Assembly (NCBI GenBank): GCA_025055115.1
Contig: JANWYJ010000013.1
Span: 62,001 to 126,000 of the forward strand
From: Gemmata sp.
GTDB taxonomy: Bacteria; Planctomycetota; Planctomycetia; Gemmatales; Gemmataceae
DNA length: 64,000 bases
Reading direction: 5' to 3'
The notes beneath the pieces were generated by a model. That model made no database searches. It was not told the origin of the DNA and saw nothing but the letters and a program-made list of their open reading frames with translations. Positions 1 through 64,000 of the stretch are shown in pieces; position 1 is the first letter of the stretch, and the number at the start of each line of letters is the position of its first letter. A program made the translations under genes and the position numbers.

Positions 1-2
1 AG

Positions 3-89
3 CTGGAACAGCCAATTCTGGCCTACCGCCAGCGTTTCCCCGTCCGGATTGCCTCACGACGGTTCCAAAACCTCGTACAACATCCGTAA
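3..89 (+). CDS. C-terminal tail of an upstream gene (partial)
   Basis: The third forward frame is open from the window edge to a TAA stop at 87-89 and reads 28 residues with codon use like the neighbouring genes (ending ...FQNLVQHP). It is too short to assign a family. It could be the 3' end of a gene whose body lies outside the window; a chance open frame cannot be excluded. The 130 bases that follow hold no gene and contain the first copy of the repeat that overlaps the start of the HIT gene. Confidence 0.35.
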   Translation: MEQPILAYRQRFPVRIASRRFQNLVQHP

Positions 90-117
90 AAACAAGGTGG
101 ATGCGAGCGACACCGTC

Positions 118-237
118 CTTGGCGTTGCGAAACCACCTCTACGATGAGCCGTATGATGAGAGGCTGAGCAAGAGGCAACGCAGACAACAGGCACTGCTTG
201 GCGTTGTGCAACCACCTCTACGATGAGCCGTATGATG
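118..237. repeat. 41-bp direct duplication spanning a gene start
   Basis: Positions 118-158 and 197-237 are near-identical (three mismatches in 41 bases), with a 38-base unique spacer. The second copy contains the ATGAGCCGTATGATG start of the HIT gene. In the first copy the same start is followed after a few codons by TGA, giving a decoy mini-frame of seven residues. Confidence 0.85.
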
Positions 238-711
238 GACGATCCCGACTGCCCGATGTGCCGCACGGTGGCGGAGTTGACGCAACCCAATGCGCCCCAT
301 CTCGTTTGGCATTTCCCCCACTCGGTAGCCTTCGTCGGGCCGTGGCAGTTCTATACGGGTTATTGCCTGCTGGCATCGCGACAACACGCCACCGAACTGA
401 GCCAGCTTGGCCCCCTGCGTCCGGCCTTTCTCGGCGAGATGGCTCTTTTGGCGGAGGCCATCGAGGCCTGCTTCCGCCCTCAGAAACTGAATTACGAATT
501 ATTAGGAAATGTGGTGCCGCATCTGCATTGGCACATCTTCCCGCGCTATGCCAGTGATCAGGAGCGGCTTCAACCCGTCTGGATCGCTTTGGAACGTGCC
601 AAAACCGATGCCGCGGAAAAGCAACGTCTGGAGACGGGGCCGATCCCCGCGGCAGAGATCGCCCGACAATTACAAGCCTGGCTGAACGCCCATCATGCCC
701 CGCAATTATGA
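223..711 (+). CDS. HIT-family protein (histidine triad nucleotide-binding)
   Basis: A 162-residue protein with the hallmark HLHWHIFPRY near residue 105, which fits the HxHxH nucleotide-binding and catalytic loop of the HIT superfamily. An N-terminal CPMC (two cysteines) is common in HIT proteins that bind zinc. Members hydrolyse or transfer nucleoside phosphates; the substrate cannot be read here. The start at 223 lies inside a duplicated segment; the in-frame ATGs at 232 and 235 are equally possible. The stop overlaps the hemC start by four bases (ATGA), so the two genes are probably translationally coupled. Confidence 0.85.
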   Translation: MSRMMDDPDCPMCRTVAELTQPNAPHLVWHFPHSVAFVGPWQFYTGYCLLASRQHATELSQLGPLRPAFLGEMALLAEAIEACFRPQKLNYELLGNVVPHLHWHIFPRYASDQERLQPVWIALERAKTDAAEKQRLETGPIPAAEIARQLQAWLNAHHAPQL

Positions 712-1625
712 AACCACTGCGACTCGGAACGCGTTCTAGCCCATTGGCCTTGTGGCAAGCCAACTTCGTGGCCGATTTGCTCCGCCCGATTGTGGCCCCA
801 AGTTCCGTGGAGCTTGTTCTCATCGAAACCCACGGTGACCGCGACCAAGCCTCCGCGCTGTCCGCGATGGGCGGCTTTGGCGTCTTTACGAAAGCCATCC
901 AAATGTCGTTATTGGAAGGCCGTGTGGATGTTGCCGTCCACAGTCTCAAGGACCTGCCGACCATACCCCAGCCGGGTATCGAATTGTGCGCGGTACCGCC
1001 ACGGGGTCCGACGGGCGACGCCTTCCTTTCTGTACAGCACAGGCGCTTCGACGATCTGCCCCCCGGCGCTACCGTAGGCACCAGCAGCCTTCGCCGCCGG
1101 GCACAAGTCCTCAACCGCCGCCCCGATCTGCGCCTCGTCGATCTGCGCGGCAATGTCGATACCCGGCTCCGCAAGTTGTACGACCAAGGCTGGGATGGCA
1201 TCATCCTCGCCGAAGCGGGGCTACAACGACTGGGGCTACAGCATCACATCACCGAAACGCTGGACCCCCGTTGGATGCTACCCGCAGTAGGTCAGGGAGC
1301 CATCGGGTTGGAATGCCGCAGTCATGATGATGAAACCCGCGCCATCCTGCAAGCGATCAACTGCTCGATCACAATGGCCCAAGTTGCTGCAGAACGGGCG
1401 ATGCTGGCGGCGCTGGGTGGCGGATGTCTGGTGCCCATCGGTGCGACGAGCGCCACTCTCGATGGTATTCTGACGGTTCGCGGAACGGTGCTTTCGCCCG
1501 ATGGTCGCCGCCGCGTGGTCGCCACCCACAGCGGGCCGATAGAAACCCCCTTGGCCATCGGCCAGGAATTGGCCGCCATGCTCCTCGCGGAAGGAGCCGA
1601 CGAATTGCTTGCAGCGGATTTCTGA
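708..1625 (+). CDS. hemC: Porphobilinogen deaminase (hydroxymethylbilane synthase)
   Basis: A 305-residue protein, normal length for HemC. It polymerises four porphobilinogen units into hydroxymethylbilane in cytosolic tetrapyrrole synthesis. It starts with LGTRSSPLALWQA, has the substrate-binding segments VHSLKDLP and GTSSLRRRAQ, and carries the cysteine that anchors the dipyrromethane cofactor in GGGCLVPIG (Cys about 240). The ATG overlaps the stop of the HIT gene by four bases. The last codons and stop (about 1614-1632) reappear in diverged form at about 1702-1720. No other haem gene is adjacent in the window. Confidence 0.96.
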   Translation: MKPLRLGTRSSPLALWQANFVADLLRPIVAPSSVELVLIETHGDRDQASALSAMGGFGVFTKAIQMSLLEGRVDVAVHSLKDLPTIPQPGIELCAVPPRGPTGDAFLSVQHRRFDDLPPGATVGTSSLRRRAQVLNRRPDLRLVDLRGNVDTRLRKLYDQGWDGIILAEAGLQRLGLQHHITETLDPRWMLPAVGQGAIGLECRSHDDETRAILQAINCSITMAQVAAERAMLAALGGGCLVPIGATSATLDGILTVRGTVLSPDGRRRVVATHSGPIETPLAIGQELAAMLLAEGADELLAADF

Positions 1626-1801
1626 GGGACATTTTCGCCGGTGTCGTCAGCCCAGAGGCCAGCGCACCGCCAAACGAATGGCCTCCCCCAGATTTCTGAA
1701 CCGGATTTGTGATGGACATTGCCCCTCAGATCGCGTAGCGTGTTCTGACGCTGTGATTGGGGAGAATTCGCTTCCCATCAAAGAATCCGCTTCCCATCAA
1801 C
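1614..1801. repeat. Duplications in the hemC downstream gap
   Basis: Two duplications lie between hemC and the next gene. The hemC 3' end with its stop (1614-1632) is repeated at 1702-1720 with two mismatches. A 19-bp unit at 1764-1782 is followed directly by a second copy at 1783-1801 with only two or three differences, ending at the ribosome-binding site of the next gene. Confidence 0.75.
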
Positions 1802-1818
1802 TGGAGGAGAAAACGGCC

Positions 1819-2232
1819 ATGTGTCGCTGGGTCGCGTTGGTGTTGCTCATAGGGGCCATTTGGACAATTATTGAACAGCCTTTGGTGGCAGCGGAAGAAA
1901 GCCCGGTGGTCAAACTGGTGAAATCGAAGGTTCAAGACCCCAACAAGCCATTCGCCCTGATCGTTACCTTCACAGTGAAAAAGGGCCAAGAAAAAGCCTT
2001 TGAGGACGCCTTTGCCCCAGCCTTGGACGCGACGCGGAAAGAACCCGGCTGCATCGCCTACTACCTCAACCGTGATCCTGACGCCCCGCAGACCTATCTC
2101 ATGTACGAACAATTCAAGAGCGTCGCGGCCTTGGAAGCTCACATGAAAGAAAAACACACCCAAAAACTGCTCGAAACCGTGATTCCCCTCTGCGAGGGAG
2201 AACCCACCATCAAAGTGTTGCGCGTCCCCTAA
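1819..2232 (+). CDS. Exported antibiotic-biosynthesis-monooxygenase (ABM) fold protein
   Basis: A 137-residue protein. I chose ATG 1819 because GGAGGAG lies about ten bases upstream and the first 25 residues form a signal peptide (WVALVLLIGAIWTII... ending ALVAAEE-like). The remainder fits the dimeric alpha/beta-barrel ABM (YgiN-like) family: FALIVTFTVKKGQEKAFEDAF, EPGCIAYYLNRD, YLMYEQFKSVAALEAH. Cytoplasmic relatives are small quinol mono-oxygenases or have unknown roles; this one is probably periplasmic. The last 13 coding bases with the stop are duplicated just downstream. Confidence 0.75.
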   Translation: MCRWVALVLLIGAIWTIIEQPLVAAEESPVVKLVKSKVQDPNKPFALIVTFTVKKGQEKAFEDAFAPALDATRKEPGCIAYYLNRDPDAPQTYLMYEQFKSVAALEAHMKEKHTQKLLETVIPLCEGEPTIKVLRVP

Positions 2233-2262
2233 CAATCACAGTGTTGCGCGTCCCCTAACAAT
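2214..2262. repeat. 23-bp duplication of a gene 3' end
   Basis: Bases 2214-2236 (the last codons and stop of the ABM gene) are repeated exactly at 2240-2262 with a three-base spacer. Confidence 0.95.
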
Positions 2263-2340
2263 GCGGCTCATGTCGGGAACAATGCGGGTAATATCGGGAC
2301 AATCGATAACCTTCGCGTGCCAGCGGGGATATCGAGACTC

Positions 2341-2387
2341 TCGGGTTGACGATCTCTCAGCGATCATCGGGACGATCGACAACCCGA
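2341..2387. other. Inverted repeat in convergent gap
   Basis: TCGGGTTG at 2341-2348 pairs with CAACCCGA at 2380-2387. The interval is rich in short repeats of GATCGACAA type. It sits between two convergent genes, so it may contribute to termination, but no U-tract follows. Confidence 0.4.
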
Positions 2388-2440
2388 CGATCGACAATCA
2401 AGGCTCGCAAGTGTGTTGAAAGCCGAGCCAGAAAAACCTC

Positions 2441-2546
2441 ACTCACCCCGTGCCAGGATTTGAGGTGCCCAAAACCCCACTCACCCCGTGCCTAGGCTTG
2501 AGGTGCCCAAAACCGCACTCACCCCGTGCCAGGATTTGAGGTGCCC
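2441..2546. repeat. Three-copy 38-bp tandem repeat
   Basis: Copies at 2441-2478, 2479-2516 and 2517-2546 (partial) each begin ACTCACCCCGTGCC and end with GAGGTGCCC. Copy 2 differs at a few positions. GCACTCACCC overlapping copy 3 (2515-2524) is the exact complement of GGGTGAGTGC at 2571-2580, giving a long hairpin in the gap between the convergent ABM and aldo/keto reductase genes. Apart from these repeats I see nothing in 2233-2622. Confidence 0.85.
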
Positions 2547-2622
2547 TCTGGGGGCGTGGGGGACCAGACAGGGTGAGTGCGTGCTGAAAGCCGTCGGCTG
2601 AAAGGAATGGTTTTCTCCAGAA

Positions 2623-3702
2623 TCACTCAAAGCCGTGTTGTTTGCGGTGGTAGGGGCCATCGAAGTCGGTTGTGCTTTTGAACCGTTCGTGGCGTCCGTC
2701 GCCGGCGTGTGGCTTCACTTTGTTGAGAAGCTGCCGCAACTCCTCGCCTTCCAGAGGCCGGAAATTCCGAGCCGTGGCGATGTTTTTCTTCAATTCATCC
2801 ATCGTACGAATGCCAATGACAAGCGAGGCGATGTCTTGGCTGAGGGCGAAGCGGATGCACTGCTCCGCCGTCGCCACTTGGGCTTGAACGATCTTGCCAT
2901 CACCACCGCCGAGGCTTTTCATGCCAATCACGGCCACTTGGGCTTTCTTGGCCGCCGGAATCAGTTCCTTGGCAAAACTGCGGTAGAAGTGATCGCAGAC
3001 GTTGATGGGGCACTGCACGGTATCCCAGGCATGCACGGGGAGCATTTTGAGGTGGATATGCGGCGACTTATGCCCGGTGAAGCCCACGAAGCGGACCTTA
3101 CCGGCTTTTTGCGCTTTCAGCAGCTCGGCTAACCCGCCCTGTTCCACGACCCATTCCGGGTCGTTGTCCCAGTTGATTTCATGCATTTGCATTAAGTCAA
3201 TGACATCCGTGTTGAGCCGTTGCAGGCTCTGATCGATCATAGTGCGGACACCTTTGGCGTCGCGGGCACAGACTTTGGTCATCAAGAAGCATTTTTTTCG
3301 CCACTTGCCTCCATCGGCCGACAGGGCTTTTCCCATAACGATTTCGCTGCCACCGTCGTGGTAATCCCAACAGTTATCGAAGAAGGTCATGCCTTCATCG
3401 AGGGCTGCGTGCATGATTTTGATGGCTTCTTGGGGGTTTTTGATGGCCCCGATGTGCCATCCGCCCAAGCAGAGAATCGAAACATGTTCCTGAGTTTTGC
3501 CGAGCGGGCGGGTGGGCAGACCTTCTCCGGGTTTGGGAGCTGCCGTTGGCGTCTGTTGAGCCATTGTCCAGGTTCCCACGGTCAGGGTAGCGGCCGCGGC
3601 GGCACCAGATTGGAGAAACTCCCGACGTGTTTCATCCGACGTTGTCGCTGCAGACGTTGTCGCTGTATGAGTAGTTTGATGAGGATGGAGAGGGTTGCAC
3701 AT
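2623..3702 (-). CDS. Tat-exported aldo/keto reductase
   Basis: A 359-residue protein from ATG 3702, chosen over an upstream ATG (3753) because AGGAG sits ten bases before it. It has a twin-arginine signal (TRREFLQSGAAAAATL) and an aldo/keto-reductase barrel: GGWHIG, the tetrad positions D and Y in FFDNCWDYHDG, K in MTKV and H in LMQMHEIN, and a C-terminal IGIRTMDELKKN typical of these NADP-dependent enzymes. Export through Tat implies folding with cofactor in the cytoplasm. Planctomycetes carry many such Tat reductases; the substrate is unknown. recN lies upstream on the same strand, about 80 bases away. Confidence 0.88.
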   Translation of the reverse strand: MCNPLHPHQTTHTATTSAATTSDETRREFLQSGAAAAATLTVGTWTMAQQTPTAAPKPGEGLPTRPLGKTQEHVSILCLGGWHIGAIKNPQEAIKIMHAALDEGMTFFDNCWDYHDGGSEIVMGKALSADGGKWRKKCFLMTKVCARDAKGVRTMIDQSLQRLNTDVIDLMQMHEINWDNDPEWVVEQGGLAELLKAQKAGKVRFVGFTGHKSPHIHLKMLPVHAWDTVQCPINVCDHFYRSFAKELIPAAKKAQVAVIGMKSLGGGDGKIVQAQVATAEQCIRFALSQDIASLVIGIRTMDELKKNIATARNFRPLEGEELRQLLNKVKPHAGDGRHERFKSTTDFDGPYHRKQHGFE

Positions 3703-3783
3703 GGTGAGTAGCTCCTGGGGTCGGGCGTGGTGGGCGGATGGGACTATCATCATACCCAGCCGGCGGGCGTGTGCCGAGAGGAA

Positions 3784-5493
3784 TTACAGATTCCAGGCAC
3801 GGGCGGCCTGATGGAGCATCGCCGCGGCCTCTTGGCGGGTGGTTTCACTCCGCGACTCGCCCCGGAGCATCAGTGCCAACTCTTCGACGCGTGCCTCTTC
3901 GGTCGTCAGCGGCGTGATGGTGGTGGTGGTGCGTTTTCCTGTGGTGGTTTTGCGGATCGTCCAATGGTGCTGGGCGTAGCTGGCGACTTGCGGGAGGTGG
4001 GTGACGCAGAGAACCTGATGTGAACGACCCAATCCGGCGAGTTTTTGGCCCAGCATGTCCCCCAAACGGCCACCGACGTTAGCATCGATTTCGTCAAAAA
4101 CCACCAGGGTCCGGACCGGATCATGAGCCGCCAGGACGGTCTTGACGGCCAACATCGTCCGGGAAAGCTCACCCCCACTGGCGACCTTGCGTAACGGACG
4201 GGCCGGTTCGCCGGGATTCGCTGTCAGCATCAGCTCCAGTTGGTCGATACCCGCCGCGGGTAGCTCGCCGGAGAGTGGCTCTTCGGGCAGTACGATCTGT
4301 TCCATCACCACATCGAGCTTGGCCTTGGGCATCCCCAAATCAACGAGGTGTTTCTGGGCCTCGGCGGCGAGTTTTTTGGCCACTTTCACCCGGGCTTTAC
4401 TGAGTTGCTGAGCTACCCGTTTCAACTCCTCGTAGGCAGCCTTGAGGGATTGATCCAGGGTGCTGAGGTCGTCTTCGTGTTTCTGGAGTTCGGCCTCTTT
4501 CGCATCGAGCGTGTCGCGGTAATGGATTAGCTCTTCGAGTGATTTGGCATAACGGGTTTGGAGTTTCTTGAGGAAACTGAGACGTTTTTCGACTTCATCG
4601 AGCCGTTCTGGGTCGGCCTCGAATTGTTCCGACAGATCGCGGCAGGTATCGGCCAGATCGTCGATTTCGGGTCGCAGGGCTTCGAGGCGTGTGTGGATGT
4701 CGGCGAGTTTGGGGTCGAAGGTAGCCCATTTGTGGGATTCTTTCGCCAGTCGGGCCAGGACTTCCGATACAGCTCCATCGTCGTCAGCCAGGCGGGCCGC
4801 CACGGTACTGGTGAAAAGCGCAAGACTTTGGGCATGAACGAGCCGTTCGCGCTCGCGTGTCAGTTCGCTGAGTTCGCCGGGGCGCAGTTGGGCATTTTGC
4901 AACTCCTCCCGTTCAAAGCGAATGAGAGCCAGTTCGCGCTGTCGTGTCTGCCGGGCGGCGGCGAGTTCTTGGTATTGTCGACGAAGCTGACGGACACGCT
5001 CGGCGCAAACGATGTAGGCTTGGCGAAGATCATTGAGTTTTCCGTAGGAATCCAGGAGTTGGAGTTGATAGCTGGGTTGGAGCAAAGAATAACTCTCGCG
5101 TTGCCCGTGGATGTCGACGAGCATTTCACCCAGGCGTTTGAGAGTCGCCACGGCGACGGGCATATCGTTGACCAAAGCCGAACTGCGGCCGGCGCGGGTC
5201 AACCGGCGGGTCAGGATAAGATCGTCGTCGCCGAAATCGGCTTGGAGGATTTCGGCTGCGGCCATTCGTTGTTCAGGTCGGGTCAGTTCAAACCGCCCGC
5301 TGACGCGCAGTTCGTCGGCCCCTGAGCGAATCCACTCGCTACTGCCACGTTCCCCCAGAAGCAGCCCTAAGGCCCCCAAAAGCAGCGACTTCCCAGCGCC
5401 AGTTTCGCCCGTCCAAGCGCAGAAACCCGGGTACAACTCAACGCGGACGTCTTCAATTAACGCCAGATTTTGAACCGCTAATTCACGGAGCAT
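3784..5493 (-). CDS. recN: DNA repair protein RecN
   Basis: A 569-residue SMC-like ATPase, full length for RecN, which acts in recombinational repair of double-strand breaks. The N-terminus reads MLRELAVQNLALIEDV with Walker A GETGAGKS near residue 29. A long coiled-coil middle follows (about 150-370). The C-terminal half has the ABC signature (ASGGELSRTMLA), Walker B (TLVVFDEIDANVGG) and the VTHLPQVA switch. No strong ribosome-binding site precedes the ATG at 5493. The antisense open frame across it (4558-5325) is a coding shadow. Confidence 0.96.
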   Translation of the reverse strand: MLRELAVQNLALIEDVRVELYPGFCAWTGETGAGKSLLLGALGLLLGERGSSEWIRSGADELRVSGRFELTRPEQRMAAAEILQADFGDDDLILTRRLTRAGRSSALVNDMPVAVATLKRLGEMLVDIHGQRESYSLLQPSYQLQLLDSYGKLNDLRQAYIVCAERVRQLRRQYQELAAARQTRQRELALIRFEREELQNAQLRPGELSELTRERERLVHAQSLALFTSTVAARLADDDGAVSEVLARLAKESHKWATFDPKLADIHTRLEALRPEIDDLADTCRDLSEQFEADPERLDEVEKRLSFLKKLQTRYAKSLEELIHYRDTLDAKEAELQKHEDDLSTLDQSLKAAYEELKRVAQQLSKARVKVAKKLAAEAQKHLVDLGMPKAKLDVVMEQIVLPEEPLSGELPAAGIDQLELMLTANPGEPARPLRKVASGGELSRTMLAVKTVLAAHDPVRTLVVFDEIDANVGGRLGDMLGQKLAGLGRSHQVLCVTHLPQVASYAQHHWTIRKTTTGKRTTTTITPLTTEEARVEELALMLRGESRSETTRQEAAAMLHQAARAWNL

Positions 5494-5557
5494 ACCGGCA
5501 TGGTACGCGGGGCCACAAACGAGGGGAAGGTGAGTCGGTCCAGGACCTGCAGAGCCT

Positions 5558-5770
5558 CTAGAGGCCGCTGAGGGGGCGCTTGAAAATCAGCAACAGCACG
5601 TCTTGATCGGCTTCCAGGTTGTGATACACCTGGGACGACACCAATTCCCACCCTTCCTGGCCCAATTCGTTCATGGTGGTCTCCAGATGAGTAGCCCCGG
5701 ATTCGTTACCTAACCCTTGCGTAATGAATTGGGCGGTGATGTACTGCCATTTTGTCATGAAGCCACTCAC
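5558..5770 (-). CDS. Small DUF4177-like protein
   Basis: About 70 residues. The body (KWQYITAQFI..., ELGQEGWELVSSQVYH, LLLIFKRP) resembles the small DUF4177 family of unknown function. Two starts are possible: GTG 5770, which overlaps the stop of the upstream zinc-ribbon gene as GTGA and suggests coupling, or ATG 5758 with GGAG eleven bases upstream. The first is given here. Coupling to the zinc-ribbon gene suggests a shared role, which I cannot name. Confidence 0.7.
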   Translation of the reverse strand: MSGFMTKWQYITAQFITQGLGNESGATHLETTMNELGQEGWELVSSQVYHNLEADQDVLLLIFKRPLSGL

Positions 5771-6465
5771 TCCAGCGGATATAACAATCGGCCACAGCGT
5801 GTGCAGATACGGTATTCACCGCGGCGCAATTCCCCGAACTCCGCTTCGGTCATTGCGGTTCGGCAACCTTGACAAATCCGATTCCGGGCACCGGCGAGGG
5901 CATCGGGACCTTTAGCTTTGACCAGGGAATCGTAAATCCGCTTCAGATCGGCTGGCAGTTCCGCTTCGTATCGGGCAAGTTCCGCCTGACTGGTTTCGAG
6001 ATCGTTTTTCATCCGCTCCAGGCGCTCGGCCGCCTCCAGTTGAAACCTCTGAAAATCCTCCTGTGCCTGCGACCATTGTTTTTCAACCGCGGCCGTGGCT
6101 GCGGTTTTTTCTTCCAACTCCATGATGGTGGCGAGAATGGCGTCTTCAAGGGCGCTTTTCTTCGCCTTCGCTTGCTCGATTTCCGAGAGCTTCGCGGTGT
6201 ACTCTTTTTGGACCGTGATACTGGTCAGTTGATCCTCGAGTTTCGCCAAGCGGCTTTCGGTCTGTTTGAGAGTCCCTTCGTCCTCGCGCTGCTTGAGTTT
6301 CAGCTTGGTGATAGCCTCGTAATGGGCTTGATGGGCGGCACGGGCGTGTTCGAGTTCCTGTTGCTGTTCGCGGAGAAGACGTGGGCCGCGGTCGATCTCC
6401 GCCAGCAATTCCCGGATGTGCATCCGCAAGCGGTGGCATTCCCGCAAGATAGCCGTGGCCGACAT
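5767..6465 (-). CDS. Zinc-ribbon coiled-coil protein (DUF164 / C4-type)
   Basis: A 232-residue protein that is almost entirely coiled coil (residues about 10-175, rich in E, K, Q, L), ending in a four-cysteine zinc ribbon: ICQGC ... ICTRCGRLLYPLE. This is the architecture of the widespread bacterial C4-type zinc-ribbon (DUF164) family, some members of which act in nucleic-acid-linked processes. AAAGGAG lies six bases before the ATG. It is the first gene of a pair with the DUF4177-like gene. A CRP-like palindrome lies about 70 bases upstream of its start. Confidence 0.85.
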   Translation of the reverse strand: MSATAILRECHRLRMHIRELLAEIDRGPRLLREQQQELEHARAAHQAHYEAITKLKLKQREDEGTLKQTESRLAKLEDQLTSITVQKEYTAKLSEIEQAKAKKSALEDAILATIMELEEKTAATAAVEKQWSQAQEDFQRFQLEAAERLERMKNDLETSQAELARYEAELPADLKRIYDSLVKAKGPDALAGARNRICQGCRTAMTEAEFGELRRGEYRICTRCGRLLYPLE

Positions 6466-6535
6466 GCTCCACTCCTTTCGTTGCCAATTCTAACAGAAGC
6501 CCTGGAAGGGGGGAGAGTCGGTTTGGCCCCACCAG

Positions 6536-6559
6536 AGATTGTGAGAATTGTCACAATCT
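6536..6559. promoter_or_regulatory. CRP/FNR-type palindromic operator candidate
   Basis: AGATTGTGA at 6536-6544 and TCACAATCT at 6551-6559 form a perfect 9-bp inverted repeat with a six-base spacer. The core is TGTGA-N6-TCACA, the canonical half-site arrangement for CRP-family dimers. It lies between the divergent zinc-ribbon gene (start 6465) and livK (start 6732). A second site with the same core is at 61259-61276. Confidence 0.55.
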
Positions 6560-6731
6560 TGCCGGAGATTCTTCCCTATGTGGCGGATGGTTTCGATTAA
6601 ACTGGGAATAGATGGTATTGCGGGTGGCTCAAAGTGTCAGGGAGCGTTGGCGGGTCGAACTGGACACGCCACGACTTTCGCCCTACATTCTCGCTTATTC
6701 ACACCACCAACCGAGGGGTACGACTGTGGCT

Positions 6732-7973
6732 ATGCACGCCATGCACCGCCGGAGATTTCTACGATGGGGCGCCCGGGTCACGGGAGTCGCCGCCGCAGGA
6801 TTATTCGTGTCCGCCAGCGGCTGTAGCAGCTCCAATAACAATGTGGTGAAAATCGTCTCCAGCCTCCCCCGCACCGGCAGTGCCCAAGGTCAGACGGATA
6901 CCATCGTCAACGGTATCCGCATGGCCATGGAAGAATATAACAACGAACTATTTGGCCTGAAACTTGTTCACCAAGACATGGACGACGCCACCGCCGCCCA
7001 AGGTCAATGGGACGCGGGCAAAGAAGCCGACAATGCCCGCGAAGCCCTCGCCGACCCGAATGTCATGGTGTACATCGGCCCGTACAATTCGGGGGCGGCC
7101 AAAGTTTCGATGCCCATTCTCAACGAAGCTGGATTGCTGCAGATTTCGCCGGCGGCCACATGGCCCGGGTTGACCAAAAAAGTGCCCGGCGACGACAAAA
7201 GCGGCGAACCCGACATCTACCGCAAATCGGGCAAGATCACCTTCTGTCGTGTCTGCCCCAACGATTTCGTTCAAGGCCCCCTGTCGGCCCTGTTTGCCAA
7301 AGAAAAAGGGTACAAATCGGTCTATATCCTCGACGACAAAGAACTCTATGGGGCGGGTATTGCTCGGTTATTCAAGCAGAAATGTGAGGAACTGGGGATC
7401 ACCGTTTTGGGGCACGAGAGCATCGTCGCGACGCAAAAGAACTTCAAAACCGTGATCGCAGCCATCCGGGATAAAAAACCCGACTTGCTCTACTTTGGCG
7501 GCACCAGCCAAAGCGGTGGGCCGCAAATTGCCATCGACATGAAGGGCGAAGGTTTGAAGTGCCCCCTCATGGTCCCCGATGGTTGCTATGAGAAGGCCTT
7601 CATCGATGGTGCCGGCGTGGATACCTTCAAAGAGATAACCTGTTACGCCACCATCGGAGGGCTAGACCCGAAAGAACTGACCGGGGCCGGAGCCGAATTT
7701 GTTCGCCGTTACAAAGAGAAGTTCAATAAAGACCCAGAAGCCTATGCCGTTTACGGCTACGAGGCAGCCAAAGTCTTCCTGGAAGCCGCCAAGGCGGTGG
7801 GCACCAAGGATCGCGAGGCCATCCGCGAAGCCGTGTTAAAGACGAAAAACTTCGACAAAGGGGCCTTGGGCAAGTGGAGTTTCGATCCTGACGGCGATAC
7901 CACGTTGCGCGTGCTGACCATCAGCCGCATCGTGAACGGCACCTTCCAACCCGAGAAATCCATCAGCGAATGA
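6732..7973 (+). CDS. livK: Branched-chain amino-acid-type ABC substrate-binding lipoprotein
   Basis: A 413-residue periplasmic-binding protein of the leucine/isoleucine/valine-binding (LivK, type I) family. From ATG 6732 it has a twin-arginine stretch (RRRFLRWG) and a lipobox (SASGC), so it is probably a Tat-exported membrane-anchored lipoprotein. VKIVSSLPRTGSAQGQ is the usual first strand, and GPYNSGAAKVSMPILNEAGLLQISPAAT matches the family's ligand-binding region. Upstream in-frame ATGs only add non-signal sequence. It heads the livKHMGF set; ligand specificity (amino acid, amide or urea) cannot be told from sequence. Confidence 0.88.
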   Translation: MHAMHRRRFLRWGARVTGVAAAGLFVSASGCSSSNNNVVKIVSSLPRTGSAQGQTDTIVNGIRMAMEEYNNELFGLKLVHQDMDDATAAQGQWDAGKEADNAREALADPNVMVYIGPYNSGAAKVSMPILNEAGLLQISPAATWPGLTKKVPGDDKSGEPDIYRKSGKITFCRVCPNDFVQGPLSALFAKEKGYKSVYILDDKELYGAGIARLFKQKCEELGITVLGHESIVATQKNFKTVIAAIRDKKPDLLYFGGTSQSGGPQIAIDMKGEGLKCPLMVPDGCYEKAFIDGAGVDTFKEITCYATIGGLDPKELTGAGAEFVRRYKEKFNKDPEAYAVYGYEAAKVFLEAAKAVGTKDREAIREAVLKTKNFDKGALGKWSFDPDGDTTLRVLTISRIVNGTFQPEKSISE

Positions 7974-8058
7974 CGCCATCAAGTCAGCCCTGAGCCGCAG
8001 GCGAACGTGTCGCATTCACACGAGCGCTTGCGGCCAAACGCTTCCTTCCGGGGGTCCG

Positions 8059-9006
8059 ATGTTCGAGTTGTTGGCAATCCATCCAGCGGCCAGTGAGTTC
8101 GGGCAGTTCCTCATCCTAGGTTTGGTTCTTGGTTCCCTCTACGCCCTCATCGCCATCGGCTACACGATGGTTTACGGCATTATCGAACTGATCAATTTCG
8201 CTCACGGCGACCTGTTCATGCTTGGTTCGTTTTTAGCCTTAGGTATCGCGAGTGGCTTGGGCGTTCTGACGGCCGAGGCCGGGGTGGCCTGGATTGTGCT
8301 CACGATCGGCCTGATGCTCGTGGCCACACCGCTTTTTTGTGCCACGTTGAACGTCACCATCGATCGATTCATTTACCGTCCCTTGAGGAAATCGCCCAAG
8401 CTCACCGTCATCGTCTCAGCGATTGGCGTCAGCTTCATTTTCATGAATATTGGTCTATTTTGGCGGGGTGCGACCCCCGTGAAATTCCCAGATTTGATTG
8501 CCGACACGAATTTGATTGACGGAACAGGCTTACGCTTCACTTGGAAAGATGCCATGGTCGTAGGCATCACGGTGCCGACGATGATTGGCCTGACCGTGTT
8601 GGTCAAGTTCACCACGCTTGGCAAGGCCATGCGGGCCACCGCCCAAAACCCCCACGCCGCCCAATTGATGGGTATTCATGTGAATCGGGTCATCGCGGCC
8701 ACCTTCGCGATTGGCGGCGCTTTGGCGGGCATCGCCTCAGTGGTGTATGGGTTGTACATCAAGTCCGTGGATTACCAAATGGGATTCCAAAATGGCTTGT
8801 ATGCCTTCACAGCGGCGGTTCTGGGCGGTGTTGGGAACATCCCCGGCGCGGTGTTAGGGGGCTTGGTGATCGGTGTGGTGGGGGAATTGGGCAAAGCCTA
8901 CCTGGGGGCCAAATGGAGTGAAGCACTCATTTTTGGCATTCTGATCATCATTTTGTTATTTCGACCCACCGGGCTTCTGGGTGCACGAACCCGGGAGAAA
9001 GTATGA
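8059..9006 (+). CDS. livH: Branched-chain amino-acid-type ABC permease LivH
   Basis: A 315-residue inner-membrane permease with about eight hydrophobic segments. GLVLGSLYALIAIGYTMVYGIIELINFAHGDLFMLG is the family's signature first helices, and MRATAQNPHAAQLMGIHVNRVIAATFAIGGALAG contains the cytoplasmic EAA-like loop that docks to the ATPase. It forms the channel with LivM. Its stop overlaps the livM ATG by four bases (ATGA at 9003). Confidence 0.93.
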   Translation: MFELLAIHPAASEFGQFLILGLVLGSLYALIAIGYTMVYGIIELINFAHGDLFMLGSFLALGIASGLGVLTAEAGVAWIVLTIGLMLVATPLFCATLNVTIDRFIYRPLRKSPKLTVIVSAIGVSFIFMNIGLFWRGATPVKFPDLIADTNLIDGTGLRFTWKDAMVVGITVPTMIGLTVLVKFTTLGKAMRATAQNPHAAQLMGIHVNRVIAATFAIGGALAGIASVVYGLYIKSVDYQMGFQNGLYAFTAAVLGGVGNIPGAVLGGLVIGVVGELGKAYLGAKWSEALIFGILIIILLFRPTGLLGARTREKV

Positions 9007-10139
9007 GTCTTGGGCGCATGTGGGTGCTGCTGCTGTTTGTGGCACTGGCCGTTTATCCGTTTTTACCGTTGGCCGAAGCCAACCGCGGTGAGCAGTTCAC
9101 CATTCTGTTCATCTATGCCATCTTGGCGTTAGGTCTGAACGTGGTGATGGGTTATGCAGGGTTACTCCATCTGGGGATTGCTGCTTTTTTCGGCATCGGT
9201 GCCTATACTGTAGGCATTCTCACAGTTCCTTTCTTGCCGTTTCAACAGAGTTTCCTCGTCGCGGCCTTGGCGGCCGTCGTGGTCAGTGCCGCGGTCGGGA
9301 TTGCCGTCACCGCCCCCATCCTGCGACTTCGCGGCGATTACTTCGCCCTCGTCACGCTCGGTCTAGGCCTCATCACCCTTTATGCCATCCGCAACCTAGA
9401 TGCCATTACGGAAGGCACCAAGGGTATGAACCCTATCGAAGCCGGCCCCCTGCCAGGCATTCCCGACACTGTGGATATGAGCGCCTGGCGCTTGCGGCCG
9501 GATTGGAGCATGCGCTGGTACAAATACCCGTATCTCTATTTTCTCAGTTTGGGTACCTTGGCCGTTGTGATGCTGCTTTTGCGGAATTTGGAGGCATCGC
9601 GACTGGGGCGGGCGTGGGTGGCCTTACGAGAAGATGAACTGGCCTCCGCGTGTATGGGGCTGAACCCCGCACGGCTGAAGCTGGCGGCCGTGGCCTTGGG
9701 GGCGGGGCTGGCTGGGTTAGCCGGAGCCTTCTACGCGATGGCCCTGCGCACCACCGGCAACCCCCAAGCCTACGATTTCACTCTCTCTATCATCATGGTC
9801 TGCTGTGTCATCTTGGGTGGCCTGGGCAATCGCTCAGGTGTGCTGTTGGGAACTTTCATCCTCATGGGCTTCGACCGCATCATCACCAACATTCTCGACA
9901 ACGAACTCCAAGCTCTGCAACAGCGACTCAATCTCGGTTTTGGTGGCCAAGCGTATACTAAAGTCAGCGGATGGAAACTGATGATTTTCGGGACTGTCCT
10001 GATCCTGATGATGCGCTTCCGGCCCGAGGGGCTATTGCCGGAAGCCCGTCATCAGCGGGAGTTGCACCCCGAAGTCGCAGAAGCCCAGGGTGAAGCGGCG
10101 GCCAAGATCGAAGCGGGCGAAACCATCCGCGACAAATAG
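9003..10139 (+). CDS. livM: Branched-chain amino-acid-type ABC permease LivM
   Basis: A 378-residue inner-membrane permease. YAILALGLNVVMGYAGLLHLGIAAFFGIGAY and LRLRGDYFALVTLGLG are typical LivM helices; REDELASACMGLNPARLKLAAVALGAGLAGLAGAFYA is the ATPase-docking loop and following helix. It has a hydrophilic tail (about 30 residues after PEGLLPEA). It overlaps livH by four bases and is followed after 16 bases by livG. Confidence 0.93.
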   Translation: MSLGRMWVLLLFVALAVYPFLPLAEANRGEQFTILFIYAILALGLNVVMGYAGLLHLGIAAFFGIGAYTVGILTVPFLPFQQSFLVAALAAVVVSAAVGIAVTAPILRLRGDYFALVTLGLGLITLYAIRNLDAITEGTKGMNPIEAGPLPGIPDTVDMSAWRLRPDWSMRWYKYPYLYFLSLGTLAVVMLLLRNLEASRLGRAWVALREDELASACMGLNPARLKLAAVALGAGLAGLAGAFYAMALRTTGNPQAYDFTLSIIMVCCVILGGLGNRSGVLLGTFILMGFDRIITNILDNELQALQQRLNLGFGGQAYTKVSGWKLMIFGTVLILMMRFRPEGLLPEARHQRELHPEVAEAQGEAAAKIEAGETIRDK

Positions 10140-10155
10140 CACAGCGAGACGGCCA

Positions 10156-11193
10156 ATGGCGGTGTTAGAAGTTCACAAGCTGACCATGCGTTTCGGCGGT
10201 ATCACGGCCGTCAACAACGTGGATTTGACAATCCATCCGGGGGAGATTTTCTCCCTGATTGGTCCCAATGGTGCGGGCAAAACGACCGTCTTCAATGCCA
10301 TCACCGGGATTTACGAACCCACCGGAGGAGAAATCCGTTTCAACAATCAGCCGATTGTCCAGCCACTGACAGCGCGCACGTTTGTCTTTGCCCTGTTTGT
10401 GGGCATTACGGCTGGTTTGTTGCTGATGATTTTAGCAGTCAATATCGAAGCCTTGTGGCAAACAGCCATCCGCGACAACTTCAAGGGCAAAGACGAACCG
10501 TTTGACTGGGGCCAAGCCTTCGCCGATGCCGGCTCGCACATCGCCGGGCGTGGTGATCGGGCCGCCGCGGGCTTCGGTATCGGCCTGATTCTCGGTGTTG
10601 CCGGAACTCTCGCCAGTTGGCGGCGAGCACGCCATGCCCCCGACTTCATCATGCGCGGCGGGATTGCTCGCACCTTCCAAAATATCCGTTTGTTCCAATC
10701 CATGACAGTTCTCGAAAATGTCCTGGTGGGCATGACGCGCGATCTAACCGCCCATCCCTTGCTGTCGGCCCTTAACCTCGGCTCCCACCAACAACAAGAA
10801 CGCGACGCCGAACGTCGCGCTGCCGAAATCTTGGCTTTCGTCGGCCTGGCCGGCAAACACAACGAACTGGCCAAAAACCTGCCCTACGGTGATCAACGAC
10901 GCCTCGAAATTGCCCGAGCGCTGGCTACCCGGCCGCAACTGCTGCTTCTCGATGAACCCGCCGCGGGTATGAACCCCAGCGAAACGGCGGAACTGATGCA
11001 GCTGATTCGCACAATTCGCGATCGGGGTATCACTGTGATGCTGATCGAACACCATATGAACCTCGTCATGGGTATTTCCGACCGTGTGGCTGTGTTGAAT
11101 TTTGGTGTCAAGATCGCCGAAGGCCCTCCCGCGGAAGTCTGCCGCAATCCAAAAGTGATTGAAGCTTATTTGGGTCAGGAGGAAGTGTCGTGA
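10156..11193 (+). CDS. livG: LivG-type ABC ATPase with an inserted hydrophobic domain
   Basis: A 345-residue ATPase from ATG 10156; typical LivG is about 255. Walker A GPNGAGKT is at 36-43, Q-loop ARTFQNIRLF at 171-180, signature LPYGDQRRLE at 242-251, Walker B LLLLDEPAAGMNP from 262 and the H-loop His near 299. About 100 extra residues (66-167) sit between Walker A and the Q-loop. They hold two hydrophobic stretches (about 76-97 and 138-154) around a charged segment, so this subunit may itself be membrane-attached. The TGA stop overlaps a GTG that starts a mini-ORF. Confidence 0.88.
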   Translation: MAVLEVHKLTMRFGGITAVNNVDLTIHPGEIFSLIGPNGAGKTTVFNAITGIYEPTGGEIRFNNQPIVQPLTARTFVFALFVGITAGLLLMILAVNIEALWQTAIRDNFKGKDEPFDWGQAFADAGSHIAGRGDRAAAGFGIGLILGVAGTLASWRRARHAPDFIMRGGIARTFQNIRLFQSMTVLENVLVGMTRDLTAHPLLSALNLGSHQQQERDAERRAAEILAFVGLAGKHNELAKNLPYGDQRRLEIARALATRPQLLLLDEPAAGMNPSETAELMQLIRTIRDRGITVMLIEHHMNLVMGISDRVAVLNFGVKIAEGPPAEVCRNPKVIEAYLGQEEVS

Positions 11194-11278
11194 GTGCCGC
11201 TTCCGCGTCGAACCAAGCCGCAACAGAGAAACGTGAAGCTTATTTGGGTCAGGAGGAAGTGTCGTGAGTGCCGCTTCC
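11160..11278. repeat. 45-bp duplication of the livG/livF junction
   Basis: Bases 11160-11204 and 11234-11278 are identical, with a 29-base unique spacer. Each copy holds the end of livG, a GGAGG ribosome-binding site, the GTGA stop/start overlap and the first codons of livF. Confidence 0.97.
11190..11267 (+). CDS. 25-residue mini-ORF made by the junction duplication
   Basis: GTG 11190 overlaps the livG stop (GTGA). The frame stays open for 25 codons through the spacer and ends at TGA 11265-11267, which overlaps the livF GTG (11264), again as GTGA. Its N-terminus copies the start of LivF (MSAAS) and its C-terminus copies the end of LivG (EAYLGQEEVS). It has a proper GGAGG site. It would be translated if ribosomes couple from livG to livF; whether the peptide matters is unknown. 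Confidence 0.45.
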   Translation: MSAASASNQAATEKREAYLGQEEVS

Positions 11279-11986
11279 CCCCTGTTGGTCGTGGAAAACC
11301 TCGAAGCCGGATATGGGCCTATCAACGTTCTGCATCGTCTCAGCTTGACTGTGCACAGCGGCGAGATCGTCACGATGATCGGGGCCAACGGCGCTGGCAA
11401 AACGACGACACTCAATACCATCTGTGGCCTCGTCAAAGCGCGCGCCGGGCGCATCGTCTTCAACGGCCATGATCTTACCACTGTCCCGCCCCACCACATT
11501 GTTCGTCTGGGTTTGACACAAAGCCCGGAAGGTCGAAAAATCTTCCCACGTCTGACGGTGCGCGAAAACCTAGAAATGGGCGCGTACACGCGCACGGACC
11601 CCGAGGGTGTCGAGGCCGATATCCAAAAATGGTACAAAATGTTTCCCATTCTGGAGAAGCGGCAATCGCAATTGGGCGGTCTCCTATCCGGGGGCGAGCA
11701 ACAGATGTTGGCCATTGCCCGGGCACTGATGGCGCGGCCGAAATTGTTGCTCTTAGATGAACCTTCCTTGGGCTTGGCCCCCCAGGTGGTGGTGCAAATC
11801 TTCGCAGTGATTCGAGACTTGAATCAGCAAGGGGTGTCTGTGTTGTTGGTTGAACAGAATGCCCGCATGGCGTTGAAGATCGCGCATCGGGGATATGTTT
11901 TGGAAACAGGCCGTATCATCTGCACCGACCGGGCCGAGGTACTCCTTCACGATCCGCGGATTCGGCAAGCCTACCTTGGTGAGTGA
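11264..11986 (+). CDS. livF: Branched-chain amino-acid-type ABC ATPase LivF
   Basis: A 240-residue ATPase, normal LivF length. Start GTG 11264 follows GGAGGAAG. Walker A GANGAGKT, Q-loop TQSPEGRKIFPRLTVRENL, signature LSGGEQQMLAIARALM and Walker B LLLLDEPSLGLAP are all present. Unlike its partner LivG it has no insertion. The last codons and stop (YLGE) are repeated in diverged form about 115 bases downstream, at 12091-12127. Confidence 0.95.
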   Translation: MSAASPLLVVENLEAGYGPINVLHRLSLTVHSGEIVTMIGANGAGKTTTLNTICGLVKARAGRIVFNGHDLTTVPPHHIVRLGLTQSPEGRKIFPRLTVRENLEMGAYTRTDPEGVEADIQKWYKMFPILEKRQSQLGGLLSGGEQQMLAIARALMARPKLLLLDEPSLGLAPQVVVQIFAVIRDLNQQGVSVLLVEQNARMALKIAHRGYVLETGRIICTDRAEVLLHDPRIRQAYLGE

Positions 11987-12127
11987 TCGCCCCCTACCCA
12001 TTCATGGCGGCCAACTGATGATGGCATCGCCGCCAACTGATGATGGCATGGCCGCCAACTGATGATGGCCTCAAATGGCGAATTTTTAAGCTCGGTGAGT
12101 GATCGGCTCCCGGCCATTCATAGCTGC
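11977..12127. repeat. Three-copy 22-bp array inside a longer duplication
   Basis: Units starting GCCAACTGATGATGGC lie at 12010-12031, 12032-12053 and 12054-12070. They are flanked by two diverged copies of the livF 3' end (about 11977-12011 and 12091-12127, both containing GGTGAGTGATCG and CCATTCAT). Confidence 0.85.
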
Positions 12128-12222
12128 CCACAAGCCCTCAGCAGAACCTAAACCCCGAATATGATTCCACTTAGAGCTTGTGGCCAGCACCATAACAACC
12201 CTGGAAGCAGGGGAAATAGCCG

Positions 12223-13347
12223 ATGACGATTCAGCGCCTGACGACAGATCATCTTCGCATTCCTCTGCCGCGAACGTCACGGATCGCGCTCACCGCCCCC
12301 CGCCCGCGACCATTCGATCACGTGGAGCTGATTCTCGTTCATCTGGAAACAGCCAACGGTGTCTCGGGTTTGGGTCTCACCTACACCCTCGGGCCGGGGG
12401 CTGCTGCGATCCGCTCACTGATCGATACGGAGCTAGCCCCTCTCATCCGCGGCGAAGACCCACACGCCACGGACCGACTCTTCCGATGTGTCGAATCCCG
12501 CTTCGCCGCGACAACCGGTTTCCGAGGACTTGTCGCCCGAGCGTATTGTGCTATTGACATCGCGTTGTGGGATCTGCGTGCCAAGGCAGCGGACGTACCT
12601 TTGGCGCAACTCTTGGGTCACGCCAAGTCAGCTGCAGGTTTTGTGGTTTCCCCCGTAGCCGTTGGGAATAACGACCCGCAGGAGGTACTCCAGGCTGCTA
12701 AGACCCTGCTGCAACAAGGTGCCACCGGGCTTCGTGTGGAAATGACTAACACTGAGGACCTTCAGTCACAGGCGGATCAGTTACGGGAAATCCAAGACCA
12801 ACTCGGCGCGGATATCTGGCTGGGTGTCGCCGCGGCTGGACGCTTCGACCTGGCGACCGCCTTGGCGCTCAGTCACTTCTTCGACGACATCGGCGTGGAC
12901 CTCTTTGAAGACCCCCTGCCCGACCACGATCACACCGGCTACCAACGGCTCTGTCATAAGGCGGAAATCCCCATCGCCGTGGGTTCCCATTTCGACGCCC
13001 CGGAACAATTCTGGGCAGTGATTCGAGCGGGCGACATTCGCGTCATTCGCCCTGATGTGTGCCGATTGGGAGGGATAACACCACTGGTGTCGATCGCCAG
13101 GGTCGCAGAAGCCTTTGATGTGGCTGTCATGCCGGTGCGGTTGCCGGAAGTGGGGGTTCACCTGGCCTGCGGCCTGCCCGTGGTGCCGCACGTCGATTAC
13201 GTTCCCTGGTTTCAAGAGCTTTTCCCCGCCGCACTGAGGATCGAACGTGGGAAAATCGTACCTGCGCCCGAACCGGGGTTAGGACTCCAACTTCATGAAC
13301 CCACCGCCGCCCTGTTTCGAGTGAACGGAGCGCAACGGTCCGAGTGA
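12223..13347 (+). CDS. Enolase-superfamily (mandelate racemase/muconate lactonizing) protein, catalytic residues degraded
   Basis: A 374-residue protein with the two-domain enolase-superfamily fold: an N-terminal capping domain to about 125 and then the barrel. AGGGGA precedes the ATG. The usual KxK general base region reads GLRVEM. The DxN metal ligand strand reads LGVAAAGRF; the second ligand is kept (FEDPLP), but the third (GEN in relatives) reads AVGSHF. Thus two of three magnesium ligands and the catalytic lysines are missing. It may be a non-catalytic member or have a changed chemistry. A 22-bp duplication sits on its stop codon. Confidence 0.75.
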   Translation: MTIQRLTTDHLRIPLPRTSRIALTAPRPRPFDHVELILVHLETANGVSGLGLTYTLGPGAAAIRSLIDTELAPLIRGEDPHATDRLFRCVESRFAATTGFRGLVARAYCAIDIALWDLRAKAADVPLAQLLGHAKSAAGFVVSPVAVGNNDPQEVLQAAKTLLQQGATGLRVEMTNTEDLQSQADQLREIQDQLGADIWLGVAAAGRFDLATALALSHFFDDIGVDLFEDPLPDHDHTGYQRLCHKAEIPIAVGSHFDAPEQFWAVIRAGDIRVIRPDVCRLGGITPLVSIARVAEAFDVAVMPVRLPEVGVHLACGLPVVPHVDYVPWFQELFPAALRIERGKIVPAPEPGLGLQLHEPTAALFRVNGAQRSE

Positions 13348-13362
13348 ACGGAGCGCAACGGT
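13318..13362. repeat. 22-bp tandem duplication at a stop codon
   Basis: CGAGTGAACGGAGCGCAACG plus two bases occurs at 13318-13339 and 13341-13362 (period 23). The period is not a multiple of three, so the second copy supplies the in-frame TGA (13345-13347) that ends the enolase-superfamily gene. Without it the frame would continue. Confidence 0.95.
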
Positions 13363-13425
13363 TGCAATCGGCCGCCATTTGGCATATCACTACGGCACCC
13401 GATTCACTCCCGAGGACTTGTCGCT

Positions 13426-13890
13426 ATGAGCAGCCCAGAAAAACGGATTCAGGAACTGCATCTGACTCTTCCCCCGGCCCCCAAACCCGTCGCGGTCTAC
13501 AAAACCGCGGTGAAAATGGGCCACCTGCTGTTTGTGTCCGGCCACGGACCCTTAAAAGCCGACAAAACGATGATCACTGGCCGAGTTGGCCAAGACCTCA
13601 CAACCGAGCAGGGCAAAGAAGCGGCACGGCAGACCGGATTGGCCATTCTCGCCACCGTGCGCGAAACCCTCGGTTCGTTGGACAAGGTGAAGCGGCTGCT
13701 GAAAACCTACGGCATGGTGAATTGCACCGATGATTTCCTCGACCAACCCAAGGTTATAAACGGTTTTTCTGAGTTGATGCGCGATGTTTTCGGGGAAGAT
13801 GGTGTGGGTGCCCGCAGCGCCGTAGGTCACAACTCTTTGCCAGGAAATATCGCCGTGGAGATCGAGTGTATTTTTGAAGTGGAAGCGTAG
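13426..13890 (+). CDS. RidA/YjgF/YER057c/UK114 family protein
   Basis: A 154-residue protein. RidA relatives hydrolyse reactive imine/enamine intermediates from amino-acid metabolism as trimers in the cytosol. VKMGHLLFVSGHGPL, ARQTGLAILATVRETLGSLDKVKRLLKTYGMVN and the end ARSAVGHNSLPGNIAVEIECIFEVEA fit the family, with an arginine and the closing glutamates in expected places. It belongs to the longer-loop subgroup rather than canonical RidA. GAGGAC lies about eight bases before the ATG. Confidence 0.88.
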   Translation: MSSPEKRIQELHLTLPPAPKPVAVYKTAVKMGHLLFVSGHGPLKADKTMITGRVGQDLTTEQGKEAARQTGLAILATVRETLGSLDKVKRLLKTYGMVNCTDDFLDQPKVINGFSELMRDVFGEDGVGARSAVGHNSLPGNIAVEIECIFEVEA

Positions 13891-13892
13891 TT

Positions 13893-13941
13893 CCGCGAAC
13901 TTCCAAGCTTCGCGGGCGGGTTCGGCGAAGTTCTAGCTTCC
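13893..13941. repeat. Hairpin and diverged duplication after the RidA gene
   Basis: CCGCGAA at 13893-13899 pairs with TTCGCGG at 13909-13915. A related stretch follows about 31 bases later (GCGAAGTTCTAGCTTC). No U-tract follows the stem, so a terminator call is weak. Confidence 0.4.
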
Positions 13942-14006
13942 CAAGGCCGGTTATCAATGATTCCCTCGGTTGGCCGCGAAGAACCCGGCCGACCGATCCC
14001 ATGAGA

Positions 14007-14417
14007 TCATTCGTTCAGGTGAGTCAGCAAAGAATGCAGGTCGTCGCTGACTGTGGCATAGACTCCCCCCACAAATCGGGCAAACCGCTCCTGTTGGGGC
14101 GTTCGCTCAGCGCCCACAACGATGACCCTTAGAAACGGCCAGGATTGCAACATTTTCGCACACGCCAAATAGCCGCTTTCGTCCCCTTGAGACTCTGGAA
14201 AGACCACGACATGGGGGTGTAACTCCGATATAGCCTGATCGACGTCGTGTTCTGGGCCGACGATGTGAACTTCCCAGCCGCGATGCCGCAACCGCTTGGC
14301 CATCCGACGCATGGTTGTGCCATCCCCGACCATAACAACGCGTTTGGCGCGATGGGGGCTGGTACCACAAGCGCTCCAACGGGCCGTGCAACCGGCAGAC
14401 GCAGTGTTTCTTGTCAT
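14007..14417 (-). CDS. CheY-like pseudo-receiver protein
   Basis: A 136-residue protein from ATG 14417 (AGGAG three to four bases upstream). It looks like a response-regulator receiver fold: first strand RVVMVGDGTTMRRMAKRLRHRGWEVHIVG, third strand HPHVVVFPESQGDESG and fourth strand LRVIVVGAE. The phospho-acceptor aspartate at the end of strand three is not evident, and no output domain is attached. It is probably a phosphorylation-independent receiver-like domain. Function unknown. Confidence 0.55.
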   Translation of the reverse strand: MTRNTASAGCTARWSACGTSPHRAKRVVMVGDGTTMRRMAKRLRHRGWEVHIVGPEHDVDQAISELHPHVVVFPESQGDESGYLACAKMLQSWPFLRVIVVGAERTPQQERFARFVGGVYATVSDDLHSLLTHLNE

Positions 14418-14484
14418 AATCTCCTCGTGCGATGTTCGGCCTTCGGGGATCAACGCTTGCTATCCTGTCATTCGTCACACAGAC

Positions 14485-14552
14485 GAAGAACTTGCGCCCA
14501 TCGCGAGTAAAATTCCCAGAAGAACTAGCACCCATCGCCAGCAGAATTCCAA
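14485..14552. repeat. 34-bp tandem duplication (diverged)
   Basis: Units at 14485-14518 and 14519-14552 both run GAAGAACT...CGCCCATCGC/CACCCATCGC...AATTCC with several differences. This is the only structure I see in the 14418-14797 gap besides the promoter regions of the flanking divergent genes. Confidence 0.75.
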
Positions 14553-14797
14553 CCCACTGGGCAATCCCCCCGAAGATCGCCGATCCGAACAATCATTCCC
14601 AGGAATACTACTTGCATGCACCATGGCGTGGGGTTAGAACCACATCGCGTAGCGGGAATCACCCGGCCGCTAACGCCTATTCACGGTACTATTGGACCCA
14701 CGATCTGTCGATGTCCGTAGCAGCCGTGCGTGATTTCCTACAATACTCCGCATCGGTGAATTTCTTTCACGGACTTGGGCTTCGATGAGGACCCACT

Positions 14798-15742
14798 ATG
14801 GCCAAAGCACGCATTTCGATTGGTACATGGGCCTATCTGTTCAACCAAGAACAGCCCACGAACGATTTCCATGTGATTTTGCACAAGTTGCATGACCTGG
14901 GGTACGATGGTGTCGAACTTGGCAGCTTTGGTCCGCATCCCAGCCCTGTTTCCTACCCGACCAAAGCCAGTCGGCAAAAGTTACGCCAAGAAATCACCGA
15001 TCATGGCTTGGCCTTGTCAGGAATTGCAGTCGATTTGTGGTCCTTCAAAAATCCGGGGACGTCCATTGTCGACGAGAACCCCGCCGCGTATCTGACGGCC
15101 TTTCTTGGTTGGTGTACATTCGCTTCGGATCTGGGCGTCCGAACGATTCGCGTCGATACAGTGTTGCCCCCGAATTACTTTGAAAGCGATCCGGAAGGGA
15201 AAAAGATCGGGGCGGCGGCCGGGATGGAACGCATTGCGGCCGCATGGGACAAAGCCAGCAAGATGGCCGCGGATTTCGGCATGAACATCTGTTGGGAGTT
15301 TGAACCGGGCTTTGTTTTCAACAAACCGAGCGAAATTCTGAAGTTGGTAGACATGGTGCGCGCGAAGGGCAACCCGAATTTCGGTGTCCTCTACGATACG
15401 TGTCATGCGTACATGTGTGCGGTGGTCGGTGCCAACCAAACCGGAGAGAAAGAAACGCTGCCTGGAGGCGAACTGGAGCTTTTGGAGAAGCTCCACGGGA
15501 AAGTGACGCACGTTCACATGATCGACAGTGATGGAAGTCTCAACGAACACAATACGTCAACCCACAACCCCTTTGGCACCGGCAAGCTCGATTTCGACAA
15601 ACTCGCTCCGGCGTTGCTCCGAGCTGGCGTGCCCCACGATTGGTGGTGCGTCGATTTGTGCTTCTGGCCCAACGCTTGGGATGTAACCGCCCAGAGCAAG
15701 AAATATTTGGACCAACTGCGGGCCAAATACGCTGCGGCCTAA
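14798..15742 (+). CDS. Sugar phosphate isomerase/epimerase (TIM barrel)
   Basis: A 314-residue xylose-isomerase-like barrel protein. ISIGTWAYLFNQ, LGYDGVELGSFGPHP, ICWEFEPGFVF, NFGVLYDTCHAYM and VTHVHMIDSDGSLNEH place the metal-binding Glu, Asp, His and Glu positions of the AP-endonuclease-2/sugar-isomerase family. GATGAGG precedes the ATG. Members act on diverse sugars or inositols; the substrate is not clear. It lacks a signal peptide and so is cytoplasmic. Confidence 0.85.
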   Translation: MAKARISIGTWAYLFNQEQPTNDFHVILHKLHDLGYDGVELGSFGPHPSPVSYPTKASRQKLRQEITDHGLALSGIAVDLWSFKNPGTSIVDENPAAYLTAFLGWCTFASDLGVRTIRVDTVLPPNYFESDPEGKKIGAAAGMERIAAAWDKASKMAADFGMNICWEFEPGFVFNKPSEILKLVDMVRAKGNPNFGVLYDTCHAYMCAVVGANQTGEKETLPGGELELLEKLHGKVTHVHMIDSDGSLNEHNTSTHNPFGTGKLDFDKLAPALLRAGVPHDWWCVDLCFWPNAWDVTAQSKKYLDQLRAKYAAA

Positions 15743-15779
15743 CTGCAAGCCAAACTTGGAGTTAAGACAAACTCTGTTG

Positions 15780-15831
15780 GGACGGGCCGGATGACACAGT
15801 GATAGCGCCGGCCGGCGCTACTGGCCCGTCC
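15780..15831. other. Compound hairpin with nested palindrome
   Basis: GGACGGGCC at 15780-15788 pairs with GGCCCGTCC at 15823-15831. Inside it, TAGCGCCGGCCGGCGCTA (15803-15820) is a perfect 18-bp palindrome. It lies between the sugar isomerase and the esterase and may end transcription of the former, but there is no U-tract. The core TAGCGCCGGC recurs at about 62835. Confidence 0.6.
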
Positions 15832-15877
15832 GCGCCCAGCGTGGATGTAACGACCGCTAGCCTAAGAAGTTCCGCCC

Positions 15878-16597
15878 ATGCGTCGCGAATACCACCGATG
15901 GTGGAGTCCTGCACTGCACCGCGACATGGAATTGCTGGAATTCGGCCACGCCGGCGCGCGGGTGATTGTCTTTCCGACATCCCAAGCCCGGTTCTATGAA
16001 TGGGAAGACCGCGGCATGGTGGCTGCCGTCGCGGGGATGATTGCTCAGGGTTGGTTTCATGTCATTTGCGTGGATAGTGTCGATGCGGAAAGTTGGTACG
16101 CTTCTCATCTGCCCACAGCGGCGCGGATTGCGCGGCATGAGCAATACACGGCCTATGTCATGAACGAAGTCCTCCCGTGGGCGCGCTGGCGGAATCACCA
16201 CCCCTTCACTATTTTCACTGGGGCTAGTTTCGGCGGGTTCCATGCCTTGTCGATGGGGCTGCGGTATCCCAACCAAGTTCACCGCATCCTCAGTCTGAGC
16301 GGATTGACCGACATCAAGAGGTTCTTGGGAGGCTTTTATAACGAAGGGGTCTATTTTCAGAACCCCGTCGATTTCATACCCAACGAACATGATGATTGGC
16401 GGCTCCAACATCTCCGCCAACAAGATATCATCCTGACCGTAGGCCGCGACGACCCCTTACTCAACCAGAACCGCGAACTTTCCGGCAAGTTGTGGCATCG
16501 AGGGATCGGTAATGCTCTCCGCGAATGGGACGGTTTCGCCCACGATTGGCCCGTCTGGCAGCAACAACTCCGGATGTATCTTGGTGGTCATGATTGA
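15878..16597 (+). CDS. Putative esterase (alpha/beta hydrolase)
   Basis: A 239-residue alpha/beta hydrolase of the D-esterase-like group. The nucleophile elbow is GASFGGFHA near residue 113. The acid is probably in the VGRDDPLL turn and the base is His in FAHDWPVW near 225. There is no signal peptide. It opens a run of same-strand genes with two ATP-grasp proteins and a GCS2 ligase; in such clusters a hydrolase may cleave or transfer a thioester or peptide product. The ribosome-binding site is weak. Confidence 0.75.
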   Translation: MRREYHRWWSPALHRDMELLEFGHAGARVIVFPTSQARFYEWEDRGMVAAVAGMIAQGWFHVICVDSVDAESWYASHLPTAARIARHEQYTAYVMNEVLPWARWRNHHPFTIFTGASFGGFHALSMGLRYPNQVHRILSLSGLTDIKRFLGGFYNEGVYFQNPVDFIPNEHDDWRLQHLRQQDIILTVGRDDPLLNQNRELSGKLWHRGIGNALREWDGFAHDWPVWQQQLRMYLGGHD

Positions 16598-16721
16598 AAG
16601 GGAAGGGATCGCCGGATGACGAGTTGGGGGGCGATAATCCGACATTGTTCATCATCATTGTAATCAATCTGCGTTTCCATCACTCGGGGATTGGGTACGA
16701 ACTTCCAGTGAGGGCGATTCG

Positions 16722-17639
16722 GTGAAACGGGTGGGCGTGATCGTGGGTCGGGAGTGGTCGTTTCCGCCGCGATTCATCGACGAGGTGAATCGGCGGAACC
16801 TTGGGGTGATCGCCGAATATGCGAAGTTGGGCGGTACCCGGATGGACGAACGCATTCCCTACGCAGTGATTGTGGACCGGATTTCTCATGAAGTACCCTA
16901 CTATCGCACATATTTGAAACACGCCGTCCTGGAAGGCGTGACGGTGATCAATAACCCGTTTATGTGGTCGGCCGACGACAAGTTCTTCGGGGCCTCTTTG
17001 TGTTCGAAATTGGGCTTGGCTCATCCCAAAACCGTGGCTTTGCCCAATAAAGACTACGTCCCTGCGATCGTGCCCACCGAGAGCCTGCGGAATCTGGAAT
17101 ATCCGTTGAATTGGCAAGCGATCGTCGATTATGTCGGCTTACCGTGTATCCTCAAAGATGCTCATGGCGGTGGCTGGCGTGGCGTTTATGTTTGTCATTC
17201 CATTGAGGAATTGATTCGCTACTACGATAGCTCCGGACTGTTGACGATGATTGCGCAGGAGCTGATCCGCTGGGATTACTACGTTCGGGTGATGTGCATT
17301 GGCCGCCGTGAGATTCTGCCAATGCCCTACGACACTCACAATCGACGCTACCTACCCGACGACAACTATCTGTCGGCCGAATTGCGCGAGCGCGTGATCC
17401 AAGATTCCTCAAAACTCGTGCAGGCTTTGGGTTACGACATGAACACGGTGGAATGGGCCATCAAAGACGGTATTCCCTACGCGATCGACTTCATGAACCC
17501 TGCTCCGGACATGGATATCAACTCCCTGACGCCCCGATATTTTGATTGGGTTGTTACCAAAATGGCCGATTTGGTGATCGAACGGGCCATCAACCCCCAA
17601 CCCCCACTGGCCGAATTGCGTTGGGCGAAGTTGTTTTGA
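16722..17639 (+). CDS. ATP-grasp ligase
   Basis: A 305-residue protein starting at GTG 16722 (AGGG upstream). The ATP-grasp fold is indicated by GLPCILKDAHGGGWRGVYV (ATP-binding lysine and glycine loop near residue 145), MIAQELIRWDYYVRVMCIG (Glu and Arg region) and NTVEWAIKDGIPYAIDFMNPAPDMD (magnesium-binding Glu/Asp/Asn near 245-265). It should join a carboxylate to an amine or thiol through an acyl phosphate. Substrates are unknown. It is followed by a second, different ATP-grasp gene and a GCS2 ligase. Confidence 0.82.
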   Translation: MKRVGVIVGREWSFPPRFIDEVNRRNLGVIAEYAKLGGTRMDERIPYAVIVDRISHEVPYYRTYLKHAVLEGVTVINNPFMWSADDKFFGASLCSKLGLAHPKTVALPNKDYVPAIVPTESLRNLEYPLNWQAIVDYVGLPCILKDAHGGGWRGVYVCHSIEELIRYYDSSGLLTMIAQELIRWDYYVRVMCIGRREILPMPYDTHNRRYLPDDNYLSAELRERVIQDSSKLVQALGYDMNTVEWAIKDGIPYAIDFMNPAPDMDINSLTPRYFDWVVTKMADLVIERAINPQPPLAELRWAKLF

Positions 17640-17676
17640 GTCGCGTTGTAACCAACGGAACGAAGGTTTCCCCACC

Positions 17677-17701
17677 GATGGAACCCCATTGATGGAAACC
17701 C
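17677..17701. repeat. Short duplication before the second ATP-grasp gene
   Basis: GATGGAACCCC at 17677-17687 and GATGGAAACCC at 17691-17701 are near copies (period 14) in the gap between the two ATP-grasp genes. Confidence 0.5.
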
Positions 17702-17744
17702 TATTCCCGGAAGGGGCTTACGGCTGGTGGTGGAGAGTGGCACC

Positions 17745-19097
17745 ATGTCCGACGCTATTGCGGTCTATCATGACTTGCTCACGGCCCACGCGACATTGGC
17801 GGCCGACTCCCAGGCAACCCTGGATCAATCCCAACAGCTGCGTGGCTTGGTCTTTGGGACACGTCCAGTCTGCACCACGTTGCGCCCCCGTTTCCTGACC
17901 TTCGCCCAATACCGTCGGCTCCACGACACGGTGCAGCTTCTTCTGCCGGCGTTCCAAACGATCTATCATCGGGCGATTGCCGACGTGGGGTTCCGGTCGC
18001 AATTCCGCCTCACGGAGTGGGAACATGAGCTACTGAACGTTGAACCCGGATATTCTGACCCCAGCCCCACCAGCCGCTTCGACACCTTTTTTGCCTCCGA
18101 TGATGAGCTTTTGTTTACGGAGTACAACTCGGAAACACCCGCGGGAGCGGCCTATTCGGATGCCCTCACGGAAATTTTCTATGGCCTACCGGTTTTCCAA
18201 GAATTCCAGCGTCGTTTCCGGGTTTGGCCCGTGCCCGCCAAGCCTGGCATCCTCCACGCCCTACTGGATTCCTTTCGGCAATGGCAAGGCCACTCCTCGG
18301 AGCCACCCCGCATCGCCATTCTCGATTGGCGCGAAGTCCCCACGTTCAGCGAATTCGTGCTCTTCTACGACTACTTCAAACAAATGGGGATCGAAGCTCG
18401 GATTGTCGACCCCCGCGATGTCGAGTATCGCGACGGCCAATTGTGGGCTGGGGATTATCCCATCACGTTGATCTACAAACGCGTGTTGATTGGCGAGTTG
18501 ATTGAACGCGGTGGTCTAGAACATCCGGTGGTGCGGGCCGTGCGCGACCGGGCCGTTTGTATGGTCAACTCGTTCCGCTGTAAAATTCTTTTCAAAAAGG
18601 CCTCGCTGGCGGTTCTCTCCGATGAGCGCAACGCGGCTCTGTTCACGCCGGCGCAACAGGCAGCCATCGCCCAGCACATCCCCTGGACCCGGGTGGTTGA
18701 AGCACGCACGACGACCTGCGACGGTCAAGAAATCGATCTCATCCCTTGGGCCTCCCGCAACAAGGATCAGCTCGTTCTCAAACCCAACGACGATTACGGC
18801 GGCAAGGGTATCGTTTTGGGTTGGACCGTCGATCAGGCCACTTGGGATAACGCGCTGGAAACCGCTCTGACCACCCCGTTTGTCGTTCAAAAACGGGTTC
18901 GGATACCCTCAGAACCCTTCCCGAGCTGGAATGATGGCCACCTGCACATCCAGGAACGGATTCTCGATACCAATCCCTTCGTCGCCTTGGGAGCCTTCAT
19001 GCATGGCTGCCTGACACGCATCTCCACCGAGGCTCTTGTCAATGTGACGGCCGGCGGAGGCTCCACCGTACCCACATTCATCATCGAACCACGATAA
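17745..19097 (+). CDS. Glutathionylspermidine-synthase-like (circularly permuted) ATP-grasp protein
   Basis: A 450-residue protein from ATG 17745 (GGAG nine bases upstream). [59 protein letters not shown] and [17 protein letters not shown] resemble the circularly permuted ATP-grasp fold of glutathionylspermidine-synthase-type amide ligases, with the ATP-binding [10 protein letters not shown] loop near residue 347. A late [13 protein letters not shown] segment is typical. It probably makes an amide bond in the same pathway as its neighbours; the exact substrate is unknown. Confidence 0.75.
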
Positions 19098-19197
19098 TCG
19101 CCGCGGAAACATTTTCCAATGACCACACACCGGTTACAACATTATCACCTCTCAGGTCTTGGGAAAATCTGCCGCTACACGCTGGAGAGTGATTGCC

Positions 19198-20307
19198 ATG
19201 AAAGCCCCGTCACTGACTTTGGGTATAGAGGAAGAGTATCAGATTATTGATCCATCCACCGGGGAATTGCGTTCCTACATCACTCAAATTCTCGATGAAG
19301 GCAAACTCATCCTCAAAGAGCAAATCAAAGCCGAACTGCATCAATCAATGGTGGAAGTGGGAACGGAAATCTGCCAAACACCCGCGGAAGCCCGCCGAGA
19401 ATTGGTGAAACTCCGCCGCAGCATCACCGAACTGGCTCGGCGCCACGGTCTGGTGATCGCCGCCGCGGGGACACACCCATTTTCCAATTGGGAACAGCAG
19501 GAAATCACCCCTTTTGAACGTTATTTGGGGGTTCAAAACGATATGCAAGACCTCGCCCGGCAACTGCTCATCTTTGGGACACATGTCCATATTGGTATCG
19601 AGGATCGCGACTTTCTCATCGACGCGATGAACGTCGCCCGCTATTTCGCGCCGCACGTTTTGTGTCTGTCCACCTCGTCGCCGTTTTGGATGGGGCGGAA
19701 CACGGGCTTGAAGAGTTACCGGTCGATCATTTTCCGCCATTTTCCCCGCTCGGGCATTCCACCACTATTCACCGACTGGGTGGAGTATGAAGGGATGGTG
19801 AAAACGATGGTCAGAACCAACTGCATTCCGGATGGCTCCAAGATTTGGTACGATGTCCGCCCCAATCATCGCTATCCGACTCTTGAATTCCGCATCTGTG
19901 ATGTCTGTACCAAGGTGGATGAAGCGATTTGTATTGCGGCAATTTTTCAAGCCATCATCGCCAAGCTGTGGAAACTGCGGCGCGATAACATGACCTTCCG
20001 TGTTTACCCCACCGAGCTGATTGAGGAAAATAAATGGCGAGCGGTGCGCTATGGGCTAGATGGCCACTTGCTGGATTTGGGCAAAGAAAAAGAAGTCCCC
20101 GTGCGGGAGTTGATTCACGAGATGATCGATTGGTTTCTCCGCGATGTGATCGACGAGTTGGGAACCCGCGCCGAGATCGAATACGCCTATAAAATCCTTG
20201 AAACCGGTGCCAGCGCCGACCGCCAACTGAAAACCTTCGCTCAAACAGGCCATACCCGCGCGGTCGTCGAACAACTGGTCCAGGAAACGCAAGAAGGCCT
20301 CAACTGA
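19198..20307 (+). CDS. GCS2 family carboxylate-amine ligase (YbdK-like)
   Basis: A 369-residue protein from ATG 19198 (GGAGAG eight bases upstream). [19 protein letters not shown] at the N-terminus, [30 protein letters not shown] and [27 protein letters not shown] are hallmark segments of the glutamate-cysteine ligase 2 / YbdK family, which activates a carboxylate with ATP and joins it to an amine. Length is normal. Its position after two ATP-grasp genes and an esterase suggests synthesis of a small peptide-like or amide metabolite. Confidence 0.88.
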
Positions 20308-20350
20308 AGGGAATTCAGGTTGTCCACGTCTTCCGGGAGGTCCCACGACC

Positions 20351-20785
20351 ATGTCCATGTTTACACGCGATGGCATCCAAATCCGCTATCCCGACCATTG
20401 GCAACTGGAAACGATCGACGATCCGGAGAGCGGTGGTTGGACCATGACCGTCACCAGCCCCCAAACGGCATTTTTCATGATGTCCCTCCAACCGGAGGCC
20501 CGCGACAGCGGTGATTTATCCGACCAAACCCTCGACGCGATGAAAAGCGAGTACAGAGAATTCGATGCCGAAGAGGTCATGGAGAGCATTTGTGGGCTGC
20601 CGGCTATCGGCTTCAACGCGGATTTTCTGACGCTGGATACTCCCATCACCTGCCGCGTGCGCTGTTTGAACACCCTGGCCGGCCCGCTGATGCTCATGGC
20701 TCAAGTGAGCGAGTACGATCGCGGTGAGAATGATCCGGCCCTTCGCGCGATCATCGCCTCACTGAATGTCGATGTTGACGAATGA
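20351..20785 (+). CDS. Small conserved-type protein of unknown function
   Basis: A 144-residue soluble protein with GGGAGG a few bases before the ATG. IQIRYPDHWQLE, WTMTVTSPQTAFFMMSLQPEA and ADEVMES-like DAEEVMESICGLPAIGFNADF, ending PALRAIIASLNV, suggest a Mog1/PsbP-like alpha/beta fold often seen in bacterial small proteins. I do not recognise a specific family. It follows the GCS2 gene after 43 bases on the same strand, so it may belong to that operon. Confidence 0.6.
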   Translation: MSMFTRDGIQIRYPDHWQLETIDDPESGGWTMTVTSPQTAFFMMSLQPEARDSGDLSDQTLDAMKSEYREFDAEEVMESICGLPAIGFNADFLTLDTPITCRVRCLNTLAGPLMLMAQVSEYDRGENDPALRAIIASLNVDVDE

Positions 20786-20816
20786 GGGGTCGTTCCACAG
20801 AGGTAATGACTCAACC

Positions 20817-21044
20817 ATGAAAACCGCGGGTTTGATCCTGCTGCTGTTGGCTGCGTTGGATCTCCTCATGCTCGCGTTGCTTTTAGGTACCGTTTGGATC
20901 GCCCATCGTGCCGTCCGTCAAAAAGCTGCCGAAGAAGGTGAATTCGTACCCTCCGCCAGCCAAGATTTCCGGTTGCTTTTCGGACTTCTCGTAACCGGTC
21001 TCATCATCTTGGGCCTTCTATCGCTTCTGTTGCTCTCGACCTAA
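20817..21044 (+). CDS. Small two-helix membrane protein
   Basis: 75 residues from ATG 20817, 31 bases after the previous gene. Two hydrophobic helices (residues about 4-26 and 50-73) flank a short charged loop. No family recognised. It may be co-transcribed with the amidoligase cluster. The 21045-21346 gap that follows holds only C-rich, weakly repetitive sequence. Confidence 0.55.
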   Translation: MKTAGLILLLLAALDLLMLALLLGTVWIAHRAVRQKAAEEGEFVPSASQDFRLLFGLLVTGLIILGLLSLLLLST

Positions 21045-21346
21045 GCCAACCCATCCTACCCCATCCGGCCCTAACCATTACTCCCACTACGAAATCCAAG
21101 ATCACCCATTGGATAATCATTCTCATCCCACCCCATCGGGTCACAAACAATAACTCCCACCCTCGCAGCAACGGCGATCGCTTCCATCCAACACAGGGAT
21201 AAGAGGTAATTATGACTAAACAATTGTTTAGGCATTGGATTTGCTGCCACAACAAGAGTTCCACCAACCCAACTTCGGGATGGAACAACCCAACACGGGC
21301 AGAGAAGCCCCCCGTCGGACGGGAAGAACCCGCTGCGGCGGAACGG

Positions 21347-22948
21347 TCACTTTGCGATTTCCGTGGCTCGGCTTTCGCGAATCACGGTCACTTTGATCTC
21401 GCCGGGGTAATCGAGCTGCTGTTCGATCGCCCGGGCGATGTCGCGGCAGATGCGCACGGCATCGGCATCGGTGGTTCGTTGGGCGTTCGCGATAACCCGC
21501 AACTCGCGCCCCGCTTGGATGGCGTAGGCTTGCTCGACTTCAGGGAAACCACAGGCCACGGCTTCCAGGTCGGTGAGCCGTTTGATGTATTTCTCGAGCG
21601 TTTCTCGGCGCGCTCCCGGCCGGCTGGCACTGATGGCATCGGCCGCTGCCACCAACACCGTATAAATATTGTCGATGGAAACATCATCGTGGTGCCCGGC
21701 GATGGCGTGCAGCACTTCTTTACTGGTCTCACCGTAGCGCCGGGCCAGTTCCGCACCCACTTTCGGATGGCCGCCTTCCATCTCATGATCGGCGGCTTTG
21801 CCCAAATCGTGAAGCAGGCCACAGCGGCGGGCGAGAACAGGGTTCAACCCCAATTCGCCCGCCATCAGCCCACACAAGTGAGCCACTTCGACGGAATGGG
21901 CCAAAACATTCTGACTATAACTGGTGCGAAAACGGAGCCGGCCAAGAAGATAAATGAGTTTCTCATTCACCAGCGGCACGTTGGCATCCACGACCGCCTG
22001 ATTCCCTAGCTCCATAATGTATTTTTCCATTTCCGCTTGCGTTTCACTCACCACTTCCTCAATGCGGCTGGGGTGAATGCGCCCATCTTGAATCAGTTTG
22101 GTCAGCGCCAAGCGAGCGGTTTCGCGGCGGACGTTATCGAAAGCCGACACAACCACCACCCCAGGCGTGTCGTCCACGATGACATCTACGCCGGTGAGTT
22201 TCTCGAAGGTACGAATGTTTCGCCCTTCCCGACCGATAATGCGACCTTTCATATCGTCGGAAGGGATATCCACCGTGCTGACGGTCACTCCCGCGGTTTG
22301 GTCAGCGGCATAGCGCTGGATCGCCGTCGTGACGATTTCGCGAGCCTTGGCCTCCGCTTGCTGCTTGAGGCGCTCTTCGTGCTGGCGAATTTTTGCCGCC
22401 ACTTCTTCCGAGAGTTCGCGTTGGAGCCGTTCCAGCAGCATGTGCTTGGCCGCTTCACGAGATAATCCCGTGATCTCATACAGCTTCGCCATTTCCTGCT
22501 GGATGAGATCATCGAGATGTTTCGCCTTTTTTTCGAGGAGTTCTTTGCGATCGGCGATTTTTTCCTTGAGGCTTTCGAGGTGCTTCTCTTTGCGGGCCAG
22601 TTCTTTGTACTTTTGTTCGAGGGTGTCCTCACGTTTTTCGATACGGCGTTCCTGTTCGCGGAGTTCCGCGCGGGCCGCATCGATTTCGCGGTTCAACTCT
22701 TCGCGCCGGCGAAATACCTCATCCCGGGCTTGCAGTTCAGCATCGCGTAAGATTTGCTCGGCCTGACGGCGGTATTGTTCGAGCAATTCTTGGCCATGTA
22801 GTTCAGCACGTTGGGCCGCATCAGGGGAGACAGCCGTATCGCGTGACGGGGCGGTGAGCTGTGTCGAACGGCGGACGATCAGATACGTTCCGCCCATCGC
22901 AACGAGGGCGGCAATAAGGGCCAGCCCGCCAGCATAAAGCGGGTCCAT
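21347..22948 (-). CDS. rny: Ribonuclease Y
   Basis: A 533-residue membrane-anchored endoribonuclease that starts mRNA decay. An N-terminal helix ([17 protein letters not shown]) is followed by a long coiled coil (about 45-200), a KH domain ([25 protein letters not shown]) and an HD phosphohydrolase domain ([24 protein letters not shown]). AAGGAG lies nine bases before the ATG. Length and domain order match canonical Rny. Confidence 0.96.
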
Positions 22949-23059
22949 GAAGGGCTACTCCTTGCGGTAGCCCGTCGAAACTCGGCAGAGCGGACAGATC
23001 GTCACCGCGGGCGGCCCATGCGGGCCACGCGCCGATGGGGGGCGAAGTCAATTCACGAA

Positions 23060-23260
23060 GTCCCTACTCCACATGAAATCGGCTAGCGCTGCGTGAGCAA
23101 CGGTCGTCGGTGTCAAGCCCCGCAGAGCGGGGGTCCGAGATGCGACGGGCGAACCGGTGTCTCGGGTATTGCAGGTCTTAATCGGGTCTATCAACCGACC
23201 ACGGAACGACCGCGATCGGACGTTATCTCACTCAGCTCATGCGGCTGAGTGAGCTTTTTC
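23060..23260 (+). ncRNA. Candidate structured RNA with intrinsic terminator
   Basis: No gene fits this stretch, but it can fold. CGGTCGT (23101-23107) pairs with ACGACCG (23206-23212), enclosing CCCCGC/GCGGGG (23118-23123 with 23127-23132, loop AGA) and CCGAGA/TCTCGG (23135-23140 with 23160-23165). It ends in a strong plus-strand terminator. No plus-strand gene lies shortly upstream or downstream, so a free-standing RNA is more likely than a leader. The 5' end is a guess. I do not recognise 6S, SRP, tmRNA or RNase P motifs. Confidence 0.4.
23227..23260 (+). terminator. Rho-independent terminator
   Basis: CTCACTCAGC (23227-23236) and GCTGAGTGAG (23244-23253) form a perfect 10-bp stem with a seven-base loop, followed by C and five T. 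The U-tract is only on the plus strand, so it does not serve the minus-strand genes on either side. Confidence 0.85.
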
Positions 23261-23336
23261 TATTATTGTGAAGCGATGAACGAACTGCAACCGCAAGCTT
23301 CACACAGAGGACATTTGTCCAAAAATTGGTCAGCCC

Positions 23337-25277
23337 TCACGCCCCTCGCCCGACTCGTAGCATCGCCCAGACCGGAAAATACACCGGATACAATTCATAG
23401 CGAAGCATCGCCGAACCAAAAAAAACACCATTGACAATTTCCAAATATCGCGCAGAATTGTAGTGAACATAAAGCCAGTTTGCGCCGCGACGGACCGCGG
23501 GATGCTGGCTACCCACAACCTCGGCCAATGCGATCACGGCCCAACTGGTCATGGAGGGAAGTGATTGCGGATTCTCCACATACGCGCCGCGCAGACAGGA
23601 GGAAAAATGCTCCCCCCAACCACCATCGGTTCGCTGATGCGTCATCAGCCATTGCGCCGCCGCTTGGAGCCGAGGATGTTCAACCGGAACTCCGGCTGCG
23701 CGAAGGCCACGGACCGCATGAAACGTGCCATAAGTGAGGTAAATACCCCACGCGCCCGGAAATGCGCCATCGGATCGTTGCCTCTGGAGCAGAAATCTTA
23801 CGCCCCGATCGATCGCCCTTTGGAGGCGGTGCGACTGCTTGTGAGGAAACGCCTCCCGGTAGCGGCTCAGAGCCACCAACGAGGAACCCGTGCACTCAAT
23901 GTAAGATTGATCCGTCATACATTGCGTGAACATTTCGGACGGATTCCATCGTTCTATCCACCGCGGGGCCTTGGCTTGTTCGTACGAACCAAAACCACCA
24001 TCGGCATTTTGACGCGATAGGATGAACTCCACGGCTTGATCCAACCGTGCCGAAGAAATCGGACAGGGGACCTCACAAACCTTGTGAATCCCCAACACCG
24101 CAGCCAAGGCCTCCGCGGTGCAATCGCTCACTGGCCAAGCATGCTCGGCTGTGCCCAAACACCACCCACCGCTGGCATCATCGGGCCATGTGGGGTCACG
24201 ATCGGCCAGTGATTCCGTCATTTGGTTGGCCGCGAGAAATTCATACGCCCGAAGTAGTTGTCGTTCGTATCTACGAGCCATGCTGGGATCAGCAAGCAGC
24301 GCCTCCAGCGCAAAGGCTGTGTCCCAAACCGTTGTCGAACCACCCGCGTAGCGGAGGCCGTCTTGGTCATCATCGACGCGATAATACTCGAAACCGGCGA
24401 TACAGCGCTGTGTTTCCTCGGGTTGGTTTTGCCAATGGAAAATCAACGCATTGAGGGTGTTATTCACCGGCGAAAGAGAGCGAAAGTGGTTGGTTCTAAG
24501 CTCACGGAGGATACTTTCCAGACAACGGCGACAAGCCCGTTGGCGTAGCGATCGGCTGGCGTGTCGGTCGTAAACGCTGAGGATTCCCTCAACAAGTCGA
24601 AGTATCCATCCAGGTGGCTCAATAAGGTCTTCACTGGCAAAGTGATAGCGATACGGGCGAAACGATGGCGGCAGGCCACGAGGGCCATACAGTTCGTGGA
24701 TCAGGTCTTGTGTGATAGGCCCAAGGTTGAAGCGAACTCGGTGACTTTGCAGTACCGCCATTGCCAAGTAGATGTAGCGCGTGTGGCAGTAGAAGCGCAA
24801 CGGGTGAAACGGCAACCAACGCGGTAGCAGGACCAGCTCTGGTAGCAGCGGCCGCACGCCTTCCCAACCGTAAAGACCCATCAGCGCTAGCCAAAATTTC
24901 CCCCACGTCGGAGCAGCTAAGATGCCACCGTGAGACTGAAGCCATCGCCGCGCGCGCGCCGTCAACGGATGATCGGCCGCCATGCCTAAAAGCCGCGCCG
25001 CGACATATACCAACGACGTGACGAAAACCGAACCCGAATGTTCGGCATGCAAACCAAACGATCCAGCCGACGTTTGCGTTCGTTGAAAATAAAGCCACAG
25101 ACGTTGTTTTTCCGAGGGACTGAAGGGATGGCCCGCGATATGCCGGCTGATAACCACCTGTGCCGTCACCACCGGGCACCAGACCATCTCCCCTTCCCAA
25201 TAGCCCTTGGCATGTTGCCGGGCCAGGAGGTCATCAATGGCAGAAATCGATACTGTTGGGCCGAGGGCAGAAATCAC
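23337..25277 (-). CDS. osc: Oxidosqualene cyclase (sterol-type)
   Basis: A 646-residue triterpene cyclase. The protonation motif reads VSDCTAEA (Asp about 385), the DCTAE form of oxidosqualene cyclases, not the DxDDTA of squalene-hopene cyclases. Other OSC-like stretches are SFGLHAEHSGSVFVTSLVYV, FWLALMGLYGWEGVRPLLPE, SLSPVNNTLNAL, YAGGSTTVWDTAFALEAL, QNADGGFGSYE and GGWGEHFSSC. It should cyclise 2,3-oxidosqualene to a protosterol such as lanosterol or parkeol. The GTG start overlaps the methyltransferase stop (GTGA). It is short for an OSC (often over 700). Confidence 0.88.
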   Translation of the reverse strand: MISALGPTVSISAIDDLLARQHAKGYWEGEMVWCPVVTAQVVISRHIAGHPFSPSEKQRLWLYFQRTQTSAGSFGLHAEHSGSVFVTSLVYVAARLLGMAADHPLTARARRWLQSHGGILAAPTWGKFWLALMGLYGWEGVRPLLPELVLLPRWLPFHPLRFYCHTRYIYLAMAVLQSHRVRFNLGPITQDLIHELYGPRGLPPSFRPYRYHFASEDLIEPPGWILRLVEGILSVYDRHASRSLRQRACRRCLESILRELRTNHFRSLSPVNNTLNALIFHWQNQPEETQRCIAGFEYYRVDDDQDGLRYAGGSTTVWDTAFALEALLADPSMARRYERQLLRAYEFLAANQMTESLADRDPTWPDDASGGWCLGTAEHAWPVSDCTAEALAAVLGIHKVCEVPCPISSARLDQAVEFILSRQNADGGFGSYEQAKAPRWIERWNPSEMFTQCMTDQSYIECTGSSLVALSRYREAFPHKQSHRLQRAIDRGVRFLLQRQRSDGAFPGAWGIYLTYGTFHAVRGLRAAGVPVEHPRLQAAAQWLMTHQRTDGGWGEHFSSCLRGAYVENPQSLPSMTSWAVIALAEVVGSQHPAVRRGANWLYVHYNSARYLEIVNGVFFGSAMLRYELYPVYFPVWAMLRVGRGA

Positions 25278-26152
25278 GTTTGGCGAACCGCCTTCCAGAT
25301 TCCCAGGAGAAAGACCCCACGGCGAGCCGCATCAATGAGCTTCAGCCCACCTTCGAGCATCATCTGCTCCACCTTGGGGATAACAAACCGCATATAGGTA
25401 TTGAGTAAACGCAAGGACTTACGATCAATATGTTCCCAATTTTTTAGAACATTTCCATATTTTGCCAGGTTATCAGCAGTATGAATGGCAAAACCGGCAT
25501 CGTTGAGAAAGCCGCGCAGATCCGCCAGCGAAATCAGATTGGGAATACCGTGAAGCCGGCAGATGGGTTCGATATAGTCGGCTTCGTCTTGTGGCAGGAG
25601 GGTATCGCTACGAAACCAATCAGTGCCGACAAATATACCACCGGGTTTCAAAACCCGGGCGCATTCCTTGTAGAAACGGCCTTTATCTGGCATGTGACAA
25701 CCGGCTTCGATGACATATACCGCGTCGAAGGTGCTGTCGGGAAATGGCATCGCCATTGCATCGGCTACGAGAAATTCCGTGCGCTCACTAAAGCCCATTT
25801 CGCTCGCTCGCGCCCGAGCGATTTGAACGTGCGCTTCTACGATGTTGATACCGGTGATATGAGCGCCACAGTGGCGAGCGATTGTCAGAGCTGGTCCACC
25901 GACACCACAACCGACATCTAAAACTTTCATGCCCGAGTGCAGGCCGGCGAAATCAGCAAGCCATTGCTCGGTCGCTACCATCGCGTCGTCCAATGATTCC
26001 TCACCGCGAAAAATCGCAAAGTGAAAGGACACTCCCCACTTTTCCAGATAGATCGGTGTAACTAAATCATAATATTGACGGATAAGATCAACATAGTGCT
26101 CTTTGCGAATATGTGCTTCGTGAGCGAGTTTGTGATATTCAGGGGTGGGCAT
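25274..26152 (-). CDS. Sterol C-methyltransferase-like SAM methyltransferase
   Basis: A 292-residue class I methyltransferase. IRQYYDLVTPIYLEKWGVSFHFAIF aligns with the sterol-binding region of eukaryotic ERG6/SMT (YYxLVTxFYEYGWGxSFHF). LDVGCGVGGPALTIAR is the SAM-binding motif as in SMT, and VYVIEAGCHMPDKGRFYKECARVLKPGG matches ERG6's AIEATCHAP...VLKPGG. It lies between squalene monooxygenase and the cyclase and overlaps the latter by four bases, which argues for a sterol or squalene substrate. Alternatives are a prenyl or tocopherol-type methyltransferase. It lacks the C-terminal part seen in some SMTs. Confidence 0.75.
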   Translation of the reverse strand: MPTPEYHKLAHEAHIRKEHYVDLIRQYYDLVTPIYLEKWGVSFHFAIFRGEESLDDAMVATEQWLADFAGLHSGMKVLDVGCGVGGPALTIARHCGAHITGINIVEAHVQIARARASEMGFSERTEFLVADAMAMPFPDSTFDAVYVIEAGCHMPDKGRFYKECARVLKPGGIFVGTDWFRSDTLLPQDEADYIEPICRLHGIPNLISLADLRGFLNDAGFAIHTADNLAKYGNVLKNWEHIDRKSLRLLNTYMRFVIPKVEQMMLEGGLKLIDAARRGVFLLGIWKAVRQT

Positions 26153-26185
26153 AGCTTGATAGAAGTTCGCAGATGGTAAAAAATA

Positions 26186-27502
26186 TCAAGCGACAATCAT
26201 TTCGCGTGCGAACCAACCACCCCAGCGTCCTAAACCGCACACGGCGGCTAGCGACCGACTCCAAGAACGTGTCAGCAACTCTCGGACGATCTGTCGCGAG
26301 GCAGCCGACAACAGCCGCGCAAAGGTAATTCCTAAGGCGAGGCGGCGGGTTTCGCGCACAGCCAGCAGCCGCATCGTGTCGTGGCGGGCCGCTGCGGACG
26401 TTCGCCATAACTGATACACGGCTTGACGCAGTTCGACACTACCCGGATCGGAGCTGACGAACAAGTCGTAAAGCCCCATCGAAAGCAACTCAGGAACGCG
26501 ACCGGCGAAGTAACGCTTGGCAGCGAATTCTTCCACAGTCGCCGACTCCGCAAGGGTTACAGCATCCAGAAAACCGACCGACATGCCCACCGCGCAGAGA
26601 GGATGGCAATGCCCCACAGCATCACCGATCAACGCCATCTTTCCACGGCCGTAATATCGCCGCCGCAACAACTGATTGGCCGCCACAGCCGGTGCGTCCG
26701 TTTCCAATGCCTTCTGGCAGGCATCGGCGATCGGGCCAGGAAGGATCGAGCGATAAGCCCTCACCAACTCGTGCGGGTGACGAATCCACATTACGCGATC
26801 CGCGGGAACATCGAAACACACCCGTGCTTGCGTCGCGTTGACGCGAAATGCCAGCACCGGCCCGGGCCCCCCCAGAAAAACGTTCCCATGCTCGGGATAC
26901 GGCAAAACCGCTGCTGGAATCAGAAAACCGGCCATGTACGAGACCGGACGGCCGTTGCCGGCATAACCAAGCTTTTGCCGAACAACCGACTGGCGACCAT
27001 CCGCCCCCACCACCCAGTCGCTGCGCAACGTAACCGAATGTGCTCGCCGGGCACAAACCGCCACGACCTTCCCTGGCCCCACATCCACAACACGATAACC
27101 GTGAATGACGTGGATATTCGGGATTTGCGCCATCGTGGCGTGCAACGCCTGCACAAGCCAATGATGCTGGCAGCCAACCCCCAACTCCCCCCCCACATAG
27201 GAGAGGACAATCGGCGTACTCCCTGCCGGGAAGATCGCGAAGCCACGACCGCAGGCATGCGGAACGCCCTGCTTCGTCAAATCTACACCCAAATGGGAGA
27301 GCACACTGGCTCCCGTGGGGTGAAGCCACTCGCCCGCCAAGCGTGTCGGGGCACAACCCGCATCAATCACACACACACGCACACCGCGGCGCGCCCAAGC
27401 CAGCGCGGCGACGCAGCCCACCGGCCCTGCCCCTACAATCGCGACATCCGCCGTCAACTGCCTACCAACGGATCGCGCATCCTGCGTCAGCAAAGACATC
27501 AT
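26186..27502 (-). CDS. Squalene monooxygenase-like FAD enzyme
   Basis: A 438-residue flavin monooxygenase. The dinucleotide fold GAGPVGCVAALAWARRG is near residue 24, the DG motif reads VVGADGRQSVVR, and the GD motif reads MALIGDAVGHCHPLCAVGMSVGFLDAVTL, comparable to GDAxNMRHPLTGGGM in squalene epoxidases. The C-terminus has weakly hydrophobic helices. It should make 2,3-oxidosqualene for the cyclase two genes on. FAD hydroxylases of UbiH type are the alternative; gene context decides. The gap to the methyltransferase is 33 bases. Two adjacent ATGs (27502, 27499) are possible starts. Confidence 0.8.
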   Translation of the reverse strand: MMSLLTQDARSVGRQLTADVAIVGAGPVGCVAALAWARRGVRVCVIDAGCAPTRLAGEWLHPTGASVLSHLGVDLTKQGVPHACGRGFAIFPAGSTPIVLSYVGGELGVGCQHHWLVQALHATMAQIPNIHVIHGYRVVDVGPGKVVAVCARRAHSVTLRSDWVVGADGRQSVVRQKLGYAGNGRPVSYMAGFLIPAAVLPYPEHGNVFLGGPGPVLAFRVNATQARVCFDVPADRVMWIRHPHELVRAYRSILPGPIADACQKALETDAPAVAANQLLRRRYYGRGKMALIGDAVGHCHPLCAVGMSVGFLDAVTLAESATVEEFAAKRYFAGRVPELLSMGLYDLFVSSDPGSVELRQAVYQLWRTSAAARHDTMRLLAVRETRRLALGITFARLLSAASRQIVRELLTRSWSRSLAAVCGLGRWGGWFAREMIVA

Positions 27503-27614
27503 GCACTCGTGTTCATGGAAAGAGAATGAAGTTTTCTACAGTGAGGAATTCACGGACCCACACTGGCGTGATGGTCCGAATGTGTTGAATCTGGCCTCCT
27601 GGATGAACTTTCAA

Positions 27615-27683
27615 GGACCGAACACATTGCCTCAGCGTGTTGGTTTTATGGACCGAACGCATTGCCTCAGCGTGTTGGTTTTA
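27615..27683. repeat. 34-bp tandem duplication
   Basis: Units at 27615-27648 and 27650-27683 are identical except for one base, both running GGACCGAAC to GTTGGTTTTA. They lie in the 27503-27882 gap between the sterol operon and the molybdenum/tungsten operon. Confidence 0.93.
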
Positions 27684-27778
27684 CTCGGAATGACGAATTT
27701 ATGCAATTCCGGATTTGTACTGCCATGAGTTTCTGGATGGCAATTTCGCTCGCGATCAAGGGAAGGAGAAGTATCGAG

Positions 27779-27810
27779 GGAAGGATCAGGGAAAGGAAGG
27801 ATCAGTGAAA
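27779..27810. repeat. 16-bp tandem duplication
   Basis: GGAAGGATCAGGGAAA (27779-27794) is followed directly by GGAAGGATCAGTGAAA (27795-27810), just upstream of the predicted promoter. Confidence 0.85.
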
Positions 27811-27825
27811 GAGAGAACGCACGGC

Positions 27826-27866
27826 TCGACATCTCGCCGAACCAGTATATACTGGTACTCAGTACC
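27826..27866 (+). promoter_or_regulatory. Promoter with overlapping operator palindromes (Mo/W operon)
   Basis: TCGACA (27826-27831, one mismatch to the -35 consensus), a 16-base spacer and TATACT (27848-27853, -10) lie just before the CsoR-like gene. The perfect palindrome ACCAGTATATACTGGT (27841-27856) covers the -10, and a second, GGTACT-C-AGTACC (27854-27866), overlaps its end near the expected transcription start. Such placement suits repressor binding, perhaps by the first gene's product. Confidence 0.55.
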
Positions 27867-27882
27867 CCCAACGAGGACTGGC

Positions 27883-28179
27883 ATGCCTTCCCGCTCCGAC
27901 CCCCCCCTCGTGGTCTATGATGATTCGATCCGCCAGGAGCTGCACGATCGCCTTGGCAAAGTCGAAGGCCAACTTCGTGGCATCGGTCGGATGATCGACC
28001 ATCAACGGCCCCCGGAGGAGGTTTTGCAACAGCTGGCCAGTATCCGTTCGGCCGTCAAAAGTATTACGAAAGCGGTCATGCGCTCGTACATCGTCGGGTG
28101 TGCGGCCGAAGCGGCTCGTTCTGGTGATGGAGCTCTTGATACGATGTTGGAAATGTTGCTGAAATTTGTGAAGGAGTGA
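27883..28179 (+). CDS. CsoR/RcnR (DUF156) family regulator lacking the metal-binding triad
   Basis: A 98-residue all-helical regulator; ATG 27883 has GAGG about six bases upstream. RQELHDRLGKVEGQLRGIGRMID and VLQQLASIRSAVKSITKAVM are the DUF156 core. In CsoR, copper is bound by Cys-His-Cys; here the first position reads RPPEEVL (Pro for Cys) and the second reads MRSYIVGC (Tyr for His), so only the last Cys remains. It is unlikely to sense copper. As first gene of a molybdate/tungstate operon with palindromes over its promoter, it may be an autoregulator responding to oxyanions or another signal. Confidence 0.8.
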   Translation: MPSRSDPPLVVYDDSIRQELHDRLGKVEGQLRGIGRMIDHQRPPEEVLQQLASIRSAVKSITKAVMRSYIVGCAAEAARSGDGALDTMLEMLLKFVKE

Positions 28180-28185
28180 AGCTCG

Positions 28186-28836
28186 TTGACCGCGTGCGAT
28201 CCGGAATTGTGGTCGATTGTAACGTTGACGCTGCGCGTCACACTGGTGGCATTGGTGATCGCATCGGTTCTGGGCATTCCTCTGGGTGTGTGGTTGGGTC
28301 TGGCTCGCTTTCCAGGCAAACGGCTCTTTGTGGCGCTGGTTTATACCGGCATGAGCCTTCCTCCCGTGGTCGTCGGTTTGCTGGTGTACATGCTGTTATC
28401 GCGGAGCGGTCCTCTGGCGTTTTTGGAATGGCTTTTTACACCCCAAGCGATGATTGTGGCCCAAACGGTGATAGCCCTGCCCCTTATTGCCGGATTGGTC
28501 ATGGGTGCTGTTGCTGCGGTACCCGGGGACCTGGTGGGGCAAATCCGCAGCCTCGGAGCGACCCCGTGGCAAGTGCGGTGGGCGGTCTTACGCGAAGCGC
28601 GTGTGGGGGTGTTGTTTGCACTTTTGGTTGCTTTTGGCCGGATTGTGAGTGAGGTGGGCGCGGCCTACATGGTTGGTGGGAATATCCAAGGGCATACTCG
28701 GGTGTTGTCGACGGCGATTATGATGGAGACTGGGAAAGGCGATTTCGCCCTCGCTTTGGCCTTGGGGGGATGGCTGATGGTTTTGGCTTTGAGTGTGAAC
28801 CTTGCCGCCATGCGCTTACAGGGGAGATCGCTGTGA
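28186..28836 (+). CDS. tupB: Tungstate-type ABC transporter permease TupB
   Basis: A 216-residue permease starting at TTG 28186, preceded by AAGGAG nine bases away. It has about five to six helices; VLGIPLGVWLGLARFPGKR, SLPPVVVGLLVYMLLSRSGPL and the docking loop QIRSLGATPWQVRWAVLREAR followed by AFGRIVSEVGAAYMVGGNIQGHTRVLSTAI are typical of TupB/WtpB-like channels. It is six bases after the regulator and overlaps the ATPase gene as GTGA. Confidence 0.88.
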   Translation: MTACDPELWSIVTLTLRVTLVALVIASVLGIPLGVWLGLARFPGKRLFVALVYTGMSLPPVVVGLLVYMLLSRSGPLAFLEWLFTPQAMIVAQTVIALPLIAGLVMGAVAAVPGDLVGQIRSLGATPWQVRWAVLREARVGVLFALLVAFGRIVSEVGAAYMVGGNIQGHTRVLSTAIMMETGKGDFALALALGGWLMVLALSVNLAAMRLQGRSL

Positions 28837-29561
28837 ACCGCACTCTGGCCTATCGGCTCGAAAATGTCGCGGTTCAGCATGGTTGGCGCGAAGTTCTTCA
28901 TTTGCCGACGTTGGAGGTTTTCGCCGGGGAAATTCTCTGTTTAGTGGGTCCACCGGGTTCAGGGAAAAGCACGCTCTTGCGACTTTTAGCGGGTTTACAA
29001 CGACCCAGCCGCGGCCAGGTGTGGTTTCACGGCGAACTCTTGAACTATCCGATGCCTATTACGGTCCAGCGGACCATCACATTGGTGTTCCAGCGACCTC
29101 TGTTGCTCACGGGCACGGTGCGTTCGAATGTGGAGTATGGCTTGCGCATTCGCGGTGATGCCCAACGGCACCAAAAAGCCCTGGCGATCTTGGAGCGGAT
29201 GCATTTGGCTCACCTCGCCGATCGACCGGCCAGCGCCATTTCTGGCGGGGAGGCCCAACTCGTGGCTGTGGCACGGGCGTTGGCTATCGCCCCTGAAGTA
29301 CTGTTACTCGATGAACCCACGAATAATCTGGACCCGGCGCGGGTCGCATTGGTCGAAGAGGTTGTTCTTGCAGACCACAAGTTGCGTGGCACAACGGTGG
29401 TTTGGGCAACGCACAATCATTTCCAAGCGCGCCGCGCCGGTTCGCGTGTCGCTCTTTTGCTCGACGGTCGATTGATTGAAACGGCTGCGGCCACCGATTT
29501 CTTTGCCATGCCGCGCGACGCGCGGACTGCCGCATTCATCCAAGGCCAGATGGTGTACTAA
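28833..29561 (+). CDS. tupC: Tungstate-type ABC transporter ATPase TupC
   Basis: A 242-residue ATPase starting at GTG 28833, which overlaps the tupB stop. Walker A is VGPPGSGKS, the Q-loop is LVFQRPLLLTGTVRSNVEYGL, the signature is ISGGEAQLVAVARALA and Walker B is VLLLDEPTNNLDP. It powers the TupB channel. The next ATG lies one base after its stop. Confidence 0.88.
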   Translation: MNRTLAYRLENVAVQHGWREVLHLPTLEVFAGEILCLVGPPGSGKSTLLRLLAGLQRPSRGQVWFHGELLNYPMPITVQRTITLVFQRPLLLTGTVRSNVEYGLRIRGDAQRHQKALAILERMHLAHLADRPASAISGGEAQLVAVARALAIAPEVLLLDEPTNNLDPARVALVEEVVLADHKLRGTTVVWATHNHFQARRAGSRVALLLDGRLIETAAATDFFAMPRDARTAAFIQGQMVY

Positions 29562-29562
29562 T

Positions 29563-30393
29563 ATGGGCATGCGATGGTTCTTCATCCTCTGTGGAATTCT
29601 CGTTGTCTGTAGCGGTTGCCTCAATGCTCCGGAGAAGTGCATTACATTGGCCACCACCACCAGCACGCGCGATACCGGTTTACTCGATGAATTGATACCC
29701 CGCTTCCGGGCCAAAACGGGTATCGAGGTGCGCGTGGTCGCGGTCGGTACGGGTCAGGCGCTGGAGATTGGCCGGCGCGGCGATGCTGACGTGTTGCTGA
29801 CTCACGATCCGGCCGCGGAACAACGTTTCCTCCATGAACATCAGGGTACGTCCCGGAATGAATTGATGACCAACGACTTTGTCTTGGTCGGACCACCCGA
29901 CGACCCCGCCAACGTCCGGGCGGCGCCATCCGGCGCCGACGCTTTCAGACGCATTGGGCAAGCCCAAGCCGTTTTCATCTCCCGGGCCGATGAATCGGGA
30001 ACTCACCACAAGGAAAAAGCTACCTGGCTGGCAGCAGGGCTGGAACCCGCTGGCGACTGGTACATTCGTTGCGGCCAGGGCATGGGCGCTGTGCTACGCA
30101 TGGCTGATGAGAAACGCGGCTACACGCTGGCTGATCGCGGTACCTTTATCGCCCAGCGGGCAAAGTTGAACCTGGCCATTCTCCATTCGGGCGATCCGGA
30201 ATGGATCAACCGGTATTCCGTGATTGCCGTCAACCCGCAACAGCACCCACATGTCAAGGATGTTTGGGCCGCCGAGTTCATTACCTATCTTTTGTCGAGT
30301 GAAGCTCAACAGATTATTGCGGAATTTGGTCGTAGCCAATACGGGGAACCGCTATTTCGTGCCAGTCGCTGGCCACTGAGGAATGGGCATTGA
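29563..30393 (+). CDS. tupA: Tungstate-binding periplasmic lipoprotein TupA
   Basis: A 276-residue substrate-binding protein from ATG 29563. A short signal peptide ends in a lipobox (VVCSGC, Cys about 20). ITLATTTSTRDTGLLDELIPRFRAKTGIEVRVVAVGTGQALEIGRRGDADVLLTHDP is near-diagnostic for TupA, where the TTTSTRDTG loop grips the oxyanion. FISRADESGTHHKE is the second ligand loop. It delivers tungstate (possibly molybdate) to TupBC. Its TGA overlaps the next ATG by one base. Confidence 0.9.
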   Translation: MGMRWFFILCGILVVCSGCLNAPEKCITLATTTSTRDTGLLDELIPRFRAKTGIEVRVVAVGTGQALEIGRRGDADVLLTHDPAAEQRFLHEHQGTSRNELMTNDFVLVGPPDDPANVRAAPSGADAFRRIGQAQAVFISRADESGTHHKEKATWLAAGLEPAGDWYIRCGQGMGAVLRMADEKRGYTLADRGTFIAQRAKLNLAILHSGDPEWINRYSVIAVNPQQHPHVKDVWAAEFITYLLSSEAQQIIAEFGRSQYGEPLFRASRWPLRNGH

Positions 30394-31670
30394 TGAGGCC
30401 CCCAGCGCTTCGCGCTTCACGCACGCCCATAGCCGTGATGAAGGTTCTTTACCTTCTCGCGGTTACGGTGGTGGTATTCTGCCAGACAGCCGTGGAGGAA
30501 TCGCTGACGGCCTGGATCGTGGGTGGGCTGTTCGCCCTGCAAGTGGTCATCCTTCTGGGTTGTGGTGTACCCCGTCGTGAACTTGTGCGCCCCTTGGCAC
30601 GCCTAAAGTGGTTTTTTGTCATTCTCTTTGGCGTCTATGCGTTTGTGCCTGGAGACGAGGAAGAGATCCCAGCCCGCTGGCAAGCGGTGTTCATAATCGG
30701 CCAGTGGGTGTGGATCAACCGCACTGGTATCGCCCACGCGGGTTTCATCAGCCTTCAGATTCTGACGGTCATCTTCGCAGCAGCGGTTGTCCGTCGGATC
30801 GGCCCGCCTACGGATTTCGTGGTTGGCTTGCAGGCCCTGGGTTTGCCCAAACTCTTCGTGTACTCCCTCCATCTCATCCTGGCCCAACTCACTGGCCCAG
30901 GACCAACACCCCGTGCTGGTCGTGGCCATGAATCCGCCATGGACAACTCCCCGGGATTCTTCACCATTTGGCGACAGTTGATCCGCGGTGATGTCACCCT
31001 GCTCACACTGGCGATCCACGCTGCTTTTGCGAATGCCCAGCGGCAGTTAGAAACGGAAATGCCTGAACCGCTTGACCCCCGACGGTCTCACGACGTTGTC
31101 GTGATTGCGGGCATCGGCGGGATGATGATCGGATTGAAGATGCTGAAGCTCTTGCCAGGAGTGCCGATTGCCAGCGGCCACAAGACTTTGCTGTTATTTC
31201 CCCTTTATTTGCTCGCAGCCCGACTGACCTCTACCCGTTGGGGTGGAACCACCGCGGGGGCGGTGATGGGCGTTGTGGCGTTTTTACAAGGTGATGGGCG
31301 CTTTGGGATTTTTGAAGTTCTGAAGCACTTGGCTCCGGGTTGCCTCATCGACCTCCTGATGCCTGTGGTACGACGGTTACCCACGCGGGCATGGGTTTAT
31401 TGCGGTGTCGGATTGCTGGCCGGCTTCGCCCGCTTGGCGGCGGAAATCGTTGTCCTCCTGCTCTTGGGGACTCGCGCGGAGGTCTACCTCTTTTGGAGCG
31501 TGAAATTACTCCCAACACTGGCCGCAGGTTTGCTGAGTGGCTTTGTCACCCTCGCGGTTGTGCGGGCCTTTCCCACCGGTCGTTTACCGGAGGCTGACAA
31601 CCGCGACAACAAAGCCCTGTCACCAACCCAGAAACCCCTACTCATCGGTCCTTCTCAGGAGAAGCCGTGA
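30393..31670 (+). CDS. Large membrane protein, possible ECF-type T/S-component fusion
   Basis: A 425-residue protein with about ten membrane segments in two halves separated by a hydrophilic stretch (about 165-235). The N-terminal half (LARLKWFFVILFGVYAF, FISLQILTVIFAAAVV, LPKLFVYSLHLI) faintly recalls EcfT/CbiQ proteins. The C-terminal half (KTLLLFPLYLLAARLTSTRWGGTTAGAVMGVVAFLQGDGRFGIFEVLKH) resembles ECF substrate-binding components. This reading is tentative. It overlaps tupA by one base and mosA by four, so it is translationally coupled into the molybdenum/tungsten operon. Confidence 0.5.
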   Translation: MRPPALRASRTPIAVMKVLYLLAVTVVVFCQTAVEESLTAWIVGGLFALQVVILLGCGVPRRELVRPLARLKWFFVILFGVYAFVPGDEEEIPARWQAVFIIGQWVWINRTGIAHAGFISLQILTVIFAAAVVRRIGPPTDFVVGLQALGLPKLFVYSLHLILAQLTGPGPTPRAGRGHESAMDNSPGFFTIWRQLIRGDVTLLTLAIHAAFANAQRQLETEMPEPLDPRRSHDVVVIAGIGGMMIGLKMLKLLPGVPIASGHKTLLLFPLYLLAARLTSTRWGGTTAGAVMGVVAFLQGDGRFGIFEVLKHLAPGCLIDLLMPVVRRLPTRAWVYCGVGLLAGFARLAAEIVVLLLLGTRAEVYLFWSVKLLPTLAAGLLSGFVTLAVVRAFPTGRLPEADNRDNKALSPTQKPLLIGPSQEKP

Positions 31671-32530
31671 CAGAAATCATCCAAGAAGGGGCAGGCCGCC
31701 GCACGCATATCCGCAGCCCCCTCATGCGGGAATCGCTGATGGATCGTCACGTGTTGACGGCCACCGATCAGCAGCCGGTGTTACCCATCCTGCCTGATGT
31801 TCACGTTGTTCACATCGGTGGGGCAAGCATTCTCGATCGCGGCAAGGCGGCCATCGTTCCGCTGTTGGATGAAATTGTTCGCTGTCGGCAGAAATACAAA
31901 ATTCTCCTGGGCGTTGGTGGCGGCGCCCGGATGCGGCACACTTACCACATCGCGTTGGATTTGGGGATTCCTACCGGCGGTTTGGCAATGGTCGCTGGGG
32001 CAGTCAACGAACAAAACCGCTACATGGTTCAAGCCCTTTTGGCCAAACATGGGGGCGTTGTTCTCCACAAAGACCACTATGTGGTACTCCCCTTGTGGTT
32101 GGCGTCGGGGATGATTCCGATTCTCAGTGGAATGCCGCCCTATCACTATTGGGAACCACCCACCGGTGTACAGCGCATCCCCCATTATCGGGAAGATTTT
32201 GGTTTATTTATGGTCAGCGAGGTGTTGGGTGCCGCCTCGATGATCTTTGTGAAAGATGAAAACGGCCTGTACACTGCGGACCCTAAACGACACCCCGAAG
32301 CACGCTTCATTCCCACGATCACGGCTCAGGAGATTCTGGCCAGTGATTTCCCCGACTTGATCATCGACCGATCCGTCCTGGAAAGTATGGTCCATGCTCG
32401 TAACACGCGCCGGATTCAGATTATCAATGGGCTGAAGCCCGAACTGTTAGCGCGGGCTTTGGCCGGAGAACCGGTGGGTACTGTGATCACGGCACCGCCT
32501 GTGGAGAAGGAGTCTGTCAATGCCCCGTGA
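31667..32530 (+). CDS. mosA: Molybdenum storage protein subunit (amino-acid-kinase fold)
   Basis: A 287-residue protein starting at GTG 31667 (GTGA overlap with the previous gene). It has the amino-acid/UMP-kinase fold of the Azotobacter molybdenum storage protein: PDVHVVHIGGASILDRGKAAIVPLLDEI, LLGVGGGARMRHTYHIALDLGIPTGGLA, SGMPPYHYWEPP, MIFVKDENGLYTADPKRHPEARFIP and INGLKPELLARALAGEPVGTVI. MoSto packs molybdate or tungstate into polyoxometalate clusters using ATP. Which of the two genes matches alpha or beta is a guess. Confidence 0.85.
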   Translation: MTEIIQEGAGRRTHIRSPLMRESLMDRHVLTATDQQPVLPILPDVHVVHIGGASILDRGKAAIVPLLDEIVRCRQKYKILLGVGGGARMRHTYHIALDLGIPTGGLAMVAGAVNEQNRYMVQALLAKHGGVVLHKDHYVVLPLWLASGMIPILSGMPPYHYWEPPTGVQRIPHYREDFGLFMVSEVLGAASMIFVKDENGLYTADPKRHPEARFIPTITAQEILASDFPDLIIDRSVLESMVHARNTRRIQIINGLKPELLARALAGEPVGTVITAPPVEKESVNAP

Positions 32531-33341
32531 AGCCCCCGCGCGCAAAACCATCGCTACCCCGTTGGGTGAAAGCACACTCGACGCCGCCGACCTGTTGAAC
32601 AACACATCCTATGGGCCGCCCATTCGTGTATTGCCAGATGTTCATGTGATTAAAGTGGGTGGGCAGAGTTTCTTCGATCGTGGCCGCTCAGCGGTCGCGC
32701 CGTTGGTGGAGGAAATCGCCGCGTGTGCGAAATCGTACCAGCTCCTGATCGGTATGGGCGGTGGCACCCGGTCGCGGCATGCCTACAGCCTGGGTTTGGA
32801 GCTGGGACTGCCAACGGGAATTCTCGCAGCGATGGGAGCTTCGACGGCACTGCAGAATGCCCATCTGATGCAAATGTTGCTCGCCAAGCACGGCGGGATT
32901 TTGACAAGTTTTGAGGAATTTGAGAAGTTACCGCTGTATCTGCGCGCTGGGTGTATTCCCGTGATGGTGGGCATGCCGCCGTTCCACCATTGGGAACGTC
33001 CGCCCGAAACTGGTCGCATTCCTGCCAACCGCACCGATGCCGGGGTGTATCTGATGGCCGAGTTTCTGGGCGCAAAGTCGATGATCTACATCAAGGATGA
33101 AGACGGGCTTTACACAGACGATCCCAAAAAGAATCCGTCCGCGACATTTATCCCCCACATCAGCGCAGGGGAGTTACTGGCGATGGACCCCAACGATCTG
33201 GTCATTGAACGGGTCGTTCTGAGTTATCTCCAAAAAGCCCATCATGTCCGATCCGTCCAAATCATCAATGGTCTGAAGCCGGGATTATTGACCCGGGCAC
33301 TGGCGGGCGAACACGTCGGTACGATTATCACCGCGGAGTAA
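32520..33341 (+). CDS. mosB: Molybdenum storage protein subunit (second paralogue)
   Basis: A 273-residue paralogue of the preceding gene, overlapping it by 11 bases; AAGGAG lies seven bases before the ATG. PDVHVIKVGGQSFFDRGRSAVAPLVEEIAAC, LLIGMGGGTRSRHAYSLGLELGLPTGILA, VGMPPFHHWERP, MIYIKDEDGLYTDDPKKNPSATFIPHIS and INGLKPGLLTRALAGEHVGTIITAE closely follow the MosB pattern. The pair should build a hetero-hexameric storage cage. It ends the operon. Confidence 0.88.
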   Translation: MPREAPARKTIATPLGESTLDAADLLNNTSYGPPIRVLPDVHVIKVGGQSFFDRGRSAVAPLVEEIAACAKSYQLLIGMGGGTRSRHAYSLGLELGLPTGILAAMGASTALQNAHLMQMLLAKHGGILTSFEEFEKLPLYLRAGCIPVMVGMPPFHHWERPPETGRIPANRTDAGVYLMAEFLGAKSMIYIKDEDGLYTDDPKKNPSATFIPHISAGELLAMDPNDLVIERVVLSYLQKAHHVRSVQIINGLKPGLLTRALAGEHVGTIITAE

Positions 33342-33385
33342 CCATCCAGCCATGTCCGTAGCACGGCGGCGGCCGGTGTTCGTCG

Positions 33386-33426
33386 ATGGTTCACTTGATG
33401 CACCCTAATGGTTCACTTGATGCACC
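33386..33426. repeat. 19-bp duplication of a gene 3' end
   Basis: ATGGTTCACTTGATGCACC occurs at 33386-33404 and 33408-33426. The second copy contains the stop and final codons of the minus-strand PQQ-like gene; the first copy lies just beyond its stop. Confidence 0.95.
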
Positions 33427-34642
33427 ACAAATGTTGCGCTCCGCGGATGAAGATTTCCCCATCCGAAAACGCCGGGGACGCGAAAACCTTCTCACCCAGA
33501 GGGTTTTTGGCCAACAGTTCATACTCCTCGCTGGCTTTCAAGACATAAGTGACGCCTTCGTCAGAAGTTAGGTAAATACGCCCATCGGCAACGACCGCCG
33601 AGGCGTGATGCTTGGAGCGGCTGAGCTGTTCTTGCCAGAAGAGTTTTCCGGTTTTGACATCCCAACAGCTGGCCCGGCCGCGATCGTCAACCAAATACAA
33701 TCGACCTTGGTACGCTACGGGCGAGGGCACATAACCACCTTCATTCTTCACCGACCAGGCCACATGCGTCTTGGTGACATTGCCGCGGCCATCAGGTCGA
33801 ATCGCCATGATCCAATGGACGGGAAACCCTGCGGTCAAAAGGATCAGGCCATCATGGGCCACCACACTGGAGACGAACTGTTCGGTAGGGCCATCGACGA
33901 TCCACCATTGTTCACCGGTCGCGGGGTTGTAGCTCGCGACACATTTACTGCCAGTCAGCACCATCTGTTTTCTGCCGGCAACATCCACAATCACGGGAGG
34001 GCAATAGGAACGGAGCTTGTTGGGGCGGTCGATGCGCCATTTTTCCTCGCCGGTGGTTTTGTCGAGAGCGACGATATAGGCTGATTTTCCACTGGGGGCG
34101 TCTTGATCGGCGTTGATAATGACGAGGTCGCGATACAGCAGCGGTGAACTGCAAAAGCCGTGGACCGAGTGGAACTCACCGGGGTTTTTCTGCCAAATCA
34201 ACTGACCCGCGTAGTCGTAGCAGTACACCCGCAATTGCGGGGCGTCGAGGAATGTCACGTAGATGTAACGACCGTCGGTCGCGGGGGTGGAGCTGGCCCA
34301 GCTATTTTCGGTATGCTTGCGTTCGAGGGGGGAGACCAAAACCGTTTTCTTCCACAGCAGCTGGCCGTTTTGACGATCAACGCAGTACAGCATTCGGGCC
34401 TTGTCGGCTTCTTCACAACCGGTAACGAACACCCGGCCATTGCAAACGATGGGCGAAGAATGACCACTCCCTGGTAACTCCAACTTCCAGCGGACATGGT
34501 CCGTCGCATTCCACTTGAGGGGGAAGCCTTGATCGGTCACGGTACCGTCAGAACGGGGGCCACGCCAGCTAGGCCAATCTTCGGCGAATGCTGGATTGAT
34601 GCCGAGGCAAACGATCCCCACAAGAGCGAAACGCGCCACCAT
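33413..34642 (-). CDS. Secreted PQQ-like beta-propeller protein
   Basis: A 409-residue protein from ATG 34642 (GGGAG ten bases upstream); the frame extends further but only with non-signal sequence. A signal peptide (ARFALVGIVCLGINPAFA) precedes DWPSWRGPRSDG, a common start of planctomycete PQQ-like propellers. Repeats such as RVFVTGCEEADKARMLYCVDRQNGQLLWKK, SAYIVALDKTTGEEKWRI and GRASCWDVKTGKLFWQE are the WD40/PQQ blades. No catalytic residues or cofactor evidence. It may be a scaffold or a quinoprotein-like protein outside the cytoplasm. Confidence 0.82.
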   Translation of the reverse strand: MVARFALVGIVCLGINPAFAEDWPSWRGPRSDGTVTDQGFPLKWNATDHVRWKLELPGSGHSSPIVCNGRVFVTGCEEADKARMLYCVDRQNGQLLWKKTVLVSPLERKHTENSWASSTPATDGRYIYVTFLDAPQLRVYCYDYAGQLIWQKNPGEFHSVHGFCSSPLLYRDLVIINADQDAPSGKSAYIVALDKTTGEEKWRIDRPNKLRSYCPPVIVDVAGRKQMVLTGSKCVASYNPATGEQWWIVDGPTEQFVSSVVAHDGLILLTAGFPVHWIMAIRPDGRGNVTKTHVAWSVKNEGGYVPSPVAYQGRLYLVDDRGRASCWDVKTGKLFWQEQLSRSKHHASAVVADGRIYLTSDEGVTYVLKASEEYELLAKNPLGEKVFASPAFSDGEIFIRGAQHLWCIK

Positions 34643-34816
34643 AGAACGAGAACTCCCTTCCACGGACGGAGTGTCAGATGCGGTTTTTTCTGCAGTCAGG
34701 CGATGAGAGACCATTGGGCGGGAAAACGGAACACAAAATCGCTGGCCGCGTTCCAATATTAGCAAGTTATTTGCTGTAGGATAGGGAATAGGGTGCGACC
34801 ACCGGGAGGTTAGAAC

Positions 34817-35347
34817 ATGCTCACGCGGCGTTTCCTGAAAACCGCCCTCGCTTTGGGACTTTTCAACGTCACGCTCTGGATGTGTGCGCTCGAGGATGCG
34901 GCTGCCAACGAGCGGCAAGAACAGGCCAAACAATACCTGGAGCAACTGCGAAAAGCCACCGATGCGAAAACGAAGGTCAAGGCGCTTCAGGGTTTAGGTG
35001 AACTTGGCCAAATCAAGAAATCGCTCATCACCGAGGCGTTGCCCGACATTTACAAGGCTGTCGAAGACAAAGACGCCGCGGTTCGGGCCGCAGCGGCGGA
35101 GACGTTGGGGAAAGCCGACGAACCGTACAGCAAAGCCGGACCGATCTTGGTGAAAATGCTCAAAGACGAAAAAGACGACGCAGTGAAAATCGGCGCTCTC
35201 CGCGGGTTAACCGCCCTCGGGCCAGCAGCCAAAGAGGCGGCCCCGGCGATTCGAGAGATCGTGAAAGCCACGATGGGCGACAAGAAGAGCAAGCTGGGCT
35301 TAGCCGCAAAAGATGCCCTCAAAGCCATCGGTGTCGGCAAACGGTGA
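34817..35347 (+). CDS. Exported HEAT-repeat protein
   Basis: A 176-residue protein with GGGAGG before the ATG and an N-terminal signal (LTRRFLKTALALGLFNVTLW..., possibly Tat). The mature part is helical HEAT/armadillo-like repeats: KVKALQGLGELGQ, DAAVRAAAAETLGKA, DAVKIGALRGLTALG and LAAKDALKAIG. Such repeats mediate protein contacts. It is divergent from the PQQ-like gene and separated by a short shared promoter region (34643-34816). Confidence 0.8.
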   Translation: MLTRRFLKTALALGLFNVTLWMCALEDAAANERQEQAKQYLEQLRKATDAKTKVKALQGLGELGQIKKSLITEALPDIYKAVEDKDAAVRAAAAETLGKADEPYSKAGPILVKMLKDEKDDAVKIGALRGLTALGPAAKEAAPAIREIVKATMGDKKSKLGLAAKDALKAIGVGKR

Positions 35348-35371
35348 CCTTGTAACGCTGGCCCCGTTGAC

Positions 35372-35526
35372 GTGCAGTCGCCCATTTCGTTGTCACAATC
35401 GGAATAAGCACGCAGTATCCACCTAAGCGCGCAGCATCACCGTCAGCGCTGCCGGGTACGGTACCAGTTAAAGTGCAGTCGCCCCGTATCTGAAGTGCAG
35501 TCGCCCCGTTCGTCGTCATGATCGGA
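35372..35526. repeat. Nested duplications in the HEAT downstream gap
   Basis: GTGCAGTCGCCC starts a unit at 35372-35403 that recurs at 35495-35526 (both end near ATCGGA). A shorter copy at 35471-35487 repeats at 35493-35509 (period 22). AAGCACGCAGTATC and AAGCGCGCAGCATC (from 35405 and 35425) form a third pair. The gap 35348-35599 has no gene. Confidence 0.85.
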
Positions 35527-35599
35527 GTCGTGGCGAGTCCCCTATAGCCACCGAGTGTCGAGCGAATACACTCATGGCAACCACCGCAAGGAGGGTGCC

Positions 35600-36958
35600 A
35601 TGAGTTCCTTCGATCGGCGGCAATTTCTGACTGCTTCTTCCGCTGCTTCGGTGTATCTTGCCACAAATCGCCCCCTCTTTTTTTCCTCGGTCAACGCAGC
35701 TGATACCTTGCGCACCCGCCCGCCGCGGCGAACCAAGCCAGCGGCCAAGAAAGTGGCTCTCTTGGCATCGACCTATCACTACTTGTCCCATGCCTACCAC
35801 ATTGCCGGTCGGTTCCTCCACGGTTACATCCGAGCTGGGGAACACCACTTCCCCGAATGGGGGATTGCTTCGGCTTACGTGGAGCAGGTGAAACCGGCAA
35901 CCGATCTGAGCCGCGAGTTAGCCGAACAGTTCAACTTCCGGCGGTCCGAGACTATCGAGGATGCTCTGACCCTTGGCACCGGCAAATTGGCCGTCGATGC
36001 CGTGCTTTTGATCTGCGAACATGGAGACTACAAATACAACGCCAAGGGCCAAAAACTCTATCCGCGGTATGAGTATTTCCAAGAAGTTGTGAAAGTCTTC
36101 GATAAGAGCGGCAAAACCGTCCCCGTTTTCTGCGATAAACACCTCAGCTACGATCGGAAACGCGCCGCCCAAATGGTGGCCCAGGCTCGCCAGATGAACT
36201 TTCCGCTCATGGCCGGTTCCTCGCTGCCAGTCACCTGGCGGCGCCCAGAGTTAGAATTCCCCGTGGGTACCCCCATCACCGAAGCCCTTGTCGCGTCTCG
36301 TGGAGAGCTGGAGATTTACGGTATTCACGCTCTGGAAGCTCTCCAGTGCATGGTGGAACGGCGTTTTGGTAAAGCCCAGCCACAACCCGCTCAACAGGGG
36401 GTGAAGGCTGTTACGTGTTTGCAAGGCGATGCCGTGTGGAAAGCCGGTGACGACGGCCGATGGTCGTGGGAGTTACTCGAACATGCTCTCGGCCGCAGTA
36501 TTTCGCGCAACGCTGGTGACATCCGCGATAACTGCCGACGCTTCCCTCGACCGATCACGTGGGGGAATTTTGTGAAAGGACCTATTGCATTCCTCATCGA
36601 ATACGCCGATGGCCTTCGGGCCACCGTGCTGCAATTGGACGGCCACGTGGCTGATGAAACCTTTGCGGCGCAAGTGAAAGGTGAAAAAAAGCCGCAATCA
36701 TGCTTGTTCTGGCTCCCGCCCCCTCCCGGCGCGGCCTTTCTGGAAGCTCTCAGCATGCACATTGAATCCTTCTTCACTTCGGGAAAGCCCCCCTACCCCG
36801 TCGAGCGCACACTCCTGACGGGGGGCATTCTCGATTATGCTCTCGAATCCCGCGTTCGAGACTGCCAACGGCTCGAAACTCCCGATTTGGATATTCGCTA
36901 CGATCCCCCCACCGAAAGCGGCTTCCTGCGCGGCGACTATGCCCAACCCGTGAAATAA
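35600..36958 (+). CDS. Tat-exported Gfo/Idh/MocA-like protein of unknown function
   Basis: A 452-residue protein from ATG 35600 (AAGGAGG upstream). DRRQFLTASSAASVYL is a twin-arginine signal. KPAAKKVALLASTYHYLSHAYHIAGRFLHGY starts a possible dinucleotide-type domain, and CDKHLSYDRKRAAQMVAQARQMNFPLMAGSSLPVTWR recalls the nucleotide-binding half of Gfo/Idh/MocA enzymes, but no GxGxxG loop is seen. Families like this are common and uncharacterised in planctomycetes. It probably acts on a carbohydrate in the periplasm. Confidence 0.6.
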   Translation: MSSFDRRQFLTASSAASVYLATNRPLFFSSVNAADTLRTRPPRRTKPAAKKVALLASTYHYLSHAYHIAGRFLHGYIRAGEHHFPEWGIASAYVEQVKPATDLSRELAEQFNFRRSETIEDALTLGTGKLAVDAVLLICEHGDYKYNAKGQKLYPRYEYFQEVVKVFDKSGKTVPVFCDKHLSYDRKRAAQMVAQARQMNFPLMAGSSLPVTWRRPELEFPVGTPITEALVASRGELEIYGIHALEALQCMVERRFGKAQPQPAQQGVKAVTCLQGDAVWKAGDDGRWSWELLEHALGRSISRNAGDIRDNCRRFPRPITWGNFVKGPIAFLIEYADGLRATVLQLDGHVADETFAAQVKGEKKPQSCLFWLPPPPGAAFLEALSMHIESFFTSGKPPYPVERTLLTGGILDYALESRVRDCQRLETPDLDIRYDPPTESGFLRGDYAQPVK

Positions 36959-37255
36959 CATCACGACAACAACCTTCAGAAGCCAACGAGCGTCCGATTG
37001 TCGCAACAAGTATCCTTACAATTGGCTCACGGAAATAACCGCCTGGACACAATCCGAACAGGAAGAATTCACCCCCGGATGATCTCGTTTTGTCCTCACC
37101 GGATTCTCATTGAGTTCTGGAGTTGTCGCGGTATAATGTGAGGTTAGTAACCAGCCGTAGTTCACCCCAACCTGAATTCGACAGTAGCCCGCTGTCGATG
37201 TTCTCCGCCGAAGCAACTTCGAACCGCCCCACCTGTTTGGTTCATGGAGTGCTGA

Positions 37256-39649
37256 ATGGGATTGCGCACCACGCTGACACTCAGTTGTGTGGCTGTCCTG
37301 ATGAGTACCGTCAGCGCTTTTGCCACGTGGCTGTGGTGGAGCCGCGCCGCGGTACCTCCCAACGCTCTTCCCCAGCCCACGCTTGAGCAACCGCCGGCCA
37401 ACGCTCCCGCGGCCACCGATGACACATTCCCGAAAAAGGTTCTGCCGTTTCTGAAAAAATACTGCCTGGATTGCCATAGCGGTGATCGCGCCAAGGGCGG
37501 TTTGGCCCTGGAAGTTTACGTCAGCGAAGCCCATGCCCGCAAGGACCGCAAAAATTGGCTGGCTGTTCAACATGTCATCGCTGCTGGCGAAATGCCGCCG
37601 AAAAATAAGCCACAACCATCCAAAGAGGAAAAAGAATTCATCCTCCATTGGATCGAAAGCGTACTCACCTACGTCGATTGCTCCCCCCACGTTCCCAAAG
37701 ACCCCGGACGGGTGACGATCCGTCGGCTCAATCGGGCCGAGTACAACAACACCATTCGCGATCTGTGCGGCGTCGATTTCAAACCCGCGGACGACTTCCC
37801 CGCCGACGATGTGGGCTACGGTTTCGATAACATCGGCGATGTCCTTTCCATCCAACCGATTCTATTGGAGAAATATCTGGTCGCGGCTGACCAGATTCTG
37901 GACAAAGCTCTGGCGATGCCCCACGTTGTACCGCCCAGTAAGCAGAGTTTTGGACCACAACCCATCCAAGTGAATCCCCGGTCCGCGAAGATTCTCGAAC
38001 CACGGCGGCGGATTATTTTCACCACCGCGGGTACCGGAAGCATCGAGCGTTTCCATTTCCCCGCTGAAGGCGACTACAAAATCCGCTTCCGTGGCTGGGG
38101 CACGAATGTTGGCGGGGAATTTCCCAAGGTGAATCTGATTGTGGATGGCAAGGAACTCCGGTCGTTCACCGTCGAGGCTCCGGCCAGCCAACCGCGCACT
38201 TACGAAACCACAGCCCGCTACACCGCCGGCGAGCGCAAAATCCAAGTGGCCTTCACCAATGCGTTCGAAGATAAGGAAACCAAGAAGTTCCGCGAATTCG
38301 GTCTGGAGGCCATCGAGATTGAGGGGCCGTTCAACGCCGCGCCGCCCCCCGAACCGGCTTCCGTGAAGTTGGTGCTTGTCGCACGCCCCGGTCCTCAGCT
38401 CGACGCCCGCGCGGCGGCAGAAAAAGTCTTGGCCAACTTCGCCCGTCGCGCCTACCGCCGACCGGTGAAACCGGAAGAAGTGGCTCGGTTGCTGAAACTC
38501 TACGATATCGCCACGCAGCAGGGCGAACCCTTCCCCAGTGCGATCAAACTTCCCCTGAAAGCGATTCTGGTGTCGCCCCACTTCCTCTTCCGGATTGAGG
38601 AAGATCCCAAAAATCCCAACGACATCCGCATCCTCAACGATTTTGAATTAGCCACCCGGCTGAGCTATTTCCTGTGGTCGTCCATGCCCGATGAGGAGCT
38701 ATTCACCCTCGCCGAACAGGGACGATTGCGGCAACCCGGTGTTTTGGAAGCCCAAATCCGCCGTATGCTCAAGGACCCCAAATCCAAAGCCTTGGCCGAA
38801 AACTTCGCGGCCCAATGGCTTGAACTCCGGAAAATCCCGACACTGGCACCTGACAAAGGCTATTACCCCACCTGGGATGAAGAACTCCGAACAGCCATCA
38901 TCCGCGAAGCCGAATACTTCTTCGATTATGTCGTTCAGAAAGATCGACCGATTCTCGACTTTCTCGACGCCGATTATACCTTCGTCAATGAGCGTTTGGC
39001 GAAGCATTATGGGATCAGTGGTGTCAGCGGCCCAGCCTTCCGCAAGGTGCAATGGCCCGATAACCGCCGCGGTGGTGTCATCACTATGGCCAGCACCATG
39101 ACGATCACCTCCAACCCAACGCGCACCAGCCCCGTCAAACGCGGCAAGTGGATCCTCGAGAATATCCTCGGCACGCCGCCGCCACCGCCGGCCCCCGATG
39201 TGCCCGAACTGCCCCCCACCGGGCAACTCAAAGGCACCCTCCGACAACAAATGGAACAACACCGGGCCGACCCCAATTGTGCCATCTGCCACAACAAGCT
39301 CGACCCCCTCGGTTTTGGCTTGGAAAATTTCGACGGCATAGGGGCTTGGCGGACCCTTGACAACAAAAAGCCTATCGATGCCTCAGGCGAACTACCAGGC
39401 GGGCTGAAGTTCGATGGGCCAGCGCAATTGCGCCAGATTCTGCTGACCAAAGCGGACCAATTCCGCACCTGTTTTGCCGAAAAATTACTGACATTCGCCC
39501 TCGGTCGCGGTTTAGAATACTATGACAAATGCGCTGTGGATGAAATCGTCAAGGCTGGCAAAACCCACAGCGATGCTTTCTCCGCCTATGTGATCGCGAT
39601 CGCCCAATCCGATCCATTCCAAAAACGGAAAGGGAAACGGAGCGACTGA
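37256..39649 (+). CDS. Planctomycete DUF1592 multidomain haem-c protein
   Basis: A 797-residue protein with GGAG before the ATG and an N-terminal membrane anchor. A single haem-c site CLDCHSGDRAKGGL lies near residue 70. Then come DUF1587 (VTIRRLNRAEYNNTIRDLCGVDF), a carbohydrate-binding-like segment (about 250-370), DUF1592/1595 (FARRAYRRPVKPEEVARLL, LSYFLWSSMPDEELFTLA), DUF1588 (TSPVKRGKWILENILGTPPPPP, CAICHNKLDPLGFGLENFD) and DUF1585 (FAEKLLTFALGRGLEYYD). This is the classic planctomycete DUF1592 protein; role unproven, probably periplasmic polymer breakdown or redox chemistry. It pairs with the DUF1552 gene. Confidence 0.92.
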   Translation: MGLRTTLTLSCVAVLMSTVSAFATWLWWSRAAVPPNALPQPTLEQPPANAPAATDDTFPKKVLPFLKKYCLDCHSGDRAKGGLALEVYVSEAHARKDRKNWLAVQHVIAAGEMPPKNKPQPSKEEKEFILHWIESVLTYVDCSPHVPKDPGRVTIRRLNRAEYNNTIRDLCGVDFKPADDFPADDVGYGFDNIGDVLSIQPILLEKYLVAADQILDKALAMPHVVPPSKQSFGPQPIQVNPRSAKILEPRRRIIFTTAGTGSIERFHFPAEGDYKIRFRGWGTNVGGEFPKVNLIVDGKELRSFTVEAPASQPRTYETTARYTAGERKIQVAFTNAFEDKETKKFREFGLEAIEIEGPFNAAPPPEPASVKLVLVARPGPQLDARAAAEKVLANFARRAYRRPVKPEEVARLLKLYDIATQQGEPFPSAIKLPLKAILVSPHFLFRIEEDPKNPNDIRILNDFELATRLSYFLWSSMPDEELFTLAEQGRLRQPGVLEAQIRRMLKDPKSKALAENFAAQWLELRKIPTLAPDKGYYPTWDEELRTAIIREAEYFFDYVVQKDRPILDFLDADYTFVNERLAKHYGISGVSGPAFRKVQWPDNRRGGVITMASTMTITSNPTRTSPVKRGKWILENILGTPPPPPAPDVPELPPTGQLKGTLRQQMEQHRADPNCAICHNKLDPLGFGLENFDGIGAWRTLDNKKPIDASGELPGGLKFDGPAQLRQILLTKADQFRTCFAEKLLTFALGRGLEYYDKCAVDEIVKAGKTHSDAFSAYVIAIAQSDPFQKRKGKRSD

Positions 39650-39734
39650 CGCGACGACCGTTGTGACGGCTCGGAAAATGTCTCACGCCGCATGCCTTGA
39701 GCATGCTTCCTTCTCAAGTGGAGAATCGCTGCCG

Positions 39735-41093
39735 ATGCAAACGATGATCACCCGCCGCACAGCTCTCAAGGGCTTTGGTACCGTGGTGGCCCTGCCCTTC
39801 CTCGAATCCTTGGCCACCGCCGCGCCAGCGACGCAGAGTACGGAAATTCCCCGCCGCCTGGCCTTTGTCTACGTTCCCAATGGCGTCAATATGGCCACCT
39901 GGCGCCAGCCCTTCGCCGATGGGAAAATCCAAGAATTGACCGGTATTCTCCAACCGCTCAATCCGTTCAAGGAATATGTGACCATTCTCAATGGGTTGGC
40001 CTGCGATAAAGCGCGCCCCAATGGCGATGGTCCTGGCGACCATGCCCGTGCCATGGCCGCGTTTTTGACCGGTTGCCAGCCCCGCAAAACCCACGGTGCC
40101 GACATCAAAGTGGGCATCTCGGCCGACCAATTCGTAGCCCAGAGCATCGGTCACAAAACCCGCTTCCCCTCGCTGGAACTGGGCATCGAACGCGGCGGCA
40201 GCTCTGGCAGCTGCGACTCAGGCTATTCCTGTGCTTATTCCCACAACCTCTCGTGGCGGAATGAATCAACTCCCAACGCCAAGGAAGTTGATCCCAAAGC
40301 GGTCTTCGACCGGCTCTTCGCTGGCCATGATCCGGCTGAACTCGCCGCCGCCCGGGCCAAACGTGAACTGTACAACAAAAGCGTTCTCGACTTCGTGCTC
40401 GAAGATGCCAAAGACCTCAGCAAAACCCTGGGTTCCGGTGATCAACGCAAACTCGACGAATATCTCAGCAGCGTCCGCGAATTGGAACAACAAATCCAAA
40501 AAGCCCACGCCGCAACAAAAGCAGCACCCAAACCCAACATGCCAGTACCACCCGCCGAGCGCGATCATTACTGGCGTGAGCGCTACCAAGAACATGTTCG
40601 CCTCATGTGTGACTTGCTCGCGGTAGCCTTCCAAACCGACCTCACCCGGGTCGCCACCTTCCCCTTCGCGAACGAAGGCAGCAATCGGCCCTACAAGATG
40701 ATCGAAGTGGCCGAAGGCCATCACGACCTGTCCCACCACGGCAACGATGCCAAGAAACTGGATAAGATCACGAAGATCAATCTCTTCCACATGGAGCAAT
40801 TCGCCTATTTCCTCAGCAAGTTGCACAGCATCCGAGAAGCTAACGGGACGACACTCCTGGATAACGTCATGATCGTTTATGGGAGTGGCAATGGCGACGG
40901 CAATCGCCACAACCATGACGACCTGCCCATCCTGCTGGTGGGCAAAGGGGGTGGCACTATTAACAGCGGTCGGCAAATCACCTTTGCCCGCCGACCCGAA
41001 ATTCCCCTCACCAATCTCTACCTGGCACTCTTCGAGCGCATGGGCGTTTCGGCAAAATCCTTTGGCGATAGCACCGGGGTTCTCAAAATCTGA
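39735..41093 (+). CDS. Tat-exported DUF1552 protein
   Basis: A 452-residue protein from ATG 39735. MITRRTALKGFGTVVALPFLESL is a twin-arginine signal; RRLAFVYVPNGVNMATWRQP, GDGPGDHARAMAAFLTGCQPRKTHGADIKVGIS, LQEL-type coiled region, DLTRVATFPFANEGSNR and LLDNVMIVYGSGNGDGNRHNHDDLPILLVGKGGG are DUF1552 landmarks. It is a sulfatase/alkaline-phosphatase-fold relative of unknown activity that nearly always travels with a DUF1592 partner, as here (about 85 bases apart). Confidence 0.9.
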   Translation: MQTMITRRTALKGFGTVVALPFLESLATAAPATQSTEIPRRLAFVYVPNGVNMATWRQPFADGKIQELTGILQPLNPFKEYVTILNGLACDKARPNGDGPGDHARAMAAFLTGCQPRKTHGADIKVGISADQFVAQSIGHKTRFPSLELGIERGGSSGSCDSGYSCAYSHNLSWRNESTPNAKEVDPKAVFDRLFAGHDPAELAAARAKRELYNKSVLDFVLEDAKDLSKTLGSGDQRKLDEYLSSVRELEQQIQKAHAATKAAPKPNMPVPPAERDHYWRERYQEHVRLMCDLLAVAFQTDLTRVATFPFANEGSNRPYKMIEVAEGHHDLSHHGNDAKKLDKITKINLFHMEQFAYFLSKLHSIREANGTTLLDNVMIVYGSGNGDGNRHNHDDLPILLVGKGGGTINSGRQITFARRPEIPLTNLYLALFERMGVSAKSFGDSTGVLKI

Positions 41094-41136
41094 ATACGTC
41101 CTTCGCCGTAGCGTCTGGGTCGTCAGGTTCTCATCC

Positions 41137-41172
41137 ACGACCGGGGCAAGTTTGACCCCGGTCGTCTTTATT
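41137..41172 (+). terminator. Intrinsic terminator after the DUF1592/DUF1552 pair
   Basis: ACGACCGGGG (41137-41146) and CCCCGGTCGT (41156-41165) form a perfect 10-bp stem with a nine-base loop, followed by CTTTATT. The U-tract is short but on the coding strand, 44 bases after the stop. Confidence 0.75.
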
Positions 41173-41272
41173 GGGGGATGTTGTCTCTCCTCGCCGGTCG
41201 CGGTTGATTGATGCTGAAATCGTCCTCGGTTTATAATGCTTTCGTGAGTGCAGACCATTCCCAGGAAAGACA

Positions 41273-42685
41273 ATGACCGCACCCCGGCCCACGAACCTGC
41301 TCGAACTGCGCGCCAGTGGTTGGCAATCGCGATCGGTCAAATCTGAGCTGCGAGACAACTACCTGACCGCCTTGAAGGACGGCGCAACGCTCTTCCCCGG
41401 GATTGTGGGTTACGACGAGACTGTCATTCCCGAAATCAGCATCGCCATCCTCGCCGGGCACGACATGCTCTTTTTGGGCGAAAAAGGACAAGCCAAAAGT
41501 CGGCTCATGCGGTCACTGGTGCGGTTTCTCGATGAATACATCCCCTACCTCGATATTCCTGGCTGCCCCATTCACGAAGACCCCTACGCCCCCATCACGA
41601 AAATGGGGCGTGAGTACCTCCGCAATACCCCTGAATCGAATGTTCGCATCGCCTGGTGGCACCGGAACGACCGGTACGCGGAACGACTCGCCCCGGGCAC
41701 GAAATTCGCTGATATCATTGGCGAAATCGACCCCGCCAAATTGGCTGCCGGCACCAGCATGAGCGCTGAGGAAGCTCTGCACTTTGGACTGATTCCGCGG
41801 ATGCACCGCGGTATTTTTGCGATGAATGAGGTCCCCGAACTCGATGAACTGATTCAAGTGGGACTGTTCAACATTCTCGAAGAAAGAGATGTGCAAATTC
41901 GCGGCTATCCCATCCAATTTGATCTCGATGTCCTGATTTTGTTCAGTGCCAATCCCAGCACCTACAACCGCAGCGGGAAAGTCATCCCACAACTCAAAGA
42001 CCGCATCGGCTCTTTGATTCAAACGCACTATCCCCGGGAACGGGCGCTGGGCATTGAAATCATGGAGCAAGAAGCCGGCATCGACCTGGGGGGACCGTTC
42101 CCGGTGTTGGTTCCCTACTTCATGAAGGAGATCGTGGAACAAATCAGTATTTCCGCACGAAAAAGCAAGTATGTCGATCAGGCCAGCGGTGTCAGTGCCC
42201 GTTTCAGTATTGCCAATTACCGAACGATGATCGCCAGCGCTCGCCATCGCGGCGTACGGTTAGGGGAAAAACCGGCCGTTCCCCGCATCAGCGACCTGGG
42301 ACATCTCCCCACCTCCGCATTAGGGAAGTTAGAGCTGGACTTGATGGGTTCGCATCAGATGAATGAAAAACAGGTGCTCGAGGCCATCGTCGCGGATGCC
42401 ATCCGAACTGTCTTTGAAGAATATGTGGATACGCACGGTCTTGATGAAATCGCCGATGTGTTCAGCAAGGGAGTGAAAATTGAAGTCGGTGATATGCTGC
42501 CCAGCAGCGAATACGCCAAGCGGCTCAAACGGGTTCCCAAAGCCTGGGAAAAGGCTTTTGAAGTGAACGCCAGTGACTCCGAAGCCGTTCGCGCCAGCTG
42601 CGTGGAATTTATTCTCGCAGGTCTCTATGCCAGCGATCGCATCAGCCGAGCGACGCGCCACGGGCGCATCACATATGAGATTTAA
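41273..42685 (+). CDS. MoxR/ChlI-like AAA+ ATPase
   Basis: A 470-residue ATPase. Walker A is GEKGQAKS at 69-76 and Walker B-like [32 protein letters not shown] near 180-210, with sensor [12 protein letters not shown]. This is the helix-2-insert AAA+ group of magnesium-chelatase I and MoxR proteins. It is paired with a VWA-domain protein 36-48 bases downstream, as in MoxR/VWA chaperone-like systems. No other chlorophyll gene is present, so a Mg-chelatase role is unlikely. Base composition is like the chromosome, unlike the following genes. Confidence 0.85.
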
Positions 42686-42732
42686 CTAATAGCCGGAAGA
42701 TTGATATCGATTCGCCACTATTGAGAAAAATC

Positions 42733-44445
42733 ATGAACCATGAGAAGAAACAAACAATTGGTGGTATCGTACATACCTATCAACGGTATGATCCTGTGAA
42801 TTTTCCGCCCCCAACAGAAACTCCTCCCGACCTGATATCGCCATTGATGAATCATCTTTTGGCGTTTGGCGATCGTGAGGAATTCACGGAAGAGCAACTC
42901 GCGAATGCCATTCGCATCGATGCGTCCCAAATTCATGGACTGGGACCGAGCCTCAACGCGCTTCGCGACATGTTGCTAGAACGCAAGCGAAAGATCCTGG
43001 CCACCTACGAAACACACTCCGTGCAAAAGACTGCGGCGAGGGAATTCCACAGAGTCGTCCAACGAGCCAAGCCTCCGCAAAAGCTCGCCGATCCGTTTTA
43101 CCGAGCAGTCCGTGAGGAGCAACTGGCCGACTTCGATATGCTCTATTTTCGGCTTGGCGATGACTCAGATCCCTTTGCCCGACAATTGGTGCACATCTCG
43201 GCCACATTGGCCGATAAATATCAAATCGACGAATTAGTAGCCAAGTACGAATTCACGGGCCGACAACCGCTAACAATACCAGAGGCCCTCGAAATCAAAG
43301 ATGAATTGGAAACAATCGACAAGCTACTCAAACAGATCGAAGAGGCGAAGAAGACAGCTCAACTCGCGATAATCGACATAGAAGACTTAGAAAAATTCGC
43401 CGAACCGGGGTCTATCGAAGCGTTGAAAGCACTCCAACAACAAATTGAGGACTACATCCGCGAGCAAGCCGAACAGCAGGGTCTCGAAAGCGACCAGCGC
43501 GGGAAATATCGTTTAACGCCGCGGGCATTAAAGCTCTTTCAATCGAAAATACTCACGCAAATCTTCAGCGAACTTCAGGCATCACGAACCGGTCGACACC
43601 CAGAACCCGTCATTGGTGATGGCGCTGTGGAAACACCCCAGACCAAGGACTATGAATTTGGCGATAGTCTCACGCAAATGGATATCCCAGCCACCATCGT
43701 CAATGCATTATTGCGACAAGGACCCCATCTGCCAATCCGCATCCACACTGAGGACATTCAAATTCATCGTACGCAAGTGAATCCCAAGGTTGCTACCTGT
43801 GTGATCCTCGACATGAGCGGTTCGATGCGCTACGATGGTCAATATATCCATGTGAAACGGATGGGCTTGGCCATCGATGGTTTGATTCGCAGTGAATATC
43901 CCGGCGATGCTTTACAATTCATTGAAATGTTTACCTTCGCCAAGCCACGACATGTCTCGGAGGTCCCCAAACTTCTACCAAAACCTGTCACCATATTCCA
44001 TCCTGTCGTGAGGCTGAAGGCGGATATGAGCCTCCCAAACATGAACGAATATGCTATTCCCCATCATTTTACGAATATTCAACATGCACTACAATTGGCA
44101 CGGCGTTACCTGAGTCATCAAAGTACTGTCAATCGGCAGATCGTCTTGATCACCGATGGGCTACCAACCGCCCACTTCGAAAACAGCACACTCTACATGC
44201 TTTATCCCCCGGACCCACGAACCGAAGATGCCACTCTCCGCGAAGCGTTGCTCTGTGCCCGCGAAGGAATCACGATTAACATTTTTCTTTTGTCGAACTG
44301 GAATCAATCAACCGAGGACGTCCAGTTTGCCTACCGCATGGCGCAGATGACGCGCGGGCGTGTGATCTTTACCGCGGGTCGCGATCTTGACCGTTATGTC
44401 ATTTGGGATTACCTCAAACATCGTAAACAAATCATTTCTGGATGA
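42733..44445 (+). CDS. VWA-domain (MIDAS) protein
   Basis: A 570-residue protein from ATG 42733 (TTG 42721 is an alternative; neither has a clear ribosome-binding site). The N-terminal 330 residues are helical, and the C-terminal VWA domain has the MIDAS motif TCVILDMSGSMRYDG (DxSGS near residue 365), QIVLITDGLPTAH and later acidic residues. Such proteins partner MoxR-type AAA+ ATPases to remodel or insert cofactors into targets. AT-rich compared with the AAA+ gene. The stop overlaps the next ATG (ATGA). Confidence 0.82.
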   Translation: MNHEKKQTIGGIVHTYQRYDPVNFPPPTETPPDLISPLMNHLLAFGDREEFTEEQLANAIRIDASQIHGLGPSLNALRDMLLERKRKILATYETHSVQKTAAREFHRVVQRAKPPQKLADPFYRAVREEQLADFDMLYFRLGDDSDPFARQLVHISATLADKYQIDELVAKYEFTGRQPLTIPEALEIKDELETIDKLLKQIEEAKKTAQLAIIDIEDLEKFAEPGSIEALKALQQQIEDYIREQAEQQGLESDQRGKYRLTPRALKLFQSKILTQIFSELQASRTGRHPEPVIGDGAVETPQTKDYEFGDSLTQMDIPATIVNALLRQGPHLPIRIHTEDIQIHRTQVNPKVATCVILDMSGSMRYDGQYIHVKRMGLAIDGLIRSEYPGDALQFIEMFTFAKPRHVSEVPKLLPKPVTIFHPVVRLKADMSLPNMNEYAIPHHFTNIQHALQLARRYLSHQSTVNRQIVLITDGLPTAHFENSTLYMLYPPDPRTEDATLREALLCAREGITINIFLLSNWNQSTEDVQFAYRMAQMTRGRVIFTAGRDLDRYVIWDYLKHRKQIISG

Positions 44446-45173
44446 TTATCCGAGGCCGATTGGCAGATATTATTGTTGCCATGCCGTGGAGAATGAACGT
44501 GCACACTGTGAGGTCGCTAATATTATGTTATCTTGTACTCATCGGTTGTGGGCAAACGCAGGCATCGGATAAGTATTTTGTGACGATTTTCGCTGCAGAA
44601 ACTGTACCATTTGAGCCACGGAAAACGCATACCTTTGTCGTAGTGCATCATGTTGCCAATGATCGAATCCTTGAGCAACATCATATCAGTTGGTTCCCAC
44701 AAAGCCGGACCCTTCGCGGTGTAACACTACTGCCCGAAGCCGGTGTGAACCTAACCATCGAGGATACATTCGCCCACTGTCGGGAATACAACATGCAAGT
44801 GGCCGTATGGGGACCTTACGAAATCATGCCAGAGTTGTATGGGCGAATTAGGGATCAACGACGGAAATTAGAGAGTGGAGTTATTCGATATAAACCGACA
44901 GATACACTGTATCCATCATGTATTGCGGCCAATTGTTATCATGCGATTTGGCAACCGATAGCACCCTGGAGAAAGTTTTCTGGAGCTTTTAACTGTGGCC
45001 ATGCCAGTGGTGCAACAACGGTAGCATTATTCAGTCGGTGGATAGTTGAACACGCGCATACTTATGACGTGGTCTTGCAGGTGATGGTTCCACCGGAGCA
45101 GCCCATACAGCGGCGTGACTTTCACGATCGACCACGACGGATCGATGCCCTGCGTTCCTTCATGCTGAGATAA
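44442..45173 (+). CDS. Exported protein of unknown function
   Basis: 243 residues if started at ATG 44442, which overlaps the VWA stop (ATGA). A better signal peptide starts at Met 18 (44493, VRSLILCYLVLIGCGQTQA), but that ATG has a badly spaced ribosome-binding site. The mature part has VTIFAAETVPFEPRKTHTFVVVHH and ends near YPSCIAANCYHAIWQPIAP...FNCGHASGATTVALFSRW, with four cysteines and several histidines. No family recognised. AT-rich like its neighbours. Confidence 0.55.
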   Translation: MIIRGRLADIIVAMPWRMNVHTVRSLILCYLVLIGCGQTQASDKYFVTIFAAETVPFEPRKTHTFVVVHHVANDRILEQHHISWFPQSRTLRGVTLLPEAGVNLTIEDTFAHCREYNMQVAVWGPYEIMPELYGRIRDQRRKLESGVIRYKPTDTLYPSCIAANCYHAIWQPIAPWRKFSGAFNCGHASGATTVALFSRWIVEHAHTYDVVLQVMVPPEQPIQRRDFHDRPRRIDALRSFMLR

Positions 45174-45204
45174 GCAGTCGGGCAACAGATGCCAATTTTA
45201 CCAA

Positions 45205-46530
45205 TTATCGTTCATCACCATCGTGACATGAAAATTCCGCGAGAGAGACCGCCTCAGTATCAATATGGATCTCCGAGAGTTCCGGTTGATAATCTGGTCC
45301 CAGGACATCGAGGACGGTCGGGTGTCGCTGCGGCTTTTCGGGAGAAACGAAATATCCATGAACTTCGACGGCCTTTTCGCGATATTCGTCGTACTCCAAT
45401 AGGAGGTGATGCAATTTTCGCAGCCGATAATGCGGTACAGTGGCAAACATGTGATGCGGCAGGTGATAATCTTGGCCCAAGGGAAAAACGGCAAAGCGAA
45501 TTGGTGCCGCAACGAGAAATGTTCGAGTATTGTTTATCCATCCTCGGCCGCCATTGCCGTGCTGAACCAGTTGCCGAAGAATCATAAAGAACGCAAATGA
45601 CGTAAAAATCGGTACTATCCACAACAAGACGAAATAGAGAACGGCTGGGACTCCACTCACCTTCGAAATGGCAGCTAATGACGTGAGCATTCCACCCATG
45701 TATCCCGTCCGCATGATCGACACATAACGGGACGGAATCACAGGTCGAAGCTTACTCTGATGAAACCTATCCGCAGGTAAGAGCAAGAAAATAGTTGCCG
45801 TGATCAACCAGAGTCCCATCGCAACATAAAACAACCACTGCCAATCTTCAATTACGTAATAAACTATTGTGAGTGATATGGCTAGCAATACCAGATAGAC
45901 CACGCCTACGATGACCGCAGTTTTCGATGGTTTTCGATCTTTGAAAAGATAGGGATTTTTGTCGGTACCGGTAGAATTGTACTGCGCCCGAATCCTCATA
46001 AAACGAATGAGCCGAATGGGAGACATTTGGCGGATAAGAGCACGAAGAACTTCCTTTCGGGAAAGGGGAAATTCCAACCAGTGGCCACTCTTTTTCAACT
46101 GCGAAACATCTGGGTCCCGATCGGGATCATTGACATACTGATGATGTGCTAAATGCTGAAGACGGTAGTGATAGATACTTGCAAACATCGGAAACATTGT
46201 CAGTATATCAGCCGCCAGATCGTTCAAGTAACGATTGCGAAACAGGATGTAGTGTGAGCCTTCATGAGCCAAGCCTGTCAACTGATGTTGCCCAGTGCCA
46301 ACGAGTATAATCGCAATCACTGCTACAGGTACGGTCGTAATCCAATGAAGACCGAAATGGGAGTAATTCTCGAAGTACCAAACGGCAATCCCAATCACAC
46401 AAATAAGGTAGAGGTAAGTTCTCAAAAGATACCACCAGTTCGTAAAATTATCGGTTTTCCGCAATTTTTGCAAAACCAATTTCAACTCCGGATCAGCAAG
46501 TGTTCGTTTCAAATCAAGACTTATCGACAC
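45205..46530 (-). CDS. Membrane fatty-acid desaturase-like protein
   Basis: A 441-residue protein from GTG 46530, chosen because AGGAG lies seven bases upstream; the upstream TTG frame lacks a site. Histidine boxes HEGSH (ITGLAHEGSHYILF), HLAHHQYVND and YHLPHHMFATVPHYRLRKLHHLLLEY bind the di-iron centre of membrane desaturases/hydroxylases. Four or more membrane helices surround them. The enzyme probably modifies an acyl chain or carotenoid/sterol-like lipid. The next gene upstream on this strand is an SDR ending about 40 bases before its GTG, so they may be one operon. Confidence 0.85.
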   Translation of the reverse strand: MSISLDLKRTLADPELKLVLQKLRKTDNFTNWWYLLRTYLYLICVIGIAVWYFENYSHFGLHWITTVPVAVIAIILVGTGQHQLTGLAHEGSHYILFRNRYLNDLAADILTMFPMFASIYHYRLQHLAHHQYVNDPDRDPDVSQLKKSGHWLEFPLSRKEVLRALIRQMSPIRLIRFMRIRAQYNSTGTDKNPYLFKDRKPSKTAVIVGVVYLVLLAISLTIVYYVIEDWQWLFYVAMGLWLITATIFLLLPADRFHQSKLRPVIPSRYVSIMRTGYMGGMLTSLAAISKVSGVPAVLYFVLLWIVPIFTSFAFFMILRQLVQHGNGGRGWINNTRTFLVAAPIRFAVFPLGQDYHLPHHMFATVPHYRLRKLHHLLLEYDEYREKAVEVHGYFVSPEKPQRHPTVLDVLGPDYQPELSEIHIDTEAVSLAEFSCHDGDER

Positions 46531-46572
46531 GGTGATCTCCTGAATGATGATGGCTGCCTGAATCAATACCAA

Positions 46573-47373
46573 TTATTCACTATAGAGCTTTTTGATTTTC
46601 CGCGCGATGAGCCAGTCGGTCAGTTTTGGAAAATAACGATTGAAGCGGAGTAAACGTTTGGCTTCTGTACCTAACACCACTTCCGATCGATTTTTCCTGA
46701 TGGCCTCACACACACTGACGGCCACAAAATCGGGGGACATACCTTGGGCAAAATCCAATTTCGCTTTTCCCTCTTTTCTCAACCAGTTGTCTTGAAATCC
46801 GCTATTCGTCATGCCAGGAATGATCGTAATAACATCGACTCCAAAGCGCACGAACTCAGCCCGCCAAGCCTCCGAAATACCGACCAAGGCAAACTTGCTG
46901 GCTGAGTATTCCGGCCATGCCGGCATTGCTTTCCGGCCGCACATTGAGGCCACATTGACGACCACTGGCTCTTCACCGCTCATCAGGTATGGCATGGCCA
47001 GCCGTGTCAACTCCACCGGTGCGAAGAAATTCACCTCCATCACTTTCCGACAAATTTCCTCGGTTGAATCGATGAAATGGCCCCAACTTCCAATCCCTGC
47101 GTTGTTGATGAGTAGGTCAATCCCACCCCATCTTTCCACTGTGGTGTCAACCAAGCGTTGTCGATCCTCAGCGACGGTGATGTCGCAGGGAATCACGATG
47201 AGGGACACTTTGTCATTGTCTAGCTCTTGAGCCAGCGTGTTGAGCTTTTCGCTATTCCGCGAGGCGAGAGCCACATTGACACCCGCACGCACCAATGCGC
47301 GGGCCAGCGCTTGGCCAATACCGCCACTTGCACCCGTGAGGATGGCTCTTTTCCCGTGTAATGAGCGTCTCAT
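46573..47373 (-). CDS. Short-chain dehydrogenase/reductase
   Basis: A 266-residue classical SDR. The NAD(P)-binding loop is AILTGASGGIGQALARALV, the structural motif is LLINNAGIGSWG, and the catalytic Ser and YSASKFALVG lie near residues 140 and 156. It also has a C-terminal extension (RSEVVLGTEAKRLLRFNRYFPKLTDWLIARKIKK) typical of lipid-active SDRs. It is upstream of the desaturase on the same strand and likewise AT-richer than the chromosome. Confidence 0.88.
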   Translation of the reverse strand: MRRSLHGKRAILTGASGGIGQALARALVRAGVNVALASRNSEKLNTLAQELDNDKVSLIVIPCDITVAEDRQRLVDTTVERWGGIDLLINNAGIGSWGHFIDSTEEICRKVMEVNFFAPVELTRLAMPYLMSGEEPVVVNVASMCGRKAMPAWPEYSASKFALVGISEAWRAEFVRFGVDVITIIPGMTNSGFQDNWLRKEGKAKLDFAQGMSPDFVAVSVCEAIRKNRSEVVLGTEAKRLLRFNRYFPKLTDWLIARKIKKLYSE

Positions 47374-47509
47374 GGTCTTCTCACAAACTATGAACCTGGA
47401 AACTTAGTTTATCCAAATAACGTCGATAGATCTGAGGCAGGCTCCCTGATTGCGTTCGTCTGAGCAAACGCGCGCCGTTGCTGTTGATATCGTCGATACA
47501 AATGGAATC

Positions 47510-48511
47510 CTAGTTATCTTCCTTCTTCTTGAAGAGATCGAGAAAACGATCCTCGTATTTTTTGAACAAACCGAGACGATCAAGTTCGCGTTTCAGCTCG
47601 AAGGCTTTTGATCGATCTGTGGCGGCACGAGCAAAGAGTTCCTCAATTTTCGCTTCGACGCTGGGCGCGATCGCTTCCTCGGGTTCTTCGTAGCGATAGC
47701 CGATCTTTTCGCGCGCTTCATCCTCGGCCTGTTCCTCGACATCCGGAGCGTACTCTCTTTCGTCTTCATGACCGCTGCTGATACCCGGTTGCGGGCCATA
47801 CTGCTCTTCCACGCGCTGGAGGAGTTCACCAAGTTGCTCTTCGACGGCCCGTCCCTGTTCGGCCAATTCTTCCAAGTCGATCTGGATACCCGTCATGGCC
47901 GTGAAAACTTCGAGAATTGCTAACGATGCTTTCGGAAACGGCACTTGAGCGAAAACTTGTGGCATCTCACCCAATAGACATTCTCCTCGTAAACCGCTGA
48001 GTGCCGCAGCCCCGAGAAGCACGCCATTCAGCCCGCCAATATTACCGTTTTTCAGAATCGTCAGATCAAGCTTCCGCAGCTCTTCAACCCCCTCTGGATC
48101 CGTCGCCGCACCAAAGACGCGGCAGGGATGTTCGGGGCGCATGTTGGTGGCCATCGCCGCAAATGTGATGACCCGTTCGACACCGAGTTCTTTGGCATAA
48201 GCGATCAGTTGCCGACAGAAAGGGAATTTGCCAATCGGAGGTTGGGCTTCGCCAACAAACAACAGCAAGTCATGCCGCTTTTGGGGATCGACCCAGACAA
48301 AGAAGCGATTGCGCGGCCGGCGCGCCGGTTGAATCAGCCCATCGTTGACTTCCACATGATTCACATCAAAGAGATCTCCACCCTCGAATTCGGCAATCGC
48401 CGTCATTTCCAACTTCGACAGCAGGTAGACGCCGGCATTAATCGCCACATGCCCCATACCGGGCCACACCGCAACCAGCCACGGGTGGTTCAACTGATTC
48501 AGTTCTGCCAT
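47510..48511 (-). CDS. PAC2 family protein
   Basis: A 333-residue protein with GGGAGAG seven bases before the ATG. WLVAVWPGMGHVAINAGVYLLSKL and FAAMATNMRPEHPCRVFGAAT...NIGGLNGVLLGAAALSGLRGECLLGEMPQVF fit the PAC2 (proteasome-assembly-chaperone-like) family. An acidic tail (about 235-290) follows and the end is lysine-rich. Bacterial PAC2 proteins have unknown roles. It is divergent from the 1134-residue membrane protein gene. Confidence 0.8.
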   Translation of the reverse strand: MAELNQLNHPWLVAVWPGMGHVAINAGVYLLSKLEMTAIAEFEGGDLFDVNHVEVNDGLIQPARRPRNRFFVWVDPQKRHDLLLFVGEAQPPIGKFPFCRQLIAYAKELGVERVITFAAMATNMRPEHPCRVFGAATDPEGVEELRKLDLTILKNGNIGGLNGVLLGAAALSGLRGECLLGEMPQVFAQVPFPKASLAILEVFTAMTGIQIDLEELAEQGRAVEEQLGELLQRVEEQYGPQPGISSGHEDEREYAPDVEEQAEDEAREKIGYRYEEPEEAIAPSVEAKIEELFARAATDRSKAFELKRELDRLGLFKKYEDRFLDLFKKKEDN

Positions 48512-48645
48512 GACGACTCTCCCGGGAATTTCAACACCCCATTGATCGTGTTTATTAGCATGATACGCGACGGCTTACGATCAACGACCAAAGATTCTCT
48601 CCGGGCAACCACGACGGCTCGCTTTCGCATAGACTGGATCACCAG

Positions 48646-48678
48646 AATGACTACTGAGACAACAATGACTACTGAGAC
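48646..48678. repeat. 15-bp tandem duplication at a gene start
   Basis: AATGACTACTGAGAC occurs at 48646-48660 and 48664-48678 (period 18), directly before the ATG of the 1134-residue protein gene. Confidence 0.9.
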
Positions 48679-48684
48679 TACGGG

Positions 48685-51600
48685 ATGGAGACGACTCATT
48701 TTGGGGAATCGCCATTGTCAACGTCTAATCCATTGGAATCACTGCTCCAAGCCGTCGAACCCGCGCTGCGGCTAGTCCATGAACGACACCTGCGCCAGAT
48801 CGTGTACTATTTGCAGGATCGTGGGCAGCCATTGCCAACGAATACGGAGCTTCCCTTCTGGTTTCCGCGTTCGGACCTCATCGCTGCGGATGTACTGCCG
48901 GCACACATCTTGCACGGACCGGAGGAAAGACTCCTCCTGGTCACCAACCCCGATGATCGGTTGATCGATGATCAACCCTTGGCCGTCCAACTCCAAGTCT
49001 ACTGGCGACTTCTGTTCCGTGCTGGCATCATGAAAGTGCTCGATGACAAATGGGCCAAGGGGACTCTCAACGAAACGACCTGTTCTGAGAAAATGAGGCG
49101 TTTGGGCGCCGCTGCGACACGCGAGATTCGTTTCGTGCTGGAATCGGATCATCTCATCGCTCGCAACGCGACCAACTACGACTGTTACCGCATGTTCGCC
49201 GCGATCTTCTTCGATCTGGCGTACTTTCTTCCGGCGGGCGTGCGGGAATACTTCCCGAGTTTGCCCGATTGGAACACTGTCCGTGCGATTTTGGCTGACG
49301 ACATCGACGCTGAACAGATCTATCGATCCGTACGGCCGGAAGGAGCTAGTGAAGTCACACCACCGATCCAATCGCCTGACGTCATCACAATCTCAGTGGG
49401 AGGTTATGGCCAGTCCGCGGTAACGGCCGACACTCTGGCCCGCATGCAGAAGCAAGCGACCGATGCCGCACAGAGGGGCAATGACGTTCGTGCTGCAATC
49501 CTGCGCATGCAGGTGGCGATGGCTACCACGGGCTTTGAACGAGAACAATTCCTGAACCTGGCACTGGCGGACTTGCAAAGGCTCGTCCAGCGGCTGGCCC
49601 AATTCTATCAATGGAATTCGGCCACGACCGAACGATGGCAACAAGCCCTGCGTCCGTTACTGCCGTTGGCAGCCTCGGGCAATTGGCCCCGGGCGGCTCG
49701 TTGTCTTTATGAACTGCAACGGATTCCCGCAGATTTCTCACGCGAAGTCTACACTGTCGATTTACCGGAATATCTACGCAGTTTTGGTCGCCGCCCAATT
49801 CGTCGGAAGCTGCCATTAGCTCGGCCTGTGATGGTGTTGATGACGCTCAGGAAGGCGTATCAGCAGCTTCTTCGTTCCGGGCTGAACGAGAGCGAACAGC
49901 ATCGCTTGGCACAACTCCTCCATCATGAGATCCATCGCCAAGAAGCAGCGATTCGTCAGGAATTTCAACCCATTGTGACAGCGACCTTGAGCCGTTGTGG
50001 GCTGATTCCGCAAAACCGTGTGGAAGCGATCGCACGCGACAAAGTCGTGGCCGAATTGCTGGATCGGGTCTGTGAGCGTGGCTATCTTCGGATTGCTGAT
50101 CTTCGCGATGCTATTGCCCGCAATCAACTCAAACTCCCGGACCTGCGTGGACCGTGGGAATTCTTGCGCGGCGATGCCCTGCTGCGGACCGATGCGGAAC
50201 TGGCGGAAACCCTCGATGGTGTCTACCGCCGTGGCGAGTGCTATTTACGTTGGCTACAGCGATTCGTCTCCGTCTTTTTTGGAACTCCGTGGGGGCGGAT
50301 ACTGACGCTCTATCTGGCATTACCCTTTGGTGGTTCATTCCTGACACTGATGTTCGCGGAGGAACTTCGTCATATCGGCCTATCCATTGGCGAATTCGTC
50401 GCGCGCTCGATGGGCGGGCGATCCCCCCAACCCGTTGCCACGCCAGCTCCCCTACACACGGACACCGAACACGCACCCGAGCCAGCCAACACGCCTCAAC
50501 CTCCTGAGGACATTCACTTTGATGAAGAAGAATTGGTGTTCGTGTGGTCGGAAGACATGGGGCAACCGGCCTTCGATCCGGTGGAGGGGGTCTTCGTCTG
50601 GATTGATGAAAAAGCCCGTGAGCAGGTCGTTCGCCATGTGCAAGACTTCTTCACGTCAACAGCTCGGCAAGACCCGGAAAGCCATCACCACCACGCTTCC
50701 TTGTTGGTGGCGTGGGAAACCATTGTGGCCTTTGGTTTTTTCCTTTTGCTGATGATACATGTGCCCGCGTTTCGCCACGGCGTGTATTCTTGCGCGCGCA
50801 CTCTGTGGCACATCGCGAGCAAATTATTCTGGCAATGGCCGATTGCCGTTTGGCATTCCCCCCCGGTGAAGCGGATTCGCCAAAGCCGCTGGGTCCGGTT
50901 CATCGACCGTCATCTGAGTGTCCCCTTTCTCATGAGCCTGTTGGTACTGGCCATCGCCTTTCTGGTCGGTGTGAAATTATCCGTGTTGCTCTGGTTCGGT
51001 TGGTTGGTCTTTGTCGCCCTTGTGGTCTTCTACAACACTCCGACCGGCTGGGAGATTCAAGATCGGATCGCGGAGGCGATCTCGGATTGGTGGCGTGTTG
51101 TTCGTGTTAATCTGATACCTGGCTTGATTGCTACTTTTCTTGACCTCTTCCGCAGCTTGGCCAATTGGATCGAACGACAACTGTACGCTGTTGATGAGTG
51201 GATGCGTTTCCGCGGTGGCGATTCTCAAAAAGCCATCTGGTTGAAAGCGATTCTGGGACTCCTGTGGTTTCCCATCGCCTACCTGACGCGTTTTGTCTTT
51301 TATCTGTTGGTGGAACCGCAAGTGAACCCGGTCAAGCATTTTCCCGTCGTCACCGTTTCGCATAAAGTCATCTGGCCAATGGTTCCCCAATTAGCCCAAT
51401 GGACAGGCATTTCCCCCTGGACGATGGGCATGATCATCAATGGCATCCCCGGCATTTTTGGCTTTATCGCGTGGGAACTGAAGGAAAACTGGCGGCTTTA
51501 TGCCGCGAACCGCTCCGCCAGCTTACCTCGAGTGATGGTCGGCTCTCACGGTGAATCGATGCGCGGCCTGCTCCGCCCGGGCTTTCACTCCGGTACCGTA

Positions 51601-52089
51601 CCAAAGCTGCGTCGGAAAATTCGCCAGTCGCTCCAAAGCAACCAACGCGCCAAACTCGTTCACCTCCATCATGATCTGGAACATATTGCGGTGGGCGTTG
51701 AGCGTTTGGCCCAACGTGAGTTGTTGCCGCTGCTACTGACGAGTCCCACTTGGGGAGAATTACCGGTCGCGGTTGAATCGGTTCATCTGGGAGTCCAACG
51801 AGCTGAAATTGCCCTGAAAACCGACCCCCCAACCCAAGGGCCATTCACCATCGCTATCGAGAACCGCGAGGGTATCCTCGATGCGGAAATCGCATCTTTC
51901 GGCTGGGTCGGTCAACTCAGTGAGAGCCAACAACAGATGTTGATATTCGCCTTACGCGGCTTTCTGGATATGGCCGCGGTGATGCGATTCCAAGAGCACG
52001 AGCGAACCTTTGATGAACCCAAGCAACTGGGCTGGGCCGACTTGCGCCGCCGAGTGTCGTGGAAGGAATGGATCAACACATGGGGTTAA
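48685..52089 (+). CDS. Large membrane protein of unknown function (1134 residues)
   Basis: The largest gene in the window. Residues 1-530 are helical and soluble. A hydrophobic block (about 530-560: VSVFFGTPWGRILTLYLALPFGG), a charged linker with DFTEEE-like acidic residues (about 600-660), then several membrane helices follow: ETIVAFGFFLLLMIHV, FLMSLLVLAIAFLVGVKLSVLLWFGWLVF, AILGLLWFPIAYLTRFVFYLLV and MIINGIPGIFGFIAWEL. The last 250 residues are soluble. I recognise no family. ATG 48685 has no good ribosome-binding site and a duplication just before it. Confidence 0.7.
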   Translation: METTHFGESPLSTSNPLESLLQAVEPALRLVHERHLRQIVYYLQDRGQPLPTNTELPFWFPRSDLIAADVLPAHILHGPEERLLLVTNPDDRLIDDQPLAVQLQVYWRLLFRAGIMKVLDDKWAKGTLNETTCSEKMRRLGAAATREIRFVLESDHLIARNATNYDCYRMFAAIFFDLAYFLPAGVREYFPSLPDWNTVRAILADDIDAEQIYRSVRPEGASEVTPPIQSPDVITISVGGYGQSAVTADTLARMQKQATDAAQRGNDVRAAILRMQVAMATTGFEREQFLNLALADLQRLVQRLAQFYQWNSATTERWQQALRPLLPLAASGNWPRAARCLYELQRIPADFSREVYTVDLPEYLRSFGRRPIRRKLPLARPVMVLMTLRKAYQQLLRSGLNESEQHRLAQLLHHEIHRQEAAIRQEFQPIVTATLSRCGLIPQNRVEAIARDKVVAELLDRVCERGYLRIADLRDAIARNQLKLPDLRGPWEFLRGDALLRTDAELAETLDGVYRRGECYLRWLQRFVSVFFGTPWGRILTLYLALPFGGSFLTLMFAEELRHIGLSIGEFVARSMGGRSPQPVATPAPLHTDTEHAPEPANTPQPPEDIHFDEEELVFVWSEDMGQPAFDPVEGVFVWIDEKAREQVVRHVQDFFTSTARQDPESHHHHASLLVAWETIVAFGFFLLLMIHVPAFRHGVYSCARTLWHIASKLFWQWPIAVWHSPPVKRIRQSRWVRFIDRHLSVPFLMSLLVLAIAFLVGVKLSVLLWFGWLVFVALVVFYNTPTGWEIQDRIAEAISDWWRVVRVNLIPGLIATFLDLFRSLANWIERQLYAVDEWMRFRGGDSQKAIWLKAILGLLWFPIAYLTRFVFYLLVEPQVNPVKHFPVVTVSHKVIWPMVPQLAQWTGISPWTMGMIINGIPGIFGFIAWELKENWRLYAANRSASLPRVMVGSHGESMRGLLRPGFHSGTVPKLRRKIRQSLQSNQRAKLVHLHHDLEHIAVGVERLAQRELLPLLLTSPTWGELPVAVESVHLGVQRAEIALKTDPPTQGPFTIAIENREGILDAEIASFGWVGQLSESQQQMLIFALRGFLDMAAVMRFQEHERTFDEPKQLGWADLRRRVSWKEWINTWG

Positions 52090-52250
52090 CAAAGGTCGAG
52101 TGAACCCCGAGCGACGCGTCTGGCAGCGGTGATTGGCACACCACCTGCGTGCCCCCCCGGTAACGAAGGCCCAGCGCACCTCAAGCGACGCTTCTTGATG
52201 CTATTGCCTGGATATATGTACGCGACTAGGTCGCGTAACGAAGGCTCGAT

Positions 52251-52274
52251 GCCCCCCCGTGGCGTTTCGGGGGC
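52251..52274. other. GC-rich hairpin in convergent gap
   Basis: GCCCCC and GGGGGC close a loop in 52251-52274 between the 1134-residue protein gene and the redoxin gene. No U-tract on either side. The gap also has GTAACGAAGGC twice (about 52160 and 52235). Confidence 0.4.
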
Positions 52275-52307
52275 ACCCATCTGGCTTGTCGGTGCAAGAA
52301 GCCGAGC

Positions 52308-54245
52308 TTATTTCTTTGGCTCGGCACGCAACAGCCGTAAGCGTTCTACCGTTTTGTCAACGGGAACGGCCCCCACAAACCCAAAAAGCATCTCATCGGT
52401 CGTCTCTTCACCAAAGGTGACAGTCTTGGGTGGGTTGCGGGGATTGTTCGGGTTCTTCGCGGAGTTGTCGAAAACCGCTTCGATGTCGAAGCGTGTGCCC
52501 GCTTTGGCCAGAATCGGCTTCTCCAGCCAGTACGACTCCTGCCAGTTGTAATCCCACTGAGCAATTTCCAGCAGCAGTACGGTAGGCTCGCCCGGTGGGG
52601 TCATACTGATCTTCACACTTTTGCCCAACAGATGCATATGCGGCATCACGCTGTAGATCATGGCATCGTGGGAAAGCCAACCACTGCCCTTCTCCACATG
52701 ATCGGCCTTTCCTGCGGGAATGAAGGAAAAGGGAGTCATCCCCGTGATGACGAGGGTATTCCAGGCTTTCTCGACCGGCTTTGGGGCGAAGTATAGGCCG
52801 ATGCGCGTCCGGTCGGTCTCCGGTTTGCCGGTACGGTGATAATGAACTTGCAGAATCACATCAGCCTCTTTGGGTAAGAGAATCCCCGAACCTTCCGGGA
52901 ATTGCGTGGGTAATTGCCCGGGGGCCCAACCGCCCAGAGAGCCAACAGGCGGAATTCCAGGTCGCGGCGCATCGGCGGGTGACGGCAAAAAGCCGATACC
53001 CATAGCGACCGAATATCCCGGTCCACGATCTTGTTCGTCGGGTGATTTTTTCCGCTCTCGTTCCTTCTGTTCCAACTTGCGACCTTTCCCGGTGGCATCG
53101 AAATAGTTGAGCGTGTGGTGAACGACGGCGGCATTGCCCGGCTTGACTTCGTAAGCCACAACGTATTTGTCTTCCGTCAGACCGGTGGGCAGCACGAAGC
53201 AACGGAACTCGTCTTTGCCCGCAGGGCCGATGTGAAAATCTTCGGGAACGGTCAAAACCAGGTCAGGTTCCCCCAAACGCCAGCCATCGGGAATTTTAAG
53301 CGGCGGCGGAGCATCCTGGGGATCACCTTCTGGACAGCCATTTTTTTCCCATCTGGCTAGCAGGTCGATCTCCTGCTGCGTCAGAGAGCGTGCATTAGCG
53401 AATTTCACGCCGGCGGTGGGCTTCCACGGTGGCATTTGTCGGGTTTGTGTGAAGTTCACAATGTCGGTAGCCCAGTTGACCGCGTGCTTGTAGGTCATCA
53501 GAGAAAAGGGGCCAACGTCACCAGGACGGTGACAAGTCTGACAGTGCTTCTGGAGAATCGGCAGTACGTCGCGGTAGTAAGTCACATCCTTGGAGATTAC
53601 TTTCCGCTCACGAAGGTCAATCGGGCAACCAACAGCCCGGGTCACTGGCTTGGCAACGTCTTGGCGACGGATGAGAGCTTCAATCGCGTTGGTGAGATCA
53701 TGCTCTGTCACTTGGGGGTTCTTCTTGAGGCGCGCCGAATAGGCATTGTCAATGCGGCCCCGATAGCGCAGGACGCGGTTGTGGTCGAGCACAAACGCTT
53801 CGGGCGTGGTTGTGGCACGAAACGCTTGGACGGAAGTGAGCTGATCGTCCACCCAAACTGGGAAGCTGAAGCGAAACTCACTAGCGCGCTTCGCGACCTT
53901 CGCGGCGTTGTCGGTCGTGGGTACGATACCCAGAAAAGTCACGCCCTTCTCACGATATGTTTTGTGCAGTTCATTGAGGATGCTGGTGTAGCTGTTGGAA
54001 ACCGGGCAATCGAATGAGAGAAAGACTACCACCGTCGCCACCGACCCGGCATGGTCTTTCAGCGACGAAGAAACACCCTGAATGTCCGTCCATGTGAAAT
54101 TGTCGATTTCTTTGTTGAGTCGATCCGTACTCGGTTCCGCGTCCGCAGCATGGCTGGAATTGGCTTGTCCTAGGAGCAACCCACCACTCACTACCACCAG
54201 GCTGCACACAATCCCGATACGAACTCGAGGGGCCAACCGCGTCAT
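52308..54245 (-). CDS. Redoxin / haem-c / copper-monooxygenase-like fusion
   Basis: A 645-residue exported protein from ATG 54245 (GGGAGG six bases upstream) with a signal peptide. Domain 1 (about 45-195) is a thioredoxin-like redoxin with CPVS (Cys 80, second Cys replaced). Domain 2 has a haem-c site CQTCH at 235-239 with RQMPPWKPTAGVKFANARSLTQQEIDLLARWEKNGCPEGD. Domain 3 (about 320-end) resembles copper type II ascorbate-dependent monooxygenases: VVHHTLNYF and YSVMPHMHLLGKSVKISM. This arrangement is common in planctomycetes and uncharacterised; it probably oxidises a substrate in the periplasm. Confidence 0.85.
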   Translation of the reverse strand: MTRLAPRVRIGIVCSLVVVSGGLLLGQANSSHAADAEPSTDRLNKEIDNFTWTDIQGVSSSLKDHAGSVATVVVFLSFDCPVSNSYTSILNELHKTYREKGVTFLGIVPTTDNAAKVAKRASEFRFSFPVWVDDQLTSVQAFRATTTPEAFVLDHNRVLRYRGRIDNAYSARLKKNPQVTEHDLTNAIEALIRRQDVAKPVTRAVGCPIDLRERKVISKDVTYYRDVLPILQKHCQTCHRPGDVGPFSLMTYKHAVNWATDIVNFTQTRQMPPWKPTAGVKFANARSLTQQEIDLLARWEKNGCPEGDPQDAPPPLKIPDGWRLGEPDLVLTVPEDFHIGPAGKDEFRCFVLPTGLTEDKYVVAYEVKPGNAAVVHHTLNYFDATGKGRKLEQKERERKKSPDEQDRGPGYSVAMGIGFLPSPADAPRPGIPPVGSLGGWAPGQLPTQFPEGSGILLPKEADVILQVHYHRTGKPETDRTRIGLYFAPKPVEKAWNTLVITGMTPFSFIPAGKADHVEKGSGWLSHDAMIYSVMPHMHLLGKSVKISMTPPGEPTVLLLEIAQWDYNWQESYWLEKPILAKAGTRFDIEAVFDNSAKNPNNPRNPPKTVTFGEETTDEMLFGFVGAVPVDKTVERLRLLRAEPKK

Positions 54246-54430
54246 GCACACCTCCCAACGGCGACACAATCTCCCGAAAATCCCCTGCTCTATGATACAA
54301 CGCATAGAGACATTGAGTTTCAACTTCACGCAACTCTCATACCAAAACCCGCCGGCAGCGCAGCCCGCGGTACACCCGGCAAGGTGTCCTAGTCCGCGGA
54401 GAATTCCACGTAGCATTGACTCACTGGCGA

Positions 54431-54494
54431 GGCCGTGATGTCATCACCGCCTCGTTCAGCATCGAATGAATAGTGGCACTTGAATAGTGGCACT
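54431..54494. repeat. Palindrome and 14-bp tandem duplication after a gene end
   Basis: GGC-C-GTGATG-T-CATCAC-C-GCC (54431-54451) is a near-perfect palindrome. TGAATAGTGGCACT occurs at 54467-54480 and directly again at 54481-54494, just beyond the stop of the minus-strand protease gene. Confidence 0.9.
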
Positions 54495-54501
54495 CGGAAC
54501 G

Positions 54502-55356
54502 TCAGAACCCAGGGCGGGGCGTGACTTGTAACTTCATTTCTCGACCATTGCGTTGCACAACCAGTGTCACTGGTTGGCCGGGCTTAGCGAAACTGGTGGC
54601 CAGAACAGTATCACTCACGGAATCGGTCCAGCGGCCATCAAGGGTGAGCAAACGATCGCCGACTTTCAGCCCACCGGCTTCCGCAGGGCTTTCGGGCATC
54701 ACTTCGGTGACGATAACACCATCTTTCGTATCGTCTTGGGGTTTATCGACCCAGAAACCCCACAGTCCCGCGGGAGCCAGAATGGTCGGTTCGATCTTGG
54801 CCCCTTTCATGCTGCCCATCATCTTTTTCATCATCAACTGCATGGTATCCCCCGGCACTACTCCGTTGGGAACCAGCGTCATTTCCTTTTTCTCGTAGTC
54901 GATAGTCATTTTGTAACGGGCGAAGAATGGGTAGCCGATAAGGCCATCCAAGCGGCCAACAACCTTCGACAGAGCTTCCACGGTGGGATGGTCGATGACC
55001 ATAGTGGGCATGCCCTCCACGGTGATAGCGCCGACTTGGAACTTCTGGATGGTTTTGGAGGCGACGCCGATACCAAACAGGCTAGCGCCTTTGTCGTTTT
55101 GGCCCACCAAGCCTGTTTCCTTCGCCGTACGGTTATTCACCAAATTCATTGGTGCACCCGTATCAAAAATGACACGATACGGGCCTTTGTCGTTGATCTT
55201 CACTTGCAAGGCCATGTGCCGGGATTTCAGCAACTCGAAGGGTATGACGATCGGCTTGTCGTCCCCTTTGGCGCGCGGCTCATCGTGCGCGTGCGTCGGA
55301 AGTAATCCGGCCAACACAGCCGTAGTGAACAACGCAAGCAGAATCTGTGGTCGCAT
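54502..55356 (-). CDS. Exported aspartyl protease-like protein with PDZ domain
   Basis: A 284-residue protein with a signal peptide. A single retropepsin-like domain has the DTGA motif (Asp 65) in YRVIFDTGAPMNLVN and a second strand DGLIGYPFFARYKMTIDY. A PDZ domain follows from about residue 205 (VIVTEVMPESPAEAGGLKVGDRLLTLDG). Single-domain proteases of this type act as dimers. A paralogue lies just upstream (stop and start three bases apart), so the two may be co-translated and could pair. Confidence 0.85.
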   Translation of the reverse strand: MRPQILLALFTTAVLAGLLPTHAHDEPRAKGDDKPIVIPFELLKSRHMALQVKINDKGPYRVIFDTGAPMNLVNNRTAKETGLVGQNDKGASLFGIGVASKTIQKFQVGAITVEGMPTMVIDHPTVEALSKVVGRLDGLIGYPFFARYKMTIDYEKKEMTLVPNGVVPGDTMQLMMKKMMGSMKGAKIEPTILAPAGLWGFWVDKPQDDTKDGVIVTEVMPESPAEAGGLKVGDRLLTLDGRWTDSVSDTVLATSFAKPGQPVTLVVQRNGREMKLQVTPRPGF

Positions 55357-55359
55357 TCG

Positions 55360-56193
55360 TCATAACCCCTTTCCCAATTCGACAACAATTTCCTGTTCTT
55401 GGCCGTTGCGGATGATGGTGAAGCGCCATTTCGATCCCACCGTGGCTTTGGCCAGGGCTTTGTGCAGATCGCGGGCCGATGCAATGGTGTCGGTTTTTAG
55501 GGCTTTGATGATGTCGCCGGATTGCAGCCCAGCTTGGGCCGCAGGGCTTCCGGGAATTACCCGCGTGATCCGGACTTCGCCTTCTTTTTCTTCGTATTCG
55601 ATGCCCGCAAACCCACGGGCTTGCGTGGCATAGTTCGGTTTCTCAAAGAGAGCTTTCGCTAAATTGACAATCGGCCCCAGCGTTTGAATCGCAGACGCAC
55701 CATCGCCGCCTAAGGGGACAAGAGGGGGAGGTTCAAAGGCCAACGGCTCAAAGACGAGTTTGTCGCGGCTTAGGTCATACTGAATCCGGTAGCGAGCCAG
55801 TAGCTCATAGCCAATCACACCGTGGAGTTCGACACCGGCAATGGGCATGCTATTCATGCCCTCGATCTGCGGAATGTCCTCGACCCGCGCGCGAACCTTC
55901 TCGACTTTCAACCCCCCTTCCAGTTGAAAGGACTCGAAGTCGGCCCATTGTTTGTCGTTGGGCTTGGCGTTGGCTTTTTGCGCCACAAACTTCGGAATGA
56001 TGACCGCCGGTGCCCCCGTATCCATGATGAGATTGAAAGGCCCCCGACCATTAATTTTCGCCCGGACCATAATATGATTGGTTCCAATCAAACGATACGG
56101 AACCTCGACCGCCGGGGCTGCGGGTTCTGCAGCTTTCAACGCAAAAGCCATGCCTAGGCCGATCGTCACGGTGACAAGACAATATCGTATCAT
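55360..56193 (-). CDS. Exported aspartyl protease-like protein with PDZ domain (paralogue)
   Basis: A 277-residue paralogue of the next gene: signal peptide, DTGA (Asp 58) in FNLIMDTGAPAVIIP, HGVIGYELLARYRIQYDL, and a PDZ domain from about 200 (VRITRVIPGSPAAQAGLQSGDIIKAL). GGAGAT lies six bases before the ATG. It is the first gene of a two-gene unit. Specificity unknown. Confidence 0.85.
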   Translation of the reverse strand: MIRYCLVTVTIGLGMAFALKAAEPAAPAVEVPYRLIGTNHIMVRAKINGRGPFNLIMDTGAPAVIIPKFVAQKANAKPNDKQWADFESFQLEGGLKVEKVRARVEDIPQIEGMNSMPIAGVELHGVIGYELLARYRIQYDLSRDKLVFEPLAFEPPPLVPLGGDGASAIQTLGPIVNLAKALFEKPNYATQARGFAGIEYEEKEGEVRITRVIPGSPAAQAGLQSGDIIKALKTDTIASARDLHKALAKATVGSKWRFTIIRNGQEQEIVVELGKGL

Positions 56194-56310
56194 GATTGAT
56201 CTCCACCCGATGTTGCTAGAATTGTAGCAAGCCCAACGCAGAAATGGGCTGGCGAAGGTGCTACAATTTCTTCGAGCTTTGCCAAAACTTCCCGCCTGAG
56301 ATCATTCCCA

Positions 56311-57813
56311 ATGGCCTCCGATTCTGTGGTTGGTTTTTTGGACCGCGCTCAAGCGAGCCGCGTTCTCTTCCCCGAACAAGTGGCCCAACTGATCCGCCAA
56401 CCCGACATTCCTCAATCCAACCTCGCCTCGCTCTGCGCCTATCTGCTTGAACGCGGTGTTCTAACTCAGTATCAGGCCGATGCTTTGCGGGAAGGTCGTG
56501 GGCACGACCTGAACTTGGCCGGCTATCCGCTGGTGGATGTTATCGGGCCGTGTCGTGGGGGACTGGCTTTTCGCACGCTACATCCCTCACTGAAAACGCC
56601 ACTGGTTCTGCGTCGTTTCGAGCCAGACGCTTTTGCTCCGACCGACGACGTGCAGGCGGTCATTCACCGGGCACGCACTGTCGGGTCGATCATCCATCCG
56701 AACCTGATGCCCATTCTGGATGCGGGAATTGTCGATGGTACCGCCTATGTGGTACTCGAACAACCCGCGGACAGTGCCGACCTCGCCACTCTCTTCAGCG
56801 AGGTCGGTGGGGCGATGCCGGGATTTCTCGCCGCGGAATACGGAGCGGCCATCGCCTCCGCCTTACAAACTCTGCACGACAACGGCGGTTGGCATGGCGA
56901 AGTCCGTCCGGGTTTGATGATCGTTCACCCCGTGGTGGTGAAGCCGCGTGAGGATGGAACGCCGCGGCGACGACCGGCCCCTCATGCGGTCGTCAAGTTG
57001 GCCGAAAGCGGGTTGATCCCCATCACGCCGCCAGCCGCGGTTGCACTGCCCGATCTGGACATTCTGGCATTCCTTCCGCCCGAGCGCATCGACACGAGCA
57101 CTATCGACGCTCACGGCGACATTTACGGATTGGGAGCTTCTCTCTATCTGCTCTTAGCTGGTCGTCCCCCGTTCTCAGGTGCTTCGAAAACAGAACTACT
57201 CCACCAGATTCGTACCGCAGAACCTGTGTCACTTGCGGTTTTGCGGCCTGATATACCGCCGGAATTAGCGGCGCTGGTCATGCGGATGATGGCCAGAAAC
57301 CCCCACGATCGCCCAGCCTCTGCATCGGAAGTGAGCCGCAGTCTGTTGACGTTTTGTCGTCCTGGTTTTCAACTGCCCGAAGCACTCCCACGCGCGGCTC
57401 TGATACCCGAAGCCATGGCGCTTTCCTCCGTTCATGCCCCCACGGCTGTTCCCGTGGCGTCGGCGGCGTACATCCCCCATGCCGTACCGGTGGCGGCCCC
57501 TGCGCCGGAGGGGTGGGGGGTCACCGAAAATGCCTTCGCCGCCGCCCAAGAAGCTGTCCACAGCGACGCTTCACCACGCCGACGCCGCGAACTGACCACC
57601 CAGGACAAGAACCGCTCGATACTCTGGATTCTGGTAGGGTTGGGTTTGCATCTGAGTGCTATCGGATTGTTGGTGGCCTGGTTTTTCGGCCTTTTCAACA
57701 GCACCCCCCAACCGGTTCCGCCACCAGAACGCTTCGAGCAAAAGAGCGACTCGCCACCATTACCCAAACGCGACAAAAATAAAACGAAAAAGACGACCGA
57801 CGGAAACTTCTGA
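56311..57813 (+). CDS. Membrane-anchored pseudokinase (Hanks-type fold)
   Basis: A 500-residue protein. An N-terminal region (1-75) precedes a kinase-like fold whose key residues are missing: the glycine loop reads GPCRGG, the VAIK lysine position reads LVLRRF, the catalytic loop HRD reads HGEVRPG and DFG reads AESG. The APE-like PPERID and GDIYGLGASLYLLLAGRPPF of the C-lobe are kept. After a proline/alanine-rich linker comes one helix (ILWILVGLGLHLSAIGLLVAWFFGL). It is probably a scaffold. The stop overlaps the next ATG by one base. Confidence 0.82.
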   Translation: MASDSVVGFLDRAQASRVLFPEQVAQLIRQPDIPQSNLASLCAYLLERGVLTQYQADALREGRGHDLNLAGYPLVDVIGPCRGGLAFRTLHPSLKTPLVLRRFEPDAFAPTDDVQAVIHRARTVGSIIHPNLMPILDAGIVDGTAYVVLEQPADSADLATLFSEVGGAMPGFLAAEYGAAIASALQTLHDNGGWHGEVRPGLMIVHPVVVKPREDGTPRRRPAPHAVVKLAESGLIPITPPAAVALPDLDILAFLPPERIDTSTIDAHGDIYGLGASLYLLLAGRPPFSGASKTELLHQIRTAEPVSLAVLRPDIPPELAALVMRMMARNPHDRPASASEVSRSLLTFCRPGFQLPEALPRAALIPEAMALSSVHAPTAVPVASAAYIPHAVPVAAPAPEGWGVTENAFAAAQEAVHSDASPRRRRELTTQDKNRSILWILVGLGLHLSAIGLLVAWFFGLFNSTPQPVPPPERFEQKSDSPPLPKRDKNKTKKTTDGNF

Positions 57814-58619
57814 TGCTGCTTGCGATTTCACAAGCCACAACCCTTTCGGCCTCTTTTGCCGACGATGTGGAGAACTACCCCGCCGGCGGCTGTACGGCGA
57901 TGGAACTGTGGCTCACCAAGCTGGAAAAGCACCTCAACGATGTCTCGGTTGAAAACACCCGCAAAGCTTTGGCCGATCGGGGTATTCAGTTGGTCGCCGC
58001 CTCGTATCAGGGCGGCTTGCTCCTTTCCCAAGGGGAGCAACGCCATGCTCATTTCGATCATTTCAAACGCCGGTTAGATTTGTGCCAAAGCTTCCAAATT
58101 CCTGTGCTCATCGTGGTGGCGGATTTCGCCACTCAGCCAGATGCCACAGCCCTCAGCCGCGCGGTTATGTCTTTGGCGCAAGCCGCGCAGTGGGCCGCTG
58201 CCTTTGGTGTGAAATTGGCTCTCGAATTTCGCGGCACAGACTCTTTTTGTTCCTCACTCGACACAGCCATCCACTTGATTGAACAATGCCGTGAACCGAA
58301 TGTGGGTATCTGTCTCGACATGTTCCACTTCTACAAAGGGCCGAGTAAACACGAAGACCTCGACCGGCTGACCGCCACGAATCTCTTTCATGTTCAAGTG
58401 TCGGATGTCGCAGGGGTTCCCCGCGAACTGATGACCGACTCCGACCGCGTTCTGCCTGGGGATGGTGACTTTCACTTCGAACAACTGATCCGCCGTTTGA
58501 AGAACATCGACTACCGCGGCGCGATTTCGTTGGAAGTTCTCAACCCCGTGCTATGGCAGATGAAACCCACACAAGTGATCGAATTGGGCATGGCCGCCTT
58601 GCAGCGGCTTTTCCGCTGA
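57813..58619 (+). CDS. Sugar phosphate isomerase/epimerase
   Basis: A 268-residue TIM-barrel protein of the xylose-isomerase-like family: YPAGGCTAMELWLTKLEKHL, KLALEFRGTDSFCSSLDTAIHLIEQ, VGICLDMFHFYKGPSKHEDL, NLFHVQVSDVAGVPREL and GDGDFHFEQLIRRLKNIDYRGAISLEVLNP mark the metal and substrate positions. Distinct from the isomerase at 14.8 kb. Coupled by a one-base overlap to the pseudokinase gene. Confidence 0.85.
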   Translation: MLLAISQATTLSASFADDVENYPAGGCTAMELWLTKLEKHLNDVSVENTRKALADRGIQLVAASYQGGLLLSQGEQRHAHFDHFKRRLDLCQSFQIPVLIVVADFATQPDATALSRAVMSLAQAAQWAAAFGVKLALEFRGTDSFCSSLDTAIHLIEQCREPNVGICLDMFHFYKGPSKHEDLDRLTATNLFHVQVSDVAGVPRELMTDSDRVLPGDGDFHFEQLIRRLKNIDYRGAISLEVLNPVLWQMKPTQVIELGMAALQRLFR

Positions 58620-58680
58620 ATTTCCATCGTGCTATCGCACTCATCGAGTTTCTGTCATACTGCCTCCTACAATAAAGCTC

Positions 58681-59349
58681 ATGACGCCACCGGCAATCAT
58701 CTGGGATGTCGACGGTACATTGGTCGATACAGCCGAACATCACTTTCGCGCTTGGGAACGCATCGCGGCAGAACGGGGTTATCTGTTCACCCGCAACGAT
58801 TTCGCAGCCACCTTCGGGAAACGCAATCCCGAAATCGTTCGGCAACTGTTCAACCCTCACGCCACCGATGACGAATGCCGCGCCTGGGGCGAACAGAAGG
58901 AGAAGTATTATCGCGATGCCATCCGAAACAGCGGTGTGGCATTGCTGCCCGGTGTAGCACGCCTGCTAGAGACCCTGGCGGAGTGGCACTGGCCCCAAGC
59001 CGTTGGTTCGTCAGCTCCGCGTGAGAACCTCGATTTGGTACTCAGCCTCACCAACACCCGGCCGTTTTTTCAAGCTATCGTCAGTGGCGATGAGGTTCAG
59101 CGGGGAAAACCAGACCCGGAGGTCTTTCTCAAAGCCGCTGATAGGTTGGGTGTATCACCTTCGCATTGTATCGTTATCGAAGATGCACCATCGGGTGTGG
59201 AAGCCGCGAAAGCCGGGGGCATGGCGTGCGTTGCAGTAACCTACGTCGGCCATCACTCAGAGGAAAAACTGCTCGCGGCCGGCGCTGATCTCGTAGTACC
59301 GACACTGGAACAACTCAATCCTGAGCAATTAATTGCGTTAGTCAAATGA
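58681..59349 (+). CDS. HAD-superfamily phosphatase/phosphoglucomutase-like protein
   Basis: A 222-residue HAD hydrolase of the beta-phosphoglucomutase/PGP group. IIWDVDGTLVDTAEHHFRAWE has the nucleophile and acid Asp pair, VGSSAPRENLDLVLS is motif II, Lys in RGKPDPEVFLKAADRLG is motif III and VIEDAPSGVEAAKAGGMACVAV is motif IV. It is cytoplasmic and follows the isomerase by about 60 bases. Substrate unknown, probably a sugar phosphate. Confidence 0.9.
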   Translation: MTPPAIIWDVDGTLVDTAEHHFRAWERIAAERGYLFTRNDFAATFGKRNPEIVRQLFNPHATDDECRAWGEQKEKYYRDAIRNSGVALLPGVARLLETLAEWHWPQAVGSSAPRENLDLVLSLTNTRPFFQAIVSGDEVQRGKPDPEVFLKAADRLGVSPSHCIVIEDAPSGVEAAKAGGMACVAVTYVGHHSEEKLLAAGADLVVPTLEQLNPEQLIALVK

Positions 59350-59469
59350 AATGAGCGAATTTTTTTCAAATTCTGAACAAAAGGCCTCATGTGTATAGAT
59401 GAACACATATCGTGAATATCCAATGCGTGGCGTCGCACGGCTGCTAGCCACTGATGTGTGCTACCCGCT

Positions 59470-59515
59470 GATATGGCCGAGCGTGAATCGTGGATATGGC
59501 CGAGCGTGAATCGTG
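59470..59515. repeat. 23-bp exact tandem duplication
   Basis: GATATGGCCGAGCGTGAATC plus three bases occurs at 59470-59492 and immediately again at 59493-59515. Otherwise the 59350-59772 gap holds only the tRNA promoter region. Confidence 0.95.
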
Positions 59516-59772
59516 ACCTGAATGACCCGGGGTAGGGAGTGAGACTGACCCCGATGAGCGGAGGTAGCACGCGATGGTCAATCGGGATTAGCCTTTTCTC
59601 CTCTGGTCATCAACACAAGTTCTGTTCACTGACACAAGTTTCTCGCGTCACAAGACTTACGGAAAGTCTCGCCTGCCAGCGAGAAGAGTGGTGGCCCATC
59701 CGCAACAGTTCGACGGTGTAACCCTTGCCAGTCCCCCACGAACCGCTAGAATAGGGTGTGAGAAGTAAGATT

Positions 59773-59846
<74 letters not shown>

Positions 59847-60089
59847 CTCAGGCACCTTCTGGCAACCTGAGGCAGCTTCGCCTCCAGACGTTGTGCTTCC
59901 GGTCGTTGTGGCACCATCCTCGACATTTGGCCCAGCCTGCCGATGCGGCTGATCGGCGAAAGCTAATCTTGATCGAAGCCCCTCAGTTGGTAGGTTTGGT
60001 GGTAGGTTCACCAAAAGGGCAGAGTTGTCTCAAAAACAGGCAAAGTTATCCCTGCGCAAGCCGGTTTGGTACGTTTGCTGCCACAGATG

Positions 60090-60139
60090 TCCGCCGGATA
60101 GTCGCGAGGACCATCCGGCGGATGGGGCATGTGATTTTT
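60090..60139 (+). terminator. Hairpin with downstream T-run (possible terminator)
   Basis: TCCGCCGGAT (60090-60099) and ATCCGGCGGA (60113-60122) form a perfect 10-bp stem with a 13-base loop; a six-T run follows at about 60134-60139. It could end the tRNA transcript. The rest of 59847-60376 shows no gene I can support. Confidence 0.5.
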
Positions 60140-60376
60140 TGTACTACTCGCAAGCTCCGATGACGGGAACGACTATGTCCACGACTTCATGCCTGCGCGA
60201 CCAGTTCGTTTGACAATGGACGCAACCGGCTGCAAGGCCCATCAGCCACGGTCATTTGTGCCGCCGCTTCTTCTCGACATCATCAGAAACACTTATCTAG
60301 CAAAGCTTTATGTCAGATGAAGACGGCTGCCGGGCTACAGATCGGAGTTCCCATTGGCACCGATTCCCAGAACCGA

Positions 60377-61084
60377 TTACCAGAAGCGCACACGCCAGTA
60401 ATCGTGTGGCGTGGAATTGCGGCCCAGGTACCAGTGTCCGTCTTCCCATTCCAAGGTCACTTTCCGCCATCCCAAGGGCACCTTCGGGAACGGATAGTAA
60501 GGACCGATGAACGGGAAAGCGTTGTATGGGTAGGCCTGGGGATATGCGACACGGCTGATGTTGTTATGCGGAGCGTAGGTGGGCCAAGCGTAGGGCGGCA
60601 GGTGGGGTGCTTGCAAATCCGGTGCGGCTTGACCGGGAACACCCAAAGGAGCCGGTTCCACGATGGGGTTGGCGGGTTGTATAGGCATCGCCGGGGCGGC
60701 CCCCAAACCTGGTCCGATCGGTTCGAGCGGTCCCAGATTCACGGGCGGCTCTTGGATTTGGACCAGTCCCGAACGGGGTGTGACGATGTTATCGCGAACG
60801 ACCAGTACACCTTTCACACCTTGAACGTCCGCGACAATGCGCGCTTTTTGTGTCGTGTCCTTCGCGGTGCCTGTCAGTGTGACAATCCCATCTTGAGCAA
60901 CGATGGAAATATTGGCTCCTGCCGCGTTGCCAGTAGAACGCAAGCGATAGGCGACATCATCAGCCAGGGTTTGGTTCGGATTAGGCTTCGCAGCGAGGGG
61001 GGGCAGCGGAGAGGGGGGATTGGCGATCACCGAACCGCTCAGACCCGCGGCGACTGTCAGGCTGAAGAAAATACGCAGCTTCAC
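60377..61084 (-). CDS. Exported BON-domain protein
   Basis: A 235-residue protein starting at GTG 61084, chosen because AAGGAGG sits just upstream and a signal peptide (KLRIFFSLTVAAGLSGSVIA) follows. One BON domain (about 35-100: LADDVAYRLRSTGNAAGANISIVAQDGIVTLTGTAKD...GVLVVRDNI) is followed by a proline-rich tail (about 100-200). BON domains bind lipid or peptidoglycan surfaces. It is divergent from the Gfo/Idh/MocA gene. Confidence 0.82.
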   Translation of the reverse strand: MKLRIFFSLTVAAGLSGSVIANPPSPLPPLAAKPNPNQTLADDVAYRLRSTGNAAGANISIVAQDGIVTLTGTAKDTTQKARIVADVQGVKGVLVVRDNIVTPRSGLVQIQEPPVNLGPLEPIGPGLGAAPAMPIQPANPIVEPAPLGVPGQAAPDLQAPHLPPYAWPTYAPHNNISRVAYPQAYPYNAFPFIGPYYPFPKVPLGWRKVTLEWEDGHWYLGRNSTPHDYWRVRFW

Positions 61085-61258
61085 GACGACCTCCTTGTAC
61101 GGTTGAAGTGCGCAGGCACTCAAAACCACAACTATCATGCTCGCGCGGAGCTGAGTCGTCAAAAAATCGCCACGGAATAAGGCCGATCCTGCACGCGAGA
61201 ACCCCCGAAGAACCTGCAGTGTCGAGAGAACCCATCGGATCGATACAGATCGCACCGC

Positions 61259-61276
61259 TTGTGACAATTTTCACAA
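61259..61276. promoter_or_regulatory. CRP/FNR-type palindromic operator candidate
   Basis: TTGTGA (61259-61264) and TCACAA (61271-61276) with a six-base spacer again give TGTGA-N6-TCACA. It lies in the divergent gap (61085-61395) between the BON gene and the Gfo/Idh/MocA gene, 120 bases before the latter. Confidence 0.5.
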
Positions 61277-61395
61277 CAAGTTCACCAAAACGATTGCAGT
61301 TGTGGTCTTTTTTCCCCCCGGAATTCCTTCCCTTGCAAGGCTCTTTGGGATAGCATCGGAGACGATTTTCTGAATCTCCTCCGGAGTGGCGTGAC

Positions 61396-62631
61396 ATGGA
61401 CTCTCCTAGCCGTCGTGATTTTCTGGTAACGTCTACGGCCAGTGCGTTGGTGCTGGGTGCGCCGGCGGTACAAGCCCGCGGTGCGAATGAGAAATTGAAC
61501 ATCGGTCTGATCGGCAGTGGGAATCGCGGTCGTACGCTGGCGATTGAGTGTTTCAAAGCCGGGCAGAATCTTGTTGCCATCGCGGATGTGGCCCAGTTTC
61601 GGCTCGATTGGGTCACGGCTCAATTGGCCACGGCAGGACTGAAGGAAAAGCCCACGCCCTACCGCGATTACCGGAAATTGTTGGAGCATCCTGGACTCGA
61701 TGCCGTCATTATTGCCACCCCCGATCACCATCATAAGGACTGTCTGCTGGCGGCGATGGAGGCCGGTAAGCACGCCTACATCGAAAAACCTCTCAGTCAC
61801 AGCATTGATGAAGGCAAAGAGATGATCGCCGCTGTGCGGAAGGCCAAAAAAGTCGTTCAGGTGGGCAATCAACGGCACAGCGGTGAACATTGGGCTCGCT
61901 GCCGCGAGGTTATCCAATCGAAGGATTTTGGGGATTTGGTCTGGGTCAAGGTGTGGGACTGCCGCAATTGGGTCAAGCGGGACCCCTACGCCGTGCCCAA
62001 AACGTTTGATGAATCCCAACAGCGCGGCGTGAATTGGGAGGCTTTTCTGGGCCGGGCGAAAAAGCAGCCGTTTGATCCGGTACGCTATTGGGCGTGGCGT
62101 TGGTATTGGGATTTCGCCGGGGGTCTGATGACCGACATTGGCGCCCACCAACTAGATATCGTCCAATGGCTGGGCGGCGTGGCTGCGCCGAAAAGTGTCG
62201 TTGCACATGGCGGCGTGTACCACTTCAAGTATTGGGAAACACCCGATGTGATCCACGGCATCTGGGACTATGGCCGCTTCACAGCCACTTTTGCCGTTGA
62301 ATTTATCAACGGCTTTGATGGGGTCGGTGCCACATTCTACGGCACGAAGCAAACCCTCCACTGCGACGCCGACGCTGGCGGGACCATCAAGTTGTTCGAC
62401 ACCATCGACAAATTCAACCCCACCTTGAAACCGAAAGCGGAGTGGAAGGTGGTCAATGAAACCCCCCTGCACGTTCAGAATTGGCTCAACGCCATCAAGG
62501 ACAACAAAGACCCCAGCTCGCCGATCGAACTAGGCCATCAAGTTATCACCGCGGCGCACCTGGCCAACATTTCCTACCGGACCGGCCAACGCGTGGTCTG
62601 GGACGCGGAAAAAGAACGAATTGTTGGTTAA
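61396..62631 (+). CDS. Tat-exported Gfo/Idh/MocA family oxidoreductase
   Basis: A 411-residue protein with GGAG before the ATG. SPSRRDFLVTSTASALVLG is a twin-arginine signal; LNIGLIGSGNRGRTLA is the NAD(P) loop, VIIATPDHHHKDCLLAAMEAGKHAYIEKPLSH contains the EKP motif and GGLMTDIGAHQLDIVQWLGG carries the catalytic-region His. These planctomycete enzymes act on sugars outside the cytoplasm with a tightly bound cofactor. A CRP-like palindrome lies in its promoter gap. Confidence 0.9.
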   Translation: MDSPSRRDFLVTSTASALVLGAPAVQARGANEKLNIGLIGSGNRGRTLAIECFKAGQNLVAIADVAQFRLDWVTAQLATAGLKEKPTPYRDYRKLLEHPGLDAVIIATPDHHHKDCLLAAMEAGKHAYIEKPLSHSIDEGKEMIAAVRKAKKVVQVGNQRHSGEHWARCREVIQSKDFGDLVWVKVWDCRNWVKRDPYAVPKTFDESQQRGVNWEAFLGRAKKQPFDPVRYWAWRWYWDFAGGLMTDIGAHQLDIVQWLGGVAAPKSVVAHGGVYHFKYWETPDVIHGIWDYGRFTATFAVEFINGFDGVGATFYGTKQTLHCDADAGGTIKLFDTIDKFNPTLKPKAEWKVVNETPLHVQNWLNAIKDNKDPSSPIELGHQVITAAHLANISYRTGQRVVWDAEKERIVG

Positions 62632-62663
62632 CCCTGACTCCAGGATCGCCTGCACCCCAACCC

Positions 62664-62888
62664 TGCGGGCGAAGTCGGGCAGCCCTGGCACGACCTGGTG
62701 CCGGGCATGCACAAGGAAGCGGCTCGAGTAATGCGGCGAAGTTGGGTAGCGCTGGCACGACCGATCGTGGACGATGCACCCTCAAGGCGGTTCCAAAACC
62801 CCAAAAACGTCGGCAAACAAGGCTCTTCCGGCTCTAGCGCCGGCGCTAGGCGATAGCGGACAAAGCTCTTCCGGCTCTAGCGCCGGCG
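62664..62888. repeat. Duplications and GC palindrome
   Basis: ACAAGGCTCTTCCGGCTCTA starts a unit at 62817-62845 repeated from 62860 (period 43, one mismatch). CTAGCGCCGGCGCTAG (62834-62849) is a perfect 16-bp palindrome. A separate diverged pair (CGGGCGAAGTCGGGCAGC-like, from 62664 and 62732) lies upstream. The gap 62632-63052 has no gene; upstream sequence does not encode a signal for the sialidase gene. Confidence 0.85.
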
Positions 62889-63052
62889 TTGGGCGGTGAA
62901 ATCGACCGCAACCGACCGGAAATCGGCGCTGAGGCCGTGGAGTGGAATTGAAGTTGTTGGTCCAACCGGCAACGATTGGTGGCAAATCACCAAACAACCG
63001 AAAAGTCCCACCCATGGCTGGAGTGGCCTTTGTTCGATTCTGAGGTAGTTCC

Positions 63053-63985
63053 ATGTTCATTTTTGAGAAAGCCCCCTTCCCTTCGTGCCATGCCTCCACC
63101 GTGGTTGAACACGAGCCGGGCAAACTCATGGCAGCATGGTTCGGTGGCAAAGACGAAGGAGCAAAGGACGTGCAAATTTGGAGCAGCGTCTTTGATGGTA
63201 AGAAATGGGGCGAACTGGTGTTACTAGGCACAGAACCGGGGCAGCCGTGTTGGAACCCGGTCTTGTTCAAAACCGCCAAGGGTACGTTGTATTTGTGGTA
63301 CAAGGCCGGCCCCAGCCCGGAACGATGGAGCGGATTTGTCCGCACTTCTTCCGACAACGGCAAAACTTGGAGTAAGGTCGAAATGCTGCCCGCCGGCTTC
63401 TGGGGACCAGTGCGTGCCAAGCCGATTCAACTGGCCAATGGCACTATTTTGGCAGGTACGAGTGTGGAAAGTCACCGCAATTGGACCCCCTTTGTCGACC
63501 GCTCCACCGACGACGGCCAAAGCTGGACCCGTTCCAATGCCTTTCCTGTTCCTGGAAAGTTCAACCAGATTCAGCCCGCATTGCTGGAAACCCAGGACGG
63601 TACGATTGTGGCCCTTATGCGCTCGCGTGACCCACGCGTGGTCTGCCGCTCCGAATCGAAGGATGGGGGGGTGACCTTCACTCCCGCAACCCCCACCGAG
63701 CTGCCCAATCCAAGCACCGGCGTCGATTGCGTCAAGCTGGCCAATGGTGATTTCTTGATGATCTGCAATCCAGTGGAGAAAGGCCGTACCCCGCTGAGCC
63801 TGGCCCGTTCTCGTGATAAGGGTCGAACCTGGAAGGTGATTCTCGACTTGGAAACCGAAACCGCCGCGGAGTTCTCCTATCCGGCCATGATTCTCTCCTC
63901 CAGCGGCCTTTTGGAAATCACTTACACCTGGAAGCGGACGCATATCAAGCACCAAACCCTCGATCCGAAGAAACTACGTGATTAA
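63053..63985 (+). CDS. Sialidase/neuraminidase-like BNR-repeat protein
   Basis: A 310-residue six-bladed propeller protein with GAGG before the ATG. Asp boxes SSDNGKTW, STDDGQSW, SKDGGVTF and SRDKGRTW are the repeats. FIFEKAPFPSCHASTVVEHEPGKLMAAWFGG is the family start, and WGPVRAKPIQLANGTILAG carries an active-site-like Arg. Many planctomycete relatives have an N-terminal signal peptide; this one starts at the domain, so it may be cytoplasmic or have lost its leader. It probably acts on complex glycans. Confidence 0.8.
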   Translation: MFIFEKAPFPSCHASTVVEHEPGKLMAAWFGGKDEGAKDVQIWSSVFDGKKWGELVLLGTEPGQPCWNPVLFKTAKGTLYLWYKAGPSPERWSGFVRTSSDNGKTWSKVEMLPAGFWGPVRAKPIQLANGTILAGTSVESHRNWTPFVDRSTDDGQSWTRSNAFPVPGKFNQIQPALLETQDGTIVALMRSRDPRVVCRSESKDGGVTFTPATPTELPNPSTGVDCVKLANGDFLMICNPVEKGRTPLSLARSRDKGRTWKVILDLETETAAEFSYPAMILSSSGLLEITYTWKRTHIKHQTLDPKKLRD

Positions 63986-64000
63986 AATTTGTACAGTTTC

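Follow-up and report, generated by a model that had tools for sequence, protein, structure and literature searches.

The products that oxidosqualene cyclases (OSC) form from oxidosqualene carry Delta24, the target of sterol methyltransferases (SMT). Methylation of C24 at the protosterol stage takes place on lanosterol in filamentous fungi and on cycloartenol in plants, and the squalene methyltransferases of Botryococcus are relatives of the SMTs. Steranes methylated in the side chain, like C31 protosteroids, are interpreted as evidence of eukaryotes.

In the planctomycete Gemmata obscuriglobus, the sterols are lanosterol and parkeol (PMC6606645; PMC4919349). Bacterial SMTs that methylate C24 of the sterol side chain were demonstrated by Brown et al. 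2023 (PMC10070321), and therefore the general idea of bacterial side-chain SMTs is not new. Those enzymes were selected as hits of yeast Erg6 with E <= 1e-50, 30% identity and the C-terminal domain, and planctomycetes are not mentioned in the text of that study. We found no description of a methyltransferase in planctomycete sterol clusters in a literature search that left subscription journals and preprints outside.

Here we analyse a stretch of 64,000 nucleotides (the window) of a Gemmata sp. genome, which carries a methyltransferase gene between the genes of a squalene monooxygenase (SQMO) and an OSC. The window is part of contig 93 of a genome of 4.93 Mb that is 98% complete. The new part is the compact planctomycete and cyanobacterial version of the methyltransferase.

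Results

A three-gene operon

The sequence-only reading had proposed a three-gene sterol operon, which our analysis confirms: all three open reading frames lie on the minus strand at the positions given in Table 1, and both SQMO and OSC pass the cut-offs of their families. SQMO reaches 71.4 bits against Pfam SE, above the cut-off of 20.1, and OSC reaches 872.9 bits against its NCBIfam model (cut-off 851) and contains WPVSDCTAE; they belong to the squalene monooxygenases and the 2,3-oxidosqualene cyclases, respectively. The middle protein is a class I SAM methyltransferase, and its gene is separated from SQMO by 33 nt. The overlap of the last two genes by GTGA, also claimed in that reading, is present in the minus-strand letters of the window (...CCAAACGTGATTTC...) and is kept in G017, a genome of the same genus (CALDUT010000010, 'uncultured Gemmata sp.'), where the counterpart reads ...AAACGTGACTGC....

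Table 1 Positions of the operon, of neighbouring features in the window and of related clusters in other genomes.
Feature	Position	Strand	Remarks
SQMO (squalene monooxygenase)	window 26186..27502	minus	first operon gene; PF08491 SE 8.5e-20 and FAD_binding_3
Compact SMT-like SAM methyltransferase, 292 aa, without Sterol_MT_C	window 25274..26152	minus	Methyltransf_11 2.1e-25
OSC (oxidosqualene cyclase), DCTAE motif	window 23337..25277	minus	TIGR03463; PF13249/PF13243
GTGA overlap (OSC start GTG, methyltransferase stop TGA)	window 25274..25277	minus	read from sequence; kept in G017
35-nt tandem repeat	window 27609-27678		2 copies, 91%
Repressor, transporter and kinase-fold genes	window 27715-33341		kept in G017
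Row with ATP-grasp-like and GCS2 genes	window 15878-20307		conserved
Sterol loci of G021	L055 3758-10362 and L056 6452-11709
Sterol cluster of the Scytonema sp. MAG	L070 140-14382
Acidipila / Burkholderia clusters	L073 4970-12105 and L072 3217-10510

The tandem repeat lies between SQMO and a divergent metal-repressor-like gene and is not kept in G017, and scans for promoters and terminators gave results near chance level. The genes beyond the repeat encode a metal-sensitive repressor, an ABC transporter (permease, ATPase and PBP_like_2; tungstate/molybdate-like) and two adjacent proteins of the amino-acid-kinase fold, which are possibly a Mo/W storage protein pair. On the other side of the operon, the row of an esterase-like protein, two ATP-grasp-like proteins and a GCS2 glutamate-cysteine ligase is possibly a pathway for a peptide-like metabolite.

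Conservation within the genus

G017 keeps all three genes together with their flanks (RNase Y, GCS2 and the ABC transporter). Amino-acid identity between the window and G017 is 76% for SQMO, 84% for the methyltransferase and 80% for OSC, and the corresponding dN/dS values are 0.12, 0.06 and 0.08, with dS saturated. The conserved genes and flanks and the low dN/dS show that the operon did not arise from a chance reading or an error of assembly.

Of 198 relatives, with the genome of the window included in the count, 15 have an OSC, and 12 of these 15 belong to the genus. Among 99 relatives, 3 have a methyltransferase at ortholog level, and each of these is OSC-positive. At the locus, no methyltransferase of the window type was found in the ten OSC-positive genus members other than the window's own genome (G000) and G017; eight of these ten have a complete adjacent SQMO-OSC pair, in one the contig ends within SQMO, and G018 gave no SQMO match near OSC. 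The window SQMO is 61-66% identical to the SQMO of other genus genomes with such pairs, and the OSCs of the genus are about 60% identical. The OSC tree groups the two species that have the methyltransferase (100/99), next to the remaining members of the genus (82/82).

The H and V that precede DCTAE in the window OSC are common to most OSCs of the genus, and therefore the same ring products are expected; in cyclase mutants, these positions steer the product. The window's genome encodes three SQS_PSY proteins, which makes a supply of squalene likely. Three such proteins were counted in G000 and in G017 each, versus one or two in the other tested OSC-positive genomes of the genus. A search for ERG4/ERG24 in G000 and G017 gave no match, so the substrate of the methyltransferase is likely a little-modified protosterol.

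Similarity of the methyltransferase to sterol methyltransferases

We compared the methyltransferase with SMTs (SMT1, SMT2 and Erg6) and tocopherol methyltransferases, using manually entered reference sequences. The closest similarity is to the SMTs: the window protein scores 159 bits against Arabidopsis SMT1 (35% over 291 aa), 141 against Erg6 as well as SMT2, and 110 against the Synechocystis tocopherol methyltransferase. Profile-profile scores amount to 361 against the SMTs and 294 against the tocopherol methyltransferases, and a profile built from the four sterol-cluster proteins yields 182 bits for SMT1, 175 for Erg6, 163 for SMT2, 159 for the tocopherol type, 131 for RebM and 128 for MitM.

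The class I SAM motif of SMTs, LDVGCG(V/I)GGP, is present as LDVGCGVGGP at residues 78-87. Region II (IEATCHAP) reads IEAGCHMP, which keeps E195, A196, C198 and H199 and changes T197 and A200, while YLEKWG stands in the place of Region I (YEYGWG). Equivalents of the yeast Erg6 residues Y81, W85, F89, H90, F91, E98, E108, D125, D189, E195, C198, H199 and W225 are kept, and those of E82, Y83 and D276 are not. Sterol_MT_C (PF08498) is absent from the window protein even at E <= 10, whereas the manually entered ERG6 and SMT1 score 97-101 bits. When 392 genomes of the phylum, 297 of another phylum and 6 locus genomes were searched for the domain, there was no match, which is not proof of absence as the control genomes were also unmatched.

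The description of the protein in the sequence-only reading as an ERG6/SMT homologue thus stands only in part. Its nearest characterised family is the sterol C24-methyltransferases and its relatives lie in sterol clusters of two phyla, but without PF08498 and with YEYGWG changed it is no strict member of that family.

In a tree of 61 rows, the methyltransferase clade, the SMTs and two planctomycete proteins are joined at 99/99; with pieces of RebM, AtmM, MitM and SpnF added, the union with the SMTs is weakly supported (83/63). Phylogeny had been named as a check of the SMT assignment, with a grouping among tocopherol methyltransferases as the outcome against it, and the AU test disfavours a forced clade with the tocopherol methyltransferases of cyanobacteria (p 0.035). 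It does not reject a clade with the O/N-methyltransferases RebM and MitM (p 0.10).

The structure model, a further check suggested at the outset, was obtained with confidence (AlphaFold AF2, pLDDT 92.7), but its comparison failed to separate SMT-like enzymes from O/N-methyltransferases, with no SMT among the matches listed. Its top solved-structure matches are the O/N-methyltransferases RebM, AtmM and MitM; near-full-length matches include MitM, AtmM, GPP methyltransferase, BezA and mycolate cyclopropane synthases, and isoprenoid/alkene C-methyltransferases are among the closest folds (GPP methyltransferase, Z 30.5; CmaA1, 29.1). These matches show the general fold of the protein, not its substrate.

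Relatives in other gene clusters

Among 392 genomes drawn across the phylum, matches at E <= 1e-45 occur only in the window's own genome. A relative with 48% identity is found in G021, a MAG of the same family but of a different genus (VGYC01, 'Planctomycetota bacterium K_Offshore_120m'). Here, a first contig carries SQMO, a GGR-type FAD reductase, the methyltransferase and a 3beta-HSD/epimerase-like SDR, and a second contig carries OSC, ERG4/ERG24, ERG2, a Rieske oxygenase and a P450. The gene set is near-complete for demethylated, side-chain-methylated sterols, far beyond that of Gemmata obscuriglobus. Bsr, the myxobacterial C24 reductase, is a GGR-family protein (PMC12004948); the G021 protein shares this family, but in the place of the YxWxFP motif it appears to read YCALFR (by eye against that study), and the full motif seems to be missing.

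A second sterol cluster lies in a MAG labelled Scytonema sp., in the order ERG24-SQMO-OSC-Rieske-methyltransferase-ERG2-Rieske-Rieske-SDR-P450-Rieske, with a methyltransferase of 51-53% identity. This MAG has the only strong match among 291 genomes of its order; the rest are mostly of tocopherol type (34-41%). The SDR, the P450 and the last, SdmA-like Rieske protein are 62-65% identical to their G021 counterparts, which suggests that sterol genes were transferred between phyla, and by family these proteins of the two clusters are likely SdmA, SdmB and CYP51. The cluster also includes additional Rieske oxygenases, which are of KshA_C type. Because homologues (48-53%) sit in the sterol clusters of G021 and the Scytonema MAG, a sterol role of the methyltransferase is very likely.

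Two relatives with 42-43% identity, from Acidipila rosea and Burkholderia sp. E7m39, also fall inside the methyltransferase clade (89/88). Their neighbours are not sterol genes: they encode YcaO, a nitroreductase, a squalene-hopene-cyclase C-terminal-like protein and an MTH865-like small protein, and the clade is therefore not sterol-only. The cyclase-like protein has about 740 aa, and the cluster looks like a candidate peptide-modification cluster with this unusual member.

Discussion

Based on these comparisons, we consider it fairly probable that the compact SMT-like enzyme methylates C24 of lanosterol or parkeol to give C31 24-methylene protosterols, and that the three genes make up a minimal pathway. 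SQMO would convert squalene to 2,3-oxidosqualene, and its cyclisation by OSC would yield a protosterol with Delta24, which could be lanosterol, parkeol or both, the sterols of Gemmata obscuriglobus. The methyltransferase would then transfer the methyl group of SAM to the C24=C25 bond, with loss of a proton from the new methyl, and the product would be 24-methylene-dihydrolanosterol (eburicol) or 24-methylene-dihydroparkeol. We infer this substrate, the position at C24, the timing after cyclisation and the product from sequence, by which the enzyme probably works like an SMT while standing outside the domain-defined family. For the G021 and Scytonema enzymes, demethylated Delta24 sterols are predicted substrates.

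An enzyme that acts on a sterol at another site, by O-methylation of the 3-hydroxyl or by ring C-methylation as in the nematode 4-SMT, is an unlikely alternative in view of the evidence at hand. It would agree with the structure matches to O/N-methyltransferases and with the clade that the AU test does not reject, and nematodes do have a sterol C4-methyltransferase, which acts on C4 of 3-keto sterols (PMC6997595). Profile searches, on the other hand, score the SMTs above enzymes of the RebM/AtmM/MitM type, C4 of a protosterol is already dimethylated and thus no target, and the equivalents of the catalytic-site residues E195, C198 and H199 are kept.

Still less probable is a methylation of squalene or oxidosqualene, as by the SMT-related triterpene methyltransferases of Botryococcus, before the cyclase turns the product into a methylated sterol. 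The order SQMO-methyltransferase-OSC in the window and in G017 would fit it, and this order was the sole basis on which the sequence-only reading had supposed that methylation could precede cyclisation. We rejected gene order as evidence because it varies between clusters: the gene follows OSC in Scytonema and lies on another contig than OSC in G021. Moreover, the substrates of known SMTs are Delta24 sterols, which have already been cyclised. We regard it as very improbable that the enzyme stands outside sterol metabolism, as a tocopherol/quinone or peptide-modifying methyltransferase that came into the operon by chance. The generic fold and the relatives next to YcaO genes would allow this, but three lineages from two phyla have the gene in their sterol clusters, a single clade with tocopherol methyltransferases is disfavoured, and the operon with its overlap is conserved under purifying selection.

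With C24 methylation of the protosterol as the preferred reading, we tentatively propose that Planctomycetota and Cyanobacteriota hold a compact lineage of side-chain SMTs without Sterol_MT_C, missed by ERG6-based surveys, through which a bacterium would need just two further sterol genes to produce C31 24-methylated protosterols. As a putative sister of the eukaryotic SMTs, this lineage may keep an older, shorter form. The Gemmata-like bacterium and such relatives are probable producers of methylated sterols, which might be misread as signs of complex life; two bacterial lineages are added here, whose shorter enzyme escapes searches based on domains. The near-complete sterol modification sets of G021 and the cyanobacterial MAG bear on the movement of sterol genes between bacteria and eukaryotes, and the three-gene system is small enough for a test in a single experiment.

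Among known systems, the SQMO-OSC pair of Gemmata obscuriglobus has the same two enzymes in adjacent genes; in nine other genus genomes with SQMO beside OSC, no methyltransferase lies between them. The cyanobacterial gamma-tocopherol methyltransferase belongs to the same superfamily and has the HMPDK motif in common with the window enzyme, but forms a separate clade. With the eukaryotic SMTs (ERG6, SMT1 and SMT2) the window enzyme shares 35-37% identity in the catalytic domain, the SAM motif, the E-A-x-C-H site and Y81/W85/H90, and it differs from them in the absent Sterol_MT_C, the changed Region I and its length of 292 aa against 336-383. The bacterial SMTs of Brown et al. 2023 are likewise SAM methyltransferases from bacterial sterol clusters with an SMT-like catalytic domain; the window protein falls short of both the E-value and the domain filter by which they were chosen, since its E-value is no better than 2.8e-43 even in a tiny database and it has no C-terminal domain.

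Follow-up and report, generated by a model that had tools for sequence, protein, structure and literature searches.

A compact block of seven genes on the + strand of the Gemmata sp. window (the whole 64,000-nucleotide stretch analysed here) comprises, at 27883–33341 and in this order, csoR-like, tupB, tupC, tupA, memP, mosX1 and mosX2. On balance, we favour the view that these genes form one putative transcription unit that would take up, store and handle tungstate and/or molybdate, by the steps set out below.

Operon organization and promoter region

The gaps between consecutive genes were, in order, +6, −4, +1, −1, −4 and −11 bp. A promoter-like site (TCGACA-16-TATACT, 27826–27853, + strand, 10/12 matches) was identified in front of the block, with its −35 box at 27826, and it was the sole such site on the scanned stretch (27450–33600). 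Since dinucleotide shuffles of this stretch contained a mean of 2.8 sites of such quality, compared to the one observed, the telling feature of the site is its position alone. A similar TCGAC...TATACT arrangement was present in locus L008, and the Rfam search gave no match within 27450–28000. The first-pass annotation had described a compact seven-gene operon behind one promoter, and the short gaps, the single promoter-like site and the family matches agree with that description.

Conservation of the block in planctomycetes

The refuting condition named in the first-pass annotation, a lack of conserved linkage in relatives, was put to the test, and the linkage held. The seven-gene block was found in identical order in four planctomycete genomes from two families (L008 and G022 gave the same match figures, were treated as one record and counted once), and memP adjoined the mos genes in all five genomes of the class with a true MemP. 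L016 and L017 shared only the seven genes with the window and had different flanks, and the operon proteins were 57–87% identical compared to 42–55% for two reference genes. The block has therefore probably moved as a unit, and this joint passage of all seven genes from species to species makes it probable that they work as one. In two more distant planctomycetes (G330 and G352), the mos pair adjoined modABC-like genes, and neither a csoR-like nor a memP gene was found in these neighbourhoods. The proposed link between import and storage thus recurs with a different importer, a molybdate-type one replacing Tup.

Genes for molybdopterin enzymes were present in all nine genomes with mos genes. 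None of the nine had a nifH match over the cut-off, which indicates that the storage is probably not for nitrogenase. Tungsten aldehyde oxidoreductases were considered as the reason for the operon and set aside: AFOR_N was absent from the genome of the window and present in four of the nine mos genomes. Among the titles and abstract openings listed by searches of one open-access collection, none reported a mos-tup operon or a planctomycete MoSto.

The Tup-type importer

The tupB-like permease gene (28186–28836, + strand) matched NF038017 with 242 bits (cut-off 100) and the tungstate model NF041773 with 159 bits (cut-off 320). The product of the tupC-like gene (28833–29561, + strand, GTG start chosen) is an ABC ATPase (PF00005, 106 bits), and the tupA-like gene (29563–30393, + strand) scored 213 bits against NF041772, for which the curated NCBIfam cut-off is 400. 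TupA was closest to solved tungstate-binding proteins (3lr1, E 3e-66). Given this kinship and the scores below the cut-offs, the importer would be expected from its family to work like Tup, and the equivalog label is not earned. All three parts of TupABC importers are found here in one operon; unlike in those systems, co-transcription with storage genes is predicted. Tungstate import and storage are also combined in one organism in Eubacterium limosum, which has TupABC and the storage protein Tub; in contrast to the kinase-fold Mos ring, Tub is an unrelated TOBE-domain protein (PMC11980592).

The MoSto-type subunits

The products of mosX1 (31667–32530, + strand) and mosX2 (32520–33341, + strand) matched the beta subunit of Azotobacter vinelandii MoSto (2ogx_B) over nearly their full length, with E values of 1.5e-68 and 5.5e-79, respectively. 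They were thus found to be a tandem pair of paralogous, full-length MoSto homologues, like the two amino-acid-kinase-fold subunits of A. vinelandii MosAB (2OGX). One of the three known cluster ligands of the MoSto alpha subunit is His140. The other two, Glu129 and His156, are given in PMC4504029. His156 was kept in all eight Mos subunits of the operons, whereas Glu129 and His140 were kept in none (0/8), their equivalents being replaced in 4/4 operons. The kinase-type lysine (Lys45) was retained in MosX2 and was replaced by histidine in MosX1. The histidine that replaces Glu129 in MosX1 may still act as a cluster ligand. Further differences from MosAB are the additional importer, regulator and MemP of the operon and the absence of nifH over the cut-off in the nine mos genomes. 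The tree joined MosX1 with MosX2 (support 94/93, with a long-branch warning). In AU tests, the pairing of MosX1 with alpha and of MosX2 with beta gave p values of 0.087 each, and the opposite pairing 0.046 and 0.045; a beta-lineage origin of both subunits was not adopted, since these tests leave the MosX1-alpha/MosX2-beta assignment possible.

MemP, with a probable CbiQ-like half and a possible S-component-like half

The memP gene (30393–31670, + strand) encodes an undescribed membrane protein and was assigned an ATG start at 30393, within a listed TTG open reading frame starting at 30390. The window's own MemP had no Pfam or NCBIfam match at E ≤ 0.001. CbiQ models matched all five MemP relatives at E ≤ 10 (best values 1.4e-6 and 4.2e-8), the values for the window's own protein being 0.2 and 0.0068. 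In whole-genome scans, MemP passed the CbiQ cut-off in G107, G022 and G436 and stayed below it in G000. The ECF kinship of the window's MemP thus comes mainly from the matches of its relatives. In contrast to the matching Pfam and TIGR models, a local CbiQ HMM built from seven sequences did not find MemP; aligned with the same seven CbiQ proteins in hhalign, the T half of MemP gave a score of 29 (E 0.0015). The earlier label of an ECF-like membrane protein appears to hold for the N-terminal half.

The T component of ECF transporters docks its ATPase through two cytoplasmic arginine signatures (PMC3246461). These signatures were found in 0/5 MemP proteins and in 7/7 CbiQ controls of the same genomes, to which the patterns had been fitted. 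No EcfA gene was found beside memP, and no ATPase gene other than tupC; in G107, tupC was absent from this position as well. With both signatures missing and no adjoining EcfA gene, MemP probably does not work as a standard ECF importer.

AlphaFold modelling of full-length MemP from two sequences reached a pLDDT of 39. The C-terminal half alone yielded a low-confidence six-helix model (pLDDT 57), for which the best TM scores in a structure search were those of S components, none at E ≤ 0.001; PanT S components ranked first, with unrelated chains close behind. The model suggests that this half is possibly S-component-like. Kinship with CbiM, considered because of SGH and GDG motifs noticed by eye, was left unproven: unfiltered HMMER searches in both directions gave no significant match, and hhalign against a CbiM alignment (29 proteins counted, at most 30) scored 12, whereas 100 column-shuffled versions averaged 14. 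MemP appears to resemble CbiMQO and BioMNY in its CbiQ-like N-terminal half and possibly in its C-terminal half, and differs from them in joining a T-like and a possibly S-like half within a single polypeptide, in lacking the arginine signatures and in having no EcfA alongside.

MemP is rare: true MemP proteins were found five times among the 297 genomes of the class. Beside mos in G107, memP had no tup genes nearby. G064 kept mos with MemP reduced to a remnant, and G436 carried a distant MemP-like gene and no detected mos match; neither MemP nor mos therefore strictly needs the other. Two weak matches were dropped before counting: the reading frame in G227 (E 5e-4) was by eye a YrdC-like protein, and the match in G450 (E 7e-4) a standard EcfT with an ABC ATPase after it. 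Searches of viral contigs and plasmids yielded no MemP relative.

A CsoR-like regulator lacking the sensor cysteine

The first gene of the block (27883–28179, + strand) encodes a CsoR/DUF156-like regulator with 68 bits for PF02583 (cut-off 22.8), sharing this fold with CsoR, RcnR, InrS, FrmR and CstR. In the known metal-sensor subgroups, position X in the WXYZ fingerprint is a conserved cysteine (PMC5016687). In contrast, the four operon regulators carried Pro, Ala, Ala and Val at this position and tyrosine instead of the histidine at position Y (4/4), and the last cysteine was kept in three of the four. The first-pass annotation had called the regulator unusual, and the absence of the sensor cysteine makes it so in a stronger sense than was claimed. 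A candidate operator, TACTGGTACNNNGTACC (27850–27866, + strand), overlaps the −10 region. It is a TAC/GTA inverted repeat at the promoter, as described for DUF156 regulators (PMC10318464). The same sequence lies just before the regulator gene in L008 (position 5426) and L017 (position 5897) and is absent in L016. The window holds a single copy of its core, GGTACNNNGTACC, where 0.05 would be expected.

Proposed function and alternative explanations

According to the explanation we favour, TupA would bind the oxyanion outside the cell and TupBC would import it with ATP. MosX1 and MosX2, whose fold is assigned by homology, would form a MoSto-type ring gathering the oxyanion as polyoxometalate, with a remodelled cluster site, one intact kinase-type site (MosX2) and one altered (MosX1). 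The CsoR-like protein would repress the operon at TACTGGTACNNNGTACC until a signal independent of the family's sensor cysteine releases it. MemP may be a derivative of ECF transporters, with a T-like and a probably S-like half in one chain and the contact to the ECF ATPase lost, and, in the least certain step, it would most likely work with the Mos ring from the membrane side, passing the oxyanion or a counter-ion, and would not be an ATP-driven ECF importer of the ordinary kind. The genomes themselves show the gene content, order and conservation, the lost residues and the indications that the block was transferred whole. Weighing against the explanation are the loss of two of the three known cluster ligands, the occurrence of a MemP-like gene without detected mos in G436 and of mos with a MemP remnant in G064, the TupA and TupB scores below the cut-offs, the low-confidence assignment of the S-like half and the missing operator in L016.

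A second uptake route, as considered in the first-pass annotation, would require MemP to be an ECF importer of the conventional type, with T and S fused, that is powered by an EcfA encoded elsewhere or by TupC. ECF ATPases can be shared among transporters, the CbiQ models match all five MemP relatives, and contig C66 of the same genome carries an EcfA-EcfT pair next to which no CbiM gene was recognised. The docking signatures, however, are missing in every MemP and present in every CbiQ of the same genomes, and tupC, the sole ATPase gene beside memP, is lacking from this position in G107; the missing motifs make this route less likely, and we regard it as rather unlikely overall. It is likewise rather doubtful that the ring stores another oxyanion instead of Mo/W, or is a nucleotide-dependent sensor. 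The replaced Glu129 and His140 equivalents and the altered MosX1 lysine would fit such roles, but His156 is kept in 8/8 subunits, the linkage to Tup is fixed in 4/4 block genomes and the MosX1 histidine at 129 could still be a ligand.

The operon could also be a detoxification device, in which abundant oxyanion releases the repressor and the ring sequesters the excess. CsoR-family repressors do lose DNA affinity upon effector binding (PMC5016687), yet an importer of a high-affinity type encoded alongside would bring in still more oxyanion, and we consider this reading distinctly improbable. More speculative still, and in our estimate a long shot, MemP and the Mos ring would constitute a new transporter-cage couple: an ECF-derived protein without an ABC ATPase would dock an ATP-using kinase-fold ring, coupling passage of the oxyanion through the membrane directly to its incorporation into, or release from, clusters as a single step. 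A CsoR-family repressor that senses the oxyanion itself would control this couple.

The MoSto relatives described here belong to planctomycetes without nifH over the cut-off, among which the unit has seemingly moved between families. It combines an importer, a regulator without the usual sensor cysteine and a putative membrane partner whose gene adjoins mos also in a genome with no tup genes in the vicinity.

Operon composition and conservation

The first-pass annotation had described seven closely packed genes for a regulator, TupBC, TupA, a membrane protein and two Mos subunits, and all of them were present on the + strand at 27883-33341, overlapping or almost touching. The first gene encodes a CsoR/DUF156 regulator (PF02583, 68 bits in the Pfam search). 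Searches against Pfam, NCBIfam and PDB sequences identified a TupBC-type ABC permease and ATPase, a membrane protein without a family name (MemP) and two proteins related to the molybdenum storage protein of A. vinelandii, MoSto (MosX1 and MosX2). The TupA-type binding protein matched 3lr1 (E 3e-66, PDB sequence search). TupA and TupB scored under the NCBIfam cut-offs of the matching models.

In the class sample of 297 genomes, MosX2 relatives were found in seven (E <= 1e-20) and MemP matches in six (E <= 0.001), or five after the removal of G227, which was discarded as spurious judging from its reading frame. Conserved linkage in relatives, proposed as a check on the operon, was observed: mos genes adjoined memP in all five remaining MemP genomes, and the whole block csoR-tupB-tupC-tupA-memP-mosX1-mosX2 occurred in the same order in four genomes (the window's; G022, treated as identical with the Gemmata record L008; G157; and G007). 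In the genome G107, a convergent memP came after the mos pair, and neither tup nor csoR was matched within the 18-kb stretch around them. The same convergent position in G064 held a short C-terminal MemP remnant beside the mos pair (31 residues 61% identical, E 5e-6; another match of 40 residues, 50%, E 3e-6). The mos genes of G171 lay at a contig start, and MemP was not found on the visible side. Profile searches detected MemP in 2/45 genomes of family f3 and 3/95 of family f1, all already known. The phylum sample (392 genomes) gave three MemP matches, including the window's own; the G450 match was rejected because inspection by eye showed an ordinary EcfT gene. G436 carried a genuine MemP-like gene at a contig end. 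No mos match was obtained in G436 (86% complete), a case against strict coupling of MemP and mos. The seven-gene operon is real and conserved, and represents a new combination variant of known families, three parts of which deviate from their own families.

A methyltransferase-like gene, recognised by eye directly 5' of the mos pair at two loci of different genomes (L018 and L034), is a possible second conserved mos neighbour. Two head-to-tail, near-identical copies of a 35-bp unit (GGACCGAAC...GTTGGTTTTA) lie at 27615-27684, ~200 bp 5' of the regulator gene, and a ~19 bp direct repeat (ATGGTTCACTTGATGCACC; 33386-33430, 2 copies 22 bp apart) lies directly 3' of the operon. A FAD monooxygenase-like gene (26186-27502, - strand; squalene-epoxidase match PF08491) adjoins the operon here and in the near relative L008, not in L016 (G157) or L017 (G007).

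Movement as a unit

Flanking genes were common to the window and L008. When L016 and L017 were compared with the 19-42 kb stretch of the window, matches (E <= 1e-15) were confined to the seven-gene block. The operon proteins of the window's genome were 59-87% identical to those of G157 and 57-87% to those of G007; the corresponding values for two adjacent reference genes were 55% and 47% (G157) and 42% and 50% (G007). The two reference genes of G007 and G107, members of the same family, were 61% and 68% identical to each other, and the mos genes of the window were 45-51% identical to those of G107 versus 83-87% to those of G007. These sequence comparisons, for which two genes are a small reference set, are most simply explained by horizontal transfer of the block, and the operon is apparently mobile.

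Regulator and promoter

The fingerprint position X of DUF156 proteins is described as Cys in known metal-sensing subgroups (PMC5016687). In the four operon regulators it was Pro, Ala, Ala and Val, and the Y-position His was Tyr in 4/4, which agrees with the earlier description of the regulator as unusual; the last fingerprint Cys was retained in three of the four. A candidate operator, TACTGGTACNNNGTACC, was located at the promoters of the window's operon and of those in L008 and L017, and was not found at the L016 promoter. Its core occurred once in the 64-kb window versus 0.05 occurrences expected from mononucleotide shuffles. TAC/GTA inverted repeats have been described for CsoR-family sites (PMC10318464).

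MemP and the Mos subunits

CbiQ models matched all five MemP relatives at E <= 10 (best 1.4e-6 for Pfam and 4.2e-8 for TIGR02454), the window's MemP giving E 0.2 and 0.0068, respectively, over about residues 17-162. A low-confidence model (pLDDT 57) of the C-terminal half had six helices. Among the 50 Foldseek matches listed for it, none reached E 0.001 or better, and the best TM scores (0.41-0.49) belonged to seven ECF S-component chains. A second structure aligner placed two PanT S components at the top (Z 8.7 and 8.4), followed by a complex I chain (8.1). On this low-confidence model, an S-component fold is treated as likely for this half.

T components are described as docking their ATPase via two Arg signatures (PMC3246461). 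Both were present in 7/7 CbiQ controls versus neither in 5/5 MemP, the patterns having been fitted to these same controls, CbiQ proteins from genomes also carrying MemP. In MemP, the place of the signatures is taken by a different stretch, Gly/Arg-rich in several of the relatives. The only ATPase gene matched beside memP was tupC. Because the signatures are missing and no other neighbouring ATPase gene was matched, MemP, which is ECF-derived, is probably not an ordinary ECF importer. The earlier label 'ECF-like' fits the N-terminal half, but the missing signatures make a second uptake route of the ECF type less likely. An EcfA-EcfT pair is encoded elsewhere in the window's genome (contig C66; L069 3094-4592); no CbiM was recognised beside it, and the CbiM of the genome is on contig C60. 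A Gly-rich run separates the two halves of MemP-like proteins in L040 (3905-4806, >20 Gly), L016, L017 and L018, and is absent from the window's MemP.

In the alignment with MoSto alpha and beta, alpha Glu129 was replaced in all four operons, by His in the MosX1 and by Ser in the MosX2 subunits, and alpha His140, also a cluster ligand, by Trp and Tyr, respectively. Position 45, the site of the kinase-type Lys of MoSto, was His in 4/4 MosX1; all 15 remaining rows examined, MoSto alpha among them and the incomplete first Mos subunit of G171 left out, had Lys. The alpha His156 was kept in 8/8 operon subunits, and His occupied this position in 0/10 other planctomycete Mos rows. Glu129 and His156 are described as cluster ligands of MoSto alpha (PMC4504029). 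All nine mos genomes encoded molybdopterin enzymes, and none had nifH above the cut-off; AFOR_N was found in 4/9 and was absent from the window's genome.

Storage genes beside importers

Relatives of mos were found in 10 records of Azospirillum plasmids. No importer genes were annotated beside them in the two stretches read (L076 and L077), whose gene table is incomplete. Some of the mos genes there carry the annotation 'uridine kinase' or 'uridine monophosphate kinase', and others that of molybdenum storage protein subunit alpha; MoSto relatives thus go under-recognised.

Downstream of the mos pair of G330, and in the same orientation, lie modA-like, modB and modC-like genes; in G352 divergent modABC-like genes adjoined mos. 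ModB of both genomes and ModC of G352 exceeded the NCBIfam cut-offs (TIGR02141, TIGR02142); the identities of both ModA genes and of G330 ModC were assigned by eye. Judged by gene neighbourhood, mos is tied to an importer twice, in the tup-type block and in the modABC-like neighbourhoods, and the proposed logic of the operon, in which import would be joined to storage, is well supported by the comparison.
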